Assembly (NCBI RefSeq): GCF_001552155.1
Contig: NZ_BCQQ01000014.1
Location: forward strand, 1-64,000
Reading direction: 5' to 3'
From: Actinomadura formosensis NBRC 14204
GTDB taxonomy: Bacteria > Actinomycetota > Actinomycetes > Streptosporangiales > Streptosporangiaceae
Length of the DNA: 64,000 bases
The notes beneath the pieces are model-generated. The model was not told the origin of the DNA and ran no database searches. It saw nothing but the letters and a program-made list of their open reading frames with translations. The translations under genes were made by a program, and so were the position numbers. Below, in pieces: positions 1 to 64,000 of this stretch (its first letter is position 1; each line of letters opens with the position of its first letter).

Positions 1-1
1 G

Positions 2-265
2 GCGAGCGAACTGGTCACCAACGCCCTGCGGTATGCGTCCGCGTCGGATGACGATGTGACCTTGCGGCTGGACCGCACCGAGGACGGCGGGCTGTGGATG
101 GAGGTCCAGGACGCCGCCTGCGCTCTGCCGTACATGCAGGAGGCGGACGCGACCAGTGAGGCCGGCCGTGGCCTGTTCATCGTGGACCGGCTCGCCCTGT
201 GCTGGGGCGTCCGGCCGCTGGCCGGTAACGCCGGCAAGGTCATCTTCGCGGTTCTCAACCCGTGA
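2..265 (+). CDS. RsbW-like ATP-binding protein, C-terminal part (5' end outside window)
   Basis: The reading frame is already open at the window edge, so the start and the first part of the domain are missing. The visible 87 residues begin ASELVTNALRYA, which is the N-box of HATPase_c_2 (GHKL) anti-sigma kinases. Further on are an acidic/hydrophobic G1-like segment and GRGLFIVDRL, which fits the G2 box, followed by the short strand pair that ends the fold. In actinomycetes such stand-alone domains are usually anti-sigma factors or partner-switching kinases that bind STAS-domain antagonists; one STAS protein is encoded 47 kb away, but no link is shown. Family assignment is firm, target unknown. 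Confidence 0.85.
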   Translation, partial: ASELVTNALRYASASDDDVTLRLDRTEDGGLWMEVQDAACALPYMQEADATSEAGRGLFIVDRLALCWGVRPLAGNAGKVIFAVLNP

Positions 266-325
266 AGACCGCGCGGAGGGGCGGTGGGAGGGGGCCGTCC
301 CTCCGCGCATTACCGGCCAAGCCCA

Positions 326-3300
326 CTACCCGTGCCGAGGCCCGTGCCCCGGTGGCGGGGTGAGCGTGGACGTGAAGTTCTCTCCGTCCACCAGCGGCTT
401 GTCGAGGTCTACTCCAGCAGCCGCCATCCGGTCGTATTCGGCGAGCACGAGATCCTTCGTGCGATACGTCCCATACTTGGTGATCTCGTTGTTCTTCAGT
501 CCGCCGGTCTCCGTCTGGAAGGTCTCCAGAATGTAATCGGCGTCCTCACGACTGATCCCGTAGAGGTGGAAGAAATAGGCGTCCAGCTCGGCGCGGATCT
601 GAGCCCGCCGCTCCTCATCCCACCGGAACGGTTCCCCAGAGTCCCCGAGGTCACGAGCGAGCGGAGACATGTCGTACGCGGTGTAGATGAGTTCAAGTAC
701 TCGCGACTTCAGGAATGTTGTGTGTGGGGCGAGGTCCTGTGGTGTGGGGACGGGAAGTTGCTTGAGAGTGATGCGAGTCAGATGGATTCCGCCGACCTTT
801 TGGCGTGCCACGTAATCATAGACGAAGGAGCATTGAGCAGCGATCAACGCTGCTGCCAGCGGAGCAGTCTGATAGGGCAGCATTAGGGGAAACGTGTAGC
901 TTACGGCTGATAGCGGCAAGAACGCTGGGATGGCGGTGCGTTCGTCAGTGCTGCGGCAGACGTCGCGGCAACCAACAAGCCACGGTCGATCCCAGTCGAG
1001 TTCCCCCAGGCGGCGCGCAACGCCGTCTACCTTGACCTCTTTCCCTTTTCGGGTGGTGAGTATCTGCCCTTCATATGCAATCCAGTAGCGCGGGTAAACT
1101 ACCGTAGATGGATCCTGCTTCTCATTGAGGGACGTGCGGCGATGGTCTTCATTGCCGATATCGTAATATGAATTGAATCGGTGGTCAAAGTGGTGGATCA
1201 TCTTTCCTTCATAGACGGGAAGCATTTTTCTTTCGCCGCGTGTGAATGCATTCCCGATGAGTTCCCATCCGTCGCCTTCAAGTTGCTCTTTGGTGTGGAA
1301 GAGGTCGGAATCGTCTGTCATGTTGAAGTGATTCTTGAATGCGACCTTCCAGTGATTGCCATTCTTGGCAGTCTCGTCCCATAGAACTGGGACTCGTCGG
1401 TAGATTGTGGCGGTTAGATCGGCATCGCGGCGGGAACGGAAGATTGGGAGCGTCCCAGTGTTGGGGTTGATGAGCGCGATCTCCTCGGGGCTGAGTGTGA
1501 AGACTCGATCCGGCTGATCGAGGACGCTCGAGTCCTGAAGAAAGAACGCGAACTGAGCTGCTGATTCCCGAAGGTCTCGACCGACGAAAGAAATCAAGCA
1601 GAACTTATAGCTGAAGTGCACTCCAACAAAGAGAGGCTTGCTGTTTTCGAAGTCGTACAGGGACGCAACCGCACCGCGCTGCGTGAAGGCGCTGAAGAGG
1701 TGCTGTGCTCCTGCACCTGTGGCGATAGCTGTCGGGATGATGCAGCCAAAACGCCCCTCGGGTGCCACGATGGATGCGAATCGCTCAGCAAAGAGTTGGT
1801 CCGTCTGGAGCGAGTTGACACCCTTGACGGTGAGACCTTTGGCGCACAGCGGGAAAGCTTCCGAGCCGCTAACGAAGAGGAATGTCGACTTCACCATGCG
1901 ACGTGCGGCGCGGAAATGCCTGCTTCCTCCAGGGTTCTCGCGTTCCCAGTCGGCGATTGCGGTCTTGCGTTGCGCGCCTGACAACTCGGCGATCCGAGGT
2001 TCGACAACGCTGAAGTACTTCTTCTCCTCGAAGTCGACCTTGTCCCACGGCGGGTTACCAAGCACACAGGAGAAGCCGCCCGCCCAGCCGGTGGCCGGGT
2101 CTACTTCCGCGCTACCGCCCTTGTCCGGGACGGTGAAGATCTCGGGGAACTCCAGGTGCCAATGGAAGAAGTGGTACCGCTCCTTCAGCCGCACGATCTC
2201 GTCGTGGACGTCCTGACCGGCGGCCGTCGCGTTCGGGTCCTGGAAGGCGCGGAAGACGTCGTGCGTGATCGGGGTCGGGGCGTCCTTGGTCTTGTGCCAC
2301 ATGAAGGCGGCGCACCAAGCGTCCGACATATGCACGGCATGGGTGTACTCGGCCGAGGACTTCCACTCCTCGTACGCGTCGGCCTGACGGTGGACGTCCC
2401 GGAGGGTGTTGGAAGGGGCAGCGGTGATGCGCCGCAGGCTCTCAGCGAAGGCGGTGTTGGCGACCTTCGTCTCCTCGAACAGGTCGAACAGGCCGCCTTG
2501 TCCCCCGCGCTCCTTATCGTTCTGCTTGGCGAGGAAGTTGGCGTAGGCAGCGTCGTCACCCTCGACCGGCTTGAACGCCTTCGTCGGAATGCCATCCTTC
2601 AGTAGGACCGGGGTTGCGCCGACGAGGCCGTTGCCGAGTTTGACGTGCGCGTCTAGGAACCCCAGGGGCTTGCCAGGCTCCAGGGCCTCCAGCCACAGCG
2701 ACACCTTGGCCAGTTCGACGGCCATCGGGTTGAGGTCAACCCCGTACACGCACCGCGCGATGACTTCGTGCAACGCGTGGCGTACCGCGTCCAACGTCGG
2801 TTCGGGGTTGTTCTCGCGGACGGCGGCGACGCGCTTGGCGATGCGGCGGGCCGAAGCGACCAGGAAGTGTCCGGAGCCGCAGGCCGGGTCGCAGACGGTC
2901 AGGGACAGCAGCTCGGAGACGATCGCCTCGGTGGGGTCGGGTTCGCCGGCTGCGGCGGCCTTTTCCTCGCCGCGCTTCTGGGCGTCGTCGATGACGGGGT
3001 TGAGCGTGGAGTCGAGCAGCGTCTCGATCAGGGAACTCGGCGTGTAGTACGAGCCGGTCTTCTTGCGGTCGTTGCCGAGCCGGTCGACCAGCTCGAACGT
3101 CCGCTCCACTGCGCTGTGCTTGGGGACGAGTTCGAGGAGCGACTCGTAGATGGAGCCGAGTTCCTCCGCGCCCATGTTGCGGTAGTCGACCGGGCGCCAG
3201 CGCCGCGTGTCGCCGTCGTGGATGCGGGACAGGTGGCGGACGGCCTCCAGCAGGTGCACGTTCGACAGGACGAGTCCGTGTAGCGGGGCGTCGGCGGGGG

Positions 3301-4432
3301 CGTCGTCGTAGAGGCCGCCGAGTCCGGGGATGCCGAGTTCGGGGCGCCCGTTCTCGTCCCCGAGGGCGTCCAGCACGATCTTGAGGGCCTGGTAGAGGTC
3401 GGTGTGCGCGGTGCCGCGCCGCCGCATCGCCTGCTGCCGGAGCCGCTCGGACGAGAAGTACTTCCGGTACCGCTCGCGGACCTCGTCCGGTGTGCCCTTC
3501 GGGTGGAGGACGTCGCGGTCCTCGGCGACGAACAGGAAGATCAGCCGGTAGGCGAGGCGGAGCAGCGCGCCGTGGAAGGCGTGCACGTCCAGGTCGCGGA
3601 GCAGTTCGGTGTTGGCGGGGTGCTTGAGGAAGCCCGTCCCGAGCGCGGTGATGGCCCTCTGGACGCCGTCGCGGTGGTGGTCGAGGGCGCGGGTGCCGGA
3701 GTCGATGGCGTCCGTCCGCCACTTCTCCAGCCAGCAGGCGGACGGGGCGGCGCCGTCGTCGACGGCGAAGCGGGAGGCGTGCAGGAGGCGGTACAGCAGC
3801 ACGAACTCGCTGAACAGCTCCCCGTCGAAGATCGCCTCAAGGTCGAATTCGACGTAGGCGGCGGTGGCGAGGGCGCTGGAGTCGCGCAGCAGCCTGAGCT
3901 GGCGTCCGTTGGTCAGCACGGCCCACAGGTGGGCTTCGGTGCGGTTCAGGCACTCCTGCATCAGCGACTGCGGCGGGATGGTGCCGGGGCCGCCGGGGCG
4001 AGTGTCGAGCCGGGCGTTCCAGGCGGCCAGGTGGATCGGGACGTGCGTCCACCGGTGGCTGATCGCGAACGTCTTGGTGCCGTCGTCGGCCTCGATGCCG
4101 GACGCGCCGAGGGCGGTGAGGCGGCCGAAGCTCAGCTCGGCGAACAGCGGCTCCAGCCACTGGCGGATCGCGAGGCCGGTGGGGTCGGCGGGGGTCTCCG
4201 CCTCCGGCGCGACGGGCAGCTTGCCGCGCAGCTCCTTCCACACCGCCTTGAGGTACTCCCAGTGGCGCTCGGCCTCGTCGCGGACGGAACGCGAGCCGAA
4301 GATGTCGTAGTCGGCGGGCTTGGAGCCCTGGACGTCCTTCCCCTCGGAAATCCTGACGAGCATGTCGGCGGGGAGGAGGCCGCCGATGGTGTGGACGGCG
4401 GAGAAGATCTGCGTGCGGGCGGTGGCGGACAT
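326..4432 (-). CDS. Eco57I-like class 1 N6-adenine DNA methyltransferase (DISARM DrmMI / type IIG-like), 1368 aa
   Basis: Large DNA adenine methylase. The SAM-binding motif I DPACGSGHFL is near residue 515 and the catalytic motif IV LGNPPWDKV near residue 793. The long N-terminal region (about 1-480) is helical and lacks an obvious nuclease motif, and the last 500 residues should carry target recognition. The frame stays open 403 codons further upstream, but the start is set at the ATG whose first base is the last base of the upstream helicase stop (TGATG), which implies translational coupling. The size and the SNF2 partner match DISARM-type methylases; a type IIG enzyme is the alternative, but no PD-(D/E)XK signature was seen. 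The 3' third (about 330-2000) is much richer in A+T than the 5' part, which suggests replacement of the recognition region. Confidence 0.9.
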   Translation of the reverse strand: MSATARTQIFSAVHTIGGLLPADMLVRISEGKDVQGSKPADYDIFGSRSVRDEAERHWEYLKAVWKELRGKLPVAPEAETPADPTGLAIRQWLEPLFAELSFGRLTALGASGIEADDGTKTFAISHRWTHVPIHLAAWNARLDTRPGGPGTIPPQSLMQECLNRTEAHLWAVLTNGRQLRLLRDSSALATAAYVEFDLEAIFDGELFSEFVLLYRLLHASRFAVDDGAAPSACWLEKWRTDAIDSGTRALDHHRDGVQRAITALGTGFLKHPANTELLRDLDVHAFHGALLRLAYRLIFLFVAEDRDVLHPKGTPDEVRERYRKYFSSERLRQQAMRRRGTAHTDLYQALKIVLDALGDENGRPELGIPGLGGLYDDAPADAPLHGLVLSNVHLLEAVRHLSRIHDGDTRRWRPVDYRNMGAEELGSIYESLLELVPKHSAVERTFELVDRLGNDRKKTGSYYTPSSLIETLLDSTLNPVIDDAQKRGEEKAAAAGEPDPTEAIVSELLSLTVCDPACGSGHFLVASARRIAKRVAAVRENNPEPTLDAVRHALHEVIARCVYGVDLNPMAVELAKVSLWLEALEPGKPLGFLDAHVKLGNGLVGATPVLLKDGIPTKAFKPVEGDDAAYANFLAKQNDKERGGQGGLFDLFEETKVANTAFAESLRRITAAPSNTLRDVHRQADAYEEWKSSAEYTHAVHMSDAWCAAFMWHKTKDAPTPITHDVFRAFQDPNATAAGQDVHDEIVRLKERYHFFHWHLEFPEIFTVPDKGGSAEVDPATGWAGGFSCVLGNPPWDKVDFEEKKYFSVVEPRIAELSGAQRKTAIADWERENPGGSRHFRAARRMVKSTFLFVSGSEAFPLCAKGLTVKGVNSLQTDQLFAERFASIVAPEGRFGCIIPTAIATGAGAQHLFSAFTQRGAVASLYDFENSKPLFVGVHFSYKFCLISFVGRDLRESAAQFAFFLQDSSVLDQPDRVFTLSPEEIALINPNTGTLPIFRSRRDADLTATIYRRVPVLWDETAKNGNHWKVAFKNHFNMTDDSDLFHTKEQLEGDGWELIGNAFTRGERKMLPVYEGKMIHHFDHRFNSYYDIGNEDHRRTSLNEKQDPSTVVYPRYWIAYEGQILTTRKGKEVKVDGVARRLGELDWDRPWLVGCRDVCRSTDERTAIPAFLPLSAVSYTFPLMLPYQTAPLAAALIAAQCSFVYDYVARQKVGGIHLTRITLKQLPVPTPQDLAPHTTFLKSRVLELIYTAYDMSPLARDLGDSGEPFRWDEERRAQIRAELDAYFFHLYGISREDADYILETFQTETGGLKNNEITKYGTYRTKDLVLAEYDRMAAAGVDLDKPLVDGENFTSTLTPPPGHGPRHG

Positions 4433-7332
4433 CAGGCGGCACCTCCGGAGACGACACCGGTCACGGGCAGGTACACGTAGGCGCCGAGGACGTCGGCGGG
4501 CTTCTGCGCCTTCACGTCCACGCCCCGGATGATCTCGCCGGCGGCGCTGCGGACGCGGCGGTGCGAGTCGCGGAGTTCGGCGGCGAGCCCGTCGCCGTAC
4601 TCGTTGAGATGCTCCGCGGCGTCGGGCAGGGCGTCCAGGAGCCGTTTCATCGTCCGCTCTCCGAAGGTGGGGTCGGTGTTCTCGTCGGCGGTGGCGTGCG
4701 GCAGGCGTGCGGCGTCCACGGCGGACAGCCACGTCGCGTCGGCCGGTGAGCCCTCGAAGGCGAGGAGCCGGGCGTCCTCGGCGACGAGCTGCCGCTCGCC
4801 CGCGCGGGACGGCAGCGTCAGGTGGAACCGGTAGCGGACGAGCAGCAGCGTCGTCCGGGTGGTGACCGCTCTCGTCCGGATGACGCCGCAGCGGCGGGCC
4901 GGGCGGGGGCCGTCGGTCTGGGAGTCGAGCGCGGCGTTGAGGAGGTGGCCGGCGAGCGCTCCGACGACCGGGTCCGTGCGGACGAGCGCCGCCTCGCCGC
5001 GCGACACCGCCGACACGGTCCGGAACGGGACCTGCTTGCCGTTCTCGATGATCCCGCCTCCGAGCATCGGCGCCAGCACGTCGCGGAGGCCGACGGGGCT
5101 CCCGCTCAGGTCGGCGCCGAAGTCGCCGGGGGCGTCGCCGCCCTCGTAGAGGACGCCGTCCAGAGCGGCGAGGGAATGGCGGACGAAGTCGCGGATCTCG
5201 CCGGCGTCGCCGAGCGCGTCCCGCGTGGCGTCGACCTCGCGTTTGACCTCCTCGGGACGGATGGTGTTCTGCGCGAACCGGGACCGGGACGCCTTCTCGC
5301 GCTCGACCGTGGAGTTCCACTCCTGTTCCAGCTCGGCGGCCTTCTCGTTGACGGTCTGGACGTCCTCGGCGCCGAACAGCGCCTCCTGCTCGCCGCGCTC
5401 GCGGCGCATCAGCAGCCACTCGACGATCGCGTCCGTCACACCCGACGACGCCTCGTCCGGGACGGAGACGGAGATGCCGAGGTCCTGGCGGATCTGCCGG
5501 TGCTTGCGGATCAGCACTTCCAGGACCTTGCCGTCGATGCCGTTGTCGCTGCCGTAGAGGGTGATGACCTTGACCTCGGCGCGCTTCTGGCCGTAGCGGT
5601 CGACGCGTCCCTCGCGCTGGTCGTGCCGGGCCGGGTTCCACGCGAGGTCGTAGTGGACGACGGCGTCGAAGTGGTGCTGGAGGTTGACGCCCTCCGACAG
5701 GCAGTCGGTCGCGACGAGGACACGGCGGGCGTCCGGGTCGTCGGCCGTCTCCTCGGCGAGCTCCTCGATGCGCTGGATGCGCTGCTGCGGGGACAGGGTG
5801 CCCGTCACGGCCTTGACGACCGTCTTGCGGCCGAGCTTTCCCCTGAGATGCTCGGCGACATAATCGGCGGTCGGGATGTAGCGGCAGAAGACGATCGGGT
5901 CGTAGCCGTCCTTGAGCAGCGCCTTCAGGTGCTTGATGAGGGCCTTCAGCTTCAGGTCCGCGGCCGGGCCCTCCAGGTCCGCGGCGCGGTCGGCGAGCGC
6001 GGCGAGCCTGGCCCCCGCGTCATCGGTCTCCGCGCCGGGCGCGACGTCCAGGCCCTCAAGGGCGTCGCCGTCGGCGGAGTCGCGGGTCAGCGGCGCGCCC
6101 AGCTCGTCGGCCTCCTCCGCGGTGGCGGCGGACGCGGCGGCCGACCGGGTCCGCAGCGTCTGCGCGGCGGCGCGCGGCGAGGACACCAGCGACCGCAGCA
6201 GCGCGATCGCCGACCACCAGGCGATCCGGGCCTCGCGCCGGCCCTGCTCCCCGGCGACGGTGACCCGCTCGCTCGCGTAGCCGATCGCGTCCTCCAGCAG
6301 CGACCGGTAGCCGGGCGACAGCTTGTAGGTCTCGTCCTTGAAGAACCGGTCGGCGGGGAACTCGGTCTCCTCGTCGAGGTACTTGCGGATGTCGGCGCGG
6401 CGCCGCTGGACGAAGTGCAGGGCGAGGCGGGCGCGGTCGGAGCCGCTGTTCATGTCCAGGTCGCCGAACTCGGGCTTCAACAGGGCCAGGAGGTTCCGGA
6501 ACGAGTTTTCCTTGCCGCTGTGCGGGGTCGCGGTCACCAGCAGCAGATGACGGTTCTCGTCCTTGGCGATGCGTTCGAGCAGCTCGTAGCGGCGCTGGCT
6601 CTGCTGGGAGGCCCGGTCGTCGGCGGCGACGCAGGTGTGGGCCTCGTCCACGATCACCAGGTCGGGGCAGCGGCGGACGAAGTCGTCGCGGTGCCGGTGC
6701 GACTTGATGAAGTCCGTGGAGACGATCACGTGGGGGTGCTTGTCGAACAGGGACTGGCCCATGTCCAGGTCCCGTTCGAGCCGGGTGACCGTGGAGGACA
6801 GGACGAGTTCGGCGTCGATGCCGAACTTGGCGCGCAGCTCGTCCTGCCACTGCTCGGCCAGCGCCGGCGAGCACAGCACCGCCAGGCCCTTCGCCTCGCC
6901 CTGCGCCAGCAGCTCGCTCGCGATCAGGCCGGCCTCGACGGTCTTGCCGATGCCGACGTCATCGGAGATCAGCATCCGGACGGTCTTCTGCCGCAGCGCC
7001 ATCATCAGCGGGACGAGCTGGTAGGCGCGCGGCTCCACCGCGATCCCGGCCAGCGACCGGAACGGGCCCGCGCCCGACCGGAACCCGATGCGCAGCGCGC
7101 TGCGCAGCAGGCCCGCGGCGCGCGAGTCGCCGAGATCCTGCGGCGACGGCGCCGCGAACTCCGCTCCCCGGACGTCCTCGAACGCCGGGAACACCGCGGC
7201 GATGTCGTCGTCGGCGCCGCCGAGCGGGCGCAGCACCAGCATGTCCGGGGCGCTCTCGGGCAGCACCACCCATTCGCGGTCGCGGACCGAGACCAGGGAA
7301 CCGGGGGTGTAGTCCGTTGTCGGCTGTGTCAT
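4432..7332 (-). CDS. SNF2-family helicase (RapA/DrmD-like), 966 aa
   Basis: ATP-dependent DNA translocase of the SNF2/RapA type. Residues 124-131 (DDVGIGKT) form the Walker A motif, DEAH is at 229-232, a TATPHSGK motif III follows, and the helicase C lobe carries LVATDCLSEGVNLQ and REGRVDRYGQ (motifs V and VI). The C-terminal third, after motif VI, is rich in charged residues and has no recognised domain. Its stop overlaps the start of the Eco57I-like methylase by one base, so the two are surely one operon. In DISARM the equivalent protein is DrmD, a SNF2 helicase paired with the adenine methylase. The family is clear; the DrmD label is by context. Confidence 0.88.
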   Translation of the reverse strand: MTQPTTDYTPGSLVSVRDREWVVLPESAPDMLVLRPLGGADDDIAAVFPAFEDVRGAEFAAPSPQDLGDSRAAGLLRSALRIGFRSGAGPFRSLAGIAVEPRAYQLVPLMMALRQKTVRMLISDDVGIGKTVEAGLIASELLAQGEAKGLAVLCSPALAEQWQDELRAKFGIDAELVLSSTVTRLERDLDMGQSLFDKHPHVIVSTDFIKSHRHRDDFVRRCPDLVIVDEAHTCVAADDRASQQSQRRYELLERIAKDENRHLLLVTATPHSGKENSFRNLLALLKPEFGDLDMNSGSDRARLALHFVQRRRADIRKYLDEETEFPADRFFKDETYKLSPGYRSLLEDAIGYASERVTVAGEQGRREARIAWWSAIALLRSLVSSPRAAAQTLRTRSAAASAATAEEADELGAPLTRDSADGDALEGLDVAPGAETDDAGARLAALADRAADLEGPAADLKLKALIKHLKALLKDGYDPIVFCRYIPTADYVAEHLRGKLGRKTVVKAVTGTLSPQQRIQRIEELAEETADDPDARRVLVATDCLSEGVNLQHHFDAVVHYDLAWNPARHDQREGRVDRYGQKRAEVKVITLYGSDNGIDGKVLEVLIRKHRQIRQDLGISVSVPDEASSGVTDAIVEWLLMRRERGEQEALFGAEDVQTVNEKAAELEQEWNSTVEREKASRSRFAQNTIRPEEVKREVDATRDALGDAGEIRDFVRHSLAALDGVLYEGGDAPGDFGADLSGSPVGLRDVLAPMLGGGIIENGKQVPFRTVSAVSRGEAALVRTDPVVGALAGHLLNAALDSQTDGPRPARRCGVIRTRAVTTRTTLLLVRYRFHLTLPSRAGERQLVAEDARLLAFEGSPADATWLSAVDAARLPHATADENTDPTFGERTMKRLLDALPDAAEHLNEYGDGLAAELRDSHRRVRSAAGEIIRGVDVKAQKPADVLGAYVYLPVTGVVSGGAA

Positions 7333-7398
7333 TGGTGGCAGAACCCTCGCGTCGTCGTGCTCGGTGGGTGTCGTAGGTGCATCAGGCGGCTGGGGGCA

Positions 7399-13725
<6,327 letters not shown>

Positions 13726-13810
13726 TTGTTGGCCACCACAGGCCTATTAACGCGCACACCGCGTTTTTGAACAGATCGCGGAGCCCCGGATGCCGACGAA
13801 GTCCCGGTCT

Positions 13811-15910
13811 TCATCGCCACTCGGCTTCATGGGGAAGCAGCGCACCGCTGTTGAGAGTGGTGGCGACAAGGTCCGCCGTCTCGTTTGCGCGGGCCGCGGC
13901 TTTCCGCGCGCTGGTGCGGAGTTCGTGGATCTTCCGGAACGCGTGACCGTAGGCGGTCTGCTCATCGAGCGGGAGCAGCGGGATACGCAGCCGGGACGGC
14001 ACGAGCTGATATGTGGAGGAGCCGGTCGTCGCCTGGCTGACGTTGTCGGGCGCGCTGACGAAACCGGCGAGGAACCAGGGATCCAGCCGTCCAGGGTCGG
14101 GGCGGAGCAGAAACATGCCGTTGCCGAGTAGGCATCCGGCGTCGTCCTCATCGGCCACGCGGGTCGCGACACCCTGCGGGCCGACGATCTGCGTGAGGAG
14201 GACGTCCCCCGTCTCGACGGTGACCGGGTCGGCCAGGTGCAGTTCGCCTGTGTCGCCGCCGGCGGGCGCCCCGCCGATCAGGTCACGTGCTCGAAGGACG
14301 GGACGGCCTGCCAGGTCGGCGGGCAGGGCATCGGCGGATGAGGCCCGGACGCCGCGATGGACGGCGAGCGCCCCGCCGCGGGCCAGGTCGGCGACGGTGG
14401 CGCTGCGCCAGGTGCGGTTGGTCTCACCGGCCGATGTCCACGGCCCGATCCTGCTCGCCTCGGCCAGGGCCGCCACATGCGCCCTGAGACGCCCGGCGAG
14501 TTCGGTGACGTGCCGGAGGGCCGCGTCAGGACTGATCACCGGCGCGGAGCGGACGTGCCGTGCCGGTGAGAGGTCGACGAGTTCGTCCAGGAGATCGATC
14601 GCGGGCACGGCCCGGGCGGTTCCCGGGATGTCGGCGAAATCGGCCGAGTCGCCGAACGCCTCCCAGGTGCCGCGGATCGTCTCCTGGAGCGCGCCCTGGT
14701 CCGCGGCCTTGCCCTGGTCGGGCGCCGGGTCCGCGGCGGTGGCGGACTGGTCGGCCATGTCCATCAGCAGGACCGGGTCCCGGCCGGGGCGGTCGGCTTC
14801 GGGACGCCGGAGTATCCACAGGTGAAGCCCGATGTGGTGAGGTACGGCCAGGCCCGCCGGAAGCGCGATGACCGCGCACAGCGCTCCCTGCCGGAGCAGC
14901 TCAGCTCGGATCCGGCGGCCGGACGGCCGTGACGCGGTGGCCGGCGGGAGCAGCAGGACGGCCTGCCCGCCGTCGCTCAGATGCGCCAGCGAGTGCTGCA
15001 CCCAGGCCAGTTCAGGCTCCGAACGCGGTGGCACGCCGTACGCCCAGCGCGTGTCGAACGCCAGCTCGTCGTGCCCCCACTCGCGGTCCCCGTAAGGCGG
15101 GTTGCACACCACGGCGTCCACCTGGAGGCCGGGGAAGGCGTCGTCGCGCAGGCTGTCTCCGGTCCGGACGTCCACGGACGCCTTGGGCGACTCTCCGGTG
15201 ACGCGCGTCCTGGCCTGGGCGGCGGTGACGGCGCGGTACTCCTGGCCGTGCACGCGTGCACCCGGCCCGAGCCTGGTCGCCACCGCGGCGAGGAGACGTC
15301 CGCCTCCGCATGCCGGGTCCAGAACGCTGCGGACCCGCCGGCCCCCCGCCGTCGCCAGCTCGGCGATCAGCTCGGCGATCGCCGGCGGCGTCGGGTGCGT
15401 CCCGCGGATGCCGATCGGTGCTTCGGAATGCTCGTCGAGGACGTCGAAGACGGCGAGGAACCCCTCCTGTCGCATCACGTTCGCCGCCGACCGCAGGAGC
15501 GCCGCCGGCACGTCGCCATGGCTCGGCTTCACCGGGTCGGAGGACGACGACACCGCGTCCGCGTGCAGCCCGATCAGCGCGTCGTCGTCGAGCGCCGTGA
15601 TTCTGCCTCGTTCGTTCTCGTCCAGCCCGGCTACGTGTGCAGTGAACAGCGCTACGGCTTCGACGTCGCGCTGCGTGCGTCCGCGCAGGTGGGTTCTCAG
15701 GTCGTCTCTGGCCGAACGTGCGGGGAGGCGGCCGCGCGCGTTCAGCCACGCTTCGACCTGCCGCCGGTCGTAGCTGGGGCTGGCTTCCGTACCCCCGCTG
15801 GGCTGCGGAAAGTCGGGGTGACGCCGGCGCCAGTTGCTCACGGTGGCCCGCGTCACGCCGGCGAGCCGGGAGATCTCGGCGGCGGTCAGCTGCTCGCTCT
15901 GCGATGCCAT
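13811..15910 (-). CDS. HTH - N6-adenine methylase - HsdS-like recognition domain fusion, 699 aa
   Basis: A self-contained modification enzyme. Residues 6-60 form a helix-turn-helix (LTAAEISRLAGVTRATVSNW), the centre is an HsdM-type methylase with DPACGGGR near 198 and the catalytic CNPPYGD near 271, and the C-terminal 230 residues look like half of a type I specificity subunit: two-strand TRD, then a helical tail rich in Ala/Arg. No nuclease or translocase module is visible, so cleavage would have to come from neighbours. The start is placed at the ATG preceded by AAGGAAG five bases away, 31 codons inside the longest frame. It is the first gene of the minus-strand group and divergent from the exonuclease. 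The HTH may let it bind its own promoter. Confidence 0.87.
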   Translation of the reverse strand: MASQSEQLTAAEISRLAGVTRATVSNWRRRHPDFPQPSGGTEASPSYDRRQVEAWLNARGRLPARSARDDLRTHLRGRTQRDVEAVALFTAHVAGLDENERGRITALDDDALIGLHADAVSSSSDPVKPSHGDVPAALLRSAANVMRQEGFLAVFDVLDEHSEAPIGIRGTHPTPPAIAELIAELATAGGRRVRSVLDPACGGGRLLAAVATRLGPGARVHGQEYRAVTAAQARTRVTGESPKASVDVRTGDSLRDDAFPGLQVDAVVCNPPYGDREWGHDELAFDTRWAYGVPPRSEPELAWVQHSLAHLSDGGQAVLLLPPATASRPSGRRIRAELLRQGALCAVIALPAGLAVPHHIGLHLWILRRPEADRPGRDPVLLMDMADQSATAADPAPDQGKAADQGALQETIRGTWEAFGDSADFADIPGTARAVPAIDLLDELVDLSPARHVRSAPVISPDAALRHVTELAGRLRAHVAALAEASRIGPWTSAGETNRTWRSATVADLARGGALAVHRGVRASSADALPADLAGRPVLRARDLIGGAPAGGDTGELHLADPVTVETGDVLLTQIVGPQGVATRVADEDDAGCLLGNGMFLLRPDPGRLDPWFLAGFVSAPDNVSQATTGSSTYQLVPSRLRIPLLPLDEQTAYGHAFRKIHELRTSARKAAARANETADLVATTLNSGALLPHEAEWR

Positions 15911-15943
15911 CGGTACTTCCTTATCAGCTTTCGGGAGCATCGC

Positions 15944-16016
15944 CACTGTACACCATCCAATTGAGTGAAGCCATTTGACAGTGCTTTCACAGCATGCTCT
16001 CATGGTCGTGCTTTCA
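15944..16016. promoter_or_regulatory. Divergent promoter region with dyad and direct repeats
   Basis: The 130 bp between the methylase and exonuclease starts contain an inverted repeat (CACTGT at 15944-15949, ACAGTG at 15978-15983), a direct repeat GTGCTTTCA at 15981-15989 and 16008-16016, and a palindrome AGCATGCT at 15991-15998. TTGACA at 15975-15980 with TCTCAT 17 bases on is a plausible promoter reading toward the exonuclease. TACAGT on the other strand could be a -10 for the methylase. The dyads overlap these boxes and would suit binding by the HTH-bearing methylase, which is an inference. Confidence 0.5.
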
Positions 16017-16040
16017 ACGGCTCGGCGCTAGGAGCGACGG

Positions 16041-16973
16041 ATGACGAGTTGGGTGGCGATCGACTTCGAGACGGCGAACGCCCTGCGGGGAAGCCCGTGC
16101 TCGGTGGGACTGGCCAAGGTGAAGGAAGGACGGATCGTCGAGGAGTGGTCATCGCTCATCAAGCCCCCGGACGGACACGACCACTTCGACGCCTACAACG
16201 TCGGCATCCACGGCATCACGGCGGACCGCGTCAGGGACGCCCCCGGCTGGCCGGAGACGCTGGAGCGCATCGTCCAGTTCACCGGCGACACCCCCTTCGT
16301 GGCGCACAACGCGGCCTTCGACATCGGAGTTCTCGCCGACGCGTGCCGGGCGAGCGGCCTGCCCGTTCCGGACCTCCGGTTCGCCTGCACGCTCGTGGTC
16401 GCAAGACGGGCCTGGACCGGCCTGCTCGCGTACAAGCTCCCGGTGCTCGCCGACGCCCTGGGCATCGAACTGCCGCGCCACCACGACGCCGGTGACGACG
16501 CGCGGGCGGCGGCCCAGGTGATGCTCGCCGCGCTGAAACGGCAGGGAACGGCCGCCCTGGACGACCTCCTCGCCGTCCACGGGATCCGGATGGGCTCCTA
16601 CCGCGGCGGTGCCCGCCAGGGGTGCAAGTACTGGGGAGCCACCCGCCGCGAGCCGTCTCCGGACGCCGATCCCGACGCCGACCCGGACAACCCGTTCTAC
16701 GGGCTCACCATCTGCTTCACCGGATCACTGCCCGACATGACGAAGGCGGTGGCCGCCAAACGGATCGCGGCCCTCGGAGCCTGGACGTCCGACAACGTCA
16801 CCAGGTCCGTCGACCTGCTGGTGGTCGGCGGCATCAAACCCCACCAGCTCGCACCCAGGGCGACGAAGACCGGGAAGCTCGCCAAGGCGGAACGCCTCCG
16901 CGACTCCGGTCACGACATCACGGTCATCGACGACGAAGAGTTCTACGAGCTCCTCGCGGTGGCCGAGAACTGA
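16041..16973 (+). CDS. DnaQ-like DEDDh 3'-5' exonuclease with C-terminal BRCT domain, 310 aa
   Basis: Exonuclease domain in residues 1-175: ExoI motif AIDFET (Asp8, Glu10), ExoII HNAAFDIG (Asp94), ExoIII with His148 and Asp152, the full DEDDh set. After a linker rich in Asp/Pro (about 200-216) comes a BRCT domain (about 219-305) with the typical start ...YGLTICFTGSL and a VTRSVDLLVVG core. The arrangement is that of actinobacterial pol III epsilon-like proteins used in repair. AGGAGCGACGG directly precedes the ATG. It diverges from the methylase group and may be an accessory nuclease of the island or an ordinary repair gene; the sequence cannot separate the two. Confidence 0.9.
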   Translation: MTSWVAIDFETANALRGSPCSVGLAKVKEGRIVEEWSSLIKPPDGHDHFDAYNVGIHGITADRVRDAPGWPETLERIVQFTGDTPFVAHNAAFDIGVLADACRASGLPVPDLRFACTLVVARRAWTGLLAYKLPVLADALGIELPRHHDAGDDARAAAQVMLAALKRQGTAALDDLLAVHGIRMGSYRGGARQGCKYWGATRREPSPDADPDADPDNPFYGLTICFTGSLPDMTKAVAAKRIAALGAWTSDNVTRSVDLLVVGGIKPHQLAPRATKTGKLAKAERLRDSGHDITVIDDEEFYELLAVAEN

Positions 16974-16982
16974 TCAGCCCAT

Positions 16983-17004
16983 GCGGAGGTCCGCCGACCT
17001 CCGC
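16983..17004 (+). terminator. Hairpin downstream of the exonuclease gene
   Basis: GCGGAGGT (16983-16990) pairs perfectly with ACCTCCGC (16997-17004) over a six-base loop, ten bases after the stop. Only a short pyrimidine run follows, so termination strength is uncertain. Confidence 0.6.
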
Positions 17005-17132
17005 TTCCCTCCGAAACGCGCCCCCGCCCGCTCGGCCGGCCCAGCACCGGCGGGCGGCGGCGCCCCTCCCCCCGCGAACCCCCATCCGGCGGCGCGCCAT
17101 GCGGAACGCGCCCGGACACACAGGAGCACCCC

Positions 17133-17609
17133 ATGCGCAAGATCATCATCGGCCTCTGCGCCGTCGCCGTCCTCACCGCCGGCTGCAACATCGAGCAGGA
17201 CCCGGTCGCCGTCCAGTCGTCCGACCCCGGCAAGCCCGCGGGCAAGAGCGGCGGCGCGGCCAAGGGCAAGACCTTCCCGATCAAGCTCACCGCCAAGCGG
17301 GCGCACGCCAGCAAGAGCGTCCTGAGCGACGGCGACGCCCTGTCCTGCGTCAAGGTCACCGTCACCAACCAGACCAAGAAGCAGCTCGAGGTCAACCCCC
17401 TCTACTTCTCGATCACCGACACCAAGAACACCAAGCACGACAGCAGCACCGCCCTCGGCGAGTACGAGGGGCAGATCGACACCACGCAGCTCGCCCCGGG
17501 CGAGAAGGCCACCGGCCTCGTGTGCGCGAAGGGCGACTTCCGGCCCAAGGTCGTCTCGATGACCAACCCCCTGTTCGACGAGGCGGCCCGCGCCCAGGTC
17601 GCCCCCTGA
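17133..17609 (+). CDS. Small secreted lipoprotein, DUF4352-like, 158 aa
   Basis: N-terminal lipoprotein signal: basic MRK, hydrophobic stretch, lipobox LTAGC with Cys19. A Gly/Lys/Ser linker leads to a single all-beta domain of about 110 residues with an internal pair of cysteines (SCVKVTVTNQT; LVCAKGDF), the usual layout of DUF4352/MPT63-like immunoglobulin folds on actinomycete surfaces. AGGAG seven bases upstream supports this ATG. It follows the exonuclease in the same direction, but a hairpin separates them. Ligand or role unknown. Confidence 0.8.
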   Translation: MRKIIIGLCAVAVLTAGCNIEQDPVAVQSSDPGKPAGKSGGAAKGKTFPIKLTAKRAHASKSVLSDGDALSCVKVTVTNQTKKQLEVNPLYFSITDTKNTKHDSSTALGEYEGQIDTTQLAPGEKATGLVCAKGDFRPKVVSMTNPLFDEAARAQVAP

Positions 17610-17642
17610 ACGGGCCGTCAACGGCGCCTCGCAGCGTCGATC

Positions 17643-17668
17643 GGGGACGGGACGCGGAGCCCGTCCCC
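17643..17668 (+). terminator. GC-rich hairpin after the lipoprotein gene
   Basis: GGGGACGGG (17643-17651) and CCCGTCCCC (17660-17668) form a nine-base-pair stem with an eight-base loop, 34 bases after the lipoprotein stop. There is no U tract, as is common for actinomycete terminators. Confidence 0.6.
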
Positions 17669-17811
17669 GCCGATGATCAGATTTCGTGTGCGCGCAAACC
17701 GCCGATGAGGATCGACAGCGGCTCAGATCTCCTTCCCGGGCAGGTAGACGATCCTCTGCGGATGGAACGGCAGCGTCTCCGCCCGCGTGGGGGACGCGGG
17801 GCGCGTACCGA

Positions 17812-17945
17812 GTTCTGATGAGGTTCTTGATCCAGATCATCGAGGCCCGAAGGCAGAGGCAGGCGAGGCAGTCGGCAGGGGTCTCGTTGTAGCGAGTGGC
17901 GATGCCTTGCCGGGCTGTCCACCTTCGGCCCTTCTTCCGCATGGC
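17812..17945 (-). pseudogene. IS5-type transposase C-terminal remnant
   Basis: On the minus strand the frame reads ...RQGIATRYNETPADCLACL and then CLRASMIWIKNLI. This is the last 40 residues of IS5-group transposases (typically GIATRYDK.. followed by a hydrophobic tail ending in W/L). The DDE catalytic core is absent and no terminal inverted repeats were found, so it is a fossil, lying between two intact genes. Confidence 0.72.
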
Positions 17946-18025
17946 GGCCATCTGGTGAGAGATCCCGCTCGGCTGCTTGAGTTGGACACTCATTTGGAAC
18001 GTGACGCCCAAAAGGAGTTCGAGGC

Positions 18026-18757
18026 ATGACAACAGACGCACCTGACGGACCGGTTCCGGCGGCGGCCGTACGTGGGCAGCGAGTCCTCGACCTCCTGGAC
18101 AGGGCAATCGAAATTCAGAGCCCACTGGTGCTCAAGAACATCGCCCGGGCCCGCCAGCGGAACCCGGAGGCCGCACCAGCGCAGGTGATCCGCAATCTGG
18201 AGCGGATGTACGTCAGCGCCTTGACCGGGTCGGGTGCTGCAGTTGGAGGAACCGCAGCCGCGCCCGGCGTCGGCACGGGAGTCGCGCTGGCACTGACGGC
18301 AGGCGAGACTTTCACATCTCTTGAGTTGAGCGTCCTCTTCGCGCTCTCGATCGCCGAGGTCCACGGAGTCCCCATCGACGAGATCGAGCGCCGCCGGACG
18401 ATCGTGATGGGAATCATGCTCGGCGGATCCGGCTCCAAGACCATCGGCAAGATCGCCGAGCGTACGGGGCAACACTGGGGACGTCAGGTTGTCGCCAAAG
18501 TGCCAGTCGAGACATTGCGTCAGATCAACAAGATCCTGGGAAAGAACTTCATCACGAAGTACGGGACCAAGCAGGGAATCGTCGTTCTCGGTCGAGTGGC
18601 ACCGTTCGGTATCGGCGCTGTGATCGGTGGTGGCGCCAACGCTGCCATGGCCACTCTGACCGTGCGAGCCGGTCGCCGCGCATTCGGCCCACCCCCGACG
18701 TCGTGGCCAGGGTCGACGCCCAGCACACCGCGAACGTCCGAGAACTCGCATAACTGA
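18026..18757 (+). CDS. EcsC-like protein of unknown function, 243 aa
   Basis: Residues 60-115 form a Gly/Ala-rich hydrophobic stretch (TGSGAAVGGTAAAPGVGTGV, then LSVLFALSIAEVHGV), and a second hydrophobic glycine-rich segment is at about 195-220. The layout resembles EcsC/DUF697-type proteins that associate with membranes through glycine zippers. AAGGAG eight bases upstream of the ATG is a good ribosome binding site. The last 20 residues (PTSWPGSTPSTPRTS) are low-complexity. The gene is bracketed by two transposase remnants, so it may have been mobilised. No biochemical role can be assigned. Confidence 0.65.
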   Translation: MTTDAPDGPVPAAAVRGQRVLDLLDRAIEIQSPLVLKNIARARQRNPEAAPAQVIRNLERMYVSALTGSGAAVGGTAAAPGVGTGVALALTAGETFTSLELSVLFALSIAEVHGVPIDEIERRRTIVMGIMLGGSGSKTIGKIAERTGQHWGRQVVAKVPVETLRQINKILGKNFITKYGTKQGIVVLGRVAPFGIGAVIGGGANAAMATLTVRAGRRAFGPPPTSWPGSTPSTPRTSENSHN

Positions 18758-18763
18758 CCCTCG

Positions 18764-18990
18764 ATGCAGGGTGTTCACGACCTGCTGCGCTGCCAGGTAC
18801 GGAAGTGGGCCGGGCGGACCGAGGACCCCGGTGCGGTGTCCATGGACACCCAGACCGTGCGCGCCACGGCCAGTGTCCCGGCCACACGCGGGTTCGCGCC
18901 GCTGCCCGAGCGGTGGATCGCCGAGCAGGTCTACGGCACGCTGATGCGGCACCGGCACCTGGTCCGCGACTACGAACCGAGGCGACCGCT
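18764..18990 (+). pseudogene. Internally deleted IS4/IS5-type transposase remnant
   Basis: The frame joins LLRCQVRKWAGRTEDPGAVS and MDTQTVRATASVPATRG (the DSQSVK catalytic-Asp block of IS5-type transposases) directly to FAPLPERWIAEQVYGTLMRH followed by RHLVRDYE (the C-terminal PRRWVVER..W block with its Glu). About 100 residues between the two blocks are missing without a frameshift. It is a different subgroup and orientation from the remnant at 17.8 kb. It cannot be active. Confidence 0.78.
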
Positions 18991-19108
18991 AACAAAACTC
19001 CCTCTCACAGCGCTTCCACGTCCTGAGCCCGAAGTGGCCAAGGCCGCGGCCGAGGCGGTGGCCGCCGTGGTGCCGCTGCGACGTGATGGCCACACCAGAC
19101 ACCAAAAA

Positions 19109-19144
19109 CGCCTCCGTCGGGGGTGCTCACCCTCGACGGAGGCG
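19109..19144 (-). terminator. Intrinsic terminator of the tRNA-Ser gene
   Basis: On the minus strand an 11-bp stem (19109-19119 with 19134-19144), extended inside the loop by a GGGTG/CACCC pairing, is followed at once by TTTTT. It lies nine bases past the tRNA 3' end and is the cleanest rho-independent terminator in the window. Confidence 0.88.
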
Positions 19145-19152
19145 CTGGAAAG

Positions 19153-19244
19153 TGGCGGAGGATCGGGGATTTGAACCCCGGATGGGCGTGAACCCAAACC
19201 GCATTAGCAGTGCGGCGCCATAGACCGGACTAGGCGAATCCTCC
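19153..19244 (-). tRNA. tRNA-Ser(GCT)
   Basis: Acceptor stem GGAGGAT/ATCCTCC, discriminator G and an encoded CCA (19153-19155). The anticodon stem CCGCA/TGCGG holds loop CTGCTAA with anticodon GCT at 19206-19208. The long variable arm gives 92 nt, the class II form expected of serine tRNAs. The T arm GGGGTTCAAATCCCC is intact. It sits between transposase fossils and housekeeping genes, a common type of island boundary. Confidence 0.95.
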
Positions 19245-19381
19245 AGTAGCCATCAGGCTCAGCACAGGCTACCGGTTCGGCGAGCCAACCGGCAAAGTCT
19301 GCGCCCAGTGGTTCCGACAGCATAGTCCGAAACGGTTCCGGACGTCCCGCTCCCGGGGCCGCGGGAGCGAGGCGACGGCGG

Positions 19382-19813
19382 TCAGCCCAGGCGGAACCCG
19401 GTGAACCCGCAGGCCTTGGCCAGGTCGTTGCCGTGCTGCTGCATGGCCGCGGTGTTGGGCCGTCCGATGGAGGAGGTGTCGCCGGAGCTCAGCTTCCGCA
19501 GCATCTCGGCCGTCTCGTCGAGGTCGCCGGCGAACGCGGTCGCGGCGGTCTCGACGTCCCCGCCGGCGTTCTGGCCCTCCGACCGCACCTTCGCGGCCGT
19601 GTCCGAGAACTTCTGGGCGGTCGAGGAGGCGCCGCTCGGCGACGTCATCGACATGCCGCCGGTGGAGAAGCTCCGCAGCTCCGTCTCGATGTTCTTGCAG
19701 GCGGTCGTCTTCTTCCCGCCGGCGACGGCGTCGACCACGCCACAGCCCGTGGAGCCGAGCATCAGGGCGCCGATCGCGACGACGCCGGCCAGCTTGGCGG
19801 CGGACATACGCAT
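19382..19813 (-). CDS. Small lipoprotein of unknown function, 143 aa
   Basis: Signal peptide MRMSAAKLAGVVAIGALMLG with lipobox GSTGC, so the mature protein would be lipid-anchored outside the membrane. The remainder is a short helical domain containing a cysteine pair (ACKNIE near the start, KACGF near the end). The ATG chosen is 23 codons inside the longest frame because GAAGGAG lies nine bases upstream and the signal peptide begins there. No family recognised. Confidence 0.72.
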   Translation of the reverse strand: MRMSAAKLAGVVAIGALMLGSTGCGVVDAVAGGKKTTACKNIETELRSFSTGGMSMTSPSGASSTAQKFSDTAAKVRSEGQNAGGDVETAATAFAGDLDETAEMLRKLSSGDTSSIGRPNTAAMQQHGNDLAKACGFTGFRLG

Positions 19814-20645
19814 GGGGGTTTCTCCTTCAGGGGGTTGGACTTCGGATGAGACCGGAATCTTAGACACTCTGGCCTCGATCACACGTTGGGCGTACTTCGA
19901 CCACGGAGGGTTCCGTGGCTCAAGTCACGCTTCGATAACCCCACATCTGCGGGCTGATTTGCGGACAGGTCCATAGAGCCGGTGCACTTGGCCGCGGCGA
20001 GCGCCCGTAGCGCATCTGACCACGGATCATCGCAGTTCCCCCTATGCGCGGCCAGCGAATCCGCAAGGTCGGGACCCGTCAGACCTCCGTGAATCAGACG
20101 CCGTATTTCACGGCTGAAACGGGCTGACTCTCCGGGTTCCGCCGGGCAACCGCGTGGAGCCTGGATGCCACTTCACGCTGACGCCGATGCCCGCACCGCC
20201 TACCTGCGTGCCCGCCGGGACGCGTGGCGCCGCTCCCGACCGGTTCCGGACTGCTACGACACCGAGCCCGCACCCGCGCCAGTGACGCGGGCGGAGGAGA
20301 ACCTCGTCGGTCACTGGCATTTCGGTGCCTCTCGGGCGCGCAACCGGTAGTGCTACCGCGAACACCGGTGTGATGACCCGTGGACCTTGCGTAGGGGCGG
20401 CGTCCGATACGGCTTTGTATGCGCGGCTTCAGGGGCGCGTCCCGGCCAGCGTTGTGTCGCACCCTGCTCCCTCATGAACGCTCTGCGATGTTGTCGCAGC
20501 TGTCGAGGATCGCGCCGACGGGACCCTCGGGCCGATGCGGGGGGACCAAAGCACGGATCAAGCGGGGACGAAAGCCCCCTGATTTTCACAAATGCCCATT
20601 GTATAAACAAGAAGTCATTGGTCAAACGGGAGACGGGAGGACCGA
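19814..20645. other. Long intergenic region without a firm gene
   Basis: Composition here is less GC-rich than in the flanking genes. It contains one weak short ORF (20165-20350), a GGGG/CCCC hairpin ending in TGATTTT near 20557-20585, and an A+T-rich stretch at 20583-20630 with TATAAA (20602-20607) that could be the -10 of the molybdopterin oxidoreductase promoter. No RNA gene or repeat was recognised. Confidence 0.5.
20165..20350 (+). CDS. Doubtful small ORF, 61 aa
   Basis: Starts MPLHADADARTAYLRARRDA, with GGAG five bases before the ATG. Third codon positions are about three-quarters G/C, below the local coding norm of about nine-tenths, so it may be noncoding or a decayed fragment. It has a single CYD motif and no signal peptide or membrane segment. 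No family recognised. Confidence 0.25.
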   Translation: MPLHADADARTAYLRARRDAWRRSRPVPDCYDTEPAPAPVTRAEENLVGHWHFGASRARNR

Positions 20646-22190
20646 GTGATCAACGTCGCCCTGTCCGCGGGCGCCGACTCTGAGCTGGGGTTTCCGGCGT
20701 GGCTGCGCGCGGCCCACTTCATCAACCTGCTCTTCATGGGGCTGCTGATCCGCAGCGGCTTCGAGATCCTCTCCAGCCATCCGCGCCTGTACTGGCGCAA
20801 CGACTGCGGGCCCGGTACGGAATGGATCCGCTTCACCAAAAAGAAGGTCCCGTCCGAGGAGGGCGCCTACTTCGCCCGAGACGACGAGTGCACACTCTCG
20901 CCACTGATCTCCCTGCCCGGCCGCAAGAACATCGGGATCGCGCGGTACTGGCACGGTGTCGTCACCACGCTGTGGATCCTCAACGGACTGATCTATGTCG
21001 TGCTTCTCTTCGGCACCGGCGAGTGGCGGCGCATCGTCCCCACGTCCTGGAGCGTCTTTCCCGACGCCTGGGAGTCCCTGAAGATCTACGCGGGCTTCGG
21101 GGTCCCGTCGCTTGAGCACTTCCAGCCGTACGACGCGCTCCAGCAGCTCATGTACTTCACGGTGGTGTTCATCGCGGCGCCCCTGATGATCGCGACGGGT
21201 CCGGTCATGTCGCCGGCCGTGGTCGGCCGGTTCCCCTGGTACCCCAAGCTGTTCGGCGGACGCCAGGCGGCACGGTCACTGCACTTCCTCGGCATGGCGT
21301 TCTTCGCGGTGTTCACCGTCATGCACGTGACGCTGGTCTTCGTCGTGCACCCCGACCACAACCTCACCCAGATGGTTCTCGGCGAGGCCGACCCCGCCCG
21401 CTTCGCACAGGCGCTGACCATGACCATCATCGGCCTCGTGGGCGTCGTGGTGCTGTGGCTGGCGGCCAGCTACTGGAGCCTGTCGGACCTGCGGCGCAGC
21501 CAGGTGATCTTCGAGAGGCTGACCGAGCCGATCCGGCGGATGACGGTCAACCGCCTCGTGTCCCGCCAGCGCAGTAAGCAGGTGTGGACCGAGAAGGACA
21601 TCTCCCCCTACCACTGGAGCAACGGACGTCACCCCGTGGGAGACGAGTCGCCAGAGTGGGGCCGTCTTCGTGGGAACGACTGGAAGGACTACCGCCTTGA
21701 GATCGGCGGGCTTGTCGACGAACCCGTCTCCTTGAGCCTTGACGACCTGCGGGCGATGCCGCGGCAAACGCAGATCACCATGCACACGTGCATGCAGGGG
21801 TGGACGGGCATCGCCAAGTGGAGCGGGGTGAGGCTCAAGGACGTGCTGGACCTGGTCGAGAAGAAGCCCGGCGCGCGCTACGTCAAGCTCACGTCCTTCG
21901 GGCTGGCCCAGAAGATGCACGGCGGAAAGCCGTTGGAGCCGTACTACACCTGCCTCCCTCCGGAAGTGGTCGAGGAGGATGAGACCATCCTCGCCTTCGA
22001 CATGAACGACAAACCCCTGCCCCTGACGTTCGGCGCCCCGCTGCGTCTGCGGGTCGAGTCCATTCACGGCTACAAGATGATCAAATACATCCGCAGCATC
22101 GAATGGGTCGAGGATTACCGCACCGAGGGTGACGGGCGCGGCGGCACCCGGGAGGACTCCTCGTACCAGTCCTTCAACGCTCGGATCTGA
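20646..22190 (+). CDS. Cytochrome b561-like membrane domain fused to sulfite-oxidase-type molybdopterin domain, 514 aa
   Basis: Residues 1-285 form a membrane module with segments near 25-40, 105-122, 168-186, 212-236 and 255-275 and with histidines in HFINL, YWHGV, LHFLG and MHVTL suited to bind b-type haem. Residues 330-500 are an Oxidoreductase_molyb domain: GLVDEPVSLSLDDLRAMPR, then HTCMQGWTG with the cysteine that ligates Mo, and a typical end KMIKYIRSIEW. The fused form should pass electrons between quinol and the Mo centre, with the Mo domain on the same side as the haem; the substrate is unknown. No signal peptide is seen before the first segment. GGGAGG precedes the GTG start. No Moco biosynthesis genes are nearby. 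Confidence 0.85.
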   Translation: MINVALSAGADSELGFPAWLRAAHFINLLFMGLLIRSGFEILSSHPRLYWRNDCGPGTEWIRFTKKKVPSEEGAYFARDDECTLSPLISLPGRKNIGIARYWHGVVTTLWILNGLIYVVLLFGTGEWRRIVPTSWSVFPDAWESLKIYAGFGVPSLEHFQPYDALQQLMYFTVVFIAAPLMIATGPVMSPAVVGRFPWYPKLFGGRQAARSLHFLGMAFFAVFTVMHVTLVFVVHPDHNLTQMVLGEADPARFAQALTMTIIGLVGVVVLWLAASYWSLSDLRRSQVIFERLTEPIRRMTVNRLVSRQRSKQVWTEKDISPYHWSNGRHPVGDESPEWGRLRGNDWKDYRLEIGGLVDEPVSLSLDDLRAMPRQTQITMHTCMQGWTGIAKWSGVRLKDVLDLVEKKPGARYVKLTSFGLAQKMHGGKPLEPYYTCLPPEVVEEDETILAFDMNDKPLPLTFGAPLRLRVESIHGYKMIKYIRSIEWVEDYRTEGDGRGGTREDSSYQSFNARI

Positions 22191-22552
22191 TCGCGGCGAC
22201 CGCCCTCGGGCGACCCGCGGGGAGCTTGAGGAACATGCCGATCAGCCGGCTTCGCCTGCTCGCCGTCGCCCCCGTGGCCTCGGCCGGCAGGCGTTCGCCT
22301 TCTCGCCTCCCCCAGAAGGTGGGCGGACGGGAGCATCTCACGCACCGGGTATGGTGCCGACGCCATGCCATGAGTCCCTCGCCGGTGACGTCGTCCGCGC
22401 AAGCGGAGCGGCGACCGGCAGGGTGTCACCGGTACGGCCCGGATGCCCTAGACTTGGGCCGTCGCCGCGGCGGGGTTATTGGCTCTACGTCCGTATACGA
22501 GACTGGTAGACTCCTCCCGGCAACGACACCCCTGGTGGAAGCCAGGAAACCG
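22191..22552. other. Intergenic region upstream of tRNA-Arg
   Basis: No coding sequence with a convincing start was found here. The 100 bases before the tRNA include short A+T-rich words (CGTATACGAG, GGTAGACT) that probably hold the tRNA promoter, but no box pair has good spacing. Confidence 0.4.
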
Positions 22553-22625
22553 GCAGCCGTAGCTCAACGGATAGAGCATCTGACTACGGATCAGAAGGTT
22601 GGGGGTTCGAATCCCTCCGGCTGCG
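22553..22625 (+). tRNA. tRNA-Arg(ACG)
   Basis: 73 nt with acceptor GCAGCCG/CGGCTGC. The anticodon stem TCTGA/TCAGA encloses CTACGGA with anticodon ACG (22586-22588), and the T arm has GGTTCGAATCC. The 3' CCA is not encoded, unlike the tRNA-Ser in this window. The ACG anticodon would be read as inosine-CG and decode CGN. Confidence 0.95.
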
Positions 22626-22689
22626 CATCTCTGGCTGTGGCGCTCCTTGATCTTCAAGGGGCGCCATGATCGTTTTGGGGCGACGTGGG

Positions 22690-23583
22690 TCAGTTCGTCC
22701 AGGGGCGTAGCTTTTCGGGGTTGCGGATGGCCCACATGTGCCTGATCCGGTCGTCTGCGATGTCGAAGGCGATCACCGTCACGGTGACGCCGGCTTGTTG
22801 GAGCACCAGGCCGGGTTGGCCGTTGACCGTGCGTTCCAGGATCGTCATGTCGGGTGCCTTGCCGGCGATGTCGATGATGGTGCGGGCGATCTGTTCGCTG
22901 CCTTGGATCGGGTGGAGTTCGGCGCTGACGAGGCCGCCGCCGTCGGCGATCGTCGTGGCGTCGGGGTCGAGGAGCCCGACGAGGGCGGCGATGTCCTTGG
23001 CCTCCCATGCCCGCTTGAAGTCCCGGACGATGTCGGCCTGCCGGGCCGTGGGCGTCGCGGGAGCCCGCGACGTGCGGATGCGGCGGCGGGCCGAGGAGGC
23101 CAGCCGGCGGCAGGCCACCGGTGTGCGGCCGACGATCTCGGCCACTTCGGCGAAGGGGTAGCGGAAGACATCGTGCAGGATGAACGCGACGCGCTCGGCC
23201 GGGGTCATCGATTCGAGCACGATGAGGAAGGCCATGTTGATCGACTCGTCGAGGGTGACCCGGTCGGCCGGGTCGACCACGGTCCACTCCGTGTGTTCGG
23301 GCAGCGGTTCGGGGATCCATTCGCCCACGTAGCGCTCGCGCCGGGCCCGTGCCGAGCCGAGCAGGTCGAGGCAGATGCGGCTGGCGACCGTCGTCAGCCA
23401 GGCGCCGGGGGATTCGATGGCGTCCTGCTGTTGCCGGGGCATGGCGTACCAGCGCACGTAGGTCTCCTGCACGACGTCCTCGGCTTCTGCCAGGGAGCCG
23501 AGCAGGCGGTACGCGAGATTGAGCAGATGGCGCCGCTCGCTCATGATCGCGTTCAGGCCCGGATCGGGACGGCCGGTGGTCAT
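22690..23583 (-). CDS. ECF41-family (SigJ-like) sigma factor with SnoaL-like C-terminal domain, 297 aa
   Basis: Region 2 is in residues 15-85 (HLLNLAYRLLGSLAEAEDVV) and region 4 at about 115-175 (MTPAERVAFILHDVFRYPF, AEIVGRTPVACRRLASSARR). The C-terminal 120 residues form a SnoaL-like domain with DGGGL where ECF41 proteins have DGGGK, and NPEKL near the end matching their NPDKL motif. In this group the extension, not an anti-sigma factor, controls activity. The usual oxidoreductase or carboxymuconolactone-decarboxylase partner is not adjacent; an acetate transporter and an SDR lie upstream. The ATG at 23583 has AAGGGAG ahead; one 12 codons earlier has none. Confidence 0.9.
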   Translation of the reverse strand: MTTGRPDPGLNAIMSERRHLLNLAYRLLGSLAEAEDVVQETYVRWYAMPRQQQDAIESPGAWLTTVASRICLDLLGSARARRERYVGEWIPEPLPEHTEWTVVDPADRVTLDESINMAFLIVLESMTPAERVAFILHDVFRYPFAEVAEIVGRTPVACRRLASSARRRIRTSRAPATPTARQADIVRDFKRAWEAKDIAALVGLLDPDATTIADGGGLVSAELHPIQGSEQIARTIIDIAGKAPDMTILERTVNGQPGLVLQQAGVTVTVIAFDIADDRIRHMWAIRNPEKLRPWTN

Positions 23584-23645
23584 GGTCTCGACGACTCCCT
23601 TGGTCGCGTCTGCCCTCATCAGTCCGACGAGACAGCGCACCGAGG

Positions 23646-23670
23646 TGTGAGGTCGGCGCGTCACCTCACA
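23646..23670. promoter_or_regulatory. 25-bp dyad upstream of the ECF41 gene
   Basis: TGTGAGGT (23646-23653) and ACCTCACA (23663-23670) are perfect eight-base arms around nine bases, starting 63 bp before the sigma-factor ATG. The size suits a dimeric repressor operator. It does not match the ECF41 promoter consensus (TGTCACA...CGTC). Confidence 0.5.
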
Positions 23671-23780
23671 TTCTGAGGGGGCGTGTCGTCGTACTGCCGA
23701 GACGAACACATCGTCCAGGCAACATCCCTCCGGAGGGAAGACGGCGTCCCCGCCGGGACGTGCGGCGGGGGCGTTGGGAG

Positions 23781-24416
23781 TCAGCGGGGTTCGGGCCTGC
23801 CGCCGGGGGTGATCTGCTGGAACAGGGGCTTGCCGACCCCGAGGAGCGTGCGGCCCATCATGCCGTTGATGATGCCGGCGGCGGAGGCGTACCACGCGCA
23901 GATGGCGGTGAGGATGCCGATGTAGCCGCCGACCTTGATCGTGCTCTCGCTGGTGGCGAAGTTCCCGATGAACAGGATGATCTCCGTCGCCTCCAGCGTC
24001 ACGAACACCGCGAGGACGGCCTGGTTGACCTGGGTGGCCCACAGCATCATGTAGGTGTTGAAGATCGCGAAGGCCAGCAGGATCCAGCCGAGGTCGTTGG
24101 CCTCCTGGGTGGGGGTGGCCCCCTTCGCGACCAGGAGGACGTACAGGCCGAGGCCGATCCAGAAGCCGCCGTAGGACGAGAAGGCCGTGGACCAGAACAC
24201 GTTCCGGTTGCGGAACTCCCACATGCCCGCCAGGAGCTGGACGAGGCCGCCGTAGGCGAGGGCGTAGCCGAGCCATGCGTCGGTGCCGTCGGTCCAGGCC
24301 GCGTTCTTGACGGACAGGAGGAACGTGGTCAGGGCCAGGGCCGCCAGGCCCAGGGGGGCCGGGTCGGCGACCGCGGGCGGTGTCTGCGGAGTGGACTCCT
24401 GCTCGACGTGGGTCAT
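23781..24416 (-). CDS. Acetate/succinate transporter, GPR1/FUN34/YaaH (SatP) family, 211 aa
   Basis: Six hydrophobic segments in about 190 residues. The first begins DPAPLGLAALALTTFLLS, the NPAPLGL signature of the family with Asp in place of Asn. WEFRNRNVFWSTAFSSYGGF is the conserved loop between helices 2 and 3. The family moves acetate or succinate with protons across the cytoplasmic membrane. AAGGAGG eight bases before the ATG is close to ideal. It lies upstream of the ECF41 gene on the same strand, about 200 bp apart, so co-control is possible. Confidence 0.9.
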   Translation of the reverse strand: MTHVEQESTPQTPPAVADPAPLGLAALALTTFLLSVKNAAWTDGTDAWLGYALAYGGLVQLLAGMWEFRNRNVFWSTAFSSYGGFWIGLGLYVLLVAKGATPTQEANDLGWILLAFAIFNTYMMLWATQVNQAVLAVFVTLEATEIILFIGNFATSESTIKVGGYIGILTAICAWYASAAGIINGMMGRTLLGVGKPLFQQITPGGRPEPR

Positions 24417-24981
24417 GGTGCCTCCTTGGTGGAGTCCCATCGCCATGTCTCGCTCGGTCTGGGGTCGGCCGGGCAGGGATGGACGAAGGAATGCGACAGC
24501 GGACGTCGGGAAAGGCCGCACCGGCGGTGACGAGACTCGCGTTGCCCCATACTGATCCGACCTCACCGTCATGCCAGGCATCCGGCGCGATTCAGATGGC
24601 GTCAGATGCGTCCCTGAAGTGCGGGGACCGCTGACCGGACGGTGTATCCGGACAGTCCCGATTCGGATCATAACTTCCGGCCGGCCGCCCGGTCAGGACC
24701 CTGTTCACGGGATATTCCCGGCCTATGCCCACAAAATCGCGTGATCAAAGTTGAATTGGGATGCCGGAGACGTTCTCGGCGTCCTGTGAGGTGCTCGATA
24801 TGGCGTGAGGCGTCCTGGTCATGTCCAGGTTTTTCCTCACCTGGATCTCGCCTTTGTCATTCCGTACGGGAGTTGAACGAATCGGCGCTAATCATCGACA
24901 AGGCATGGCAAGGAAATGTCGGTCACCGGCGGTCCGTCATGGTGCCGAATGGGCCGGTGTGACGGCTGTTGGCAGGGGCCG
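24417..24981. other. Intergenic region between transporter and SDR genes
   Basis: 565 bp of lower GC than its surroundings. The only clear structure is a short dyad CCAGGT...ACCTGG (24825-24830, 24839-24844) around a T-rich loop. No ORF has coding-like third positions, and no RNA was recognised. Confidence 0.45.
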
Positions 24982-25845
24982 TCAGTCGACCACGGCCTTG
25001 CTGAACGTCGGCGGGTCTCCCAGCATGGCCCGGTGCGACCGCGGCCGGCTGCCGTCGACGTCCACGACGCCCAGCTCCTCGCCCAGCTCGGCGCCGATGA
25101 CGACCTGCCCGGACCACCTCATCGGATCCTCGTGCCGCGCAAGGGCGTCGATCACCCGTCCGCTGAACTGCGGGGACTCCGCCCCGGCCGCGAAGGACGC
25201 GTACCGCTCCGGGACCCCCTCGAAGAGGGCCCTGTTCCGTTCGGTCTTCAGCAGGCCCATCCACAGTGAGATGACGGCCACGTTGTAGGGCCGGAAATCC
25301 ACCGCCATGTCGTGGGCCATCTTGTCCACGGCGGCTTTCCCCGCCCCGTAGGCCGGGCCGTGCATATAGCAGCGGCCACCGAAGGACGAGGTGTTGACGA
25401 CGAGCCCCGCACTGTTCTCGATCAGCAGGGGCGCCGCGTAGTAACTCGCCACGTATGCCGAGCGCATTCCCACGTCGAACATGCTCTGCAGCGCCAGCGG
25501 CTTCTCCCAGAAAGGCCCCTTGCGGGCCAGGCCGTCGGGAATCGTGAAGGCGTTGTTGACGAGAATGTCCAGCGCACCCGACTCGCGTTCGACCCGCTCG
25601 AACAGGGCCGCCACCTGATCGTCATCGGAATGGTCGCATATCACCGGGACGCCGGTGCCGCCGCGCTCGTCGATCTCCCGGGCGGTGGCGAAGACCGTGC
25701 CCGGGAGTTCGGCGTCGCCCTCGGCGCGGGTGCGTCCGGTGACGTACACCGTCGCTCCCGCCTCCCCCAGGGCGAGCGCTATTCCCTTTCCGGCGCCGCG
25801 GCTGGCGCCGGTGACGACCACCACACGGTTCTCGGTCAGGCCCAT
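24982..25845 (-). CDS. Short-chain dehydrogenase/reductase, 287 aa
   Basis: NAD(P)-binding TGASRGAGKG at 13-22, NNA after the fourth strand, and the catalytic set Ser (NTSSFGG) with YGAGK (Tyr/Lys). The residue after beta-2 is Arg in VTGRTRAEG, which favours NADPH. The protein is about 30 residues longer than minimal SDRs, with the extra length in a C-terminal helix and tail. Substrate cannot be told. GGAGAGAG precedes the ATG. The gene begins inside a truncated hydrolase tail, so its original upstream neighbour was probably lost. Confidence 0.87.
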   Translation of the reverse strand: MGLTENRVVVVTGASRGAGKGIALALGEAGATVYVTGRTRAEGDAELPGTVFATAREIDERGGTGVPVICDHSDDDQVAALFERVERESGALDILVNNAFTIPDGLARKGPFWEKPLALQSMFDVGMRSAYVASYYAAPLLIENSAGLVVNTSSFGGRCYMHGPAYGAGKAAVDKMAHDMAVDFRPYNVAVISLWMGLLKTERNRALFEGVPERYASFAAGAESPQFSGRVIDALARHEDPMRWSGQVVIGAELGEELGVVDVDGSRPRSHRAMLGDPPTFSKAVVD

Positions 25846-25949
25846 TCGTCTCTCTCCGCAAGGAATTCCAGCATCACCGCGGGGGTCTCGCCGGACTTCT
25901 CGATCTGCGTCATGTGCCCGGCCCCTTGATCCCGGCCATGCGCGGTTCC
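25836..25949 (-). pseudogene. C-terminal fragment of an alpha/beta hydrolase
   Basis: The frame reads DQGAGHMTQIEKSGETPAVM followed by LEFL. This corresponds to the GAGHW.Q.E.P..V...LL.FL ending of alpha/beta hydrolases, including the catalytic His. A stop just upstream and the absence of the rest of the fold mark it as a remnant. Its TGA lies ten bases inside the SDR gene. Confidence 0.5.
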
Positions 25950-26014
25950 TTACCTCGGGATCCTCCGCGACCGACTGTGCAGGACGCCGTCCCCTCCGAC
26001 CCCGGCCGTCCCGC

Positions 26015-27361
26015 TCAGTGGGAGCCGGGCCCTCCGGGCATGGGCAGCGTGATGCGGACGATCGTGCCCTTGGACGGTGCGGAGAGGAGTTCGGCGCGTC
26101 CGCCATGGGCGGCGGCTATGGCGGCCACGATGGGGAGGCCGAGGCCGGTGCCGCCGCGGTCGCCGCGGTGGAAGCGCTCGAAGGCGCGGGCGGCGGTCTC
26201 CGGTGCCATGCCCGGCCCCTTGTCCGCCACCTCGATCAGCCCCGGAGCCAGACGGATGGTCACGGGCGTTTCAGGGGGCGTGTGGGCGCGGACATTGGCC
26301 AGGAGGTTCGCGAAGACCTGGCGTATGCGCGCCTCATCGACGTTCGCGACGAGCGTGTCCGGGGCGTTCAGGCTGAGGGGACGGTCGGGTTCGGCGGCGG
26401 TCGCGTCCGCCACCGCGTCCCGTGCGAGGACGACCAGATCGGCCGGTACCGGGTGCAGGGACGCCTCGCGGTCCAGGCGGGCCAGCTCCAGCAGGTCGGT
26501 GACCAGGTCGTTCATCCGGCGCGCCTCGCCCTCGATGCGGCGCATCGCGTCCGGCAGTTCGGCGGGGCCGAGGGCGCCGTGCCGGTAGAGCTCGGCGTAG
26601 CCCTGGATCGTCGTCAGCGGCGTGCGCAGCTCGTGGGACGCGTCGGCGGCGAACTCGCGAACCCGGGCCTCGGAGCGGCTCCGCGCCCAGAACGCCTGCT
26701 CGATCCGCTCCAGCATCACGTTGATGGCGGCGGCGAGCCGGGCGGTCTCGGTGCGCCGGCCGGGGCCCGGCATGCGGGCGCGCAGGTCGCCGCCGGCGGT
26801 GATCGCGTGCGCGGTGGCGGCCATCCGGTCCAGCGGCAGCAGGCCGCGGCGGATGAGCCACCGCCCGAGCACGAGCAGGGCGGCCAGCAGCAGCGCGCCC
26901 GTCGCCACCTCGGAGAGCACGAGATTGCGGACGGCCGCGTGGATCTCGCTGAGCGGGGAGGCCACGACGACGATGCCGTTCCGCCATGGCCGGGCCACCG
27001 CCCGCAGCCCGGGAAGGGAGAACGGTTCGAGGTTGCGTGCGCGGGCGGCCAGTTCGTCCCGCCCGAGCCTCTCGATCGCGGTGACGGCGGGGCCTGAGAC
27101 CGGGTCGTCGCCGCTGAGGACGCGCACCCGTCCCGCCTGCCCCACGGCCAGCACCACGAACTGCGTCGGCGCCACGCCCTGCTCGGGCAGCCCGGGACGC
27201 AGCAGCCGGGACACCGCCCGGTCCCGGGTGGCCTCAAGCTGCCGGTCGACCCGGTGCATCAGGTAGCCGTTCAGGACGAGCGCGCTGACCAGCCCCATGA
27301 TCACCAGTCCGGCGGTGGTGACCGTGAGCAGGCCGGCGAGCAGCCGCGCGTTGAGCGTCAT
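26015..27361 (-). CDS. Membrane sensor histidine kinase, 448 aa
   Basis: N-terminal membrane segment at 8-32, an external domain of about 110 residues, a second segment near 155-175, HAMP at about 180-235, H-box ASHELRTPLTTI near 245, N-box QVFANLLANVRAH, G1 DKGPGM and G2 GGTGLGLPIV. All catalytic motifs are intact. It overlaps the stop of the response regulator by ATGA, so the pair is translated together. The external domain has no recognised fold, so the signal is unknown. The short secreted protein upstream of the regulator may be a target or ligand. Confidence 0.93.
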   Translation of the reverse strand: MTLNARLLAGLLTVTTAGLVIMGLVSALVLNGYLMHRVDRQLEATRDRAVSRLLRPGLPEQGVAPTQFVVLAVGQAGRVRVLSGDDPVSGPAVTAIERLGRDELAARARNLEPFSLPGLRAVARPWRNGIVVVASPLSEIHAAVRNLVLSEVATGALLLAALLVLGRWLIRRGLLPLDRMAATAHAITAGGDLRARMPGPGRRTETARLAAAINVMLERIEQAFWARSRSEARVREFAADASHELRTPLTTIQGYAELYRHGALGPAELPDAMRRIEGEARRMNDLVTDLLELARLDREASLHPVPADLVVLARDAVADATAAEPDRPLSLNAPDTLVANVDEARIRQVFANLLANVRAHTPPETPVTIRLAPGLIEVADKGPGMAPETAARAFERFHRGDRGGTGLGLPIVAAIAAAHGGRAELLSAPSKGTIVRITLPMPGGPGSH

Positions 27362-28044
27362 GGCCGCAGCGCGTAGCCGACACCGCGCCGGGTGTGGATG
27401 AGCGGGGGGCCGAGCGGGTCGAGCTTGCGCCGCAGGTAGCTGATGTAGGTCTCGACGACCTGCGGGTTGCCGTGGTCCCAGCCCCACACGCCCTCCAGCA
27501 GCCGGGCGCGCGACAGGACCACGCCCGCGTTCCGCATCAGGTAGGCGAGCAGGCGGAACTCGGTCGGCGACAGGTCGACCTCGACGCCGCCGCGCCGGAC
27601 CGTCCAGTGGGCCTCGTCCAGTTCGAGGTCGGCCACGCGCAGGACGGTGTCCTCGGACGGCGCCGGCGGCGGGGCCGTCCTGCGCAGGACGGCCCGCACC
27701 CGTGCGATCAGCGCCTCGATGGAGAACGGCTTGGTGACATAGTCGTCACCGCCGAGGGTGAGGCCGATGACGGTGTCGGACGGGGTGTCCTTCGCGGTCA
27801 GGAAGATCACCGGAACCTGGTCGCCGTCCGCGCGGAGCCGGCGGCACACCTCGAAGCCGTCCAGGCCGGGCAGCATGACGTCCAGCAGGACGAGGTCGGG
27901 ACGCTCCTTGCGGACCGCCCGCAGCGCCTCCTCGCCGGTGGCCGCGGTGCCGGTCGTGAAGCCGTGGAAGCGCAGCGCGACATCGACGAGGTCACGGATG
28001 TTGGCCTCGTCGTCCACGATGAGCACCCGCCGGCTCTCGCTCAT
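27358..28044 (-). CDS. OmpR/PhoB-family response regulator, 228 aa
   Basis: Receiver domain 6-118 with acidic pair DDE near 11, phospho-acceptor Asp in LVLLDVMLPG and Lys in VTKPF. A winged-helix DNA-binding domain follows (about 130-225: LSPTEFRLLAYLMRNAGVVL, RARLLEGVWG, VETYISYLRRKLD). It ends at the ATGA overlap with its kinase. Domain sizes and spacing are normal for the family. Confidence 0.95.
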   Translation of the reverse strand: MSESRRVLIVDDEANIRDLVDVALRFHGFTTGTAATGEEALRAVRKERPDLVLLDVMLPGLDGFEVCRRLRADGDQVPVIFLTAKDTPSDTVIGLTLGGDDYVTKPFSIEALIARVRAVLRRTAPPPAPSEDTVLRVADLELDEAHWTVRRGGVEVDLSPTEFRLLAYLMRNAGVVLSRARLLEGVWGWDHGNPQVVETYISYLRRKLDPLGPPLIHTRRGVGYALRP

Positions 28045-28098
28045 CGGCTCCCGCAGATCGTCCGTTCGGGCTGTCGCTTCGACGGTACCGCCCGCCGG

Positions 28099-28557
28099 TC
28101 AGCGGTGCCGGGGGACGCGGATCAGGCGGGCCGTGCGGGTGTTCCCGGTTCGCTCGCCGGCGACGAGAACCTGGTCGCCGGCGGCCAGGGCTTTGAGGGT
28201 GGACTTGTCGCCGTCCTTGCGGACGTGGGTCTTGTCGTCGGCGGTCCATGTCCACGACACGCCGTCGACGCTGCTGACGGTGACTCCGCCGGACGAAACG
28301 GACGTGATCTTCCCGCGCTGCCAGGTCGCGAGGTGGAAGCCGTCCCTGCGCTGGACGGTGGCCTCACCGTGGACGCCGTGAAGGGCGCGCGCCCGCCGGA
28401 ACGGGTGCCCCTTCCCCGGATGACCGGGATGACCGGGGTGCGCGGTGGGGGAGGCGGAGGGCGCGGGATCGGCGGCGGACGCGGGGACGGCGAGGTACAG
28501 GCCGAGCCCGAGGAGGCCGGCGGCGCCGGCTCCGGCCGCGATGGTCTTGGTTCGCAT
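28099..28557 (-). CDS. Secreted DUF5666-like protein, 152 aa
   Basis: Signal peptide about 1-28 ([20 protein letters not shown], ending ASA-AD). Then comes a Pro/His/Gly linker ([13 protein letters not shown]) and a beta-rich domain of about 90 residues with repeated [15 protein letters not shown]-type strands, as in DUF5666 proteins. It lies 54 bp upstream of the response regulator on the same strand and is probably its co-transcribed or target gene. Function unknown. The Shine-Dalgarno is weak, but the signal peptide fixes the start. Confidence 0.72.
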
Positions 28558-28681
28558 GTGGTTCAGCCAACCGGAGGCGCCTGGCAGCAGACCTCCGCGA
28601 ATCCTGGGAGAACCCTGGGAGTTCGGCTGCCGCGGCGGTATGTATGACCCATACAAGCCATATGCCGGATGCTTATGCATA

Positions 28682-28888
28682 GGAGGGACACGCCGCGACT
28701 ACACCGGGCGGATCCCCCGCCTCTCCCCGGGCACCCTGACCCGCTACGGGCCTTCCCTGCGCCGCCCGGTCGGCCCCCTGCACTGGGCGGGCACGGAAAC
28801 CGCGACCAGGTGGGCCGGCTACATCGACGGCGCGGTCGAATCCGGCCACCGCACCGCCGCCGAAGCGGCCCGCAGGCCCGCCGGCTAG
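28682..28888 (+). pseudogene. C-terminal remnant of a flavin monoamine oxidase
   Basis: The frame ends with [34 protein letters not shown]. This is the FAD-contacting C-terminal block ([19 protein letters not shown]) of MAO-type amine oxidases. About 400 upstream residues are missing and no start fits. Its TAG and the recQ stop share one CTAG. Confidence 0.72.
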
Positions 28889-30777
28889 CCGGAGCCGGAG
28901 CCGGAGCCGGAGCCGGGGTCAGGGTCGGGGGCGGAGCCGGGGGCGGAGTCGGCGAGGGTTTGCAGGACCTGGTCGCCGTACTTGGCGAGTTTGTTCTCGC
29001 CTACGCCGTTCACCCGGGACAGCTCGTCCAGGGTCGCGGGGAGGGCGGTGGCGATCTCGCGGAGGGTCGCGTCGTGGAAGATGACGTAGGCGGGGACGCC
29101 CTGCTCCTTGGCGGTGGCGGCGCGCCAGGCGCGGAGGCGTTCGAAGATCGGCATGGCCTCGGCGGGGAGTTCGGCGGGCGCCTTGGCGGACTTCGCGGCC
29201 TTGGCGGTCTTCACGGTCTTCGCGGCGGGACGTTCCGGCTCGCGGCGCATCATCACCGTGCGCCGCCCGCGCAGGACCTCGCCGCTCGTGTCGGTCAGGA
29301 CGAGGGTTCCGTGGTTGCTCTCCACGGCGACCAGCCCCTGCGCGAGAAGCTGCCGGATGACGGCGCGCCACTCGACGTCCCGCAGCTCGGCGCCGATGCC
29401 GAACACCTTGAGCGAGTCGTGGTCGAACTGGATGACCTTCGCGTTCTTCTTGCCGAGCAGGATGTCGACGATGTGGCCGGCGCCGAACTTCTGCCGCCGT
29501 TCGCGGTCGAGCCGGACCACCGTGGACAGGACCTTCTGGGCGGGGACGGTCGCGTCCCATGTCTCGGGCGGGGTCAGGCACGTGTCGCAGTTGCCGCAGG
29601 GTTCGGCCGGCTGGCCGAAGTAGGCGAGGAGCCGGGCACGGCGGCATTCGACGGCTTCGCAGAGGGCGAGCATGGAGTCGAGGTGCGCGCTCTGGCGGCG
29701 CCGGTGGTCGGCGTCCCCCTCGCCGCCGTCGATCATCTTGCGGAGGTTGACGACGTCCTGCAGGCCGTAGGCGAGCCAGGCGGTGGACGGGAGGCCGTCA
29801 CGCCCGGCGCGTCCCGTCTCCTGGTAGTAGCCCTCCACGGACTTGGGCAGGTCCAGGTGGGCGACGAAGCGGACGTCGGGTTTGTCGATGCCCATGCCGA
29901 AGGCGATGGTCGCGACGATGACGAGGCCGTCCTCACGGAGGAAACGTGCCTGGTTGGTGGCGCGCGTCTCCGCGTCCAGGCCCGCGTGGTAGGGGATGGC
30001 CTCGATGCCGTTCTCGGTGAGGAACGCCGCGTGCTTCTCCACCGAGTTGCGGGACAGGCAGTAGACGATCCCGGCGTCGCCCTTGTGCTCGCTCTGGAGG
30101 AGGCGCAGGAGCTGGCGCTTGGCGTCGGTCTTCGGCTCGATCCGGTACTGGATGTTGGGGCGGTCGAAGCTGGCGACGAAGTGCCGGGCCTGGTCGAGCT
30201 TGAGACGAGAGGCGATCTCGCCGCGGGTCGACTCGGTCGCGGTCGCGGTGAGGGCGATGCGCGGGATGTCCGGCCAGCGTTCGTGCAGGCCGGACAGCAT
30301 CAGGTAGTCGGGCCGGAAGTCGTGCCCCCACTGCGACACGCAGTGCGCCTCGTCGATCGCGAACAGGGAGACGTCGGCCCGGTCGAGCAGTTCCACGGTG
30401 GAGGCGAGCTTCAGCCGCTCCGGCGCCAGATACAGCAGGTCGAGCTCGCCCTGGACGAACTGGGCCTCGACCACGCGGCGCTCGTCGAGGTCCTGGGTGG
30501 AGTTGAGGAACCCCGCCTGGACGCCGAGTGCGCGCAGCGCGTCCACCTGGTCCTGCATGAGGGCGATGAGCGGGGAGATGACGATGCCGGTGCCCTTCCG
30601 GACCAGCGCCGGAATCTGGTAGCACAGCGACTTCCCGCCGCCGGTCGGCATCAGGACGAGCGCGTCCCCGCCGGCGACCACATGCTCGATGATCTCCCGC
30701 TGACCGTCCCGGAACGTGTCGTAGCCGAACACGCGCCGCAGGGTGTCGAGCGTCTCCGGCATCTCGGGGGAAGTCAT
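28885..30777 (-). CDS. recQ: ATP-dependent DNA helicase RecQ, 630 aa
   Basis: Motif 0 [17 protein letters not shown], Walker [15 protein letters not shown] near 50, DEAHC box and the GRAGRDG motif VI mark the helicase core. A zinc site ([12 protein letters not shown]...CGNCDTC) and a winged-helix RQC region follow, then an HRDC domain near 515-590. It unwinds recombination intermediates. The last 14 residues are Asp-Pro then Gly-Ser repeats, coded by tandem GGAGCC hexamers on the plus strand (about 28888-28915), a likely slippage tail. The start is the second ATG of the frame, before [10 protein letters not shown]; no strong ribosome binding site distinguishes it from M6. Confidence 0.93.
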
Positions 30778-30821
30778 CGGCCCATAGTATGAACCGCCGC
30801 CGACACCCGTCCCGGGAAACC

Positions 30822-31481
30822 TCACCTGTGGACGGCCCGCACCAGCTCCGGTGTCACTTCGTCCAGATGGCCGGCGACGTGGGCGGCCAGCGCCAGGGCG
30901 TCCGCCGCCACGGGGTGGGCCGGACGCGGGATCGCGATCACCGTCATCCCCGCCGCGTGCGCCGAGCGGAGCCCGTTGCCGGAGTCCTCGATGGCGACGC
31001 AGTCACGGCCCGTCGCATCCATCCGGGCGGCGATGGTGAGGTATCCGTCCGGTGCCGGCTTGCCGCGCTCGACCTCCTCGGTCGACACGGTCGCGTGGAA
31101 CAGGCCGGCCACCCCGAGCTTCCCGAGCACCAGGTCGATGAGGATGCGCGGGGACGAGCTGGCGAGCCCCAGCGGACGGTACCCGGCCATCCGGCGGACG
31201 GCCTCCTCGGCGCCCGGCAGCACCGGCAGCCCCTTCTCGTAATGCTGCGACATCTGGTCGATCACCTCGTAGGCGACGTCCTCCCCGGTGAGGCCGTCGA
31301 CGAGATCGGAGGCGATGTACTCGGCCCACTCGTCGGTGCTCATGCCCACCAGCCGGTCCTGGGTGTCGGGCAGCCAGCGTCCGCCGTGGTCGGCGACGAA
31401 ACCGCGCCGGACCTCCTCCCACACCGGTTCCGAGTCGATCAGGACTCCGTCCAAGTCGAACACGATGGCCTGCACGGACAT
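30822..31481 (-). CDS. HAD-superfamily phosphatase (beta-phosphoglucomutase-like), 219 aa
   Basis: Motif [11 protein letters not shown] at 9-18, motif II Ser in GLASSSPR, Lys in KPAPDGYL and motif IV IEDSGNG. The helical cap between motifs I and II is the four-helix type 1 cap of phosphoglucomutase- and phosphoglycolate-phosphatase-like HADs. GGGGGAGGGG just ahead supports the ATG at 31481. Substrate unknown; sugar phosphates or 2-deoxyglucose-6-phosphate are typical. Confidence 0.9.
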
Positions 31482-31672
31482 GGCCCCTCCCCCAGGAGCT
31501 CGCGCAGCGATATATCGTCCACTACCCGGTGTGGTCGGGACGGAACCCCATGCGTGCCCCATGATGCCGCCTTACCGGATTTATCCGGCGAATGCGACAT
31601 GATTTCGTTTCGGTCTGGCATCGTGGTGCCCCTCCGTTCCCCCTCCGGAGTCACTGCAGAGGAGATCTGCCC

Positions 31673-32155
31673 ATGATGTTCCTCGGTTTCCTGCTGGTCG
31701 CGATCGTCATCGCCGTCGGAGCCGGTGTCGTTCTCGACAACACCGACACCGCGCACCTCGTCGTTTTCGGCCAGGCCGTGCCCGGCCTGAACAACGAATG
31801 GCAGGTGTTCTTCGCAGGCGCCGGCATGGCGCTCGTCCTCGTCCTCGGCATGACGCTCACCGTCGTGGGCGCCGCCCGCCGCATCCGCACCCGCCGGGAC
31901 CTGCGCGACCTGCGCGACGAGCACAAGGAGTCGCTGACCACGCTGGAGATGGAGAAGCGCCGCCTGGAGCGCGAGCTCGCCCGCGTCCGGCAGGGCACGG
32001 CCCGGCGGTCCGGGCAGCGGGAGCCGGCCGCGCCCCCGCAGCGGGAGCAGGGCCCTGCGGCGCAGCGGGGACCGGCCGCGGCGCCGCAGGGCGTGCGCGC
32101 CGGGTCCCGCTCGCAGGTCTCCGCGGCCTCCCCCTTCTTCGAGCGCAACGAGTAG
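31673..32155 (+). CDS. Small LapA-like membrane protein with coiled-coil tail, 160 aa
   Basis: Two hydrophobic segments (MFLGFLLVAIVIAVGAGVVL at 2-21 and about 45-68), with the loop DNTDTAHLVVFGQAVPGL between them as in LapA-domain proteins. A charged coiled coil follows (DLRDEHKESLTTLEMEKRRL), then a Gln/Pro/Ala-rich tail of 55 residues. GGAG lies upstream of the double ATG. Role unknown; such proteins often organise envelope assemblies. Confidence 0.75.
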   Translation: MMFLGFLLVAIVIAVGAGVVLDNTDTAHLVVFGQAVPGLNNEWQVFFAGAGMALVLVLGMTLTVVGAARRIRTRRDLRDLRDEHKESLTTLEMEKRRLERELARVRQGTARRSGQREPAAPPQREQGPAAQRGPAAAPQGVRAGSRSQVSAASPFFERNE

Positions 32156-32213
32156 CGCGACGCGTAGTACGCGGTGGTGACGGGACGAACCACCCGAATC
32201 GTCACGTAGAAGG

Positions 32214-32630
32214 ATGGCGGCCGCATCTCGCACCGGCAATGATCGTGGTGTGCGGATTCTTCTCAAGGTGGGCATCACCGCGGTCGCCCTGTGGGTCGCC
32301 ACCGTCCTGTTCTCCGGCATCACGCTCGGCGACCAGACGACCGGCCGGCGCGTCCTCACGCTGGTCGGCGTCGCGGTCATCTTCGGCCTGGTCAACGCCA
32401 TCCTCAAGCCGATCATCAAGACGCTCGGATGCGCGTTCTACGTCCTCACGCTGGGGCTGATCGGCCTCGTCGTGAACGCCCTGCTGCTCCTGCTGACGAG
32501 CGAGGTCGCGCAGCGGCTCGACCTGCCGTTCCACGTCGACGGCTTCTGGTCGGCGTTCTGGGGCGCGATCGTCGTCGGCGTCGTCGGCTGGCTGCTGCAC
32601 CTCCTCATCCCGGAGGACGACGACGACTAG
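32214..32630 (+). CDS. Four-helix membrane protein, PF04020 'phage holin' superfamily, 138 aa
   Basis: Four hydrophobic segments, with ILKPIIKTLGCAFYVLTLGL as the family's central motif, ending in an acidic EDDDD tail. Despite the name, the family is a common actinobacterial chromosomal membrane protein and no phage genes are near. Its TAG shares CTAG with the stop of the opposite-strand coiled-coil gene, so the two genes converge with a four-base overlap. Confidence 0.85.
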   Translation: MAAASRTGNDRGVRILLKVGITAVALWVATVLFSGITLGDQTTGRRVLTLVGVAVIFGLVNAILKPIIKTLGCAFYVLTLGLIGLVVNALLLLLTSEVAQRLDLPFHVDGFWSAFWGAIVVGVVGWLLHLLIPEDDDD

Positions 32631-35206
32631 TCCGCGGTGGCCGGCGCACGCCCGAACGGGCCAGCCCCCGGCAGGCCGGACGGCGCGCCGGTGTACTCGC
32701 GGTACTCCGGCGGACGCGATCCGGACGCGCCGATCAGCACCCAGCGGTGCGTCCGGACGGCGCCGATGAGGAACTCGGCATCCGTCACCGCCCCCGCGTC
32801 CGCGACGATCAACGTGTCGAACTCCTGGCCGGGGGCGGTGAGGGCGGCGCCGAGCGGCGTCCCGATGACGACGTCGGCGGTGCGGAGCAGGACATCGCCC
32901 TCCACCGCCGCGCCGCCCTCCAGATAGGCGGTGAGCTGCTCGATCCTCGCCATGGCGCGGCGCTGATGGGCCGGGACGGCCGCCGGGTCCGCGGTGGGAT
33001 CGGCGCCGCAGATCTCCACCACGTTCTCCCGCGAGCGGGCCTCGGTCAGCGCCGCCGTCTCCACCTCGGCCGCGCGGGCGGACATCTCCGCCGCGGCCTC
33101 CTCGGTGCGCCGCGCGAGCACGGCCGCCGTCTCGGCCGCCGTCGCCGTGGCGGTCTCCGCGCCCGCGCGGGCCCGGGCCGCCGTCGCCAGCGCCTCCTCG
33201 CGGGACGTCCGGGCGGCGCTCACCCGGTCGGCGATCTCCTGCACCACCTGGTGCGCCGCCCGCGCCCGCAGCCCCGCCTCCGTCGCCCGCTCCACGGCCT
33301 GCGACGCGAGTCGCGCCTGCTCCCGGTGCTCGGCCCCGGCCTTCTCCCGCTCCGTCGCCAGCCAGGTCAGCTCCGTGCCGAGCCGCTCCTGCGCCTCCTG
33401 CGCCTGCCGCAGCCGCGCCCCGCCCTCGGACACGAACGTCGCCAGCCCCCGCCGCACCCGCTCCGCGTGCTCCGCCGCGTCCTTGGCCTCCCGCGCCCGC
33501 CGCGCCGCCTCGTCGGCGTCCCGCGCCCGGGCCTTGGCCTCGTCCCGCAGGGCCCGCAGCTCGGCCGGCGGCGACGCCACGTGCAGCCGCTGCCCCAGCG
33601 TCATCTTCCGGCGGACCGCCGACACCGCCGACTCCGCCGACACCAGCCGGTAGTAGGCGGCATGGCCCTCGGCGGCGGCGTCCGCGTCCGCCGCCGTCAG
33701 CCGGTGCGCCTCCTCCGCCGCGGCGGGCAGCGCCTCCCGCGCCCGCGCCAGCTCGTCGGTGAGGGACGCCTCGGTCTCCCGCGCCGCCCGCAGCTCGGAC
33801 CGCGCCGTCTTCTCCCGCTCGTCCAGCTGGATGCAGCGCGCGTAGGACGCGTCGGCCGTGCGGGTGAGGGCACCGGCCTCGTCCGACGTCCGGTCGGCCT
33901 CCGCCTGGAGCCGCTCCGCCTCCGCACGCGGCTCCTCCAGCTCGGCCTCGGCCTCGCTCTGGACGGCGGCGAACCGCTCCGCCTCCGTCTCGGCCGCCGC
34001 GGCCGCCCCCTCGGCCTCTTCCGCCGCGGTCCTCGCGTCCTCGATCGCGCTCCGCAGCGCCGCCTGCTCGGCCTCCAGTTCCGCGCCGCGCCGCAGGTTC
34101 TCCGCCTGGACGGCCCGGAGCGCCGCCGCGTCCCGCGGCCACTGCTCAAGCCACATCAGCCCGCGCCGCAGCAGCCGCGCCTCGGTCTGCCACGCCCGCC
34201 GCCACGCCTCCCCGACCGGCCGCAGCGCCGCCGACCGCACCCGCGTCTCCGGCGCCGACGGACCCTCCGCCGGGACGATCGGCTCCACGCCCTCGGGCGG
34301 CAGCACGGGAAGCGGCTCCGCCCGCGTCACGGTGGACGAGGTGTCAGGGGCCGGGGCGTTGGGGACCGGGGTGTCGGGGGCGGCGCCCACGGGCCTGAAC
34401 TCGACCGTCCCGTTGGACCCCGGGTCCCGCAGCGGCGGCGGCTCTTCGACGGGCGGCAGCGCCTGCGTCTGCACCGACTCCTCGACGGGCGGTTGCGTTT
34501 GCGGCGGCTCCTCGACGGGCGGTAGTGCCCGCGTCTGCACCGACCGCGCCTCCGCCGACTCCGGCCGCGTCTCGATCAGCAGCGAGAAGACCTCGGGATC
34601 GCCCTCCATGCTCCGCAGCAGGTCGGCGGCCTGCTCCGGAGTGGGCGCGATGAGGAGGGCCCGCGCGTCCGCCGCCGTGAGCTCCTTGACCGCCTCCCGG
34701 ACGGCGCCGGCCTCCCCGCCCTCTTCCACGTGGACGAGCCGCAGGGCTTCGGAGTCCGGCGGCTCGGGCGCCACCAGGAAGCGGGCGAGCACCTCCCACT
34801 CACCCGCGACCCGGCCGTCCCGCAACGCCCGCAACGCCGCCACATGCGGCGCCCACCCGACCGGCGGAACGTCCTCGGGCACCTCCCGGAGCCGCGCGTC
34901 GATCCGCTCGTAGAACTCGATCAACGGCCCGTAGACGCTCGCGACCAGCTCGCTTCCGCCCCAGCCCCCGTCCGCCGGAGCCGGTGCGTCCGCCGCCTCG
35001 GTGTCCGCCGCCTCGGTGTCCGGGACGTCGGTGTCCGGGACGTCGGTGTCCGGTACGTCGTGCACAGCCTCCTCAGCAGCCTCGTCCGCCGTGTCACCGG
35101 CGCTCGCCGTGCTCTGCCGGTCCTGTTCCCGTTCGTCCTCGGTGGGCTGGGCAGAGACGCTCGGAGGCGCGTTGTCGGGCCCGTTGGGTTCTTCTGGGTG
35201 TTCCAC
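32627..35206 (-). CDS. Coiled-coil protein resembling a degenerate SF1 helicase, 859 aa
   Basis: An acidic N-tail with VPDTD/VPDTE/EAADT repeats (about 50-72) is followed by a helical region. Near 155-180 HVEEGGEAGAVREAVKELTA occupies the place of a Walker A loop, but GxGKT is absent; next is RALLIAPTPEQAADLL, as in motif Ia. Residues 330-720 are long Ala/Glu/Arg heptads. The C-terminus has EFDTLIVADAGAVTDAEFLI (motif II-like, with ADA where DEA is expected) and HRWVLIGASGSRPPEYREY (motif III-like, lacking GD.QQL). The order suggests a helicase that lost ATP binding and gained a coiled-coil insertion. The start is GTG. Function unknown. Confidence 0.7.
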   Translation of the reverse strand: MEHPEEPNGPDNAPPSVSAQPTEDEREQDRQSTASAGDTADEAAEEAVHDVPDTDVPDTDVPDTEAADTEAADAPAPADGGWGGSELVASVYGPLIEFYERIDARLREVPEDVPPVGWAPHVAALRALRDGRVAGEWEVLARFLVAPEPPDSEALRLVHVEEGGEAGAVREAVKELTAADARALLIAPTPEQAADLLRSMEGDPEVFSLLIETRPESAEARSVQTRALPPVEEPPQTQPPVEESVQTQALPPVEEPPPLRDPGSNGTVEFRPVGAAPDTPVPNAPAPDTSSTVTRAEPLPVLPPEGVEPIVPAEGPSAPETRVRSAALRPVGEAWRRAWQTEARLLRRGLMWLEQWPRDAAALRAVQAENLRRGAELEAEQAALRSAIEDARTAAEEAEGAAAAAETEAERFAAVQSEAEAELEEPRAEAERLQAEADRTSDEAGALTRTADASYARCIQLDEREKTARSELRAARETEASLTDELARAREALPAAAEEAHRLTAADADAAAEGHAAYYRLVSAESAVSAVRRKMTLGQRLHVASPPAELRALRDEAKARARDADEAARRAREAKDAAEHAERVRRGLATFVSEGGARLRQAQEAQERLGTELTWLATEREKAGAEHREQARLASQAVERATEAGLRARAAHQVVQEIADRVSAARTSREEALATAARARAGAETATATAAETAAVLARRTEEAAAEMSARAAEVETAALTEARSRENVVEICGADPTADPAAVPAHQRRAMARIEQLTAYLEGGAAVEGDVLLRTADVVIGTPLGAALTAPGQEFDTLIVADAGAVTDAEFLIGAVRTHRWVLIGASGSRPPEYREYTGAPSGLPGAGPFGRAPATAD

Positions 35207-35286
35207 GACGCCATCCCGTCCCAGATCGTCCGTCCGGGGCCGTATCTTCCCCTTCTGCCGGGGACTAACGTCTCACAGGTCGGAGA

Positions 35287-36330
35287 TCAGTGGTGACCGG
35301 CCAGGGCGGCGTGATGATCTTCACCGGGGCGGGGCTCGGGGTCGGCGTGGACGAGGGCGCCGGACAGGCGGGGCAGGGCGTGCAGGAGGCTGTGCTCGGC
35401 GTCCACGGCCACCTGATGGGCCCGGACGAGGGTGGCGGCCGGGTCGACCACGACGTCGCATTCGGCGCGCAGGCTGTGGCCTATCCAGCGGAGGCGCACG
35501 TCGCCCACGGCCAGGACGCCCGGGGTTGCGGCGAGGGCCGACTCGGCGCGGTCGACCAGTGCGGGGTCCACGGCGTCCATGAGGCGGCGCCAGACCTCGC
35601 GGGCCGTTTGCCAGAGGACGGTCGAGATGACGACGGTGATCAGCAGGCCGACCACCGGGTCGGCCCAAGGGGCGCCCAGGGCGACGCCTGCGGCGCCCAG
35701 AAGGACGGCCAGGGAGGCGAAACCGTCTGTGCGGGCGTGCATCCCGTCGGCGACCAGGGCCGCCGAGCCTATGCGGCGGCCTACACGGATGCGGTAGCGC
35801 GCCACGAGTTCGTTGCCCAGGAAGCCGACCAGGGCCGCGCCCGCCACGGCCGGCAGGTGGTCCACGGGCTGCGGGTGTGCCAGGCGTTCGACGGCGGCGT
35901 ATCCGGCGGCCAGGCAGGAGGCGGCGATGGCCAGGACGATGACGATCCCCGCAAGGTCTTCCGCGCGGCCGTAGCCGTAGGTGTAGCGGCGGGTGGGCGG
36001 GCGCCTGCCGAGGAGGAAGGCCACCGCCAGCGGGACGGCCGTCAGCGCGTCGGCGGCGTTGTGGAGGGTGTCGCCCAGGAGGGCCACCGAGCCGGTGAAC
36101 GCGACCACCGCCGCCTGGAGGACGGTGGTCGCGCCCAGCCCGGCGAGCGAGATCCACAGGGCGCGCATGCCCTGGGCGCTCGCCTCCATCGCCGAGTCCA
36201 CCTTGTCGGCCGCCTCGTGGGAGTGCGGCCGGATGATGTGCCGCAGCCGCCCCCGCCCGCGACCGTGGCCGTGTCCATGCCCGTGACCATGCCCGTGACC
36301 GTGTCCATGCCCGTGACCGTGTCCGCTCAT
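35287..36330 (-). CDS. Cation diffusion facilitator (zinc/divalent metal exporter), 347 aa
   Basis: A His-Gly tail MSGHGHGHGHGHGHGHGHGH and a second HSHE cluster precede six membrane segments. Metal-site pairs are HNAAD (segment 2) and HARTD (segment 5), as in CDF proteins. A cytosolic ferredoxin-like domain follows (about 245-330, ending ALPRLSGALVHADPEP). It should export Zn or a similar metal by proton exchange. The frame is open 295 codons further upstream, but the start is clearly at the His tail. Confidence 0.93.
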   Translation of the reverse strand: MSGHGHGHGHGHGHGHGHGHGHGRGRGRLRHIIRPHSHEAADKVDSAMEASAQGMRALWISLAGLGATTVLQAAVVAFTGSVALLGDTLHNAADALTAVPLAVAFLLGRRPPTRRYTYGYGRAEDLAGIVIVLAIAASCLAAGYAAVERLAHPQPVDHLPAVAGAALVGFLGNELVARYRIRVGRRIGSAALVADGMHARTDGFASLAVLLGAAGVALGAPWADPVVGLLITVVISTVLWQTAREVWRRLMDAVDPALVDRAESALAATPGVLAVGDVRLRWIGHSLRAECDVVVDPAATLVRAHQVAVDAEHSLLHALPRLSGALVHADPEPRPGEDHHAALAGHH

Positions 36331-36404
36331 GGGTCCACGATGAACCACGAATCCCGTTGCAGCATCTCGACAACTGCAGTGTTGCCGCAGGTACGGGGGC
36401 TGTG

Positions 36405-37421
36405 TCAGTGCGGGTTCGTGGCCAGTAGCTCCGCCAGGAGGTCGTCCAGGGTGACGATGCCCGCGAACTCGCCCCGGGCGTCGTTCACCACGGCGAGCTG
36501 GGCGCGGGCGCGGCGCATGCGGCTCACCGCGTCCAGGACGGTCGTCTCCGCCGTGAGAACGGGCGCCGGGTGCGCGAGTTCGCCCGCGTGGCGCTCGCCG
36601 TCCGGTTCGGTGATGGCGGCGCGGACGTGCACGATACCGGTCATCGCGCCGTCCGCGGCGCGGACGAGCAGCCGGCTGTGGCCGCTCGCGGTCGCGGTCC
36701 GGCGGATCTGCGCGGCGGTCGCGTCCGCGCCGATCGTGGTGACGGACGTGGCGGGCACCACGAGGGGGCCGACGGTGGCCTCGCGCGCGGAGATGGCCCG
36801 GCGGAGCAGTTCGTGGTCGCGCCGGCCGATGAGGCCGAGGCGGCGGGACTCGCCGACCAGGTGGCTGAGCCGCGCCGGGTCGGTGTGGCTGTCCAGCTCG
36901 TTCTTCGGCGTGACGCGGATGAGCCGCAGCAGCGCGTTCGTCGTCGCGTTCAGCGCCGACAGGATCGGCCGCGACACCTTCGCGAACGCGCGGAACGGCA
37001 GGGCCAGGATGAGCGCCGACCGTTCCGGGTGCGCGATCGCCCACGACTTCGGCGCCATCTCGCCGACGACCATGTGCAGGAACGTGACGACGGTGAGCGC
37101 GGTGCCGAGCGCGATGGCCTTCACGCCGGCCTCGGGGACGCCGAGCCCGTGCAGCGGCGGTTCGAGGACGTGCTCGAACGCGGGCTCGGTGACGATCGCG
37201 AGGCCCAGCGAGCACATCGTGATGCCGAACTGCGCGCCGGCGAGCATCAGCGACAGCTCGCGGACCCCCGCGACGGCGGCGACGGCGGGGCGGCTGCCCT
37301 TCGCCGCGGCGCGTTCGAGCTGCGGGCGGTTGGCCGCGACCAGGGCGAACTCGGCCGCGACGAAGAAGCCGTTCCCGATCAGCAGCAGGACGGTGATGAG
37401 CAGTGACGGCAGCGGGTTCAC
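36405..37421 (-). CDS. CNNM/CorC (hemolysin-C) family membrane protein, short form, 338 aa
   Basis: N-terminal CNNM domain with about four membrane segments (MVVGEMAPKSWAIAHPE motif) and a CBS pair (about 200-330), ending without the CorC_HlyC domain carried by its upstream paralogue. The start is a GTG overlapping the paralogue's TGA (GTGA) with GGAGG four bases ahead. The family is tied to Mg or other divalent cation homeostasis. Tandem non-identical pairs like this probably form hetero-oligomers; that is an inference. Confidence 0.88.
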   Translation of the reverse strand: MNPLPSLLITVLLLIGNGFFVAAEFALVAANRPQLERAAAKGSRPAVAAVAGVRELSLMLAGAQFGITMCSLGLAIVTEPAFEHVLEPPLHGLGVPEAGVKAIALGTALTVVTFLHMVVGEMAPKSWAIAHPERSALILALPFRAFAKVSRPILSALNATTNALLRLIRVTPKNELDSHTDPARLSHLVGESRRLGLIGRRDHELLRRAISAREATVGPLVVPATSVTTIGADATAAQIRRTATASGHSRLLVRAADGAMTGIVHVRAAITEPDGERHAGELAHPAPVLTAETTVLDAVSRMRRARAQLAVVNDARGEFAGIVTLDDLLAELLATNPH

Positions 37422-38743
37422 GACACCTCCGCCGACGCGGTGGCGGTCGCCCTGATCAGGATCTTCTCGGCGACGCGCCGGGCCACGCTCACGACCTCCA
37501 GCTCGACCGTGCCGGTGTCGAGGTCGATGGTGAGGCGGTCGCCGGGGGACGGCAGCCGCCGCAGCTCGGCCATGACGAGCCCGCCGAGGGTGTCGTAGGC
37601 GTCGCCTTCGGGCAGGTCGAGCCCGGTGAGCCGACCGACCTCGTCGATGCGCATGCCCGCGTCGACGAGCCATGACCCGTCCGGCCCGGACGTCGGCGCC
37701 TCCGCCAGGCCGTCGGTCTCGTCGGTGATCTCGCCGACGAGCTCTTCGGCGACGTCCTCGAAGGTGAGGATGCCGGCGAGCCCGCCGTACTCGTCCACGA
37801 CGCAGGCGAACTCCTGGCGGGAGTCGCGCATCCGCTCGATGACCCCGTACAGCGGCTGGCTGCCGGGGACGAGCAGCGCCGGGCGGGCGATCCGGCCGAC
37901 CGGGGTGGACGGGTCGAGGGTGTCGTCGGCGACCTCGCGGACGCCCGCGACGCCGACGATGTCGTCGACCTCCGTCCCGTAGACGGGGTAGGCGCTGTGC
38001 CCGGTCTCGCGGATCAGTGCGATGAGGTCGGCGACGGGCGCGGTCGCCGGCAGCGTCCGGACCTGCGGGCGGGGCACCATGACCTCGTCGGCCGTCAGGT
38101 CGCCGAACGACAGGGCGCGCTCCAGCAGGCCGGACAGGTCGGCGGGCAGGTGCCCGGCGCTGTGCGACTTGCCGATGATGTCGCCGAGCTCCTCCAGCGT
38201 CACCCCGCCGTGCAGCTCCTCGACGGGCTCGACGCCCACGGCGCGCAGCAGCCGCTCCGCCGCGCGGTCGAACAGCCGGATCAGCGGCCCGGCGACCGTC
38301 AGGTACACGAGGGTGGACGCGGCCAAAGCGCGCGCCAGCGACTCCGCGCGCGCCAGGGCGAGGTTCTTCGGGAACAGCTCGCCCAGGAGCATCTGGATGA
38401 GCGTCGCCAAGACGAAGCCGGTGGCGAGCGCGATCGCACCCGTCGCCCCCTTGGGGACGCCCACGACCTCCAGAAGCGGCTGTATCAGCTCGGCCAGGGC
38501 CGGCTTGGCGATGAAACCGACGATCAGCGTCGTCATCGTGATGCCGAGCTGCGCGCCCGACAGCATGAACGACAGCCGGCCGATGACCTTGAGGGCTCTT
38601 CTGGCGGCCACGTCGCCGCGTTCGGCGGCCTGTCCGAGCGTCGCGCGGTCGGCGGCGACGTAGGTGAACTCCTGTGCGACGAAGTACCCGGTGGCGGCAG
38701 TGAGAAGGATCACCGCGAGCACTCCCAGCGCCGCGCTCACCAT
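37418..38743 (-). CDS. CNNM/CorC family protein with CBS pair and CorC_HlyC domain, 441 aa
   Basis: Three to four membrane segments in 1-145 with LLGELFPKNLALARAE, CBS domains at about 205-330 (MVPRPQVRTLPA, VVDEYGGLAGILTFEDV) and the C-terminal CorC_HlyC domain at about 345-430 (LVDAGMRIDEVGRLTGLDLP, DTLGGLVMAELRRLPSPGD). This is full family length. It is first in a two-gene unit with its shorter paralogue. Confidence 0.92.
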   Translation of the reverse strand: MVSAALGVLAVILLTAATGYFVAQEFTYVAADRATLGQAAERGDVAARRALKVIGRLSFMLSGAQLGITMTTLIVGFIAKPALAELIQPLLEVVGVPKGATGAIALATGFVLATLIQMLLGELFPKNLALARAESLARALAASTLVYLTVAGPLIRLFDRAAERLLRAVGVEPVEELHGGVTLEELGDIIGKSHSAGHLPADLSGLLERALSFGDLTADEVMVPRPQVRTLPATAPVADLIALIRETGHSAYPVYGTEVDDIVGVAGVREVADDTLDPSTPVGRIARPALLVPGSQPLYGVIERMRDSRQEFACVVDEYGGLAGILTFEDVAEELVGEITDETDGLAEAPTSGPDGSWLVDAGMRIDEVGRLTGLDLPEGDAYDTLGGLVMAELRRLPSPGDRLTIDLDTGTVELEVVSVARRVAEKILIRATATASAEVS

Positions 38744-39087
38744 GAGGCACCGGGTCTATGACTGGGGTCCGACACCGCGGACTCACCACTCCTCTCGTAA
38801 TCGGCCTACCTGCGTAACGTCATCGTGAACAACGACGTTCCCGGTGCACAGGGTACGGGGCGGTGCCGATCTGTCCCTTGGCCAGAGGTCCTTTTACGTG
38901 ATTCAGCGCTGGGCGAGAGGACCTTGCCTCCGTTAGTGTCACGGATCACACTTATATGAGAGTGTACGTCCGATACTGAACCGATCCGTGCTCCCGGACC
39001 GGTGCAGCGAAGGGCGGGCTCAGGGGGGCCGGAGAAGCGATCGCGGGGCAGACGTTGGACCACAGCGGGGCCGGGGCCGCCGCGCCC
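38744..39087. promoter_or_regulatory. Divergent intergenic region upstream of the pknG cluster, with dyads
   Basis: An A+T-rich island near 38941-38990 carries nested dyads: ACACT (38948-38952) with AGTGT (38961-38965) around TATATGAG, and an outer ACGGATC (38941-38947) with GATCCGT (38983-38989). It is the likely control region of the downstream operon. No promoter boxes with ideal spacing were found. Confidence 0.45.
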
Positions 39088-40302
39088 ATGAGCCGTGAAG
39101 GCGTCGACCATGCCCTGCGCAAGCTCCAGGACGAGCGGGAGCGCATCTCCGCGTCGCTGGATGAGCTCGACCGGCACCCGGGCGTCCGGCTGCTGAAGGG
39201 CGCCCGGCTCACCGGCGAGACGTGTCGCCGGTGGGAGGAGGTGCGGTCCCGGCTGACGACGCTGTGGCTGCTCTTCGACGCCTACCAGCGCGTCCTGGAC
39301 GAGGCGTGCGAACTGCGCGCGCGGTCGGCCCGTCCGGACGCGGCGAGGCTGACCGAACTGTCGGAGATGCTGGCGGGCTTCTCGGTGGAGCTGCCGGGCG
39401 GTGAGATCCCGCTGGAGCACCGCACGCTGCTCGGCCCGCGGGAGCGCCGCATCACGCTGGACGAGGCCGTCGCCATGATGTCGGACGCCTACGAGTTCGT
39501 CGCCCGGGAGGTCGCCGCCGCCGACACCGCCTGGACGGCGCTCCTGCAGCCCCTGGAGCAGGCCGAGGAGGGCTGGCGGAGGGCGGCCCGGCTGGCGCAC
39601 CTGCTGGACGGCACCCGGCATCCCGAACTCGACCGGGTCGGCCGCGAGCTGTCGGCGCTCGGCCGCATCGTCCGCACCGATCCGCTGTCGCTCGTCCACG
39701 ACGGGCACCCGGACACCGGCCGCCTCGACCGTGTCCGCGCCGTGCTGACCGCGCTCGGCGACGAACTCGCCGGCGTCGCCCGGATGCGCGACGACTACGC
39801 CGAGCTCCTCGCCGGGGTCACGGCCACGGTCGAGGAGGTCGAGGACACCGAGCGGCGCGCCCATGAGGCGTACGCGGCCGCCCTCGTCAAGATCCACTCA
39901 CCGAACCTGCCGGCGCCGGCGCGCGATCTCGGCAGTGCGCTCCGCGACCGGCTCGTCGCGCTCGAACGGCTCCGCGAGGCGGGCCGCTGGGTCGAGATGG
40001 CGGGCCGTTTCGCCGAGCTCGAACGCGCCGCCGAGGAGGCGCTGGAACGGGCCCGCGGTGATCTGCGTCTCAGCGCCGGCCTGATCGACCGGCGGGGTGA
40101 ACTGCGCGGGCGGCTGGAGGCGTACCGGGCGAAGGCGGCGCGGCTCGGCCTGGCCGAGGACGAGGGGCTCACCAAGCTGCACGCGGAGGCCCGCGAGGTG
40201 CTGTGGACGGCCCCTTGCGATCTGCGCAGGGCGACGGCGATCCTCGCGGAGTACCAGCGGGAGATCAGGGCGGGCGAGAGCGAGACGGGGACGCGGCGAT
40301 GA
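39088..40302 (+). CDS. Coiled-coil protein leading the pknG cluster, 404 aa
   Basis: Almost entirely helical, with long Glu/Arg/Leu/Ala heptads (about 15-90, 270-400) and no membrane segment, signal peptide or catalytic motif. Its stop overlaps the pknG start by ATGA, so both are coupled. It has no counterpart in the mycobacterial pknG operon. The ATG at 39088 is chosen; an in-frame TTG at 39055 would add 11 residues, and neither has a clear ribosome binding site. Possibly a scaffold or adaptor for the kinase. Confidence 0.7.
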   Translation: MSREGVDHALRKLQDERERISASLDELDRHPGVRLLKGARLTGETCRRWEEVRSRLTTLWLLFDAYQRVLDEACELRARSARPDAARLTELSEMLAGFSVELPGGEIPLEHRTLLGPRERRITLDEAVAMMSDAYEFVAREVAAADTAWTALLQPLEQAEEGWRRAARLAHLLDGTRHPELDRVGRELSALGRIVRTDPLSLVHDGHPDTGRLDRVRAVLTALGDELAGVARMRDDYAELLAGVTATVEEVEDTERRAHEAYAAALVKIHSPNLPAPARDLGSALRDRLVALERLREAGRWVEMAGRFAELERAAEEALERARGDLRLSAGLIDRRGELRGRLEAYRAKAARLGLAEDEGLTKLHAEAREVLWTAPCDLRRATAILAEYQREIRAGESETGTRR

Positions 40303-42746
40303 ACCGATGCACCCAGCCCGGCTGCGCGGGTGAGGTGGACGCGGACGGCTTCTGCGACGTCTGCGGCATGGCTCCCGCCGCCGGAGCCGAAACCCCCTCC
40401 GTCCCCGCCACCCCCTCTGTTCCGGCCGCCGGAGCCGTCCCCGCCCCGGCCGTCCCCGCCGACCCCGCGAGAGCCGGATACACGGCGGCGGCGCCGGTGC
40501 GGGTTCCGGCCGCGGTGACCACGCGGACCCCCGCCGCTCCCCCGACGACCCGGGAGCCGGGGCCGTCCGTCCCGAGCGGGCCCGCCGGGACATCCGGGAG
40601 TTCGGCGGGCAGCGGCCCGGGGACGGTCGGCTCCGGCCGGACGGCGTCGCGCGGCGGCACCCGGGGCACCGGCTCCAGCGGCTCGGCCCGGCGCGGGATG
40701 CTCGGCGCCGGGCTCGTCGAGGTCCCGCCCGTCCCGGCCCGCGACCCCGCCTCAGCGATCATGGAGAATCCGGAGGTGCCGGAGAACCGGCGCTACTGCA
40801 GCCGGTGCGACGAGAAGGTCGGGCGGAGCCGGGGCGGGCGCCCGGGCCGCACCGAGGGGTTCTGCCGCAGCTGCGGGCACCCGTTCTCGTTCACGCCGAA
40901 GCTGCACGCGGGCGAGATGGTCGGCGGGCAGTACGAGGTGCTCGGCTGCCTCGCGCACGGCGGGCTCGGCTGGGTGTACCTGGCCCGCGACCACAACGTG
41001 AGCGAGCGGTGGGTCGTCCTGAAAGGGCTGCTCGACAGCGGGGACGCCGACTCGCTGGCCGCCGCGACCGCCGAGCGCGCGTTCCTCGCCGAGGTCGAGC
41101 ACCCCAACATCGTCAAGATCTACAACTTCGTCCAGCACGGCGACTCCGGCTACATCGTGATGGAGTACGTCGGCGGGCGCTCACTGAAGGACATCCTGCT
41201 CAGTGTCCGCGCCGAGCACGGCGACCAGGCGGCGCTGCCGCTCGGCCAGGTGATCGCGTACGGGCTGGAGGTGCTGAGCGCCCTCGGCTACCTGCACGGT
41301 GTCGGGCTGCTGTACTGCGACTTCAAGCCGGACAACGCGATCCAGTCCGAGGAGCAGCTCAAGCTGATCGACCTCGGCGGGGTCCGGCGGGCCTTCGACG
41401 TGGACGGCCCGATCTTCGGCACGCCCGGCTACCAGGCGCCCGAGATCGGCTCGCAGGGCCCGTCGATCACCTCCGACCTGTACACGGTGGGACGCGCGCT
41501 GGCCGTGCTCAGCTTCCCGTTCCGCGGCTACACCGGACGGCATCTGCGCAGCCTGCCGCCGCGCGACCAGGTGCCGCTCTTCCAGCGGCACGAGTCCTAC
41601 CACCGGCTGCTGCGGCGCGCGACGCACCCCGATCCGGCGCGCCGGTTCCAGAGCGCCGCCGAGATGGCCGAGCAGCTCACCGGCGTCCTGCGCGAGGTCC
41701 TGGCGGCCGAGGACGGACGTTCCCGTCCCGCGCCGTCGCCGCTGTTCGGGCCCGAGCAGCACACGGCCGGAACCGAGATCGTCGGCGGCCTGGAGGGGGA
41801 CGCGCGGGCGGGCGGCGCGGCGCCCGTCCTGGCGCCGCTGGAACCGCCGGCCGCCGCCGCGGCGCTGCCCGTCCCGCTCGTGTCGGCGGCCGATCCGGCC
41901 GCCGCGTTCCTGTCCGGGCTCACCGCGCGCGACCCCGGAGACCTGGCGGCGGCCCTCGGTTCCGCGCCGGTCGCGTCCCGGGAGGTGCGGCTCGCGCTGG
42001 TGCGCGTCCGCATCGAACTGGGCGATCTGGACGGCGCCGGCCGGCTCATCGAGGAGCTCGCGGCCGAGGCCCCGGACGACTGGCGCGTCGACTGGTACCG
42101 CGGTGTCCGCGCCCTCGCCGGCGGGCGCGGCACGGAGGCGGTCGCCGTCTTCAACGACCTGTACGACCTCGCGCCGGGGGAGCAGGCGCCCAAGCTGGCG
42201 CTCGCGTTCTGCTACGAGAGCTTCGGCGACATGGGCAACGCCGGCCACTTCCACGAGACGGTCTGGCGCACCGATCCGACCCACGTCAGCGCCGCGTTCG
42301 GGCTGGCCCGCACCTGTCTCGCCGCCGGTGACCGGGCCGCGGCCGAACGCGTCCTGGACTCGGTCCCCAGCATCTCCAGCCACTACCTCGCCGCGCAGCT
42401 CGCCGCCGTCGCCACCGCCGTCCGGGGGAGGAGCCCCGGCGAGCTGGACGCCGCCACGCTCACCGAGGCCGGCCGGCGGCTCGCGTCCCTGCGCCTGGAC
42501 ACCGAACGCGCCGCCGCGTTCACCGCCGAGGTCCTGGAGGCCGCGCTCGCCTGGGTCCGCGCCGGCCGCGCCCCGCTCCCGGCCGGTATGCGCCAGCGGA
42601 TCCTCGGCACGGAACTGGCCGAACCGGCGCTGCGCGCGAAGCTGGAGGAGACCTACCGGGTCCTCGCCAAGCTCGCGGACGGCGCCGGCCGGCGGCACGC
42701 GATGGTGAAACGGGCCAACGCCGTCCGCCCGAGGACGCTGCTATGA
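40299..42746 (+). CDS. pknG: Serine/threonine protein kinase PknG, 815 aa
   Basis: Order: a short zinc ribbon (Cys 4, 9, 19, 22), a disordered Pro/Ala/Thr linker, a rubredoxin-like knuckle (Cys pairs near 167/170 and 189/192), then a kinase domain about 208-470 with GGLGWVY, Lys in VVLKG, CDFKPDN at 340-346 replacing HRD, and DLGG at 358 instead of DFG; both substitutions are PknG hallmarks. A TPR-like helical repeat domain fills 540-815. In mycobacteria PknG phosphorylates the FHA protein GarA and tunes glutamate metabolism. Here an FHA protein is encoded four genes downstream. The extra N-terminal zinc ribbon resembles that of the FHA protein. Confidence 0.93.
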   Translation: MNRCTQPGCAGEVDADGFCDVCGMAPAAGAETPSVPATPSVPAAGAVPAPAVPADPARAGYTAAAPVRVPAAVTTRTPAAPPTTREPGPSVPSGPAGTSGSSAGSGPGTVGSGRTASRGGTRGTGSSGSARRGMLGAGLVEVPPVPARDPASAIMENPEVPENRRYCSRCDEKVGRSRGGRPGRTEGFCRSCGHPFSFTPKLHAGEMVGGQYEVLGCLAHGGLGWVYLARDHNVSERWVVLKGLLDSGDADSLAAATAERAFLAEVEHPNIVKIYNFVQHGDSGYIVMEYVGGRSLKDILLSVRAEHGDQAALPLGQVIAYGLEVLSALGYLHGVGLLYCDFKPDNAIQSEEQLKLIDLGGVRRAFDVDGPIFGTPGYQAPEIGSQGPSITSDLYTVGRALAVLSFPFRGYTGRHLRSLPPRDQVPLFQRHESYHRLLRRATHPDPARRFQSAAEMAEQLTGVLREVLAAEDGRSRPAPSPLFGPEQHTAGTEIVGGLEGDARAGGAAPVLAPLEPPAAAAALPVPLVSAADPAAAFLSGLTARDPGDLAAALGSAPVASREVRLALVRVRIELGDLDGAGRLIEELAAEAPDDWRVDWYRGVRALAGGRGTEAVAVFNDLYDLAPGEQAPKLALAFCYESFGDMGNAGHFHETVWRTDPTHVSAAFGLARTCLAAGDRAAAERVLDSVPSISSHYLAAQLAAVATAVRGRSPGELDAATLTEAGRRLASLRLDTERAAAFTAEVLEAALAWVRAGRAPLPAGMRQRILGTELAEPALRAKLEETYRVLAKLADGAGRRHAMVKRANAVRPRTLL

Positions 42747-42868
42747 CCATGGACGCCGACCGGCGCGCCTCCGGCATGCTCTGCCGCACCCGCGGCGAGC
42801 CCGCCGGCGGCACGGCGGCGGTCGTCCCCCGTCCGCCGCGGGGACACGACAGGGAGCGGGGCAGATGA
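42743..42868 (+). CDS. Coupled 41-residue ORF between pknG and the VWA gene
   Basis: The ATG overlaps the pknG stop (ATGA at 42743-42746), and its TGA overlaps the start of the VWA gene (ATGA at 42865-42868). Such double overlap is unlikely by chance and suggests a translated gene or a coupling device. The peptide is basic (MTMDADRRASGMLCRTRGEP then Arg/Pro/Gly), with one Cys and no membrane segment. No family recognised. Confidence 0.5.
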   Translation: MTMDADRRASGMLCRTRGEPAGGTAAVVPRPPRGHDRERGR

Positions 42869-44172
42869 GCGAGTTTCCGGAGTTCACCGTCCGCGTGGAC
42901 CAGAATCCCCACCTTCCGGTCGGCGGACGGGAGATGCACGCGATCGTGTCCGTGGCGGCGCGCTCGTCCGGGACCGGGACCGGGAGCGGCGCGAAGGCGG
43001 CGGAGGTCATCATCATCGACACCTCCGGCTCGATGTCGTACCGGGGGAAGATGGCGGCGGCGAAGCGGGCCGCGCGGGCGGCGGTGAACGTGCTGCGCGA
43101 CGGTGTCCAGTTCGCGGTGATCGCCGGCGCGAACCGGCCGCGGATGATCTACCCCCAGGGGGAGCGGCTCGTCGAGGCGAACGAGACCGCCCGGCGCAGC
43201 GCGGTGAACGCGATCGGACGGCTGGAGGCGGCCGGCGGGACCGCGATCGGGTCGTGGCTGCGGCTCGCCGACCGGCTGTTCACCGGGTACGACGACGCCG
43301 TCAGGCACGCCATCCTGCTGACCGACGGCAAGAACCAGCACGAGTCGGCCGCGGAACTGGACGCGGCGCTGCGCGCGTGCACCGGGCACTTCCTCTGCGA
43401 CGCGCGCGGCGTCGGCACCGACTGGGACGTCGCCGAACTCCGCAAGATCACCTCGGCGCTGCTGGGCGGGTTCCTGGACGTCCCCGACCCCGCCGACCTG
43501 GAGGCCGACTTCCTGGCGATGACGCGGGCCGCGATGAGCAAGGAGGTCGCGGACGTGGTGCTGCGCGTGTGGACGCCGCAGCAGGCGCGGCTCCGGTTCG
43601 TCAAGCAGATGGTCCCGGCCGTGGAGGACCTGACCGGCCGGCGGGTCGAGTCGGGGACGCAGACGGGCGACTATCCGCTCGGCGCGTGGGGCGAAGAGTC
43701 CCGCGAATACCACATGTGCGTCGAGGTGCAGCCAGGCGACGTGGGACGGCAGATGCGGGCCGCGTGGGTGAAGCTCATCGCGGACGACCGGGTGCTCGCG
43801 TCCGGGAACGTCCTCGCCGAGTGGACGGACGACGAGGCCCTCTCGACCAGGATCAACGGCCGGGTCGCGCACCACACCGGGCAGTCGGAACTGGCCGAGG
43901 CGATCCAGGAGGGGCTCGAGGCGCGCCGCGAGGGCGACGAGGACACCGCGACCGCCCGGCTCGGCCGCGCCGTCGTCCTCGCCCGGGAGGTCGGCAACGA
44001 GCAGATCTCCGGCCTGCTCGCCAAGGTCGTGGACGTCGTGGACCCGGTGCGCGGCACCGTGCGGCTGAAACGGGACGTGTCGAAGGCGGATGAGATGTCG
44101 CTCGACACCCGTTCGGTCCGGACCGTCCGCACCCGGCAGGACGACGACGCCGGGAACAGGGCCGGAGGCTGA
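42865..44172 (+). CDS. von Willebrand factor A domain protein of the pknG cluster, 435 aa
   Basis: VWA domain at about 25-215 with an intact MIDAS: DTSGSMS near 52, a Thr in GGTAIGSWL, and the Asp in LTDGKNQH. The C-terminal half alternates beta strands and a helical stretch and lacks membrane segments, so the protein is cytoplasmic. Metal-dependent protein binding is likely. The last third contains many Thr/Ser (TRSVRTVRT) that could be kinase targets, which is an inference. It overlaps the 41-residue ORF by ATGA. Confidence 0.88.
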   Translation: MSEFPEFTVRVDQNPHLPVGGREMHAIVSVAARSSGTGTGSGAKAAEVIIIDTSGSMSYRGKMAAAKRAARAAVNVLRDGVQFAVIAGANRPRMIYPQGERLVEANETARRSAVNAIGRLEAAGGTAIGSWLRLADRLFTGYDDAVRHAILLTDGKNQHESAAELDAALRACTGHFLCDARGVGTDWDVAELRKITSALLGGFLDVPDPADLEADFLAMTRAAMSKEVADVVLRVWTPQQARLRFVKQMVPAVEDLTGRRVESGTQTGDYPLGAWGEESREYHMCVEVQPGDVGRQMRAAWVKLIADDRVLASGNVLAEWTDDEALSTRINGRVAHHTGQSELAEAIQEGLEARREGDEDTATARLGRAVVLAREVGNEQISGLLAKVVDVVDPVRGTVRLKRDVSKADEMSLDTRSVRTVRTRQDDDAGNRAGG

Positions 44173-44177
44173 GGCGG

Positions 44178-44864
44178 ATGCCGGTCTGTCCGTGCGGGCA
44201 CACGTCCGAGGCCGCCGACTACTGCGACGTCTGCGGCGACCTCATCGGGGGCGCCGCACCCGCGAAGCCGCTGGAGACGGGGGTGTGCCCGCGTTGCGGG
44301 ACGCCCCGCTCCGGCCGCTTCTGCGAGGTCGACGGGTACGACTTCGAGACCGGCGCCGGCCACACCGCCGAGCTGCCGGCCGGCCGCGCGGCGCGGGTCG
44401 CGCCGCCGGTGCCGCAGCCGCGCACGGGGAGCGGGCCGCTCGTGTCGGACGGCCCGTCCGCGCTGGTCAGGGCCGACCGCGACTACTTCGACACGGTCGT
44501 CGCCGAGATGGGGCGAGACGCCGCGGACCTCACCTTTCCGCCGTACTGCCCGGAGCGCCGGATCCCGCTGATCGGCGACAGGGTCCGGATCGGGCGGCGC
44601 AGCACGTCCCGCGCGATCCTGCCGGAGATCGACCTGAGCACGCCGCCCCAGGACCCCGGCGTGTCGCATCTGCACGCCGTCCTGCTCGCGCAGCCGGACG
44701 GCACCTGGAACCTCGTCGATCCCGGCTCGACGAACGGCACGACGGTGAACGGCGGCACCGAGCCGATCCCGGTGAACGCGCCGATGCCGATGGGCGACGG
44801 CGACCGCATCCACGTGGGCGCCTGGACGACCATCACGCTGTCCCTGCAGGAGGGCCCGCCATGA
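44178..44864 (+). CDS. Zinc-ribbon/FHA-domain protein (possible GarA-like PknG partner), 228 aa
   Basis: Two N-terminal zinc ribbons (CPCGHTSEAADYCDVCG at 4-20; CPRCGTPRSGRFCEVDGYDF near 38-57), a linker, and an FHA domain from about 115: VRIGRRSTSR, SHLHA near 158 and STNGTTVNG near 178, so the phosphothreonine-binding Arg, Ser, His and Asn are all present. GarA-type FHA proteins have an N-terminal TxxT phosphosite; none is obvious here, so another mode of switching is possible. It overlaps the GlnX-like gene by ATGA. Confidence 0.87.
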   Translation: MPVCPCGHTSEAADYCDVCGDLIGGAAPAKPLETGVCPRCGTPRSGRFCEVDGYDFETGAGHTAELPAGRAARVAPPVPQPRTGSGPLVSDGPSALVRADRDYFDTVVAEMGRDAADLTFPPYCPERRIPLIGDRVRIGRRSTSRAILPEIDLSTPPQDPGVSHLHAVLLAQPDGTWNLVDPGSTNGTTVNGGTEPIPVNAPMPMGDGDRIHVGAWTTITLSLQEGPP

Positions 44865-46375
44865 CGATGAGTCCCGCGCCGCCCGCGGCCCCCGCTCCCC
44901 GGACGGCCGGACCGGGCGCGGCACCGCCGGCGGACCCGCGGCGCGCCGGCCGGCTCGGAACGTTCCTCCGCGGCCGGTGGCTCAAGACGATCCCGGGCCG
45001 TATCCGCGCGCACGTGGTGCTCTGCCTGGCCGCCCTCGTCGCGCTGCTGGCCGTCCTGACCGTGGCGACCGGGAACGCGCGCGACTCCGTCCAGACGATC
45101 GGGCACGACGCGGGCCCGCAGGTCGTGGCGACCGGGACGCTCTACTTCGCGCTCAGCGACATGGACGCGCAGGTGTCCAACATCCTGCTCATCGGGCGCG
45201 AGCACGACCTCGGCATCGGCTACGACGAGTCGCTGCGGGTGTACGAGCAGCGGCGCGCGGAGGCGGACGCGGCGGCGGTGCAGGCCGCGCAGCTCGCCGG
45301 CCGCGACCCGGCGCTGAAACGGACCGTCCAGGAGGTCCTGGACGGCCTCGGCCGGTACGAGCGGCTCGTCGGCCAGGCCATGCAGCTCGACGCCCAGTCC
45401 AACCACGCGCCCGGGGAGCCGCCGGGCCAGGTCGTCGACGCCTACCGGCAGGCCACCGACCTGATGAGGCTGCAACTGCTGCCGAAGGCGTACAACATCA
45501 CGCTCGACAGCGGCGCGCGCGTCCGGCAGTCGTACGAGACGAAGCGGTCGGCGGTGCTGGCGGGCCGCGCGTGGGTCGCCGTCACCGGCGTGGTCGCGCT
45601 GCTGCTGCTGATCGCCACGCAGCTGTACCTGACCCGGACGTTCCGCCGCCTGCTGAACCCGGCGCTGGCGCTGGCGACGCTCGCCACGATCGTGCTGACC
45701 GCGGCCGGGACCGGCCTGCTGACGGCGCACGCGGGCCATATCAGGAAGGCCAAGGAGGACGGGTTCGACTCGATCCTCCAACTGTCGCGGGCGCGGGCGA
45801 TCAGCCACAGCGCGTTCGCCGACGAGAGCCGCTACCTCCTCGACCCGGGACGCGCCGACACCTACGAGCAGACCTACCTCGACAAGTCGCTGTCGGTGAT
45901 CTACCCGGACCTCGGTGACAAGCCCGTCAACCTGGAGAACTACTACGCCGGGCTGGAGCAGAAGGCCGCCGCGTACAAGCCGGGTGAGGGCGCCGTCCCG
46001 TTCCTCGGCTTCTTCGGGGACGAGGCGCGCACCGCCGGCAGGGGGCGCGAAGCGGACGCGCTGGGCAGGACGCTGGAGGCGTACCGGGCCGTCCAGCGCA
46101 ACGACGCGCGGATGCGTCGGCTCGCCGCGTCCGGTGACCGGGCCGGCGCCATCGACGTGCGGATGGGCCGCACGTCCGGCGCCATCCGCGACTTCGACGC
46201 CTTCGACGCGGCGCTCGGCGCGCTGACGGCCGTCCACCAGGACGCCTTCGACACGGCGATCAAGGACGCGGACGGCGGGCTGCGCGGCTGGGACGCCGCG
46301 CCGCCCGCCGCGGCGGCCGTCATCGCCCTTCTGATCATCGCGGGGGTCCGTCCCCGGCTGGCCGAGTTCCGCTGA
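44861..46375 (+). CDS. GlnX-like transmembrane sensor protein, 504 aa
   Basis: After a 45-residue cytosolic Pro/Ala tail come four membrane segments: about 50-68, 240-258, 263-285 and 473-492. Between them lie two external helical domains of about 165 and 180 residues, of the four-helix-bundle sensor type (HDAGPQVVATGTLYFALSDM). This matches the GlnX protein between pknG and glnH in mycobacteria, which passes an amino-acid signal from GlnH across the membrane to PknG. Its partner GlnH follows 17 bp downstream. Confidence 0.82.
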   Translation: MTMSPAPPAAPAPRTAGPGAAPPADPRRAGRLGTFLRGRWLKTIPGRIRAHVVLCLAALVALLAVLTVATGNARDSVQTIGHDAGPQVVATGTLYFALSDMDAQVSNILLIGREHDLGIGYDESLRVYEQRRAEADAAAVQAAQLAGRDPALKRTVQEVLDGLGRYERLVGQAMQLDAQSNHAPGEPPGQVVDAYRQATDLMRLQLLPKAYNITLDSGARVRQSYETKRSAVLAGRAWVAVTGVVALLLLIATQLYLTRTFRRLLNPALALATLATIVLTAAGTGLLTAHAGHIRKAKEDGFDSILQLSRARAISHSAFADESRYLLDPGRADTYEQTYLDKSLSVIYPDLGDKPVNLENYYAGLEQKAAAYKPGEGAVPFLGFFGDEARTAGRGREADALGRTLEAYRAVQRNDARMRRLAASGDRAGAIDVRMGRTSGAIRDFDAFDAALGALTAVHQDAFDTAIKDADGGLRGWDAAPPAAAAVIALLIIAGVRPRLAEFR

Positions 46376-46392
46376 CCGGAGGAGAGCACGCC

Positions 46393-47220
46393 ATGCGCGG
46401 TACCCGAGCCACCGCCGCCGTCCTGACCGCCGCGACGGTGCCGGCGCTGCTTGCGGCCTGCGGTCTCGGCGGCGCCGAGGAGACGTCCGCGGCCGGCAGG
46501 GACTCCCTCGTCATCGGGGTGAAGGGGGACCAGCCGGCCCTCGGCGTCAAACGCCCGGACGGGACGTACGAGGGCTTCGACGTCGATGTCGCCACCTACA
46601 TCGCGGGGAAGATGGGCGTCCCGAAGAGCCGCATCACGTTCCGGACGACGAACTCCTCCGTCCGCGAGGAGGCGCTCGCGAAGGGCACCGTCGACATGAT
46701 CGTGGCGACGTACTCGATCACGGCGAAGCGCAGGATGAAGGTCACGTTCGGCGGCCCCTACTACGTCGCCCACCAGGACACCTTCGTCCGCGCCGACGCC
46801 ACCTCGATCAAGAACGTGCGGGACCTGAAGGACAGGCGGATCTGCCAGGTGACCGGCTCCAACTCCTGGCGCCGCGTCATCGAGGAGCGCAAGGTCGCCG
46901 CGAAGCCGGTCACCGTGGGCACCTACGGCGCCTGCATGGACGCGCTGGCCGCCGGGAGGCTGGACGCCGTGTCGACCGACGACCTGATCCTCGCCGGGTT
47001 CGCCGCCGGCCGTCCCGGACGGATGATCAACGCGCCGTTCACCGACGAGAAGTACGGCGTCGGCCTCAAGAAGGGCGACCTGAAGGGCTGCGAGGAGGTC
47101 AACCGGGCCATCACCGGCATGTACCAGGACGGCACGGCCGAGCGGCTGCTGAACAAGTGGTTCGGCAGGTCGGGGTTGAAGCTGACGACGAGCGTCCCCC
47201 AGTTCGAGGGCTGTACCTGA
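46393..47220 (+). CDS. glnH: GlnH-like amino-acid-binding lipoprotein, 275 aa
   Basis: Lipoprotein signal with lipobox LLAAC (Cys23). The periplasmic-binding fold (PF00497) has the RPDGTYEGFDVDVATYIAGK signature, GTVDMIVATYSIT and the hinge region GTYGACMDALAAGRLDAVST. No ABC permease or ATPase gene is adjacent, which fits a sensor role with the GlnX-like protein rather than transport. In M. tuberculosis the orthologue binds Asp/Glu/Asn. GGAGGAG sits ahead of the ATG. It ends three bases before the converging STAS gene. Confidence 0.88.
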   Translation: MRGTRATAAVLTAATVPALLAACGLGGAEETSAAGRDSLVIGVKGDQPALGVKRPDGTYEGFDVDVATYIAGKMGVPKSRITFRTTNSSVREEALAKGTVDMIVATYSITAKRRMKVTFGGPYYVAHQDTFVRADATSIKNVRDLKDRRICQVTGSNSWRRVIEERKVAAKPVTVGTYGACMDALAAGRLDAVSTDDLILAGFAAGRPGRMINAPFTDEKYGVGLKKGDLKGCEEVNRAITGMYQDGTAERLLNKWFGRSGLKLTTSVPQFEGCT

Positions 47221-47223
47221 GCG

Positions 47224-47577
47224 TCAGGGCGTCGTGGTGGACGGGAACGCGACGATCGCCTCCCGCAGCGTGTCGTAGATCGGGATGAACTTGTCGAGCC
47301 CGGTGATGCGGAAGACCCGCTGGACGCGCGGCGGCAGCGCCACCAGCGCGATGTGGCCGCCGCGCTCGCCGGCGCGGCGGTTTGCGGCGACGAGCGCGTT
47401 CAGGCCCGTCGAGTCGCAGAACGTGACCTCGCGCATGTCGACGACCACGGGCTCGTCCATGTCGACGACCTCGAAGAGGGCCTCCTCGAAGTGCGACCGT
47501 GCCACCACGTCGATGTCGCCCTGTACACGGACGACGGTGCAGCGGTCGTCGCGCATCAGGTTGATGTCGAAGTCCAT
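47224..47577 (-). CDS. STAS-domain anti-sigma-factor antagonist, 117 aa
   Basis: One STAS domain with the SpoIIAA/RsbV signature FCDSTGLNALVAANRRA, in which the Ser is the phosphosite of partner-switching kinases. GAGGTGACC directly precedes the ATG. It converges with glnH. A kinase of the matching HATPase type is truncated at the left window edge, but there is no evidence that the two pair. Confidence 0.92.
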   Translation of the reverse strand: MDFDINLMRDDRCTVVRVQGDIDVVARSHFEEALFEVVDMDEPVVVDMREVTFCDSTGLNALVAANRRAGERGGHIALVALPPRVQRVFRITGLDKFIPIYDTLREAIVAFPSTTTP

Positions 47578-47987
47578 GGTCACCTCACGCCCCACTCCGG
47601 TGGTATCCGGCCATCTCAGGTGACTTCTCAGGATTGCGCACCCGTGCCCGCTTTCCAAGCACTACCCGGGATGGAGGACCTGGCCGTCCGCCCGGGCTCG
47701 GGACCGTAACGCCGTAGCGGACACTCGGCCGGTCCTTGGTCTCAGACTCTACCCGACGTGCCGTCCGGGGCGTCCGATGCGTCCGGGGGTGCCCGGGAAA
47801 CGGAGGCAATAACTTACTCAAGAGAAACTTACTGATAGGTAAGAAATGCCGTTCAATCCTGGTTTGCCGTACTGTGACCTGCGGATGGACCATTTCTTAC
47901 CCGCCTGTACACGCGAAAGGCGGACGGTGACCCGGGCCCGGATCGGCGCAGAGGTTACAGTGGCGGTGGCGAAATTCGGGAGGCTGG
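47578..47987. promoter_or_regulatory. Intergenic region with repeated TTACT motifs
   Basis: An A+T-rich patch at 47808-47850 holds a direct repeat AACTTACT (47811-47818, 47826-47833) and a dyad CTTAC (47828-47832)/GTAAG (47839-47843). TTCTTAC recurs near 47895. The site stands out in a GC-rich setting and could be an operator for the acyltransferase gene downstream. The rest of the 410 bp has no recognised feature. Confidence 0.45.
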
Positions 47988-48659
47988 GTGTTCTACACGT
48001 TCATGACGCGGGTGGTGCGTCCGATCCTCTGGCTGCTGTTCCGGCCGCGCGTCATCGGGGGTGAGAACGTACCGGGCTACGGGCCGCTGATCGTGGCGAG
48101 CAACCACCTGTCGTTCATCGACAGCTTCATCATCCCGCTCGCGGTCCCGCGCCCCGTCACCTACATCGCCAAGGCCGACTACTTCGAGGGCGGCGGGCTC
48201 AAGAAGGGCTTCGTCCGCTGGTTCCTCACCAACCTCGGCCACGTCCCCGTCCGCCGCGGCGCCCGGCGCGCCGCGATGGGCGCGCTGGAGCAGGCCGCCG
48301 AGGTCCTCGACAACGCCGGCGCGTTCGCGATCTACCCGGAGGGCACCCGCTCCCCGGACGGGCGGCTCTACCGCGGCCGGACGGGCATCGGCTGGCTCGT
48401 CCTCCAATCGGGCGCCCGCGTCCTGCCGGTCTCCCTCGAAGGCACCGAGAAGATCCAGCCGATCGGCGCCGGCCTCCCGCGCGTCTTCGGCCCGCGCCCC
48501 ACCGTCCGGATCGGCCCCCCGATGGACTTCTCCCACTACCGCGACCTGCCGCCCGCCAAGGCACGCCGGGCGATCACCGACGAGATCGTGGAGACCATCC
48601 AGAAGATGTCCGGCCAGGAGTACGCCGGCGAGTACAACGAACGCGCCGAACAGAGCTGA
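47988..48659 (+). CDS. 1-acyl-sn-glycerol-3-phosphate acyltransferase (PlsC-like), 223 aa
   Basis: Catalytic NHLSFID (His-X4-Asp) near 38, the GHVPVRRG block near 84, PEGTRSPDG near 119 and a fourth block VLPVSLEG. Length is normal for the family. It transfers acyl chains to lysophosphatidate at the membrane. The first 20 residues are an amphipathic hydrophobic helix. GTG start with GGGAGGC ahead. The Gln/Glu-rich tail (KMSGQEYAGEYNERAEQS) is typical of actinomycete copies. Confidence 0.92.
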   Translation: MFYTFMTRVVRPILWLLFRPRVIGGENVPGYGPLIVASNHLSFIDSFIIPLAVPRPVTYIAKADYFEGGGLKKGFVRWFLTNLGHVPVRRGARRAAMGALEQAAEVLDNAGAFAIYPEGTRSPDGRLYRGRTGIGWLVLQSGARVLPVSLEGTEKIQPIGAGLPRVFGPRPTVRIGPPMDFSHYRDLPPAKARRAITDEIVETIQKMSGQEYAGEYNERAEQS

Positions 48660-48755
48660 CGGCGCCGCCCGCTCCGCTCCCCTCCGGCCGCCGGGTTCAC
48701 GCGAGGGCGTGTCGTCCGGGGGGACCCGCCCTCTCCGGGCCGTAATGTCGCGGGC

Positions 48756-49448
48756 ATGGCGCACAGGCTCCTCCCGATCGTCCTGCTGGCGACGTCCGCC
48801 GCCGCGGCCGCGTGCGGCGCCCACGGCGCACGTGCGCGCGAGGTGCGCGGCACCGCCCCCGCCGAGGTCGCGGCCCTCGGCTTCACCTCCGATCAGCTCG
48901 CCCAGGCCCTGCTCGCCGAGGCGTCCGGCTACCGGCGGGCCGGGGAGCCCGACTCGGGCGAGTACGGGTCCCTGAAGGCCATCCAGAACGCCGCCAGGCT
49001 GCAGCGGGAGGCCACCCTGGACAAGCCCGCCTGCGGGACGAGCCGTCCCGGCGGCACCGTGGACGGCGACGTCCCCGCGGCCCTCGTCTCCTTCGCCGGC
49101 GCCGGCCGGACCGCCACCGAGACCCTGATGAGCATGTCCGCGGCCGACGCCGAGAAGCAGATCAACGCCCGCGTTCCACCCGGCTGCCTGAGGTTCCGCA
49201 CCAAGATCGGCGCCCAGTGGTCCGAGCACCGTGTCGTGGAGACGCCGAGGGGCGACATCGGCGAGGGCTCCCGCACCGTCGGCGTCGCCACCGCCAGCGG
49301 CAACGCCCGCGCCCGCACCTGGTACGTCGTCTTCCGCGGCCGCGGCTACCTCGGCACCGTCACCGTCTTCGGCTCCACCATCGGCCATGCCGACGCCGAA
49401 CGCCTCGCCCGCGAGGCGTACGCCCGAGCCGAACGCGTCCTGCCCTGA
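48756..49448 (+). CDS. Lipoprotein of unknown function, 230 aa
   Basis: Signal peptide with a lipobox-like ATSAAAAAC (Cys20). The mature part is a mixed helix/strand domain with two further cysteines (PACGTS and PPGCLRF) that may pair. ARTWYVVFRGRGYLGTVTVF and HADAERLAREAYARAERVL resemble the sensor-like ending of actinomycete lipoproteins with a PknH-sensor-type fold, but this is only a resemblance. No operon partner is evident. Confidence 0.68.
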   Translation: MAHRLLPIVLLATSAAAAACGAHGARAREVRGTAPAEVAALGFTSDQLAQALLAEASGYRRAGEPDSGEYGSLKAIQNAARLQREATLDKPACGTSRPGGTVDGDVPAALVSFAGAGRTATETLMSMSAADAEKQINARVPPGCLRFRTKIGAQWSEHRVVETPRGDIGEGSRTVGVATASGNARARTWYVVFRGRGYLGTVTVFGSTIGHADAERLAREAYARAERVLP

Positions 49449-49536
49449 GTGCGGGGGCGCGGGGACAGCGGATACGGTTCGGCTACACGGGGTCGCGCGA
49501 GGCGGCTCCCGGCGCGTCGTTCTCCGGGAGAGTCGG

Positions 49537-49740
49537 TTGATCGGTAAGGAAGGGCGGGTGACCGGCCGGATCGGCCCGGGGCTGGTCGGCGAGGTCATGA
49601 TCCCGATCCGGGGCGGTGTCGAGGCGTTCTACGCCCACCCCGTCGACCCGCGGGACGAGATCGGCGTCGGGGCGATCGTCGTGGTGGTCGAGTACCACCC
49701 GCCCCGGACGGTGTACGTGGCGCCCGCGCTGCCCCAGTGA
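49537..49740 (+). CDS. Small NfeD-like OB-fold protein, 67 aa
   Basis: The segment LIGKEGRVTGRIGPGLVGEV through VGAIVVVVEYHPPRTVYV is the soluble C-terminal OB domain of NfeD proteins without the membrane part. The TTG start, six bases after GGGAG, is preferred; the frame stays open 306 bases upstream through the preceding lipoprotein gene, which is a shadow. It lies 119 bp before the flotillin gene. NfeD and flotillin commonly work together in membrane microdomains. Confidence 0.7.
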   Translation: MIGKEGRVTGRIGPGLVGEVMIPIRGGVEAFYAHPVDPRDEIGVGAIVVVVEYHPPRTVYVAPALPQ

Positions 49741-49859
49741 CGCGCTGGCCCGAAGTGGTCACCGGCGGGGAGAACCGAACACGCGGCCCGCACGTCTGAG
49801 GGAAAACGCGGACGGGGCGCTGCACGCCGGCCGCACCCGACATCTGAAGAGGAGGCCGC

Positions 49860-51197
49860 ATGCCCGTGCTCGCCGTGGCGATCGGTGTGGTCGTCGCCGT
49901 CATCGTATTGATCGTCTTGTTCAAGATGGTCTGGCGGGTCGCCGAGCCGAACGAGGCTCTGATCATTTCCGGGCTCGGTGCCAGGTCCAAGCCGATCGAC
50001 GGCGTGGACAGCCTCGGATTCAAGATCGTGACGGGTAAGGGGACGTCCGTCCTGCCCGGTTTCCAGGTGGCGCGGCGGCTGCGGCTCGACAGCCGCGCCG
50101 CCAACCTCGAAGTGAACTGCGTGACGCAGCAGGGCATCCCGGTCAAGGTGCGCGGCGTGGTCATCTACAAGGTCGGGGACGACTTCGTCTCGATCGCCAA
50201 CGCCGCCCGGCGGTTCCTTGAGCAGCAGTCGTCCATGGACGGCGCGATCCACGAGCTGTTCACCGGCCACCTCCGCTCCATCATCGGCAACCTCACCGTC
50301 GAGGACCTGATCCTCAACCGGGAGCGGCTCACCAGCGAGACCCGCAGTTCCGCCGCCGACGAGATGAGCAAGCTCGGCCTGGTCGTCGACTCCCTCCAGA
50401 TCCAGGAGATCGACGACGAGACCGGCTACATCACCAACCTCGGACGTCCGCACGCCGCCAAGGTCGCCGCCGCCGCCCGCATCGCCGAGGCCGAGCGCAA
50501 CCAGGAGGCCACCGAGCGCGAGCAGGAGACCGAGCGGCAGAACGCCGCGGTCATCCGCGACACCGAGATCAAGAAGGCCGAGTACGAGGGCCAGGTGCAG
50601 CAGGCCGCGCAGCAGGCCCGGCAGGAGGTCATCCTCAAGGAGACCCGCAACGCCGAGCTGGAGGCGGAGCGGACCGAGAAGCGGCTGGAGAGCGAGATCC
50701 GCAAGCCCGCCGACGCCCGCGCGTACGAGCAGGTGAAGCTGGCCGAGGCCGAGCGCGAGGAGCGCATCGCGCAGGCCCAGGCCACCGCGACCGAGATCCA
50801 GCTGCGGGCGGAGCGCGAGGCGGAGGCCACCCGCATCCTCGGCCAGGCCGAGGCCGACGCGATCCGGCAGAAGGGTCTCGCCGAGGCCGAGGCGATCAAG
50901 GCCCGTGCGGAGGCGCTGGCGGAGAACACCGACGCCGTCATCGCCCAGCAGCTCGCCGAGCAGTGGCCGCAGATCGTCGAGGCCGGCGCGGGCGTGTTCG
51001 GCAACGTCGACAACATGGTCGTGCTCAACGGCGCCGAGGGCATCGAGGACATGCTCGCCAAGGCCCTCACGCTCGGCGGAACCGGCCTCGGCGTCGCCCG
51101 CCAGCTCCTCGCCAACCTGAACACCCAGCCCGCCGCCAACGGCCACAACGGCGCCACCCCGGCCGTCCCCGCGGTGGAGATCCCCAAGGAGGACTGA
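49860..51197 (+). CDS. Flotillin-family (SPFH/Band 7) protein, 445 aa
   Basis: One N-terminal membrane segment (VLAVAIGVVVAVIVLIVLFK at 3-22), an SPFH domain to about 185, and a long Glu/Ala/Arg coiled coil (200-340) with flotillin-type EA repeats (AEAERNQEATEREQ, QAEADAIRQKGLAEAEAIKA). A Gly-rich end follows. It scaffolds membrane microdomains. GAGGAGG six bases ahead fixes the ATG. It follows the NfeD-like gene and is closed by a strong hairpin. Confidence 0.93.
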   Translation: MPVLAVAIGVVVAVIVLIVLFKMVWRVAEPNEALIISGLGARSKPIDGVDSLGFKIVTGKGTSVLPGFQVARRLRLDSRAANLEVNCVTQQGIPVKVRGVVIYKVGDDFVSIANAARRFLEQQSSMDGAIHELFTGHLRSIIGNLTVEDLILNRERLTSETRSSAADEMSKLGLVVDSLQIQEIDDETGYITNLGRPHAAKVAAAARIAEAERNQEATEREQETERQNAAVIRDTEIKKAEYEGQVQQAAQQARQEVILKETRNAELEAERTEKRLESEIRKPADARAYEQVKLAEAEREERIAQAQATATEIQLRAEREAEATRILGQAEADAIRQKGLAEAEAIKARAEALAENTDAVIAQQLAEQWPQIVEAGAGVFGNVDNMVVLNGAEGIEDMLAKALTLGGTGLGVARQLLANLNTQPAANGHNGATPAVPAVEIPKED

Positions 51198-51210
51198 CCG
51201 CTCCGCCACG

Positions 51211-51238
51211 AAAGGCCCGGCCCCGGCCGGGCCTTTCT
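51211..51238 (+). terminator. Strong terminator after the flotillin gene
   Basis: AAAGGCCCGGCC (51211-51222) pairs completely with GGCCGGGCCTTT (51225-51236), 14 bases after the stop, and ends in TTTCT. The A and T ends make it usable on both strands. Confidence 0.88.
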
Positions 51239-51353
51239 GGCGCGGTGCGCCCGGCTTTCCGGTGCCCGGCGGATCAGGCCGTCCCCACTCATCTCGAAGG
51301 CCGGCCGGGGCTTCTTGGTGTTACCGGCCGGTCACGCCCACTAAGTTCGATGC

Positions 51354-52028
51354 ATGTCCGTTCCGCGGCTCGCCGTTTCCGTCGACCTTGTCGTGCTCAC
51401 CGTGCGGGAGCAGCGTCTCTGCGCGCTGATGTGGCGGCGTGACCGGGCGCCCTATGCCGGGACGTGGTCGCTGCCCGGCGGGTTCATCCAGCTCGACGAG
51501 GACCTGCCGGTCGCGGCGTCCAGGCTGATGGCGGAGCGGGCGGGGCTCGCGGACGTGCGCATCCACCTGGAGCAGCTCGCGACCTACGGGTATCCCGACC
51601 GCGATCCCCGGCAGCGGGTGGTGAGCGTCGCGTATCTGGGGCTCGCGCCGGACCTGCCCGCCTCCAGCCGCGCGCAGGTGCTGTGGACGGCCGTGGACGA
51701 TCTCATCCACCATGACCGGGCCGCGTTCGACCACCGGCGGATCCTGTGCGACGGGGTGGAGCGGGCGCGCGCGAAGCTGGAGTACACGTCGCTGGCCGCC
51801 GCGTTCTGCCCGCCCGAGTTCACCGTCGCGGAACTGCGCCGCGTCTACGAGATCGTGTGGGGCACCACCCTCGACCCGCGCAACTTCCACCGTAAGGTCA
51901 CCGGCGCCGACCGGTTCCTCATCCCGACGGACCGGACGACGACGCGGGACGGCGGCCGTCCGGCCCGGCTGTACCGGCGCGGCGACGCCGAGCAACTGCG
52001 ACCCCCCATGCTGCGCCCGCGGGCTTGA
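51354..52028 (+). CDS. NrtR-like Nudix-domain transcriptional regulator, 224 aa
   Basis: Nudix fold in 1-140 with LPGGFIQLDEDLPVAASRLM AERAGL; the box lacks the REUxEE catalytic glutamates (RLMAER instead), as in NrtR regulators that bind but do not hydrolyse ADP-ribose derivatives. A C-terminal winged helix follows (FTVAELRRVYEIVWGTTLDP, NFHRKVTG), also characteristic. NrtR proteins usually control NAD salvage; no NAD gene is adjacent, so its target is elsewhere. Confidence 0.87.
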   Translation: MSVPRLAVSVDLVVLTVREQRLCALMWRRDRAPYAGTWSLPGGFIQLDEDLPVAASRLMAERAGLADVRIHLEQLATYGYPDRDPRQRVVSVAYLGLAPDLPASSRAQVLWTAVDDLIHHDRAAFDHRRILCDGVERARAKLEYTSLAAAFCPPEFTVAELRRVYEIVWGTTLDPRNFHRKVTGADRFLIPTDRTTTRDGGRPARLYRRGDAEQLRPPMLRPRA

Positions 52029-52077
52029 CCTGGGGGGATCTCGCGCCCTTCGGGGAGGGTTGCTAGTTTCACCACCT

Positions 52078-52365
52078 ATGAACGGTGACGAAGCGCTTGG
52101 TCTGCTCGTCCGCGACATCGGCGACGCCGGCGTCGCGGAGATGGCCGGCTCCCCGGGCCTCGCGGCAGCCGTCGACCAGCACGTGGCGAGCCTGCGGGAC
52201 GAACTCGGCGCGCACGGTGAGCCGCCCAGCGCGGACGAGCTGATGGGATATCTGCACGGTTTCGCGGAGGAGGCCTTCAACCGGGGCTGGTGGCCGGACG
52301 ACACCCGCGACTGGGAGTTCGTCCGCATCGTGGCCGTTTGCTGGATGATGAGGGACGCTGCGTAG
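52078..52365 (+). CDS. Small acidic helical protein, 95 aa
   Basis: Soluble and mostly helical, starting [20 protein letters not shown] and carrying [20 protein letters not shown] followed by WW near residue 64. It may belong to the DUF6401-type small proteins of actinomycetes, judged from layout only. The frame is open upstream through the Nudix gene, but this ATG begins the protein-like part. It lies 40 bp before the aminotransferase gene and may be co-transcribed with it. Confidence 0.6.
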
Positions 52366-52405
52366 GCTGAGGGGGCATCACCCCCATGCGATCTGGAGGA
52401 CAACG

Positions 52406-53485
52406 GTGTCCGAGGCAACCACTCCGCGCTTCCGCTCCGTCCTCGACCGGTTCGTGGCCTACAAGCCAGGGAAGGTCGTGGTGTCACCCGAGGGCCGCTC
52501 GTTCAAGCTGTCGTCCAACGAGTCGCCGCACGGCCCGCTGCCGTCGGTGGTGGACGCCATCGCCGAGGCGGCGGAGAACATCAACCGCTACCCCGACAAC
52601 AACGCGACCGCGCTGACCGAGGCGATCGCCGGGTTCTGCGGCGTCCCCGCCGACCACGTCGCGGTGGGCTGCGGCTCGGTCGGGATGACGCAGATGCTAC
52701 TGGAGGCCGTCGCGGAGCCGGGCGCCGAGGTCGTGTACGCGTGGCGGTCGTTCGAGGCGTACCCGCTGCTGGTGGCGCTGTCGGGCGCGACGAGCGCGCA
52801 GGTGGCGCTGCGCGAGGAGACCCACGACCTCGCCGCGATGGCGGACGCGATCACCGACCGGACGCGGCTGGTCTTCATCTGCAACCCGAACAACCCGACG
52901 GGCACCGCCGTCCGGCGCGCCGAGATCGAGGCGTTCCTGGACCGTGTCCCGTCCGACTGCCTGGTCGTGCTGGACGAGGCGTACCGCGAGTACGTCCGCG
53001 ACGACGAGGTCCCGGACGGGCTCACCCTCTACGGCGACCGCCCGAACCTCGCGATCCTGCGGACGTTCTCCAAGGCGTACGGGCTCGCCGGCCTGCGCAT
53101 CGGGTTCCTCGTCGCGCACCCGCTGGTGGCGGGCGCGATCCGCAAGACGTTCCTGCCGTTCAGCGTGAACTCCGTCGCCCAGGCCGCCGGGATCGCGTCC
53201 CTGGCGGCGACCGACGAACTGCTGGAGCGCGTCGAGGGCACGGTGAAGGAACGCGACCGGGTCCGCAGCGCCCTCCTCGCCGACGGCTGGACGGTCCCGC
53301 CGACCGAGGCCAACTTCGTCTGGCTCCGCCTCGGTGACCGGACGATGGAGTTCTCCGCCGCCTGCGACGCCCAGGGCGTGAGCGTCCGCCCCTTCGCCGG
53401 CGAGGGCGCGCGCATCTCCATCGGCGCCCCGGAGGAGAACGACGCCTTCCTGGCGGTCGCCAAGTCCTTCCCCCACCGCGACTGA
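52406..53485 (+). CDS. hisC: Histidinol-phosphate / aromatic amino acid aminotransferase, 359 aa
   Basis: Fold-type I PLP enzyme with [10 protein letters not shown] near 30, [14 protein letters not shown] near 58, NPNNPTG near 158, Asp/Tyr in [10 protein letters not shown], the PLP Lys in [14 protein letters not shown] near 220 and a C-terminal Arg in GEGARISIG. Sequence type covers both HisC and the phenylalanine/tyrosine aminotransferase (pat). With no his operon around it, the aromatic or dual role is quite possible. GGAGGACAACG precedes the GTG. Confidence 0.88.
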
Positions 53486-53488
53486 CGT

Positions 53489-54820
53489 TCAGGTGGTCTT
53501 GGCGGCGGGCCCCAGTTTTTCGACGATCAGGCGGTAGAGCTGGCGGGGGCGGCCGGGCTGCGGGGTGCGGTTCGGGGGGAGGGGCCAGGCCAGGCCCTCC
53601 TCGACCAGGGTGCGCAGGAGGCGGCGGGCCGTGCGCGGGGTGACGCCGAGCATCTTGCCGGCGTTCTCGGCGTCCACGATCAGCGGCTGCTCCTGGTCGC
53701 CGAGCTTGTCGGCGAGGCGGGCGAGGATCTCCAGGCCCTTCGGCTTCGCCTGCGGCTGGGAGCGCGGTGGCGTGCGGGGCGCGGGGACGAGGGCGCGGCC
53801 GTCCCGGTCCAGGACGAAGCCCTGGGTGCGCTGGGAGCTCTGCGAGCGGGCCAGCGCGGCGCGGGCGTGGTTCTCCGCCTCGTGCGCGGTGCGGCCCATG
53901 CCGATGCCGACCTCGATGGCGAGGCCCAGTTCCTCGCGGACGCGCTCCACGAACGGCGGCGTCCGGAAGCCCTCGGTGGACGCGGTGACGGAGCCGCGCG
54001 TGGCGATGACGAGGTAGCTGTGGTCGTCCAGCGACCACACGGAGGCGTTCATCCGGTGCGCCTCCTGGAGCAGGACGCGGTGCAGCGCGAGCTTCAGTTC
54101 GTCGCGCCAGTAGCGGGGGGTGACGCGGCGGGGCGTCTCACGGAGGGTCGGGACGTCCACCAGCACGACGACGAGCTGTGACTCCTCCAGCCGGTGGTGG
54201 GCGCCGAGGAGCGCGGCGGTCTGCAGGGAACTGCGGATCGCGGCGCCGGTCGGGCGGACCCGGATCGTGGGCACGCCGGCCATCTCCATGCGTTCGGCGG
54301 TGGCGTGCACGCAGGTCACCGCGACGGTCGTCGCGCCGCGCCGCCACAGCCGCTCGTGGAACGCGGCGAGCGTCCCGGGGCCGGCGGCCTCCTCGCGCAG
54401 GTGCACCTGCTCGGTGCCGAGGCTGATCTCGGCGTAGGCCTCCTCGACCTCGGCGCGGCCGAGCACGTCGATGCTCACCCTGGCCGGGTCGAAGCGCTCG
54501 TCGAGGGCCGCCCGCAGCAGCGCGCCCTGCAGGGCGGCGCCGTTCAGCGGGACGTACGTGGCGGGCATGGTGAGCACGCCGGCCTTGCGCGCGAAGTCGT
54601 AGGGGACGGGGCTGGCGAACAGGCACACGTCCACGCCCGACCCCAGCCGCACGACCTTGTCGGCCGCCTCCTGCTCGTCCCGGTACGCGGCGGCCACCAG
54701 CCGGCTCGGTACCGGCGTGGGGCCGTGGCCCATCAGCATGACCCGTTCCACCAGGTCGTGGGGGCCCACGACACCGATCGTGAGGTCGGGGGTAACCGAC
54801 CCCGTTCGTGCGGCCGTCAT
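53489..54820 (-). CDS. Transcriptional regulator with GGDEF/GCHIII-like core and C-terminal winged helix, 443 aa
   Basis: An N-terminal receptor-like alpha/beta domain (LTIGVVGPHDLVERVMLMGH), a middle domain with RYWRDELKLALHRVL...DHSYLVIATRGS...LGLAIEVGIGMGRTAHEAE resembling degenerate nucleotide-cyclase or GTP-cyclohydrolase-III folds, and a C-terminal DNA-binding winged helix (LGVTPRTARRLLRTLVEEG). It should respond to a small molecule or nucleotide. It converges with the aminotransferase gene (three bases apart), which does not prove a link. Start chosen at MTAARTGSV; the longer frame runs into the tandem repeats. Confidence 0.72.
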   Translation of the reverse strand: MTAARTGSVTPDLTIGVVGPHDLVERVMLMGHGPTPVPSRLVAAAYRDEQEAADKVVRLGSGVDVCLFASPVPYDFARKAGVLTMPATYVPLNGAALQGALLRAALDERFDPARVSIDVLGRAEVEEAYAEISLGTEQVHLREEAAGPGTLAAFHERLWRRGATTVAVTCVHATAERMEMAGVPTIRVRPTGAAIRSSLQTAALLGAHHRLEESQLVVVLVDVPTLRETPRRVTPRYWRDELKLALHRVLLQEAHRMNASVWSLDDHSYLVIATRGSVTASTEGFRTPPFVERVREELGLAIEVGIGMGRTAHEAENHARAALARSQSSQRTQGFVLDRDGRALVPAPRTPPRSQPQAKPKGLEILARLADKLGDQEQPLIVDAENAGKMLGVTPRTARRLLRTLVEEGLAWPLPPNRTPQPGRPRQLYRLIVEKLGPAAKTT

Positions 54821-54960
54821 CGATGATCGCTCGCTTCCGGTCCGTCCTCTCGGCGGGGGCGCCGCCCCGGCCACGCGTTCGCGCACGTTTCGCCCAACGG
54901 TTGACTCATGGCTTGTCGCCCCTGCCTTCTGCCCCAGCACCGCAGTCTTGTGCGATTCGC

Positions 54961-55128
54961 CTTCCCGCAGCCCCCACCCACCACCCTGAAGCGGAGGGAG
55001 CCGCCTTATCGCAGCCCCCACCCACCACCCTGAAGCGGAGGGAGCCGCCTTCCCGCAGCCCCACCCGCCACCCTAAAGCGGAAGGGGTCGCCTTCCCTCG
55101 GCCCCCGTCCTGAAGCGGAAGAGAGCCC
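54961..55128. repeat. 44-bp tandem repeat, almost four copies
   Basis: Units start at 54961, 55005, 55049 and 55092. The unit begins CTTCCCGCAGCCCCCACCCA and continues with CCACCCTGAAGCGGAGGGAG. Copies 1 and 2 differ at two bases, copy 3 has several changes and a one-base deletion, and copy 4 is shorter and worn. This gradient suggests growth from the left side. It lies upstream of the winged-helix regulator gene. Confidence 0.88.
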
Positions 55129-55420
55129 GTTCCTCAGTGGGCAGATCGGGTCAGGGCGACGAGATGTGACGCCCAGACGCGAAATCGAATCAAGAGTGCG
55201 GCGAAAAAGTAACCTACGCGACCCCCTGGTCAGTCATTTGTCACCATTCGGCCAGCCTTGATCCTGCATCTTGGGACGTCCGAAGTTGAAAAACAAGACC
55301 CGAAAACACGGCGAGGGGACCCTTCTGACGCTCTCACGTACAGGAGGGACCCCTGCGGTACCCGTTTGGTTTACCTGTGGACCGGAAGCCGCACGTGTCG
55401 ATGTTGTCGCAGCGAAAAGA

Positions 55421-55469
55421 CGAACGATCCGTCCGTACGGGGGCGGATCGTTCGCTTCGGTGATTTTTT
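55421..55469. terminator. Long hairpin with T-runs on both sides
   Basis: CGAACGATCCG (55421-55431) pairs perfectly with CGGATCGTTCG (55444-55454). On the plus strand TTTTTT follows ten bases after the stem; on the minus strand TCTTTT follows at once, which suits termination of transcripts from murA about 240 bp upstream. Confidence 0.62.
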
Positions 55470-55696
55470 ACCGGGTTACGGACTGGTTCATCCGGGGGTG
55501 TTCCCTGGGTTTCTTCCCTGGTCATCCGCCCGGATCGGCGTGGGTCGCGCCCGTCTGCGGCAGCAAGGTGTAGCCGTTCGGTAACTCTCGGCTCGGCGAT
55601 TTTCGTGAGCCGGCGTTACACGTTCCGTCAGGCGCCGCACCGGAGTTGGTCAGGGCGGGGCCACATTCGGTCGCTTTCCCGCCGCCCGGCCGTCCC

Positions 55697-56989
55697 CTAG
55701 CCGACCTCGCGGACGATCTCCGCGCCGAGCTGCGACAGCCGCTCGGCCGTGTGCGCGTGCCCGCGGTCGAGATAATAGGCGGAGGTGATCGTCGTCTCGC
55801 CCTCGGCGGCGAGGCCCGCGAGGACGAGGGCACTGCCGCAGCGCAGGTCGTGCGCCTCCACCTCGGCGCCGCGCAGCGCGCGCGGGCCGTTCACCTTCGC
55901 GCGGTTGCCGTCCACCTCGATGTCGGCGCCCATCTTGCGCAGCTCGTCGGCCAGCTTGAACCGGCCGTCGAAGATCCGCTCGTAGATGTAGGACGGTCCC
56001 TCGGCGAGGCACGACAGCGCCATGATCGGCGACTGCAGGTCGGTGGCGAAGCCCGGGTACTCGTCGGTGATGACGTTGATCGGACGGAGCGTCCGGTCCC
56101 GGCGGACCTGCAGTACCGCGCCCTGCTGGTGGAACTCGACGCCCATCTGCTCCAGCTTGTCGGCGGCGACGCCGAGGTGCTCCAGCGTGGCGCCGACGAG
56201 GCTCAGGTCGCCGCCGGTGATCGCGGCGGCCATCACGAACACGCCCGTGTCGATCCGGTCGGGCATCACGGTGTGCTCGACGGCGGTCAGCTCGTCCACG
56301 CCCTCGACCGTGATGAACCCGGTGCCGCCGCCGCTGATCCTGGCGCCCATCGCCTGGAGGATCGCGATGTTGTCCAGCACCTCCGGCTCCAGTGCCGCGT
56401 TCTTGATCAGCGTGGTGCCGTGCGCCAGCGCCGCCGCCATGATCAGGTTCTCGGTGCCGGTGTGCGAGGGGGTGTCGCAGTAGAGCGTCCCGCCGCGCAG
56501 GTCGCCGGCCTTGATGTGGATGATGCCGTCGCCGTTGTCGGCCACGTGCTCGGTGACCGTGGCGCCCATCCGCTTGAAGCCGTTGTAGTGGAAGTCGAGG
56601 TTGCGGCTGCCGAGGTTGCAGCCGCCGACGCCCTCGATGATCGCCTCACCGAGCCGGTGCAGCAGCGCCGGGACGAACAGGAACGACCCCCGGAACCGGG
56701 ACGCGATGTCGGCGGGCAGTACCGGGCTGCTCAGCGAGGACGCGTCGATCACCAGGGTGCGCTCGGTCTCGTGCAGTTCGGCCTTGGCCCCGATGGCCCG
56801 CGCGAGCTCCACCGCCCGCCGCACGTCCTCGATGATCGGGACGTTGCGCAGCACGGTCCGCCCCTTGGCGGCCATCAGCGAGGCCCCGATCATCGGTAGA
56901 ACGGCGTTCTTCGCCCCTTGAATGAAAACCGTGCCGTGCAGCTGCCGGCCGCCGTGCACGCGGTAGCGAACCTCGTGGCCCATGCTCAT
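55697..56989 (-). CDS. murA: UDP-N-acetylglucosamine 1-carboxyvinyltransferase, 430 aa
   Basis: EPT-synthase fold throughout. GAKNAVLPMI near 25-34 includes the conserved Lys-Asn pair, Cys124 in GVGGCNLGSR is the fosfomycin-sensitive catalytic cysteine, and DEYPGFATDLQSP near 310 is the closing-loop motif with the catalytic Asp. It adds enolpyruvate to UDP-GlcNAc at the first committed step of peptidoglycan synthesis. GGAGTAAGGC lies ahead of the ATG; Met3 is an alternative start. A 40-residue ORF lies upstream. It is not within a mur operon here. Confidence 0.92.
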   Translation of the reverse strand: MSMGHEVRYRVHGGRQLHGTVFIQGAKNAVLPMIGASLMAAKGRTVLRNVPIIEDVRRAVELARAIGAKAELHETERTLVIDASSLSSPVLPADIASRFRGSFLFVPALLHRLGEAIIEGVGGCNLGSRNLDFHYNGFKRMGATVTEHVADNGDGIIHIKAGDLRGGTLYCDTPSHTGTENLIMAAALAHGTTLIKNAALEPEVLDNIAILQAMGARISGGGTGFITVEGVDELTAVEHTVMPDRIDTGVFVMAAAITGGDLSLVGATLEHLGVAADKLEQMGVEFHQQGAVLQVRRDRTLRPINVITDEYPGFATDLQSPIMALSCLAEGPSYIYERIFDGRFKLADELRKMGADIEVDGNRAKVNGPRALRGAEVEAHDLRCGSALVLAGLAAEGETTITSAYYLDRGHAHTAERLSQLGAEIVREVG

Positions 56990-57030
56990 GCCGCCTTACT
57001 CCTTCTCGGGTGCGGTTAGGGTGCCTGCAA

Positions 57031-57153
57031 TCAATCGGGAGCACGAGGGCCGAGCGCGCCGAACGGTATCCCCCTCTGCGCCAACGCGACCCCCAGTAAA
57101 CCACCGGACCGGACGTGCGCCGCCCGGTCCGCCACGCTGGCGTCAGTCTGCAT
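57031..57153 (-). CDS. Candidate upstream ORF of murA, 40 aa
   Basis: ATG at 57153 with GGAGGT six to seven bases upstream, a much better ribosome binding site than most genes here. The peptide MQTDASVADRAAHVRSGGLL ends 41 bases before the murA start. It contains a TTA leucine codon, which is rare in such genomes and depends on the bldA-type tRNA in streptomycetes. About three-quarters of third positions are G/C. Could be a leader peptide or chance. Confidence 0.35.
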   Translation of the reverse strand: MQTDASVADRAAHVRSGGLLGVALAQRGIPFGALGPRAPD

Positions 57154-57307
57154 GGTGAGACCTCCGCAACACGCCAAAAGTTCGCACTCCCCAGGAAATT
57201 TCCCAAGGTGAGCCTAGGGGCGGCGACCTTCCGCAGGGGCGACTATCGTGATCATTTAGGTGAATCGCCTGGCCGCCGTCATCGGCCGGGAGGGCGGCGC
57301 CGGGGAG

Positions 57308-58090
57308 TCAGCGAGGTTCGAGGACCTCGATCGGGTCGCCGACCGTGAGGGTGCCCAGAACGCGCGGTACGGCGTTGTAGCCGAACTGGACGCCGCCGTC
57401 CCGGTTGCGGTAGCCGGCGAGCGTCCGCAGCGGCTCACGGCCGCGCTCAGCGGTCTCCTGGTCGGTGGTCGTGATGACGCACCGGGCGCACGACTTGACC
57501 ATCTCGATGACGGCCCCGCCGACGCGCAGGAGGCGCACGTCGTCCTCGCCGTAAGGGCCGAGGCCCTCGATGACGATGCTCGGACGGAACCGGTTCATCG
57601 GGAGCGGCTCGTCCAGGCGCGTGTTGAGATCGGCCAGGGATTCGGCGGAGATGACCAGCAGCGGGTACCCGTCGGCGAACATCAGCTCCCCGCCGCCCCG
57701 TGACGTGGGCCGGTGACCGGTGAAGCGGACGAGGCGGCAGTCGGTGCCGAACAGGTCCGAGAACCAGGCCGCGGCCTCATCGCCCTGGTCGATGCCCTGG
57801 CACTCCTTCCGGTGGACGGTCACGTCCAGAACCTCACCGTCGTCCATGGCCTTGTGGACGAGCGGTGAGGTTTCGGGAGCGTCCACTGTGAGGACCTCGC
57901 CGTCATAGGACGGACGCAACAGCGCCATCTGCGCGAGTTCCCGCTGGGACAGGAGACGACCCTTGGGGGTGATCAGCATGAACTCCCGGTCGAACGGCAG
58001 ACCCCTGGCGGTCAGTTCGGCGCTGTGCAGCGTGGTTCCGCCGCCGCTCTTGAGCGGATAGGCGTTCAGCTCGGTCACGGTCCCCTTCAA
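57308..58090 (-). CDS. MOSC-domain protein with N-terminal beta-barrel domain, 260 aa
   Basis: The MOSC_N barrel (about 1-115: ELNAYPLKSGGG, GLPFDREFMLITPKGRLLSQ) is followed by the MOSC domain (about 120-258) with the conserved Cys in SCARCVITTTDQ. These proteins handle activated sulfur or sit near Moco enzymes, like mARC. The best start is a TTG (58090) because AGGAGGGGCCC precedes it. A molybdopterin oxidoreductase gene lies 36 kb away; no direct link is visible. Confidence 0.9.
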   Translation of the reverse strand: MKGTVTELNAYPLKSGGGTTLHSAELTARGLPFDREFMLITPKGRLLSQRELAQMALLRPSYDGEVLTVDAPETSPLVHKAMDDGEVLDVTVHRKECQGIDQGDEAAAWFSDLFGTDCRLVRFTGHRPTSRGGGELMFADGYPLLVISAESLADLNTRLDEPLPMNRFRPSIVIEGLGPYGEDDVRLLRVGGAVIEMVKSCARCVITTTDQETAERGREPLRTLAGYRNRDGGVQFGYNAVPRVLGTLTVGDPIEVLEPR

Positions 58091-58115
58091 GGGCCCCTCC
58101 TGTCGGTTCCTGCTC

Positions 58116-59426
58116 TCAGCCGAGAGTGGCCAACCGGTCGAAGACCGGGTCCAGGCGTTCGACGAAGCGCTCGGGACGGCACACCTCGTCCAGGCGCTTC
58201 TCGTCCAGTTTCAGGCCCGCCTCGGCGGCGTGCCTGCGGAGCGTCTCGCGGAAGGGCGTCCCGCTCTCCCACGTCTCCATCGCGGCCTTCTGGACGAGCG
58301 GGTACGCCTCGTCGTCGCGGGACATGCCCGCCTCGACCAGTTCCAGGAGCACGGTGGAGGTGTAGATGAGCCCGCCGGTCGACTCCAGGTTCGCCTTCAT
58401 CCGCGCCTCGTCCACGACAAGCCCGGACATGAGGCGGTTCGTCAGGTTCAGCATGTAGTCGAGCGCGATGGACGCGTCCGGCAGCGCGATCCGCTCGGTG
58501 GACGAGTGCGAGATGTCGCGCTCGTGCCACAGCGGAATGCCCTCCAGAACCGGGACGATCTGGGCGCGGACGATCCGGGCCATCCCGGCGAGCCGCTCAG
58601 AGATGATCGGGTTCTTCTTGTGCGGCATCGCCGACGAGCCCTTCTGCCCCTTCCCGAAGGGCTCCCACAGCTCGCGGACCTCGGTGCGCTGCCCGTGCCG
58701 GACCTCCAGCGCGATCGCCTCGCACACCGTCGCCATGATCGCCAGCGCGGACACCCACTCGCTGATGCCGTCGCGCATCACGACCTGCGTCGACACGTCG
58801 GCCGACCGCAGCCCCAGCTTCCGCGCCACGTGCAGCTCGACCGCCGGGTCGATGTTGGAGTACGTCCCGACCGCGCCGGAGATCGCCATCACCCCGACGG
58901 CCTCGCGGGCACGCCGCAGCCGGTCCCGGGAGCGGGCCATCGCGAACGCGAAGTCGGCGACACGGTGCCCCCACACGTCCGGTTCGCCGTGGATGCCGTG
59001 CGTCCGCCCGACCCGCAGCGTCGCCCGGTGCGCCAGCGCGTGGTCGCGCAGCGTCGCGACCAGCGTGTCGGCCTTCTCCAGCAGGATGTCGGTGGCCTCG
59101 GCGAGCTGCAGCGCGAGCGCGGTGTCCAGCAGGTCGGACGACGTCATGCCGAAATGGACGTACCGGGCGGCCTCCCGCGGCTCGGTGTTGTCCGCCCACG
59201 CCGACAGGAAGGCGATCACGTCATGCTGGGTGACCGCCTCGATCTCGTGCACCGCCTCGGGCGTCGGCGGCGGCGCCTTGCGCACCGGCTCCACCACCTC
59301 CGGCGGGATCGTGCCGGCCTCGGCGTGGGCCTCGACGACGAGGACCTCCACCTGGCACCACAGCTCGTACTTGTGCGCGTCGCTCCAGACGCGCCCCATC
59401 TCCGGAAGTGTGTACCGCTCAATCAC
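58116..59426 (-). CDS. purB: Adenylosuccinate lyase, 436 aa
   Basis: Fumarase/aspartase superfamily. The signature GSSAMPHKKNP near 260, MTSSDLLDTALALQ near 92, the catalytic His region GRTHGIHGEP near 139 and the PurB-type C-terminal domain are all in place. It catalyses two fumarate-releasing steps of purine synthesis. Start GTG. It lies 15 bp after purD on the same strand, so the two form a purine operon. Confidence 0.95.
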   Translation of the reverse strand: MIERYTLPEMGRVWSDAHKYELWCQVEVLVVEAHAEAGTIPPEVVEPVRKAPPPTPEAVHEIEAVTQHDVIAFLSAWADNTEPREAARYVHFGMTSSDLLDTALALQLAEATDILLEKADTLVATLRDHALAHRATLRVGRTHGIHGEPDVWGHRVADFAFAMARSRDRLRRAREAVGVMAISGAVGTYSNIDPAVELHVARKLGLRSADVSTQVVMRDGISEWVSALAIMATVCEAIALEVRHGQRTEVRELWEPFGKGQKGSSAMPHKKNPIISERLAGMARIVRAQIVPVLEGIPLWHERDISHSSTERIALPDASIALDYMLNLTNRLMSGLVVDEARMKANLESTGGLIYTSTVLLELVEAGMSRDDEAYPLVQKAAMETWESGTPFRETLRRHAAEAGLKLDEKRLDEVCRPERFVERLDPVFDRLATLG

Positions 59427-59441
59427 CCGACAATTGTCGCA

Positions 59442-60701
59442 TTACCCAGGGTCGATGACGCTGGCGGCCTTGAGTGCGATGTCCCCCCGGTGGTGGGAGC
59501 CGCGGAGGGCGATCTTGGAGACGGCCGCGTAGGCGGTGGCGCGGGCGGCGGCGAGGTCGGGGCCGGTCCCGACGACGTTCAGGACACGCCCACCGTTCGC
59601 GACGAGACGTCCCTCCCCGCCGAGCTTCGTGCCCGCGTGCAGGACGTACGCGCCGGGCACCCTGGCGGCCTCGTCCAGCCCGGTGATCTCGTCGCCCTTC
59701 ACGGGGGCGGCCGGATAGCCCTCGGCGGCCACGACGACGGTGACGGCCGCGCCCGGATGCCATTCGGGACGGAACGCGGGGTCGAGCCCGCCGATCGCGC
59801 ACGCCTGCAGGAGCGTGGCGATCGGGGTCGCCAGCCGGTCCAGGACGACCTGGGTCTCGGGATCGCCGAAGCGCGCGTTGAACTCCACCACGCGCACCCC
59901 CCTGGACGTCAGCGCCAGCCCCGCGTACAGGACGCCCACGTACGGCGTCTCGCGGCGGCGCAGCTCGTCCACGGCGGGCTGGACGACCGTGGACATGACC
60001 TCGTCCACAAGGTCCGGTGGCGCCCAGGGAAGCGGCGTGTAGGCGCCCATCCCACCCGTGTTGGGGCCCTCGTCACCGTCGTAGGCGCGCTTGAAGTCCT
60101 GGGCGGGCAGCAGCGGGACGGCGTGCTGCCCGTCGCACAGCGCGAACAGGGAGACCTCGGGGCCGTCCAGGAACTCCTCGATCACGACGCGGGCGCAGGC
60201 GGCGGCGTGCCGGGAGGCGATCGCGCGGTCCTCGGTGACGACGACGCCCTTGCCGGCCGCGAGACCGTCGTCCTTCACCACGTAGGGCGGGCCGAACGCG
60301 TCCAGCGCCGCCTCGACCTGCGCGGACGTCTCACAGACCCGCGCCGCGGCGGTGGGCACCCCGGCCTCCGCCATGATCTCCTTCGCGAACGCCTTGGACG
60401 CCTCGATCCGGGCGGCGGCGCGGTCCGGGCCGAAACACGGGATGCCCGCCCTGCGCAGGGCGTCGCCGACCCCCGCCACCAGCACCGCCTCCGGGCCGAC
60501 GACGACGAGCTCGATCCGCAGCCGTGCGGCCAGCTCGGTCACCGCCGTCGGATCGCACGGGTCGAGCTGGTGGTTGTCCGCGATCTCGGCCGTGCCCGGA
60601 TTGCCCGGGGCGCAGTGGAGAGCGGTGACGGCAGGGTCGCGGTGCAGGGCGCGGGCGAGCGCATGCTCGCGGCCACCCGATCCAAGGACGAGTACTCGCA
60701 C
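59442..60701 (-). CDS. purD: Phosphoribosylamine-glycine ligase, 419 aa
   Basis: MRVLVLGSGGREHALARAL is the GARS N-domain. The ATP-grasp core contains YVVKDDGLAAGKGVVV and EFNARFGDPETQVVL, with the metal-binding residues present. It makes GAR from phosphoribosylamine and glycine. GTG start. A single-domain bacterial form, first gene of the purD-purB pair. Confidence 0.95.
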   Translation of the reverse strand: MRVLVLGSGGREHALARALHRDPAVTALHCAPGNPGTAEIADNHQLDPCDPTAVTELAARLRIELVVVGPEAVLVAGVGDALRRAGIPCFGPDRAAARIEASKAFAKEIMAEAGVPTAAARVCETSAQVEAALDAFGPPYVVKDDGLAAGKGVVVTEDRAIASRHAAACARVVIEEFLDGPEVSLFALCDGQHAVPLLPAQDFKRAYDGDEGPNTGGMGAYTPLPWAPPDLVDEVMSTVVQPAVDELRRRETPYVGVLYAGLALTSRGVRVVEFNARFGDPETQVVLDRLATPIATLLQACAIGGLDPAFRPEWHPGAAVTVVVAAEGYPAAPVKGDEITGLDEAARVPGAYVLHAGTKLGGEGRLVANGGRVLNVVGTGPDLAAARATAYAAVSKIALRGSHHRGDIALKAASVIDPG

Positions 60702-60898
60702 GTCATGCGAGCTTACAGATCCCGCCTCGGGGTAGGTCCGGCATAGTCCCCGCCCTAACGGGCGTTGAGGCCGGTGAGGTGACCATCACATTGGGGCCGG
60801 TGAACCTTGCCGTTATGGACGGCGTCCTAAATAGCGGCTGGTAAGCTGCCACGGGCTTGACCGCCCGGTGTCGAGGTGTGTGAAAGGAGGTGGTCGGG

Positions 60899-61015
60899 AT
60901 GAGTCCTGGTGATACTTGCAGTTCGCCAGAAAACCCTCACAGTCCGCACAGGACTGTTCTTCCGTCCGCCTCCGTCTGGCGTCCGGCCGTCGCCCTCGCG
61001 CGCTCCCTTAGCTGA
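60899..61015 (+). CDS. Proline-rich leader ORF upstream of corA, 38 aa
   Basis: AAAGGAGG eight bases before the ATG is the best ribosome binding site in the region. The peptide starts MSPGDTCSSPENPHSPHRTV and contains six prolines in 38 residues, three of them in the middle run PENPHSP. Its codons overlap a terminator-like hairpin (60939-60957), and it ends 54 bases before corA. This is the layout of leader peptides that sense Mg through ribosome speed or stability, as with mgtL of enterobacteria; the analogy is an inference. Confidence 0.55.
   Translation: MSPGDTCSSPENPHSPHRTVLPSASVWRPAVALARSLS
60939..60961 (+). promoter_or_regulatory. Attenuator-like hairpin inside the corA leader ORF
   Basis: ACAGTCC (60939-60945) and GGACTGT (60951-60957) form a seven-bp stem with loop GCACA, followed by TCTT. 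A ribosome paused on the preceding proline codons would be close enough to affect folding. Confidence 0.5.
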
Positions 61016-61036
61016 CCAGCCTGGGTCGAGCGCGCG
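60997..61036 (+). promoter_or_regulatory. Second leader hairpin before corA
   Basis: CGCGCGCTC (60997-61005) is complementary to GAGCGCGCG (61028-61036). The left arm lies inside the leader ORF near its stop and the right arm lies 20-odd bases before the corA ribosome binding site (AGGAG near 61060). A translating ribosome would block the left arm. Confidence 0.45.
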
Positions 61037-61069
61037 CTCGGTGCGTGGCCGGCGGGTTAGGAGCACCTC

Positions 61070-62155
61070 ATGGCCATGACACGAGTCCGTCCGGGCCGCG
61101 CGCTGTTCAAGACGCGTGGCCGCCCCACGAGCGTGCAGCCGCCGAACCGCCATTCCGCCGTCATCGACTGGGCCGCCTACATCGACGGGCACCGCGTCTC
61201 CACCGCCACCGTCGCCGACGCCGTCCGCCTCGTCCGCGACGGCCGCCTCATTCCCGACGGCGACAGCGCCGGCTTCGTCTGGGTCGGCCTCCACGAGCCG
61301 TCCGCCGCCGAACTCGCCGACATCGCCGAGGTCTTCGGCCTGCACCCGCTCGCCGTCGAGGACGCCATCCACGCCCACCAGCGGCCCAAGCTGGAGCGCT
61401 ACGACGACGTCCACTTCGTCGTCATGAAGACCGTCGGGTACGTGCCGAGCGAGCCGGGCGGCCCCGAGGTCGTGGTCACCGGCGAGGTCATGCTCTTCTG
61501 CGGGCCCGACTTCGTCGTCACCGTCCGGCACGGCACCCACGGCGCGCTCGGCGCCGTCCGGTGCGACCTGGAGAAGGACCCGGCCCGCCTCGCGCTCGGC
61601 CCCGCCGCCGTCCTGCACGCCGTCGCCGACCGCGTCGTGGACGGCTACGTCTGCGTCGCCGCCGCCGTCATGGAGGACATCGACGAGGTCGAAGAGGCCG
61701 TCTTCTCCCCGGAGCGCACCGACGAGTCCCGCCGCATCTACCGGCTCAAGCGCGAGGTCATCCAGCTCAAGCGCGCCGTGGGCCCGCTCGCCGGCCCGCT
61801 GCGCAACCTCTCCGGCCGCCGCTTCGTCCCCGCCGAGATAAAGGAGTACCTCCGCGACGTCGAGGACCACCTCACCCGCGTCCGCGAGCAGGTCGAGTCC
61901 TACGACGAACTCCTCAACCCCATCCTCCAGGCGCACATGACCCAGGTCACCGTCGCCGACAACAAGGACATGCGCAAGATCTCCGCCTGGGGCGCCATCT
62001 TCATGGTCCCCACCGCCATAGCGGGGGTCTACGGCATGAACTTCAAGCACATGCCCGAAACCCAGTGGCACTACGGCTACCCCATGATCCTCGGCGTCAT
62101 CACCCTGGCGTGCCTGGCTCTGTACAGAGGCTTCCGCCGCAACGGCTGGCTGTAG
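61070..62155 (+). CDS. corA: CorA-type magnesium/cobalt transporter, 361 aa
   Basis: Large cytosolic alpha/beta/helical domain (about 1-295) with EVMLFCGPDFVVTVRHG and a long stalk helix, then two membrane segments near 300-320 and 335-352 with YGMNFKHMPE between them, the GMN gate motif of CorA. Pentamers import Mg (or Co) down the gradient. AGGAG nine bases ahead. A leader ORF with hairpins precedes it, and its stop codon lies in a terminator stem. Confidence 0.94.
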   Translation: MAMTRVRPGRALFKTRGRPTSVQPPNRHSAVIDWAAYIDGHRVSTATVADAVRLVRDGRLIPDGDSAGFVWVGLHEPSAAELADIAEVFGLHPLAVEDAIHAHQRPKLERYDDVHFVVMKTVGYVPSEPGGPEVVVTGEVMLFCGPDFVVTVRHGTHGALGAVRCDLEKDPARLALGPAAVLHAVADRVVDGYVCVAAAVMEDIDEVEEAVFSPERTDESRRIYRLKREVIQLKRAVGPLAGPLRNLSGRRFVPAEIKEYLRDVEDHLTRVREQVESYDELLNPILQAHMTQVTVADNKDMRKISAWGAIFMVPTAIAGVYGMNFKHMPETQWHYGYPMILGVITLACLALYRGFRRNGWL

Positions 62156-62180
62156 CCCCGCCACCGGCGGCGGCGGGGCT
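62154..62180 (+). terminator. Hairpin overlapping the corA stop codon
   Basis: AGCCCCGCC (62154-62162) pairs with GGCGGGGCT (62172-62180). The stem begins in the TAG codon. No U tract follows, but its place and stability fit a terminator between corA and the converging nuclease gene. Confidence 0.62.
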
Positions 62181-62215
62181 GTGCGGCCCTGCTCAAAGAC
62201 GGCGACGCTCGTAGA

Positions 62216-63124
62216 TCAGTCGAAGAGGTCACCGGCCGAGGCGGCGGTCACGGCACGGCGGAGCCAGGTGTCGAGCTGCTCGAGGTCGGTGCATCCGATG
62301 ATGCGGGCGTGGATCTCGTCGGTCACCTCGATGCCGCGGCTGTCCAGCACGGTCAGGAGCGCCCTGGCCTCGCCTTTAGCCCTGCCCTCGGCCTCGCCCT
62401 TGGCCCTGCCCTCGGCCTCGCCCTTGGCCCTGCCCTCGGCCTCGGCCCTGCGGAAGTAGTCGCTCTTGTACTCGCGTTGCTTGGTCTGCATCATCGCCTC
62501 CAGAAGCTGCCCGGCCGCTCGGGGAAGCATTGCCAGCAGTTCGTCAATATATCCCTGGGCCTCGTCGGTATCGGTGTGGTGGAACGCGTCGAACATGGCG
62601 GCGAAGATCTTCTCCGCGGTCGGTTCGGTGCCGTGCACCAGCGCCGACAGCACCGTCAGCTCCACGTTCTCCGCCGCCTCGCCCGGGTCGATGATCACCG
62701 GGATCTCGTCCGGACCCAGGACCAGCGGCGTGACCACCAGGCCCGGATGTCCCATCCGGATCGGAACCCGGGCCTGCCGTGCGACACCCCGGTCGGGACA
62801 GATCACCAGCAGGGCCACCGGGCACCGCCGGCGGCCCCAGAGCGCCCCCAGATAGGCCGGCCAGCTCCAGCGCTTGTCCTTGACCGGGCCGCGCTGCACC
62901 TCCACGATCAGCGCCAGCGCCGTCTCGTCGCCGGCCAGCAGGCTGACCACCGAGTCGGCGCGGTACTCCGTCGGCTTGTGCTCGTTCAGCCCCCCGGACT
63001 CGATGCGGGCCCGCTCGAAATCCGGAATCTCCGGATGCACCAGGCGCAGCAGGTCCGCCGCTAACAGTGGTCGTTCCTGGATCAGGTCGAGCCAGATCTC
63101 GTGTTCTCGTGTCGGCACGTTCAC
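62216..63124 (-). CDS. Rpn-family (PD-(D/E)XK) recombination-promoting nuclease-like protein, 302 aa
   Basis: N-terminal nuclease-like core with Asp in YRADSVVSLL and the IVEVQRG motif (D...EVQ, as in Rpn/PDDEXK transposase-like proteins). The C-terminal region (about 225-260) has three GEAEGRAK repeats, as the Rpn group often has before a short helical end. GTG start. Such genes are frequent, multicopy and poorly understood; in other bacteria they act in recombination or phage defence. It converges with corA. Confidence 0.82.
   Translation of the reverse strand: MNVPTREHEIWLDLIQERPLLAADLLRLVHPEIPDFERARIESGGLNEHKPTEYRADSVVSLLAGDETALALIVEVQRGPVKDKRWSWPAYLGALWGRRRCPVALLVICPDRGVARQARVPIRMGHPGLVVTPLVLGPDEIPVIIDPGEAAENVELTVLSALVHGTEPTAEKIFAAMFDAFHHTDTDEAQGYIDELLAMLPRAAGQLLEAMMQTKQREYKSDYFRRAEAEGRAKGEAEGRAKGEAEGRAKGEARALLTVLDSRGIEVTDEIHARIIGCTDLEQLDTWLRRAVTAASAGDLFD
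62379..62444. repeat. 24-bp in-frame tandem repeat within the Rpn-like gene
   Basis: The unit GCCCTGCCCTCGGCCTCGCC plus CTTG occurs at 62379 and 62403 exactly and at 62427 in part. Eight codons per unit encode GEAEGRAK on the minus strand, so unit changes alter length but not frame. Confidence 0.9.
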
Positions 63125-63219
63125 ACACTAAGGGTGGTCGATCATGCGCATACAGCAAACGACGATAAGGGAGGGATGTCCCGGTTGCCCTGGCCGCCGG
63201 GCCGGACCGGCGATCGCCG

Positions 63220-63996
63220 TCAGTTTCGGTCTTTCGCTGGGCGGGCGTCCGCATCGGCCAGCCGGGCGAGGCGGTCCCGGTCGATGATCGAGGTCCATCG
63301 GCGGCCGGTCTCGATGACGCCTTCCTTGCGCAGCCGGCTCATGGCCCTGCTGACCGACTCCGTCGTGCTGCCGGTCATCGCGGCCAGGTCGCTGCGGGTC
63401 AGTGGCAGTTGCAACAGGACGGCGCCGCGCCTGGGTTCGCCGAGCCGGTCGGCCAAGGTCAGGAGGGTCGCCGCGACCCGCTGCTCGACCGTGCCGCCCG
63501 ACAGCCGCCGCAGGGCCTGCCGCGTCTCCTCCAGGCGGTGCCCGAGGTAGTCCACCACCGCGAGCGCGACGCTGGGGTGCCGGTGCAGGACGGCGCGGAA
63601 GTCGTCCGCGGAGATGGACAGCGCGCACGCGACCGTGAGCGCCTCGGCGGTGTCGGTGAACTCCGGCTCGCCGAGCGTGGTCAGCGTTCCGAACAGGCCC
63701 CCCGGCGTGACGATGTCGACCAGCACGTCCTGCCCGTCCGGTGTCGGGCGGACCAGCTTGACCCGGCCGCTGGCCAGTACGAACAGGTGGTCGGCATGAG
63801 CGCCGGCATGGTAGATCCGCTCGCCCTCGGCGTACCCGCGGACCCGCATGCGGGCTTCGATGGCGGCGATCTCGGCGACGCCCAGCCCGGTGAAGAACCG
63901 GGCGTGCGACAGCACCTTCAGCCGCATCGGCCGCGGGCAGTCGTGCGGGGCGGCGCAGGGGCGCCGCAGCGGCGTGGTCCGGCGATCCTTCCCCAT
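63220..63996 (-). CDS. Crp/Fnr-family transcriptional regulator, 258 aa
   Basis: Cyclic-nucleotide-binding fold at about 30-145 (FFTGLGVAEIAAIE, HLFVLASGRVKLVR, GGLFGTLTTLG). In the phosphate-binding cassette the Arg/Glu pair needed for cAMP is not obvious, so another ligand is likely. HTH_Crp is near 190-240 (LTRSDLAAMTGSTTESVSRA). The N-terminal CAAPHDC could bind a metal or Fe-S cluster, by analogy with Fnr. The ATG is four bases from the window edge, so a longer start outside cannot be ruled out. Confidence 0.88.
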   Translation of the reverse strand: MGKDRRTTPLRRPCAAPHDCPRPMRLKVLSHARFFTGLGVAEIAAIEARMRVRGYAEGERIYHAGAHADHLFVLASGRVKLVRPTPDGQDVLVDIVTPGGLFGTLTTLGEPEFTDTAEALTVACALSISADDFRAVLHRHPSVALAVVDYLGHRLEETRQALRRLSGGTVEQRVAATLLTLADRLGEPRRGAVLLQLPLTRSDLAAMTGSTTESVSRAMSRLRKEGVIETGRRWTSIIDRDRLARLADADARPAKDRN

Positions 63997-64000
63997 GTCC

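What the first reader, a model, noticed from the sequence alone, without database searches (positions are those of the whole stretch)
326..16973. Candidate undescribed defence island: kinase-helicase-nuclease fusion with two methylases and a SNF2 helicase
Four long genes on one strand plus a divergent exonuclease combine modification (two adenine methylases of different families), DNA translocation (SNF2 and DUF1998-type helicases), nuclease (Vsr/DUF559-like, DEDDh) and a Ser/Thr kinase. DISARM is known to join an adenine methylase, DrmD (SNF2), DrmA (helicase) and DrmB (DUF1998); BREX type 2/Pgl adds a kinase. The present set overlaps both but matches neither: I see no DrmC phospholipase D, no PglZ and no BrxL. 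The defence role is an inference from parts and context.
Basis: partly seen in the sequence, partly recalled or inferred. Interest (0 to 1): 0.9.

Follow-up and report, generated by a model that had tools for sequence, protein, structure and literature searches.

The report
Kinase-fused ARMADA type I defence locus
This actinomycete locus is a phage-defence operon of the recently described ARMADA type I kind whose central DNA helicase-nuclease carries an intact protein-kinase domain that the published description does not mention; the fusion is widespread in actinomycetes, so infection control by phosphorylation may be a general, untested part of this defence family.

Summary
The genes are real, but the locus is not an undescribed five-gene system. 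Three genes (window 326-13725, minus strand) form a published system, ARMADA type I: a YprA helicase with C-terminal nuclease, a BrxHII/RapA-like helicase, and a PglX-like methylase, in exactly the published order (PMC12458937). New here is a PknB-type Ser/Thr kinase fused in frame to the helicase N-terminus. The open text of the ARMADA paper never mentions a kinase. The fusion is widespread: 97 distinct actinomycete loci keep the catalytic Lys/Asp/Asp and APE residues in 97/97. The helicase tree shows one gain inside kinase-less ARMADA I, with at least one later loss. In the same bacterial family, 12 of 21 ARMADA type II loci have a separate kinase gene directly after ArmD, from a different kinase clade, so kinases were recruited independently to both types. 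The methylase is 92-96% identical to close relatives over residues 1-650 but mostly 53-74% over 751-1250, with a matching GC dip: specificity swapping. The upstream HTH-methylase (13811-16003) is accessory; with the DEDDh exonuclease (16041-16973) it forms a resident block near tRNA-Ser whose cargo varies. Verdict: new variant of a known kind.

The parts
7399..13725 (-). Kinase-YprA-nuclease fusion protein (ArmC equivalent of ARMADA I), 2108 aa
   Evidence: in the tree inside ARMADA I, kinase-fused clade SH-aLRT 100
12793..13662 (-). PknB-type Ser/Thr kinase domain, aa 22-311, catalytically complete
   Evidence: Pfam Pkinase 2e-41; PknB structures ~1e-57; K62, E88, D166, D184, APE invariant in 97/97 loci
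7771..12681 (-). YprA-type helicase part, aa 349-1985, with RecA1/RecA2 and MZB/DUF1998; begins at the MDVF that starts kinase-less homologues
7402..7788 (-). C-terminal Vsr/MTES_1575/DUF559-like PD-(D/E)xK nuclease domain, aa 1980-2108
   Evidence: (DUF559 above gathering cut-off; MTES_1575 5e-5; Vsr 0.13), model pLDDT 82, weak Foldseek matches to PD-(D/E)xK nucleases, invariant D/H motif
4432..7332 (-). BrxHII/RapA-like SNF2 helicase (ArmA equivalent), 966 aa
   Evidence: PADLOC model PDLC02853, labelled DpdE, 1625 bits full length
326..4432 (-). PglX/DrmMI-like adenine methylase (ArmB equivalent), 1368 aa; start overlaps the SNF2 stop
   Evidence: SAM motif DPACGSGHF at 515 and NPPW at 793
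683..2182 (-). Variable, low-GC target-recognition region of the methylase (aa 751-1250)
   Evidence: identity drops from 92-96% to mostly 53-74% and recovers to 82-88%; GC 0.54-0.60 against 0.66-0.72 in the 5' part
13811..16003 (-). HTH + N6 adenine methylase, accessory; family recurrently next to Ser/Thr kinases
16041..16973 (+). DEDDh exonuclease-BRCT protein; resident neighbour, not part of the system
   Evidence: 4 of about 97 kinase-fused loci; same gene beside other cargo
17133..17609 (+). Lipoprotein (DUF4352) of the resident lipoprotein-exonuclease-HTH-methylase block
19153..19244 (-). tRNA-Ser(gct), likely anchor of the variable region

Best explanation
The locus is a kinase-fused ARMADA type I anti-phage operon. 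The PglX-like methylase marks host DNA at a site set by its exchangeable recognition region. The YprA helicase-nuclease and the RapA-like translocase engage DNA lacking that mark (or replicating phage DNA), translocate on it and cut it with the C-terminal PD-(D/E)xK domain. The PknB-type kinase fused to the YprA N-terminus is an in-cis switch: it senses infection or complex assembly and phosphorylates the YprA protein and its partners to license or restrain translocation and cleavage. Shown here: gene content and order, domain make-up, single origin of the fusion, intact kinase catalytic residues, specificity-region swapping. Inferred from ARMADA II experiments: defence, non-abortive action, need for helicase and methylase motifs. 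Inferred without direct evidence: what the kinase senses and phosphorylates, and the cleavage step. The HTH-methylase is an accessory, probably tied to the kinase. The exonuclease is a bystander.
For: Order and architecture match published ARMADA I (30, 51). In the tree the window protein lies inside kinase-less ARMADA I, apart from E. coli ArmC and DruE. Kinase: 97/97 intact, 65% mean identity against 28% for the linker; the fused kinases form one clade. Independent kinase gene directly after ArmD in 12/21 ARMADA II loci, 4 of them followed by an HTH-methylase. Recognition-region swapping with GC dip. Four co-directional genes, the SNF2 and methylase reading frames overlapping. Nuclease fold.
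Against: No function was tested for any ARMADA I or any kinase-bearing ARMADA. One clear kinase loss (L186, Streptomyces sp. AC1-42W) with the other genes still present suggests the kinase is dispensable in some hosts. The BrxA-like insert could not be confirmed. Nuclease assignment by fold is weak (best E about 0.01). In ARMADA II the SAM motif of ArmB is only partly required, so methylation marking may not be the whole logic.
Confidence: 0.62

Rival explanations
1. The kinase is an abortive-infection effector (as proposed for Stk2, from my own knowledge): the helicase part senses phage DNA and the kinase then phosphorylates host proteins to stop growth.
For: Complete PknB-like kinase; PADLOC PD-T4-6 and mad6 kinase models match it.
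Against: ARMADA II acts without killing. The fused kinases form their own clade, and the nuclease residues are also conserved, so a DNA-cutting effector is already present.
Confidence: 0.2
2. The four or five genes form one undescribed system, with two methylases and an exonuclease as obligate parts.
For: Same five-gene layout in four related genomes (window, L033, L034, L078).
Against: Exonuclease in 4 and HTH-methylase in about 27 of about 97 kinase-fused loci. The pair heads a type I restriction operon in the same chromosomal position elsewhere. A pair not next to ARMADA (L249) is closer to the window's (86-87%) than the ARMADA-linked pair of L033 (74-79%).
Confidence: 0.07
3. The HTH-methylase and the kinase are one portable control module (methylation or expression state read by the kinase) that plugs into different defence operons, and the fusion hard-wires it to ARMADA I. 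This is compatible with the best explanation.
For: HTH-methylase next to kinases in ARMADA I, ARMADA II (L282, L284-L286), kinase-bearing type I restriction operons (L250-L254, L256) and stand-alone pairs (L257, L261-L263); 12 of 30 best homologues in the genus have a kinase within 1.5 kb.
Against: No background rate was computed. Defence genes cluster anyway. About 70 of 97 kinase-fused loci show no recognised HTH-methylase nearby. The kinases belong to separate clades.
Confidence: 0.3
4. A divergent DISARM class 1 system.
For: DrmD and DrmMI profile hits (292 and 220 bits).
Against: Helicase and OB-DUF1998 are one protein, no DrmB or DrmC, a fused nuclease, gene order YprA first, and the helicase part matches DruE rather than DrmA profiles.
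Confidence: 0.03

Closest known systems
ARMADA type I (Bell et al. 2025, PMC12458937)
   Same: YprA helicase with C-terminal Vsr-type nuclease, then BrxHII/RapA-like helicase, then PglX-like methylase; common in Actinomycetota
   Different: N-terminal Ser/Thr kinase fused to the YprA protein; HTH-methylase upstream; no kinase is mentioned in the open text
ARMADA type II (E. coli; plasmid example L211)
   Same: Three homologous components
   Different: Other gene order, ArmD UvrD helicase as fourth gene; in actinomycetes the kinase is a separate gene after ArmD
DISARM class 1
   Same: DrmD- and DrmMI-like helicase and methylase
   Different: No DrmB, no DrmC; helicase, DUF1998 and nuclease in one chain
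Druantia DruE
   Same: Helicase part matches DruE profiles (355 bits)
   Different: No DruH; different partner genes; outside in the tree
BREX type 2/Pgl (PglW kinase, PglX methylase)
   Same: A kinase together with a PglX-like methylase
   Different: No PglZ or PglY; the kinase is on the helicase; PglW profile match marginal (55 bits against cut-off 990)
MADS
   Same: N6 methylase plus kinase combination; mad2 and mad6 profiles match
   Different: No other MADS genes; NCBIfam scores far below cut-offs

Membership tests
[quoted passage not shown]
   window and all intact, fully visible actinomycete relatives; same order in D. radiodurans, Nocardioides, Acidithiobacillus, Mesorhizobium, Paraburkholderia
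ARMADA type I | YprA protein groups with ARMADA I and apart from ARMADA II and Druantia | tested here: met
   SH-aLRT 100 split; the paper's own type I representative was not at hand, and the few references are long branches
ARMADA type I | C-terminal active Vsr-type nuclease | tested here: met
   DUF559 above cut-off, MTES_1575 and weak Vsr match, invariant catalytic-type residues, fold consistent; nuclease activity itself not tested
ARMADA type I | BrxA-like helical insert after RecA1 | tested here: inconclusive
   model pLDDT 62, no significant Foldseek or Pfam match
ARMADA type I | No ArmD (GajB-like UvrD) as fixed partner | tested here: met
   none within the visible window flanks; an ArmD-like gene occurs sporadically at other type I loci
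ARMADA (any) | Anti-phage activity | not testable with these tools
   shown only for E. coli type II (PMC12458937)
DISARM | Separate DrmA and DrmB (DUF1998), with DrmC PLD | tested here: not met
   helicase and MZB/DUF1998 in one protein; no PLD gene in the locus
BREX type 2 / Pgl | PglZ phosphatase and PglW kinase | tested here: not met
   PglW profile 55 bits against cut-off 990; no PglZ among the five proteins
Druantia | DruH or other Dru partners with DruE | tested here: not met
   helicase part only; partners are ArmA- and ArmB-like

The most novel reading that the evidence does not exclude
Ser/Thr phosphorylation is a general control layer of actinomycete ARMADA: PknB-like kinases were captured independently by type I (fusion) and type II (adjacent gene), and together with an HTH-methylase form a portable switch also used by type I restriction operons, so these DNA-cutting systems are armed by phosphorylation rather than by methylation status alone.
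Probability: 0.35. Interest if true: 0.75.

Novelty: new variant of a known kind. Interest (0 to 1): 0.56.

Why it matters
ARMADA was described in 2025 from helicase phylogeny, with activity tested only for E. coli type II systems. How these helicase-nucleases avoid host DNA and switch on is open. A kinase fused to the central helicase in about 100 known loci across Streptomyces, Micromonospora, Nocardia, Amycolatopsis, Nonomuraea and Actinomadura, and a second kinase lineage beside ARMADA II, makes the activation question directly testable by one point mutation, in bacteria important for antibiotic production. It would also place a second kinase-plus-methylase logic next to Pgl/BREX.

Tried and rejected
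Undescribed-system reading: rejected after the ARMADA paper was found. DISARM and BREX: failed defining features. Exonuclease as a component: rejected by co-occurrence and by its presence beside other cargo. Idea that the fused kinase derives from the HTH-methylase-linked or ARMADA II kinases: not supported, separate clades. Fold test for the BrxA-like insert: inconclusive. PADLOC's DpdE label for the SNF2 protein: considered a model label, since nothing else of Dpd is present. An early guess that the HTH-methylase family is followed by one big helicase and a kinase was wrong: the gene blocks are type I restriction operons and, separately, ARMADA II operons. IMG/VR scan: 8 distant or partial relatives only, followed no further.

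Full report
What is there. Five proteins were read and scanned. On the minus strand, in transcription order: an HTH + N6 methylase (13811-16003); a 2108-aa protein with Ser/Thr kinase, DEAD helicase, MZB/DUF1998 and a C-terminal nuclease (7399-13725); a RapA/SNF2-like helicase (4432-7332); and an Eco57I/PglX-like methylase. The methylase's true start is at 4432, overlapping the SNF2 stop. A DEDDh-BRCT exonuclease is divergent (16041-16973). The contig starts at window base 1. Bases 2-265 hold the end of a convergent HATPase gene, so the operon's last gene is complete. Named close relatives (Actinomadura sp. 6K520, A. pelletieri) place the host in or near Actinomadura.

What it is. The core three genes match ARMADA type I of Bell et al. 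[quoted passage not shown] The order is kept in all intact, fully visible actinomycete relatives examined and in plasmid copies from Deinococcus radiodurans, Nocardioides, Acidithiobacillus, Mesorhizobium and Paraburkholderia. A tree of 83 YprA proteins puts the window inside this group, with E. coli and Streptomyces ARMADA II (SNF2, methylase, YprA, UvrD) and Druantia outside it. The nuclease domain meets the DUF559 cut-off, resembles MTES_1575 and weakly Vsr, and its model (pLDDT 82) best matches PD-(D/E)xK-type nucleases, though at E about 0.01. The BrxA-like insert could not be tested well.

What is new: the kinase. Kinase-less homologues begin with MDVFxVHxxLIxDY; in the window this is residue 349, preceded by a variable linker and a complete PknB-like kinase. 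In 343 genomes of the host's family, open frames split cleanly into about 2070-2370 aa (kinase-fused, about 30 genomes, helicase 64-100% identical) and about 1700-1810 aa (kinase-less, about 40 genomes, 53-60%). Named hits span Streptomyces, Micromonospora, Nonomuraea, Amycolatopsis, Nocardia, Lentzea, Kitasatospora and others; one hit labelled Melainabacteria sits on a 9.9-kb contig and is probably misbinned. Across 97 distinct fused loci the catalytic K62, E88, D166, D184 and APE residues are present in 97/97 and N171 in 96/97; kinase pairs average 65% identity, the linker 28%, RecA1 81%. The fused clade has SH-aLRT 100 and is nested in kinase-less ARMADA I: one gain. One clear later loss is L186; L172 and L182 are cut by contig ends. 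The fused kinases form one clade in a kinase tree. The word kinase does not occur in the open text of the ARMADA paper, and no paper found links the two. Its supplements were not readable.

A second, independent kinase. Of 21 ARMADA II-like loci with visible 3' ends in the same family, 12 carry a ~300-aa kinase gene directly after the ArmD-like UvrD gene, and in 4 of them (L282, L284, L285, L286) an HTH-methylase follows. These kinases form their own clade. A Streptomyces cellulosae plasmid has a third, deeply different kinase gene just upstream of ArmA. The window's own genome holds such an ARMADA II-like set on another contig (YprA 2169 aa, UvrD, kinase; L247). Recurrent, independent pairing of kinases with ARMADA is the strongest argument that phosphorylation matters for the system; it is genomic evidence, not proof.

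The outer two genes. Homologues of the HTH-methylase lie within about 2 kb upstream of the kinase-YprA gene in about 27 of 97 fused loci, in either orientation, and directly next to none of the 20 kinase-less actinomycete loci. The exonuclease accompanies four loci only. In the genus, a lipoprotein-exonuclease-HTH-methylase block lies on one side of a tRNA-Ser(gct) locus and is followed by ARMADA I in the window and A. pelletieri, by a type I restriction operon ending in a kinase gene in G047, and by unrelated genes in G014. The pair in L249, which is not next to ARMADA, is closer to the window's pair (86-87%) than the ARMADA-linked pair of L033 (74-79%). So these genes are residents or accessories, not the system. 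The HTH-methylase is nonetheless repeatedly found with kinases: 12 of 30 best homologues have one within 1.5 kb, and six more have one as the last gene of the adjacent restriction operon. A background rate was not computed.

Specificity. Between the window and its two closest relatives that share a near-identical methylase N-terminus (L033, L034), the methylase is 90-98% identical up to about residue 750, mostly 53-74% over 751-1250, and 82-88% at the C-terminus; a third (L078) diverges more and falls to 26-53% in that stretch. GC falls to 0.54-0.60 in the same stretch. The SAM motif (515) and NPPW (793) are intact. This is the signature of recognition-region exchange and argues that site-specific methylation sets self and non-self.

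Mechanism. Shown by sequence: parts, order, conservation, swapping. From published ARMADA II work: all four genes and the helicase and NPPW motifs are needed, and defence is direct and non-abortive. Inferred: the methylase marks host DNA; the two translocases act on unmarked or replicating phage DNA; the C-terminal nuclease cuts; the fused kinase switches the complex by phosphorylation. The kinase step is the least certain.

Limits. No activity was measured. Trees used short searches, and the reference sequences are few and on long branches. Counts are of genomes, not independent events. Gene calls in relatives were made by a simple frame-GC caller and similarity searches, so absent genes may be missed.

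Noticed in passing
L247 (G000:C48), 5649-15222: The same genome carries an ARMADA II-like set: 2169-aa YprA, GajB-like UvrD helicase and a separate Ser/Thr kinase; no ArmA/ArmB within the 3.8 kb visible upstream (contig end).
   Followed up: yes
L047 (G000:C152), near 13766-14731: Remnant of a kinase-less ARMADA I in the same genome: start of YprA joined to the end of the methylase by an internal deletion. Similar internal deletions occur in L046 and L105.
   Followed up: partly
L108-L111, L039, L042, L261, L262 and others: A GajB-like UvrD helicase related to ArmD (33% to E. coli ArmD) lies next to or a few kb from many type I loci in actinomycetes, although ArmD is described as a type II feature.
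   Followed up: partly
L250-L254, L256: A type I restriction operon (HsdM, HsdS, HsdR) headed by the HTH-methylase and ending in a Ser/Thr kinase gene.
   Followed up: partly
L039, L046, L261, L262, L263: In five genomes of the same genus an HTH-methylase, a kinase (with TPR repeats in L261) and a convergent ArmD-like UvrD gene lie upstream of kinase-less ARMADA I.
   Followed up: partly
window 4432-7332: PADLOC's DpdE model PDLC02853 matches this ARMADA SNF2 protein over its full length (1625 bits), so automatic annotation may call such proteins DpdE although no other Dpd gene is present.
   Followed up: no
window 19153-19244 and 22553-22626: tRNA-Ser(gct) and tRNA-Arg(acg) flank a conserved lipoprotein gene; genus members carry different cargo next to this tRNA-Ser, so it looks like an insertion hot spot. 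No integrase was recognised.
   Followed up: partly
L186 (Streptomyces sp. AC1-42W): Secondary loss of the kinase in a copy whose other genes are still present, in a genome that also holds a kinase-fused copy (L169).
   Followed up: partly
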